Source: Candidatus Gastranaerophilales bacterium
GTDB lineage: Bacteria > Cyanobacteriota > Vampirovibrionia > Gastranaerophilales > Gastranaerophilaceae
Direction of reading: 5' to 3'
NCBI GenBank assembly: GCA_900552525.1
Contig: UNSK01000065.1
Span: 1-8,729, forward strand
Length of the DNA: 8,729 bases
The translations under genes and the position numbers were made by a program. How positions within the stretch are numbered: the first letter of the stretch is position 1; every line of letters begins with the position of its first letter. The notes under the pieces are model-generated. The model made no database searches. It was not told the DNA's origin and saw only the letters and a list, made by a program, of their open reading frames with translations. Positions 1-8,729 of this stretch are shown one piece after another.

Positions 1-1
1 T

Positions 2-1177
2 TTTATAATAGCGCCTTCTCACCATAAAAGTTTTAATAATATTGCCTTGCCGGAATATTCATTTTTTGAAACTCCGCTGGGAAATATTGAGGTTAATAAC
101 AGGTTGATTAAGGAAATTGCTCAAAAATTCCCTTGTACAATTGATAATGAACCGTTTAAAGAAGAACACTCCATAGAAGTTCAGCTTCCTTTTTTACAAA
201 ACTTGCTTTACCCGCGCAGACAGAGCGCTGCTGATTTTGTAAAAAATCTTAAAAAAATAGGAAAAAAAATCAAAATAATACCAATTCTTACAGGAAATTG
301 CGACCATAGACTTATATCTGATTTAATAGCAACATACTGGGAGAACTCATCTTTCGTAATTTCATCAGATTTAAGCCACTACTACCCGCATCAGATGTGC
401 AGGCAGATAGATACTTATACAGCTACAATTATTGAGACAGGCAGAATAGAATTTTTAGAAAATGCTCAAGCCTGCGGAGTTGTCGGTATTAAAGGACTGG
501 TTGATTTTGCCAATAACAATGACTGCTCGATGATTAGAGCAGAGATGTATAACTCTGGTGATATAAGCGGGGAAAAAGATAAAGTTGTTGGATATGGATC
601 ATGGTTTATGTATACTGACTCCAGAAACGAATTTATTGAAAAATATTGCAGTGACTATGTACTTAATGCTGCAAGAGCAAGTATATTAGCTTCCATAAAC
701 GAGGAAGAATTTATTCCGGAAAAAATACCACCTGTTTTAACCCAGTTTGGGGCCTCATTTGTAACCCTTAAATATGATGGACAGCTAAGAGGCTGTATTG
801 GCTCTGTTTATCCTACAAAACCATTAATACTAGATATAATAGATAACGCAAAGAATGCCGGTTTTCAGGATCCGCGTTTTGAACCGCTTACAATAGATGA
901 ACTTGATAAGCTTCAGGTTTCAGTTTCTATACTTTCATCAATAGAACGGCTTCCTTATAAAGACGAGAGAGATTTACTATCAAAAATTTACCCCCATGGA
1001 ATAATTATAATGGAGAGAGAAAAACGAGCAGTTTATCTTCCAATTGTGTGGGAACAGCTGCCGGATAGAGAAATTTTCTTCAATTCTCTTAAAGAGAAAG
1101 CTGGACTCCCGCCTGAATATTTCTCAAGAAACCTTGAAGTTTACAAGTTTGATGCTTCATATATTACGAATGATTAG
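2..1177 (+). CDS. AmmeMemoRadiSam system protein B-A fusion (MEMO domain + AMMECR1 domain), 5' partial
   Basis: The reading frame is open from base 2, so the N-terminus lies outside the window; the first possible start inside it (TTG at 47) falls after conserved MEMO sequence and is not the true start. Numbering from the first visible codon, residues 1-205 are a MEMO (AmrB) domain. It retains the family's putative metal ligands: PSHH (His7/His8), EEHS (His56), SSDLSHY (His126) and the ACG cysteine (Cys158), followed by the SGD...VVGYG block. Residues 73-89, rich in Lys, look like an extra insertion before the IIPILTG strand. Residues 215-387 form an AMMECR1 (AmrA) domain with the LRGCIGS signature (262-268) and DPRF (290-293). 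Fusions of these domains are known, and a radical SAM partner often sits nearby; it is not in this window and could be upstream. The biochemical role is not settled. The gene ends convergent with galE, overlapping it by 14 bp. Confidence 0.93.
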   Translation, partial: FIIAPSHHKSFNNIALPEYSFFETPLGNIEVNNRLIKEIAQKFPCTIDNEPFKEEHSIEVQLPFLQNLLYPRRQSAADFVKNLKKIGKKIKIIPILTGNCDHRLISDLIATYWENSSFVISSDLSHYYPHQMCRQIDTYTATIIETGRIEFLENAQACGVVGIKGLVDFANNNDCSMIRAEMYNSGDISGEKDKVVGYGSWFMYTDSRNEFIEKYCSDYVLNAARASILASINEEEFIPEKIPPVLTQFGASFVTLKYDGQLRGCIGSVYPTKPLILDIIDNAKNAGFQDPRFEPLTIDELDKLQVSVSILSSIERLPYKDERDLLSKIYPHGIIIMEREKRAVYLPIVWEQLPDREIFFNSLKEKAGLPPEYFSRNLEVYKFDASYITND

Positions 1178-2144
1178 CTTTTTCCCACTCGTTAGCAGTT
1201 TTAATACTGTATTTTAAATCTTTTTCAGGTTTCCAGTTAAGAATTTCAAGCGCTTTCTTGTTATCTGCAACAAGTTTTGCAGGATCACCATCTCTTCTTG
1301 GACAAATTTCAACAGGTATTTTCCTCTCAGTAATCTCTTCACAGGCTTCGAAAACTTCTTTTACACTGTTTCCGTCATTAGTACCAAGGTTAAAGAAATT
1401 TGTCTCCCCGCCGTTTGCAAGATATTCAAGGGCCTTAATATGCGCCTGTGCTAAATCCTCTACATTAATATAATCCCTCACACAGGTACCGTCTTTTGTA
1501 TCATAATCAGTACCAAACATTTTGAAACTCTTGGTTTCGTCAGCTTTTAAAATATTTGGAATTAAGTGCGTTTCAGGTTCGTGCCATTCTCCTATTCTTG
1601 CTTTCGAATCAGCACCGGCAACATTAAAATAACGCAACCTTACAGATTTAAGCCCGTATGCTCTATCGTAATCGTCCATAATTTTTTCAACCATTAATTT
1701 AGAATTGCCGTATGCATTAATAGGCAATTGCGGATGCTTTTCATCTATAGGTACGTATTCTGGTTCCCCATATGTTGCAGCAGTTGAGGAAAAGACAATT
1801 TTGTTGACACCGAATTCCATCATTGCATTTAGAAGATTGAGTGTTCCATAAACATTATTGTAGTAATATTTTTGCGGGTTCTTAACACTTTCTGCGACCT
1901 GTGAATATGCTGCAAAATGGATAACAGCATCAATTTTATTAACTAAAAATGCACCTCTTATATCATCAAGGTTCTTTAAATTACCCTGTACAAATTTAAC
2001 ATTGCCATATTTTTTTAAAACTTCAACGATTTCTGAATGCCCGAGCTCCAGACTGTCAAAAATAACAATATCTTCCCCTTTTTCCAGAAGAGCCATTGCA
2101 CAATGACTTCCTATATATCCTGCGCCGCCTGTAATTAATATCAT
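1164..2144 (-). CDS. galE: UDP-glucose 4-epimerase
   Basis: Interconverts UDP-glucose and UDP-galactose in the cytoplasm, using bound NAD; it serves galactose use and supplies UDP-Gal for surface glycans. The 326 residues are full length for the family. The sequence shows an extended SDR Rossmann fold: TGGAGYIGSH at 5-14 binds NAD, Asp30 ends strand 2 as expected for NAD preference, SSTAATYG (119-126) supplies the catalytic Ser/Thr, and YGNSK gives the Tyr145/Lys149 catalytic pair. RYFNVAGAD and HEPETHLIPNIL (about residues 172-200) match the substrate-binding part, and GTCVRDYINVEDLA is the typical C-terminal block. The ATG overlaps the recF stop as ATGA, with GGAGG 8 nt upstream, so translation is probably coupled to recF. 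UDP-N-acetylglucosamine epimerase activity, or both activities, cannot be excluded from sequence alone. The stop (TAA, 1166-1164) lies inside the convergent MEMO/AMMECR1 gene. Confidence 0.95.
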   Translation of the reverse strand: MILITGGAGYIGSHCAMALLEKGEDIVIFDSLELGHSEIVEVLKKYGNVKFVQGNLKNLDDIRGAFLVNKIDAVIHFAAYSQVAESVKNPQKYYYNNVYGTLNLLNAMMEFGVNKIVFSSTAATYGEPEYVPIDEKHPQLPINAYGNSKLMVEKIMDDYDRAYGLKSVRLRYFNVAGADSKARIGEWHEPETHLIPNILKADETKSFKMFGTDYDTKDGTCVRDYINVEDLAQAHIKALEYLANGGETNFFNLGTNDGNSVKEVFEACEEITERKIPVEICPRRDGDPAKLVADNKKALEILNWKPEKDLKYSIKTANEWEKANHS

Positions 2145-3223
2145 TCTGCAATCCTCCCTGCTTCTATTTTATATATTATAACATCTTTTAAAAATTCGTC
2201 TTCAAATAATACTGTGTCAACAGAAGTTATTATTGTCTGCGTATCGTCTTCTATAGATTTTAACAAATAATTCTGCCTTGTTTCATCCAATTCTGCAAGA
2301 ACATCATCCAGCAGCAAAATCGGTGAAAACCCCGTTTTAGCTTTTATAATCTCAAGTTCTGATAATTTCAGCGAAAGCACAATAGTTCTTTGTTGTCCCT
2401 GAGAAGCGAATTTCACAGCATCAAGCCCGTTTATCTTAAACTCGATATCATCTCTGTGAGGGCCGACACAGGCTTGCCGTCTTGCAATTTCTTCCCTGCG
2501 CCTTTCTTCCAGCTGCTGCCTTAAATATCCGCTGATTTCTTCAATATCTTCATAAGGGCAGGTATAATTGAGGGTAAAGTTTTCTGTATCACTTATAATA
2601 AGATGTTTTTTAGACGCAATCTCTGCGATTTCTTTCAGGAATTTTTTTCTCAGAAAGATTATATTAGAGCCTGTAACAGTAAGCTGCTCATTAAAGATGT
2701 CGAGCAAAGAGTTATCAATAATTTCATTTTTTAAAAGATTATTCTTTTGTATTCTTATCTTGTCATACTTAGAGAGCCGTTCATCATAAGCCGGATAAAC
2801 TTGTGAGATTGCTCTATCCAGCCATTCTCTTCTATCCTGAGGAGCTCCTCTTAGAAGAAGCAGGTCTTTTGTGGAAAACAAAACTGTTTTTACAACTGTT
2901 TTGAAATTCTTGGGAGTTGTCTTTACCTTATTTACCTTAATCTCGCGTTTTTTATCCTGATTGCAGCAATAATCTAATTCTATATCAGTATTATTTTTCT
3001 CTATTGTTGCATTAATTTCAAAACCGTCTTTTCCGATTTGGATTAAATCACTAGTAGTAGATGTCCTCGGACTTTTTAAATCTGAAAGGAAGTAAACGCT
3101 CTCAAGTATATTTGTCTTTCCTTGAGCATTTTTTCCTATAATAAGCGTTTTCCGGCTTTTAAAATTCAGCTCAATATTCTCACAGTTCCTGTAATTCTTA
3201 AGCCCCAATCTTAATATCTTCAT
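2141..3223 (-). CDS. recF: DNA replication and repair protein RecF
   Basis: SMC-like ATPase that, with RecO and RecR, loads RecA at single-strand gaps. The 360 residues are the usual length. Visible motifs in order: N-terminal LGLKNYRN, Walker A GKNAQGKT (30-37), the LLLLRGAPQDRREWLD block (121-136), GPHRDD (254-259), the ABC signature SQGQQ (274-278), Walker B ILLLDD (302-307) with the following DVLAELD (catalytic Glu311), and a late D-loop/switch region ITSVD. In many bacteria recF lies with dnaA, dnaN and gyrB; here it is paired with galE downstream and faces an XRE-like gene upstream. The ATG at 3223 fits the family N-terminus (MKILRLGLKNYRN), although no good ribosome-binding site precedes it. 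All key ATPase residues are intact, so it is probably functional. Confidence 0.96.
   Translation of the reverse strand: MKILRLGLKNYRNCENIELNFKSRKTLIIGKNAQGKTNILESVYFLSDLKSPRTSTTSDLIQIGKDGFEINATIEKNNTDIELDYCCNQDKKREIKVNKVKTTPKNFKTVVKTVLFSTKDLLLLRGAPQDRREWLDRAISQVYPAYDERLSKYDKIRIQKNNLLKNEIIDNSLLDIFNEQLTVTGSNIIFLRKKFLKEIAEIASKKHLIISDTENFTLNYTCPYEDIEEISGYLRQQLEERRREEIARRQACVGPHRDDIEFKINGLDAVKFASQGQQRTIVLSLKLSELEIIKAKTGFSPILLLDDVLAELDETRQNYLLKSIEDDTQTIITSVDTVLFEDEFLKDVIIYKIEAGRIAE
2153..2157 (-). promoter_or_regulatory. Shine-Dalgarno of galE, inside recF
   Basis: GGAGG on the minus strand, 8 nt before the galE ATG. It lies within the last codons of recF, and the start codon overlaps the recF stop by 4 nt (ATGA). 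This supports the chosen galE start and reinitiation or coupling after recF. Confidence 0.8.
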
Positions 3224-3234
3224 AGTAAAAGTAT

Positions 3235-3240
3235 ATCATA
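3235..3240 (-). promoter_or_regulatory. Possible -10 box for recF-galE
   Basis: TATGAT on the minus strand matches TATAAT at five of six positions and ends 11 nt before the recF ATG. No convincing -35 is seen at 16-18 nt. If used, transcription would begin about 5 nt before the start codon, giving a nearly leaderless message; that would fit the absence of a Shine-Dalgarno. This is a weak prediction. Confidence 0.3.
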
Positions 3241-3274
3241 GTTAAAAATTTTAAATAATATTAAAATCGGCTTG

Positions 3275-3334
3275 TTGGTTACCTGAAGTAGGGTTATGAA
3301 AAATTTTACTATATCTTATCGTATAGTTAACCAA
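3275..3334. repeat. Widely spaced inverted repeat TTGGTTA/TAACCAA between recF and the XRE-like gene
   Basis: TTGGTTA at 3275-3281 and its exact inverse TAACCAA at 3328-3334 lie in the 144-bp divergent region between recF (start 3223) and the XRE-like gene (start 3368). Their centres are 53 bp apart, close to five helical turns. It could be a pair of operator half-sites, but 7-bp AT-rich matches can occur by chance. Apart from this and weak -10-like sequences, nothing else was recognised in this intergenic region. Confidence 0.25.
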
Positions 3335-3355
3335 ATCTTAGACCAGAAATATTGT

Positions 3356-3360
3356 GAGGT
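3356..3360 (+). promoter_or_regulatory. Shine-Dalgarno deciding the start of the XRE-like gene
   Basis: GAGGT lies 7 nt before ATG 3368. The upstream in-frame ATG at 3296 has only TAGGG 2 nt before it, which is too close. The downstream start is therefore preferred. Confidence 0.7.
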
Positions 3361-3367
3361 AATAAAT

Positions 3368-3928
3368 ATGAAACAAATAATCCCTGAAAAAAGTTCTGAA
3401 AAAGTCGCCAAGTTCTTGCAAAAAAATTCACTGCACAAACGTGACTTTGCCGAAATGATAGGCGTGACCTTATCTTATGTCTATAACCTTATAGATGAAA
3501 CAGTACCATTCTCCACTAGAGGTACTACAATTGAAAGAATTGCAACTGTAATGGACATTGAACCGGAAGAGTTTGCAGAATATCGTATTCCGCAGGAACC
3601 AATACTTGTAGATGAAGCTATTGAAACACTTAGAGAGTATATTAAAGAAAATAAGCTTTCTATTGTTGCTTTTCTAAAATCATTCCCGCGTAAAAAAAGA
3701 ATTGATGTTGTTGATATATTAAGAGGAGCGCTGCCTATTCCTATTGATTACAAAGAGCTTAAACTAATAGGTAAAACTTTAAACATGCCGGATGAAGAAG
3801 TATACAATATGTGGGAGCAGAGAATAAAACAGGTTCTGGAATCAGCAGGAATGAATGTTTATGCTAACTCAGGCTTGCTAACATCAATGCTTGACTGCGC
3901 AAGAAATTATCTTTTAAATTCAAAATAG
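3368..3928 (+). CDS. XRE-like helix-turn-helix protein with an apparent internal duplication
   Basis: A 186-residue protein from ATG 3368; the frame is open to ATG 3296 (24 more residues), but the ribosome-binding site favours 3368. Residues 13-74 look like a Cro/CI (XRE) helix-turn-helix: VAKFLQKN, DFAEMIGVTLSYVYNL as the helix-turn-helix core, then TTIERIATVMDIEPEEFAEY. Residues 88-153 repeat the same pattern: LREYIKEN, a core, a Pro-containing turn (LPIPID against VPFST), then KELKLIGKTLNMPDEEVYNMW. This suggests tandem duplication, with the second copy more diverged. Residues 154-186 form a further helix. There is no signal peptide or membrane segment. It is probably a DNA-binding regulator, but its targets are unknown. 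It is transcribed away from recF and ends before a hairpin terminator. I do not recognise a named family. Confidence 0.75.
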   Translation: MKQIIPEKSSEKVAKFLQKNSLHKRDFAEMIGVTLSYVYNLIDETVPFSTRGTTIERIATVMDIEPEEFAEYRIPQEPILVDEAIETLREYIKENKLSIVAFLKSFPRKKRIDVVDILRGALPIPIDYKELKLIGKTLNMPDEEVYNMWEQRIKQVLESAGMNVYANSGLLTSMLDCARNYLLNSK

Positions 3929-3990
3929 GCAATTTTTTTTAAGAAAAATACTTTATTAATATATAAGGTTAGAAAAGGTTGTAAAGTTTT

Positions 3991-4017
3991 AAGTCCGGCA
4001 AAACCGGACTTTTCTTT
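3991..4017 (+). terminator. Intrinsic terminator between convergent genes
   Basis: An 8-bp perfect stem AAGTCCGG (3991-3998) / CCGGACTT (4004-4011) with a 5-nt CAAAA loop, followed by TTCTTT on the plus strand. It stands 62 nt after the XRE-like gene stop and immediately after the lpxB stop (TAA 4018-4016) on the other strand. The T-rich tail is better for the plus strand, but the stem may also end lpxI-lpxB transcripts. Bases 3929-3990 hold only an AT-rich spacer with a T8 run. Confidence 0.8.
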
Positions 4018-5134
4018 ATAATGTTTTTATAATTTCATTTGCAGCTTCTTCTGCTGAATATTTATCTGAAAGTTTTTCTTTTACCTTACCAAGAGCACTG
4101 ATAAAACCAATTCTATACTCTTTATTATATAGATTCTTCTCCGTTTCATAACATATATTTTCAGTATTAAACTTTGCCTGAATAAGTTCAGGTACAATAT
4201 CTTCACCTGTTATAATATTGGGTAATGATACTTTCTTAATGCACCTTACCATCAAATATGCCAGATATAAAATCCAGGGGCCTTTGTAACCAATAATCAT
4301 AGGTATTTGATACAATGCTGCTTCTAAAGCAACTGTACCTGAAGCAAGAATAAGAGAATCAGAAATGCTTAATAAAGCCTGATTTTCCCCTTTTATAACC
4401 TTAAAATCTGTACCATTAATATATTTATCAAAAATATCATCGCTTAAATTTGGTGCATGAGATATACAGAATTGTATTTCAGGATGCTTCTTCTGCAATT
4501 GTTTTGCAGATTTTATAAAAGTATTAGCCAGAAAGCGAAGTTCAATGGTTCTCGAACCCGGAAAAATTGACACTAGCGGCCGCGTTGTATCAAGTCCATG
4601 TTTTGCAAAAAACTGTTCTCTATCCGCTTTTTCAGGAAGCTGTTTTATAAGCGGATGACCGCAATAGTGGACATTTATGCCTTCTTTTTGATACATTTCA
4701 ATTTCAAAAGGAAATATACAAAGCACTTCATCCACGTATTTTTTTATACCTTTAATACGCCATTTTCTGCTTGCCCAAACTTGAGGAGGGATATAGTGAA
4801 AAACTTTTATTCCGCTTCCTTTTAAACGTTTTGCAACCCTTAGATTAAAAGTTCCATAATCAATAAGTAATACTAAGTCAGGTTTATAAGAATTTAGTAG
4901 ATAGTCCGCAACCTTTTTTTCCAGAGCAATATGGTCTAATGCCATTTTTATACTAAACCCGAAGCCAGACATTTTTGAATGGTCGCAATATATTTTTGCC
5001 CCCGCTTTTTTAAGGTTTTCTCCGCCTATACCTTCTATTTCTATATCAGGATTTTTTTGTTTCAGAATTTCTGCAACACGTCCGGCATGCATATCTCCGG
5101 AGTATTCGCCTGTAATTATAAAAATCTTTTTCAT
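4016..5134 (-). CDS. lpxB: Lipid-A-disaccharide synthase
   Basis: GT19-family GT-B glycosyltransferase that joins UDP-2,3-diacylglucosamine and lipid X (2,3-diacylglucosamine 1-phosphate) to form the lipid A disaccharide at the inner face of the cytoplasmic membrane. The 372 residues are close to the usual length. Motifs: GEYSGD (9-14, where GEASGD is usual), IDYGTFN (91-97) with Asp92 at the position of the catalytic Asp, YIPPQVWAS (114-122), CGHP (158-161), FPGSR (191-195), and SGTVALEAAL (265-274) for UDP binding, then SLPNIITG (303-310). ATG 5134 is 7 nt after the lpxI stop with only a poor AAGA-type ribosome site, so translation probably depends on coupling to lpxI. The product of LpxI (lipid X) is a direct substrate of LpxB. 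It ends at the shared terminator. Confidence 0.96.
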   Translation of the reverse strand: MKKIFIITGEYSGDMHAGRVAEILKQKNPDIEIEGIGGENLKKAGAKIYCDHSKMSGFGFSIKMALDHIALEKKVADYLLNSYKPDLVLLIDYGTFNLRVAKRLKGSGIKVFHYIPPQVWASRKWRIKGIKKYVDEVLCIFPFEIEMYQKEGINVHYCGHPLIKQLPEKADREQFFAKHGLDTTRPLVSIFPGSRTIELRFLANTFIKSAKQLQKKHPEIQFCISHAPNLSDDIFDKYINGTDFKVIKGENQALLSISDSLILASGTVALEAALYQIPMIIGYKGPWILYLAYLMVRCIKKVSLPNIITGEDIVPELIQAKFNTENICYETEKNLYNKEYRIGFISALGKVKEKLSDKYSAEEAANEIIKTL

Positions 5135-5141
5135 TCTTTTC

Positions 5142-5957
5142 TTATACTGCCATTATTACGATATTGTGCTTATTTGCATATTTAATAACATCTTCTCTAT
5201 CAACAATAATAGTTTCTCCAGCTTCTACAGCAATCAAGTCGCCCTTATATTTATGCAGAGTTTTTAGTGTTCTAAGCCCGATTGCAGGTATATCAAATCT
5301 TTTGTCCTGTGAAGGTTTTGCGACCTTAATAACGCGTGAATTTTTTTTTGCAATTTTACAGCCGCGTTTAATACATTTATCAGTACCTTCAATTGCTTCA
5401 ACAGCCATTATCATTTTATCTTTTATAACAACAGATTGGCCGATATCCAGCTTTCCGGTTTCTTTAGCCAGCCAGTAGCCATAATTTACATCGTCGATTT
5501 GTTCTTGAGTCGGCTGTACTTTGCCTAAAATCCCGGAAGGTATCATAAGATTTTTAATAAATAAAGTCTGGTCAAGGATTGTAACTCCTATCTTTTCCAG
5601 TTCTTCAATTATCATAAGCATAACTTTATCGTCATTAAGTCTGATTGCCTTTTTCATAAATTCTATAGCTCTGGCATCAAACTTCGGACGTTTAAGCAGA
5701 ATTGTTTTGCTGACTTTTCCAAGGAAAGTTATTTGTTTGATTCCTTCAGCTTTCAAAGTATCTTCAATTTTTTGTACTTCTCCAGGGCAGAAAGAATATA
5801 CTTTTGAACAATATTTTTTCAGCTGAGAATAATTATCGTTTGAAAGTGATATTGCAACCACATCAAAACCATTTTCTTTCGCATACTGAGCCATCTTTAC
5901 CGGCAGTAAACCATCACCGGCAATTAATCCCTGTTTTTGTTCCAAAGCTACTGACAT
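5142..5957 (-). CDS. lpxI: UDP-2,3-diacylglucosamine pyrophosphatase LpxI
   Basis: Hydrolyses UDP-2,3-diacylglucosamine to lipid X and UMP, the step before LpxB; it is the alternative to LpxH in many bacteria. The 271 residues match the family (DUF1009). Visible features: N-terminal GLIAGDGLLPV (10-20), the FLGKVSK strand (78-84), VQPT (147-150), VVIKDKMIMAVEAIEGTD (176-193), and the C-terminal KPSQDKRFDIPAIG block (214-227), whose aspartates include the likely catalytic residue by comparison with characterised LpxI. ATG 5957 has a strong GGAGG but with a long 12-nt spacing; no better in-frame start lies between. A run of nine A on the coding strand (5349-5341) encodes the KKN stretch near residue 205. 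The order lpxI-lpxB is common in lipid A operons, but lpxA and lpxD are not seen here. Confidence 0.94.
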   Translation of the reverse strand: MSVALEQKQGLIAGDGLLPVKMAQYAKENGFDVVAISLSNDNYSQLKKYCSKVYSFCPGEVQKIEDTLKAEGIKQITFLGKVSKTILLKRPKFDARAIEFMKKAIRLNDDKVMLMIIEELEKIGVTILDQTLFIKNLMIPSGILGKVQPTQEQIDDVNYGYWLAKETGKLDIGQSVVIKDKMIMAVEAIEGTDKCIKRGCKIAKKNSRVIKVAKPSQDKRFDIPAIGLRTLKTLHKYKGDLIAVEAGETIIVDREDVIKYANKHNIVIMAV

Positions 5958-5969
5958 TATTAAATCTTT

Positions 5970-5974
5970 CCTCC
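5970..5974 (-). promoter_or_regulatory. Shine-Dalgarno of lpxI (long spacing)
   Basis: GGAGG on the minus strand, 12 nt from ATG 5957, longer than the usual 5-9 nt. It supports translation of lpxI independent of the autotransporter gene upstream. Confidence 0.6.
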
Positions 5975-5992
5975 AAGTTTTAATATAAATAT

Positions 5993-6019
5993 ACTATAAA
6001 AATTCTGTTTTAGTAACAA
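5993..6019 (-). promoter_or_regulatory. Possible promoter for lpxI-lpxB
   Basis: On the minus strand TTGTTA (6019-6014) is followed after 15 nt by TATAGT (5998-5993; five of six to TATAAT); TAGTAT gives 17-nt spacing with a weaker match. It sits in the 91-bp gap between the autotransporter stop and lpxI. No strong terminator for the autotransporter is visible in that gap, so readthrough into lpxI is also possible. Confidence 0.35.
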
Positions 6020-6048
6020 ATTCTTAATAAAATTTTATAAACCCGTGT

Positions 6049-8249
6049 TTATTTTCCAATAAACCACCTTATCCCGAAAGAAAGAGAAACCCCGTTACGT
6101 CCGCCGTTAGAAACCATTGCCTGTCCAAATGCCAGAAACTTATCTTTAATGCGTTTTTGCACTCCTAATCCATATTGTACATATGGTTTTATACTCATTT
6201 CCGGTAAACGAACATTATTTGCTGTTACCTTATTCTTATTTAAGATGTTCCACACCATATTAATTCCAACGTATGGCTGCCATCCATTTTTAGTGTTCAT
6301 AATAAATTTTACCCCTGGAGTAAGCTGTATTGCATGGAGCGGGTCACTGTCTATATGAACACCGGCAGAATTTGTGTAATCAAATGTATTAACAAAAGTA
6401 TAACTCATTAGCATAGACGGTTGAATGATATATTTCCCATCTTTAAACTCAAAGTTATATCCGAGTTTGTTACCTATGCCTGCTAAGAGCATAGTAAAAT
6501 TATCTTTACCATACATTGTATGACTTTCTCCCAGACTTGCTCCGGCTGATAAAGTTATGGCATTAAAGAAATTACCTCTATACAATGTTACAGTTCCGCC
6601 TAAAAGGCCTCCATTTTGATATGTATCTACACCTGAATAATTCTGGCTTGCACCGTTATAACCTATATATCCGGTTAAGACTCTGTCAAAACCATATTTA
6701 ACAGGCTTTATGGAAGAATCAAAGCCTATTAAAGAGCCGTATGCAATTGTATTCACCTTTGGCCCATTCCTTAAAGGAATGTTCTCAAAACTTACATATG
6801 GCTTAACCCAGTAACCGGCATTTTCTATTCTGGTTAAAAGAGGAGAATAAATTCCGGCACTGCCGGTCATAGCATATCGGCCTGATTCTTTCAAAGCTAT
6901 TCGTTCAAATATTGGCAGGCTCATAAAATTGTCAGCGTGCTGAAATGCATAATTAAAAGTCTGCATCTGAGTCGAATATGCACCAGATTGAGCTGATACA
7001 GGGGTTGTAAGAACGGAAGGATTAAAGTTATCTGATGGATTCATTGAACCCGAGCTGCGAACAAAAGTAAAGAAACCATCATCAGGATTATAGCCGACAT
7101 TGTATTTATAAATAGTACTGTAAGCATGAGAGGCGCCGGAATAAGTTACAGTATCTGCATAAGAAGAATCAGCAAACAAGACTTTTGTAGCACTGTCGTG
7201 AGAATCAGATATTAAATTTACACCTTTTACATCTATATTACCGTTTGATTCGCCATATTCATCTGCTGAAAAATGTCCCATTGAGTTATTTGCGAGATCT
7301 ACATCAACGGAATTGATATTAATAGAACCATTAACGGTAAATTTTTCATAATTGATTGCTGTACTATTCATATTTGCGATATTCAAGATACCTGATTTAA
7401 CATCTAAAGATTTATTATCACTTATATATACACCATCTCTAACATTTACATTTGTTTCTTCTAGTGTTATGTGAGCATTTTTTATTGAATTATTAAAAGA
7501 TATTTCAGAAGTTTTATCGCCTTTTAGGTGTAATTGATATCCTTTTGCATTTCCATCAATTTGGTCATCAAAAATAATTTGTCCGTAATTTTTCGCCTCA
7601 AGAGTTATTACAGGCTCCTTACTGAATATACCGCCTCTGTCTGCATAAATAGCATTTTGGACAATAACACCATCATCATCAACTTTATTGCCGGAAAAGA
7701 TAGATACACCATTATCAGCAATTATGTTTAAATCTTTTTTAGTATAAATTGCACCGCCGTAAACATCGTCTTGAAGAAATTCATATTCATCAACATTTTT
7801 AACAGTATTATTAATAAAATTTGAGTTTATTATTGCACTGATAGCCCCTTCATTTGATATAGCCCCACCATCTGCGGATGATATATTCCCTATAAAGTCA
7901 CCCGTAATATTCCCAATAACACCGGCAGAACCATTTGCAATAGCTCCGCCTCTTGCTTGGGCTTCATTATTAATAAAGTCTGCTGTAATATTTCCAATTT
8001 TACCAGTATTATAAATTGCCGCTCCACCTTCAGCGGAAGTGTTTGAATTAAAAATTCCGGTTACATCTCCAATATCTCCACCACGGTTATAAATTCTATC
8101 ATTTGATTTTATACCATCTTCAGAATACGCTTCCGAGCTGGATAAAAAAAATAAAGGTATGAAAAATGCAGAAATTACTAAGGTTCTAGCCCCCCCCCCC
8201 CTAGGGATACAACCCTCTTGTGGTCTATATTACAGCAATATTTACTCAT
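6049..8249 (-). CDS. Phase-variable Pmp-like autotransporter; out of frame in this copy (12-G tract)
   Basis: A surface-protein gene split by a G12 run. From ATG 8249 the leader reads 16 codons, then the tract, then a TAG; 10 or 13 G would instead give 732 or 733 residues. Numbering the 13-G form: residues 1-20 are a basic leader plus Gly run, 21-41 complete a signal peptide (hydrophobic LVISAFFIPLFFL, likely cleavage after SSEA), 57-190 carry GGAI-type and FxxN repeats, 190-418 are a beta-rich passenger, 419-442 a helical linker, and 478-733 an outer-membrane beta-barrel ending in RWFIGK with alternating aromatic strands. No ATG, GTG or TTG occurs in the body frame between the tract and TTG 7386, so a start at 7386 would lack any export signal and is unlikely to be real. 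It lies directly upstream of lpxI on the same strand. The ligand or role is unknown; adhesion is a guess from family resemblance. Confidence 0.85.
7687..8082 (-). repeat. GGAI / FxxN protein repeats of the autotransporter passenger
   Basis: In the 13-G numbering, GGAA (75-78) and GGAI (101-104, 128-131, 165-168) alternate with FNSN (67-70), FINN (92-95), FIGN (119-122), FINN (145-148) and FSGN (185-188). Units are about 26-37 residues and share an IGNIT-type strand before each FxxN. GGA(I/L/V) plus FxxN is the hallmark of chlamydial polymorphic membrane proteins, where the repeats are expected to form a beta-helix. Confidence 0.75.
8190..8201. repeat. Homopolymeric C12 tract (G12 on the coding strand), likely phase-variation switch
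   Basis: Twelve consecutive C bordered by CTAG on each side, in an AT-rich genome where such a run is very unlikely by chance. It lies 48 nt into the autotransporter gene, just before the signal peptide core. On the coding strand, tract lengths of 10 or 13 connect ATG 8249 with the body; 11 gives GGC TAG, and 12 gives CTA GAA CCT TAG, both early stops. A T8 run (coding strand, 8151-8144) in the signal peptide is a second, weaker slippage site. Confidence 0.85.
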
Positions 8250-8252
8250 ATT

Positions 8253-8258
8253 CACCTC
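8253..8258 (-). promoter_or_regulatory. Shine-Dalgarno of the autotransporter
   Basis: GAGGTG on the minus strand; its GAGG core is 5 nt from ATG 8249. This strong site fixes the true start upstream of the poly-G tract, in a different frame from the body. Confidence 0.75.
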
Positions 8259-8275
8259 ACAATTTATTCCATTAA

Positions 8276-8281
8276 TTTATA
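8276..8281 (-). promoter_or_regulatory. Possible -10 box of the autotransporter promoter
   Basis: TATAAA on the minus strand (five of six to TATAAT), placing a start of transcription near 8269 and a leader of about 20 nt before ATG 8249. The -35 region (around 8298-8303, TAAACA-like) is weak and overlaps the left arm of the dyad at 8294-8338, so binding there could affect expression. Confidence 0.35.
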
Positions 8282-8293
8282 CTTGCCACATTT

Positions 8294-8338
8294 TGAATGT
8301 TTAATAACAATTTATTTGTATATTGTTACAAAAATTCA
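8294..8338. repeat. Long imperfect dyad between divergent autotransporter and symporter genes
   Basis: Perfect 7-bp core TAACAAT (8305-8311) and ATTGTTA (8322-8328) around a 10-bp centre. Outer arms TGAAT (8294-8298) and ATTCA (8334-8338) also pair, with a partly matching T/A-rich stretch between. Arms of about 18 and 17 nt make this the most structured part of the 132-bp divergent intergenic region. It could be an operator or a cruciform-prone site; the binding protein is unknown. Confidence 0.45.
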
Positions 8339-8381
8339 TATTATTTTCTGATTTACAAATCTTTTATTGTAAAATTAAGTT

Positions 8382-8729
8382 ATGAACTTAGATGCCGCGA
8401 TAGATAGCTTATTATCACCAATTGCAGACAAGGTTTCAGGCTTTATATTTTCCTATGTAACAATAGGCGGAGTAAAAGTCGAATTTCTTATTGCATTACT
8501 CATGGCTGCAGCAATTTATTTTACATTAAGAACGGGCTGCATAGGCTTTTGGGGATTTAAGCACGCCATAAAACTTATAACAAACAATTATGTACACAAC
8601 AACCCCGGCGGGTATCAGAGAAAGAAAAAGGGCGAACTTTCTTCTTTTCAAGCCCTTAGTGCAACAATTTCCGCATCGGCCGGAATTGGAAATGTTGCAG
8701 GTTCAGCAGCGGCTGTATCAATAGGCGGC
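8382..8729 (+). CDS. Sodium:alanine symporter family (AGCS) protein, 3' partial
   Basis: The first 116 residues of a membrane carrier of the alanine-or-glycine:cation symporter family, which import small neutral amino acids with sodium (or protons) across the inner membrane; the rest lies beyond the window. Residues 20-30 and 33-49 begin the hydrophobic part, followed by TLRTGCIGFWGFKHAI (48-63, like the family's TLR-G-F-Q block). GELSSFQALSATISASAGIGNVAG (84-107) corresponds to the conserved G-E-x-S-x-FQAL...G-x-GN-x-AG signature that contributes to the ion/substrate site. ATG 8382 fits the family N-terminus, but no clear Shine-Dalgarno precedes it; TAAAAT (8370-8375) just upstream may be a -10 box, which would make the message leaderless. 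Transcribed divergently from the autotransporter. Confidence 0.9.
   Translation, partial: MNLDAAIDSLLSPIADKVSGFIFSYVTIGGVKVEFLIALLMAAAIYFTLRTGCIGFWGFKHAIKLITNNYVHNNPGGYQRKKKGELSSFQALSATISASAGIGNVAGSAAAVSIGG

Follow-up and report, generated by a model that had tools for sequence, protein, structure and literature searches.

The locus described here raises the question of how a long open reading frame for a surface protein can be expressed if the start codon that it needs lies in another frame. The window, by which we mean the whole analysed stretch of 8,729 nucleotides, comes from the Gastranaerophilales, non-photosynthetic Cyanobacteriota of the gut, and its source is likely a gut bacterium. 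On the minus strand the order of elements is GAGGTG-AAT-ATG, a 16-codon leader, a run of twelve G (G12) and an open body that extends to position 6049. The ribosome-binding site GAGGTG (8253..8258, minus strand) was read directly and lies 3 nt ahead of the ATG (8249-8247), which opens the leader MSKYCCNIDHKRVVSL (8202..8249, minus strand), the head of a predicted signal peptide. The distance from the ATG start to G12 (8190..8201, minus strand), the proposed switch, is 48 nt. The body (713 codons and a stop, 6049..8190, minus strand) is open in a frame that differs from that of the ATG, so that the tract is out of frame in the window copy. Translation and direct reading agree that the ATG frame ends at a TAG in the fourth codon past G12 (8178..8180, minus strand), and a second TAG, likewise read directly, closes the third frame directly past the tract (8186..8188, minus strand). 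The initial annotation had placed G12 between a ribosome-binding-site-preceded ATG and a body in another frame, and its coordinates proved correct on direct reading.

Scanning the body frame for ATG, GTG or TTG revealed none ahead of the TTG at 7386; a full-length body thus needs the ATG at 8249. Directly after the tract follows the hydrophobic stretch LVISAFFIPLFFL (8143..8181, minus strand; best 12-mer hydropathy 2.6), the predicted core of the signal peptide, which in the window copy is unjoined to any start. G12 is the sole G or C run of at least eight within the 8.7-kb window. All five overlapping G8 matches in the window lie inside it, compared to a mean of 0.07 in shuffled sequences, none of which (0/200) reached five. 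Rfam and tRNA scans of the window yielded no matches, while the promoter scan returned 12 sites (14.0 in shuffles) and the search for terminator-like sites four (1.5 in shuffles, sd 1.5). Judged from the sequence, G12 in the predicted leader likely turns translation ON and OFF reversibly through slipped-strand changes of its length, in which case the window copy would be OFF.

The initial annotation had called the body an autotransporter, an identity that is borne out by profile and structure searches. The body scores 32 bits against PF02415 (Chlam_PMP; cut-off 20.6), i.e. it carries PMP repeats, and 46.2 bits (E 3.3e-12; cut-off 16) against the autotransporter barrel model TIGR01414. With an E threshold of 0.01 the window protein has no match to the autotransporter domain PF03797, and we therefore call it PMP-like, not Pmp; some relatives do carry PF03797. 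An AlphaFold2 model built from 26 sequences (mean pLDDT 80.9, pTM 0.61) shows regular short strands of high pLDDT at residues 33-378, beta-helix-like in appearance, then a low-confidence helical linker and finally 12 long barrel strands. The passenger with its GGA(I) and FxxN repeats (7051..8121, minus strand), which is matched by PF02415, corresponds to the predicted beta-helix, in which pLDDT is mostly 85-98. The predicted translocator (6061..6816, minus strand; residues 459-710) is matched by Foldseek to the barrels of EspP, BrkA, AIDA-I and NalP (E 5e-10 to 6e-8). The best 50 Foldseek hits listed include no solved beta-helix; they cover the barrel. Thus, the C-terminal 12-stranded barrel that marks type Va autotransporters is found by TIGR01414, by the AlphaFold2 strands and by Foldseek.

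The gene is flanked on one side by lpxI (5142..5957, minus strand; PF06230/PF17930), lpxB, recF and galE, and on the other side by a divergent agcS-type Na+/amino-acid symporter gene (8382..8729, plus strand; PF01235, TIGR00835), which is cut by the window end. In three sister species (G102, G003 and G163) agcS and lpxI directly adjoin each other, with match ends 85-99 nt apart and without an autotransporter between them; G250, whose alignment was wrongly oriented, is left out of this comparison. The agcS-lpxI junction (window positions 5957-8382) hence appears as a variable slot.

A protein search, in which scoring was confined to the 7993 candidates sharing most words, gave 881 hits. Among the best 120 listed, P0002, the sole intact version of the window gene used here, is 99% identical to the window protein, has 732 residues and represents a cluster of 164 member sequences. 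Its leader is the window leader with one residue changed, it has Gly-Gly-Gly at the position of the tract, and the hydrophobic core past the tract is whole; P0002 is known as a protein, and the length difference for the window gene itself was accordingly deduced at the protein level, from P0002 and the window copy. According to the initial annotation, 10 or 13 G would join start and body into a protein of 732 or 733 residues. This frame arithmetic is correct, and P0002, a natural homologue that shares the leader, is exactly 732 residues long. The database entry for the window copy, reached by searching with the downstream ORF, is P0122, a 305-residue fragment (6049..6966, minus strand) that begins at an internal ATG and belongs to a cluster of 15 member sequences. 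The 164 and 15 members should not be read as an ON:OFF ratio, because contig ends can also yield truncated calls. A near-identical copy of the window locus was found neither in the order, of which 286 genomes taken from a larger group were searched, nor in 65 genomes of the genus, and a search of viral contigs for the locus returned nothing.

To place the tract in a wider context we turned to relatives of the autotransporter. A scan at one genome per species gave 312 encoding stretches, the best 80 of which were kept (924,659 bases). Counted by eye, the titles of these best 80 name Gastranaerophilales in 54 cases, Melainabacteria in three, "Cyanobacteria bacterium" in four, Candidatus Scatousia and Muribaculaceae in one each and unnamed bacteria in 17, in line with the Gastranaerophilales-like lineage proposed in the initial annotation. 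The G-run spectrum of the 80 loci is bimodal, with 133 runs of G5, 17 of G6, six of G7, none of G8 and then 26 of G9 to G17; C9-C10 runs number three. A Markov model predicts about 1.2 runs of G9 or longer per 2 Mb on that strand and about 1.4 per 2 Mb on both strands. Of the 80 loci, 63 have a contig that includes the 5' end of the frame. A run of G9-G17 is present within 80 nt of the frame opening in 17 of these 63, while the remaining 46 autotransporter relatives have no such tract.

Codon usage suggests what the run is kept for. After codon 60, 6.3% of Gly codons are GGG, and one of 92 internal Gly runs consists entirely of GGG. Near the frame opening, 14 of 16 Gly runs derive from an unbroken G tract (eight all GGG, six ending in GGT or GGC at the tract edge). 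Since GGG is rare elsewhere and the Gly runs at the frame opening are tract-derived, the G run is likely kept for a role at the DNA level, not for its glycines. Counting N-terminal Gly runs in the protein database as a measure of ON copies was dropped, because a GTG start just before the tract could mimic the ON state. In one locus (L007) a start call at a GTG just ahead of the tract is possible and would yield Gly-run proteins from out-of-frame copies.

For a systematic analysis of frames we defined a module as a tract of G9 or longer with a start preceded by a ribosome-binding site within 120 nt, a body of at least 100 codons and no N nearby. Once tracts that agreed in both length and 90-nt context had been merged, the 80 loci, the numbered genomes (G) and the window together provided 102 modules. 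They comprise 27 autotransporter, 47 prepilin-like and 28 other modules, a mix that is no unbiased sample, because six genomes (G042, G045, G057, G066, G067 and G248) were picked for the motif described below or for their many tracts; 15 of the 28 others hold a prepilin motif further in. The autotransporter modules (18 from the loci L001-L080, eight from the numbered genomes and the window) have a GAGG-containing ribosome-binding site in at least 23 of 27 cases, the remainder showing AAGG, AGGAG or AAGGAG. Three of them are in frame and 12 each fall into the two out-of-frame classes, the equality that random slippage would give. The in-frame share lies below one third both for autotransporters (3/27; binomial p 0.008) and for prepilin-like modules (9/47; p 0.024), with the reservation that paralogs are not independent. 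Counted by genome place in the numbered genomes, 2 of 21 autotransporter and 10 of 63 prepilin-like copies are in frame, and the out-of-frame classes of the prepilin-like copies over all genomes hold 26 and 27.

The wrong frames are closed quickly. Both are shut within eight codons in 24 of 27 autotransporter modules and in 24 of 47 prepilin-like ones. Taken singly, 94% of wrong frames behind autotransporter tracts (n = 54) are shut within this distance, compared to 54% elsewhere in the same bodies, the respective values for prepilin-like modules being 76% and 53%. Of the 27 autotransporter modules, 24 have a hydrophobic 12-mer past the tract, compared to 1 of 201 later stretches. As in the window, the tract stands between start and body and its length sets the frame. 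Moreover, close copies differ in tract length: among paralog pairs whose 60-nt flanks are identical to 90% or more, each pair lying within one genome, 12 of 17 autotransporter pairs and 35 of 51 prepilin-like ones have unequal tracts, counted by genome place. This recount without merging was made because merging could inflate the unequal share; the merged values for autotransporter, prepilin-like and other pairs are 12/17, 17/27 and 7/8, and those by place 12/17, 35/51 and 1/1.

Beyond single loci, the nine genomes reached via autotransporter loci contain 3 to 31 runs of G9 or longer each. Of the 114 runs counted by place in these nine genomes, which were chosen via such loci and in which contig ends conceal some bodies, 21 stand at autotransporter bodies, nine at prepilin-like bodies and 84 at neither. 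The notion that every such run is a switch was rejected, since these 84 lie behind neither recognised body and many occur in short repeats. Within the order, 103 of 286 genomes contain the motif GAGG-(3..10)-ATG-(25..55)-G9, with 398 matches compared to 38 for the reversed control; these sums were made by hand and cover the forward strand, as overlaps inflate the counts on the reverse strand. In the phylum it occurs in 72 of 194 genomes, and genomes of at least 3 Mb have 0 to 5 matches. The label prepilin-like denotes an assignment by sequence motif; TIGR02532 scored above its cut-off in all eight bodies of G008, the sole genome tested, and PF07963 in one of four bodies tested. Other bodies behind tracts are a Stealth-family enzyme and an RgpF-family protein. 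In G009, tracts stand at the start of two such genes (L227/L230), the Stealth-family one being out of frame and the RgpF-family one in frame, an arrangement reminiscent of glycan contingency loci.

Several genomes show peculiarities of their own. G057 contains 128 runs of G9 or longer in 2.3 Mb, not all of them in genes, and many of those retrieved (L274-L293) stand at prepilin-like genes with long variable leaders. In G045, 18 prepilin-like genes (L314-L330) have a leader of 9-10 codons followed by G10 or G11, and 16 of the 18 tracts share one length and one out-of-frame class, a uniformity contrary to the prediction of free slippage. A G12 in G005 precedes an open frame of 1183 codons with a flagellin C-terminal domain (L213:350-3912); there is no start preceded by a ribosome-binding site within 200 nt, and this tract may be internal to a long flagellin-like gene. 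In G001 and G002 (L141-L200) many runs belong to short repeats in which TAAATG follows the poly-G and no long body is present. Five contigs (L302, L311, L313, L332 and L333) stop 100-300 nt past a tract-bearing leader common to paralogs. For this reason MAG assemblies seem to break at tract-bearing families and may undercount them.

An out-of-frame tract in an assembled genome could also result from homopolymer error during assembly or sequencing, the true gene being in frame in all cells. Homopolymers are indeed error-prone, and the existence of a 99%-identical intact version fits such an error. We consider this very unlikely, as runs of G9 to G17 recur in many MAGs as a class of their own (no G8, 26 runs of at least nine in the 80 loci) and the truncated form also clusters (15 sequences), though contig ends could produce such calls. 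Even if G12 were misread, the tract would stay a candidate switch. Decay to a pseudogene with a permanent frameshift would likewise account for the one frame disruption, and three sister species have no gene at all at this place. This reading is hardly credible given that the remaining body of 713 codons is uninterrupted and matches the intact version at 98-99% identity, and that the sole lesion sits at the tract.

The length of the tract might, moreover, matter less than what happens on it: with programmed slippage of RNA polymerase or ribosomes on the G run, full-length protein would be made at a steady low level even from out-of-frame DNA, and the tract would act as an expression dial, not as a heritable switch. 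Such a mechanism would use a long, pure run of G like the one just ahead of the body, and both the in-frame share of less than one third and the 16 of 18 G045 modules uniform in length and out-of-frame class speak for it. Programmed slippage is nevertheless unlikely, because the out-of-frame classes are balanced (12 and 12 for autotransporters, 26 and 27 for prepilin-like copies), lengths vary from 9 to 17 and are unequal between near-identical paralogs, and the intact, in-frame form of the window gene represents a large cluster of sequences. A programmed frameshift of fixed direction as a general rule is unsupported for autotransporters (12:12); at the prepilin-like genes of G045 it may operate. 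Some slippage may occur on top of phase variation, which is compatible with all of these counter-arguments.

The reading as a reversible phase switch thus stays our preferred one, and the suggestion in the initial annotation that this is a contingency locus caught OFF has gained support from the leader poly-G in many relatives, the unequal tracts of paralogs and the 99%-identical intact version. From the anatomy of the locus, i.e. the tract, the frames, the open body, the intact version and the arrangement in relatives, we infer the following action. Replication slippage would alter the number of G in the tract. At some lengths the leader would read on into the hydrophobic core, so that the protein could be exported and displayed, while at other lengths translation would end within a few codons. 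With several such genes per genome, each cell would have its own set of surface proteins, which may serve adhesion or escape from host antibody or phage. Two facts misfit simple free slippage: in-frame copies make up less than one third, and the G045 tracts are nearly uniform. Populations that are mostly OFF, the shared ancestry of paralogs or a leak by transcriptional or ribosomal slippage could be the cause. Lost mismatch repair was rejected as a cause of the tracts; there is no sign of such a loss, because all 16 genomes tested have a mutS1 gene (over cut-off in 15).

On a larger scale, we lean towards a genome-wide poly-G phasome in gut Gastranaerophilales. About 100 tracts in some species would stochastically switch autotransporters, prepilins and a few glycan enzymes, with most copies OFF and a small subset of its own in each cell, amounting to antigenic variation in a commensal comparable in extent to that of the best-known pathogens. 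Mucosal pathogens provide the most familiar poly-G/C contingency loci, and in all likelihood the same poly-G solution arose independently in this gut order of Cyanobacteriota, which is uncultured. It again concerns a PMP-like autotransporter, in addition to prepilin-like genes. If this holds true, gene callers drop or truncate surface proteins in Gastranaerophilales MAGs because the assembled copy is OFF, and tract length in reads would lend itself to following surface variation in the gut through time. It would also provide a new case for the question of what drives phase variation in commensals, with host immunity, phages and diet as candidates.

The initial annotation knew of no described example in this lineage, and the open-licence literature provided none: among the articles listed on phase variation, homopolymers, autotransporters or pili in Melainabacteria, Gastranaerophilales and Cyanobacteria, no title or abstract opening reports such loci. 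Neither phase variation nor autotransporters turned up in word searches of three Melainabacteria genome papers (PMC5877343, PMC3787301, PMC4040986). A placement of homopolymers towards the 5' end of genes is reported to be general (PMC2831843). The nearest counterparts known are found in Campylobacter jejuni, Neisseria and Chlamydia. Many G/C tracts per genome are shared with Campylobacter jejuni, for whose strain NCTC11168 29 G/C-tract loci with at least seven repeats are reported (PMC4965091). The modules found here belong mainly to autotransporters and prepilin-like genes, and G057 holds 128 runs of G9 or longer. By comparison, the poly-G/C loci of Campylobacter are mostly glycan-modifying genes, and Neisseria has two phase-variable autotransporter genes and is not known to have a many-member family. 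The two genes, NalP and MspA, are reported to have a homopolymer of 6-15 nt in the coding sequence and an ON share that depends on the strain group (PMC3723659). A homopolymeric tract within the coding sequence of an autotransporter is thus common to both systems, the difference being poly-C in Neisseria and poly-G in the window gene. The chlamydial Pmp proteins belong to another phylum, and the window body matches the PMP repeat but not PF03797. In the expanded chlamydial group the tract is reported about 1300 nt upstream of the end of the gene, whereas in the window it lies in the leader, ahead of the hydrophobic core. The likeness is to the PmpG group, for which PMP repeats together with an autotransporter domain, expanded paralogs and poly-G of variable length with frameshifts are reported (PMC6740158, PMC4514472).
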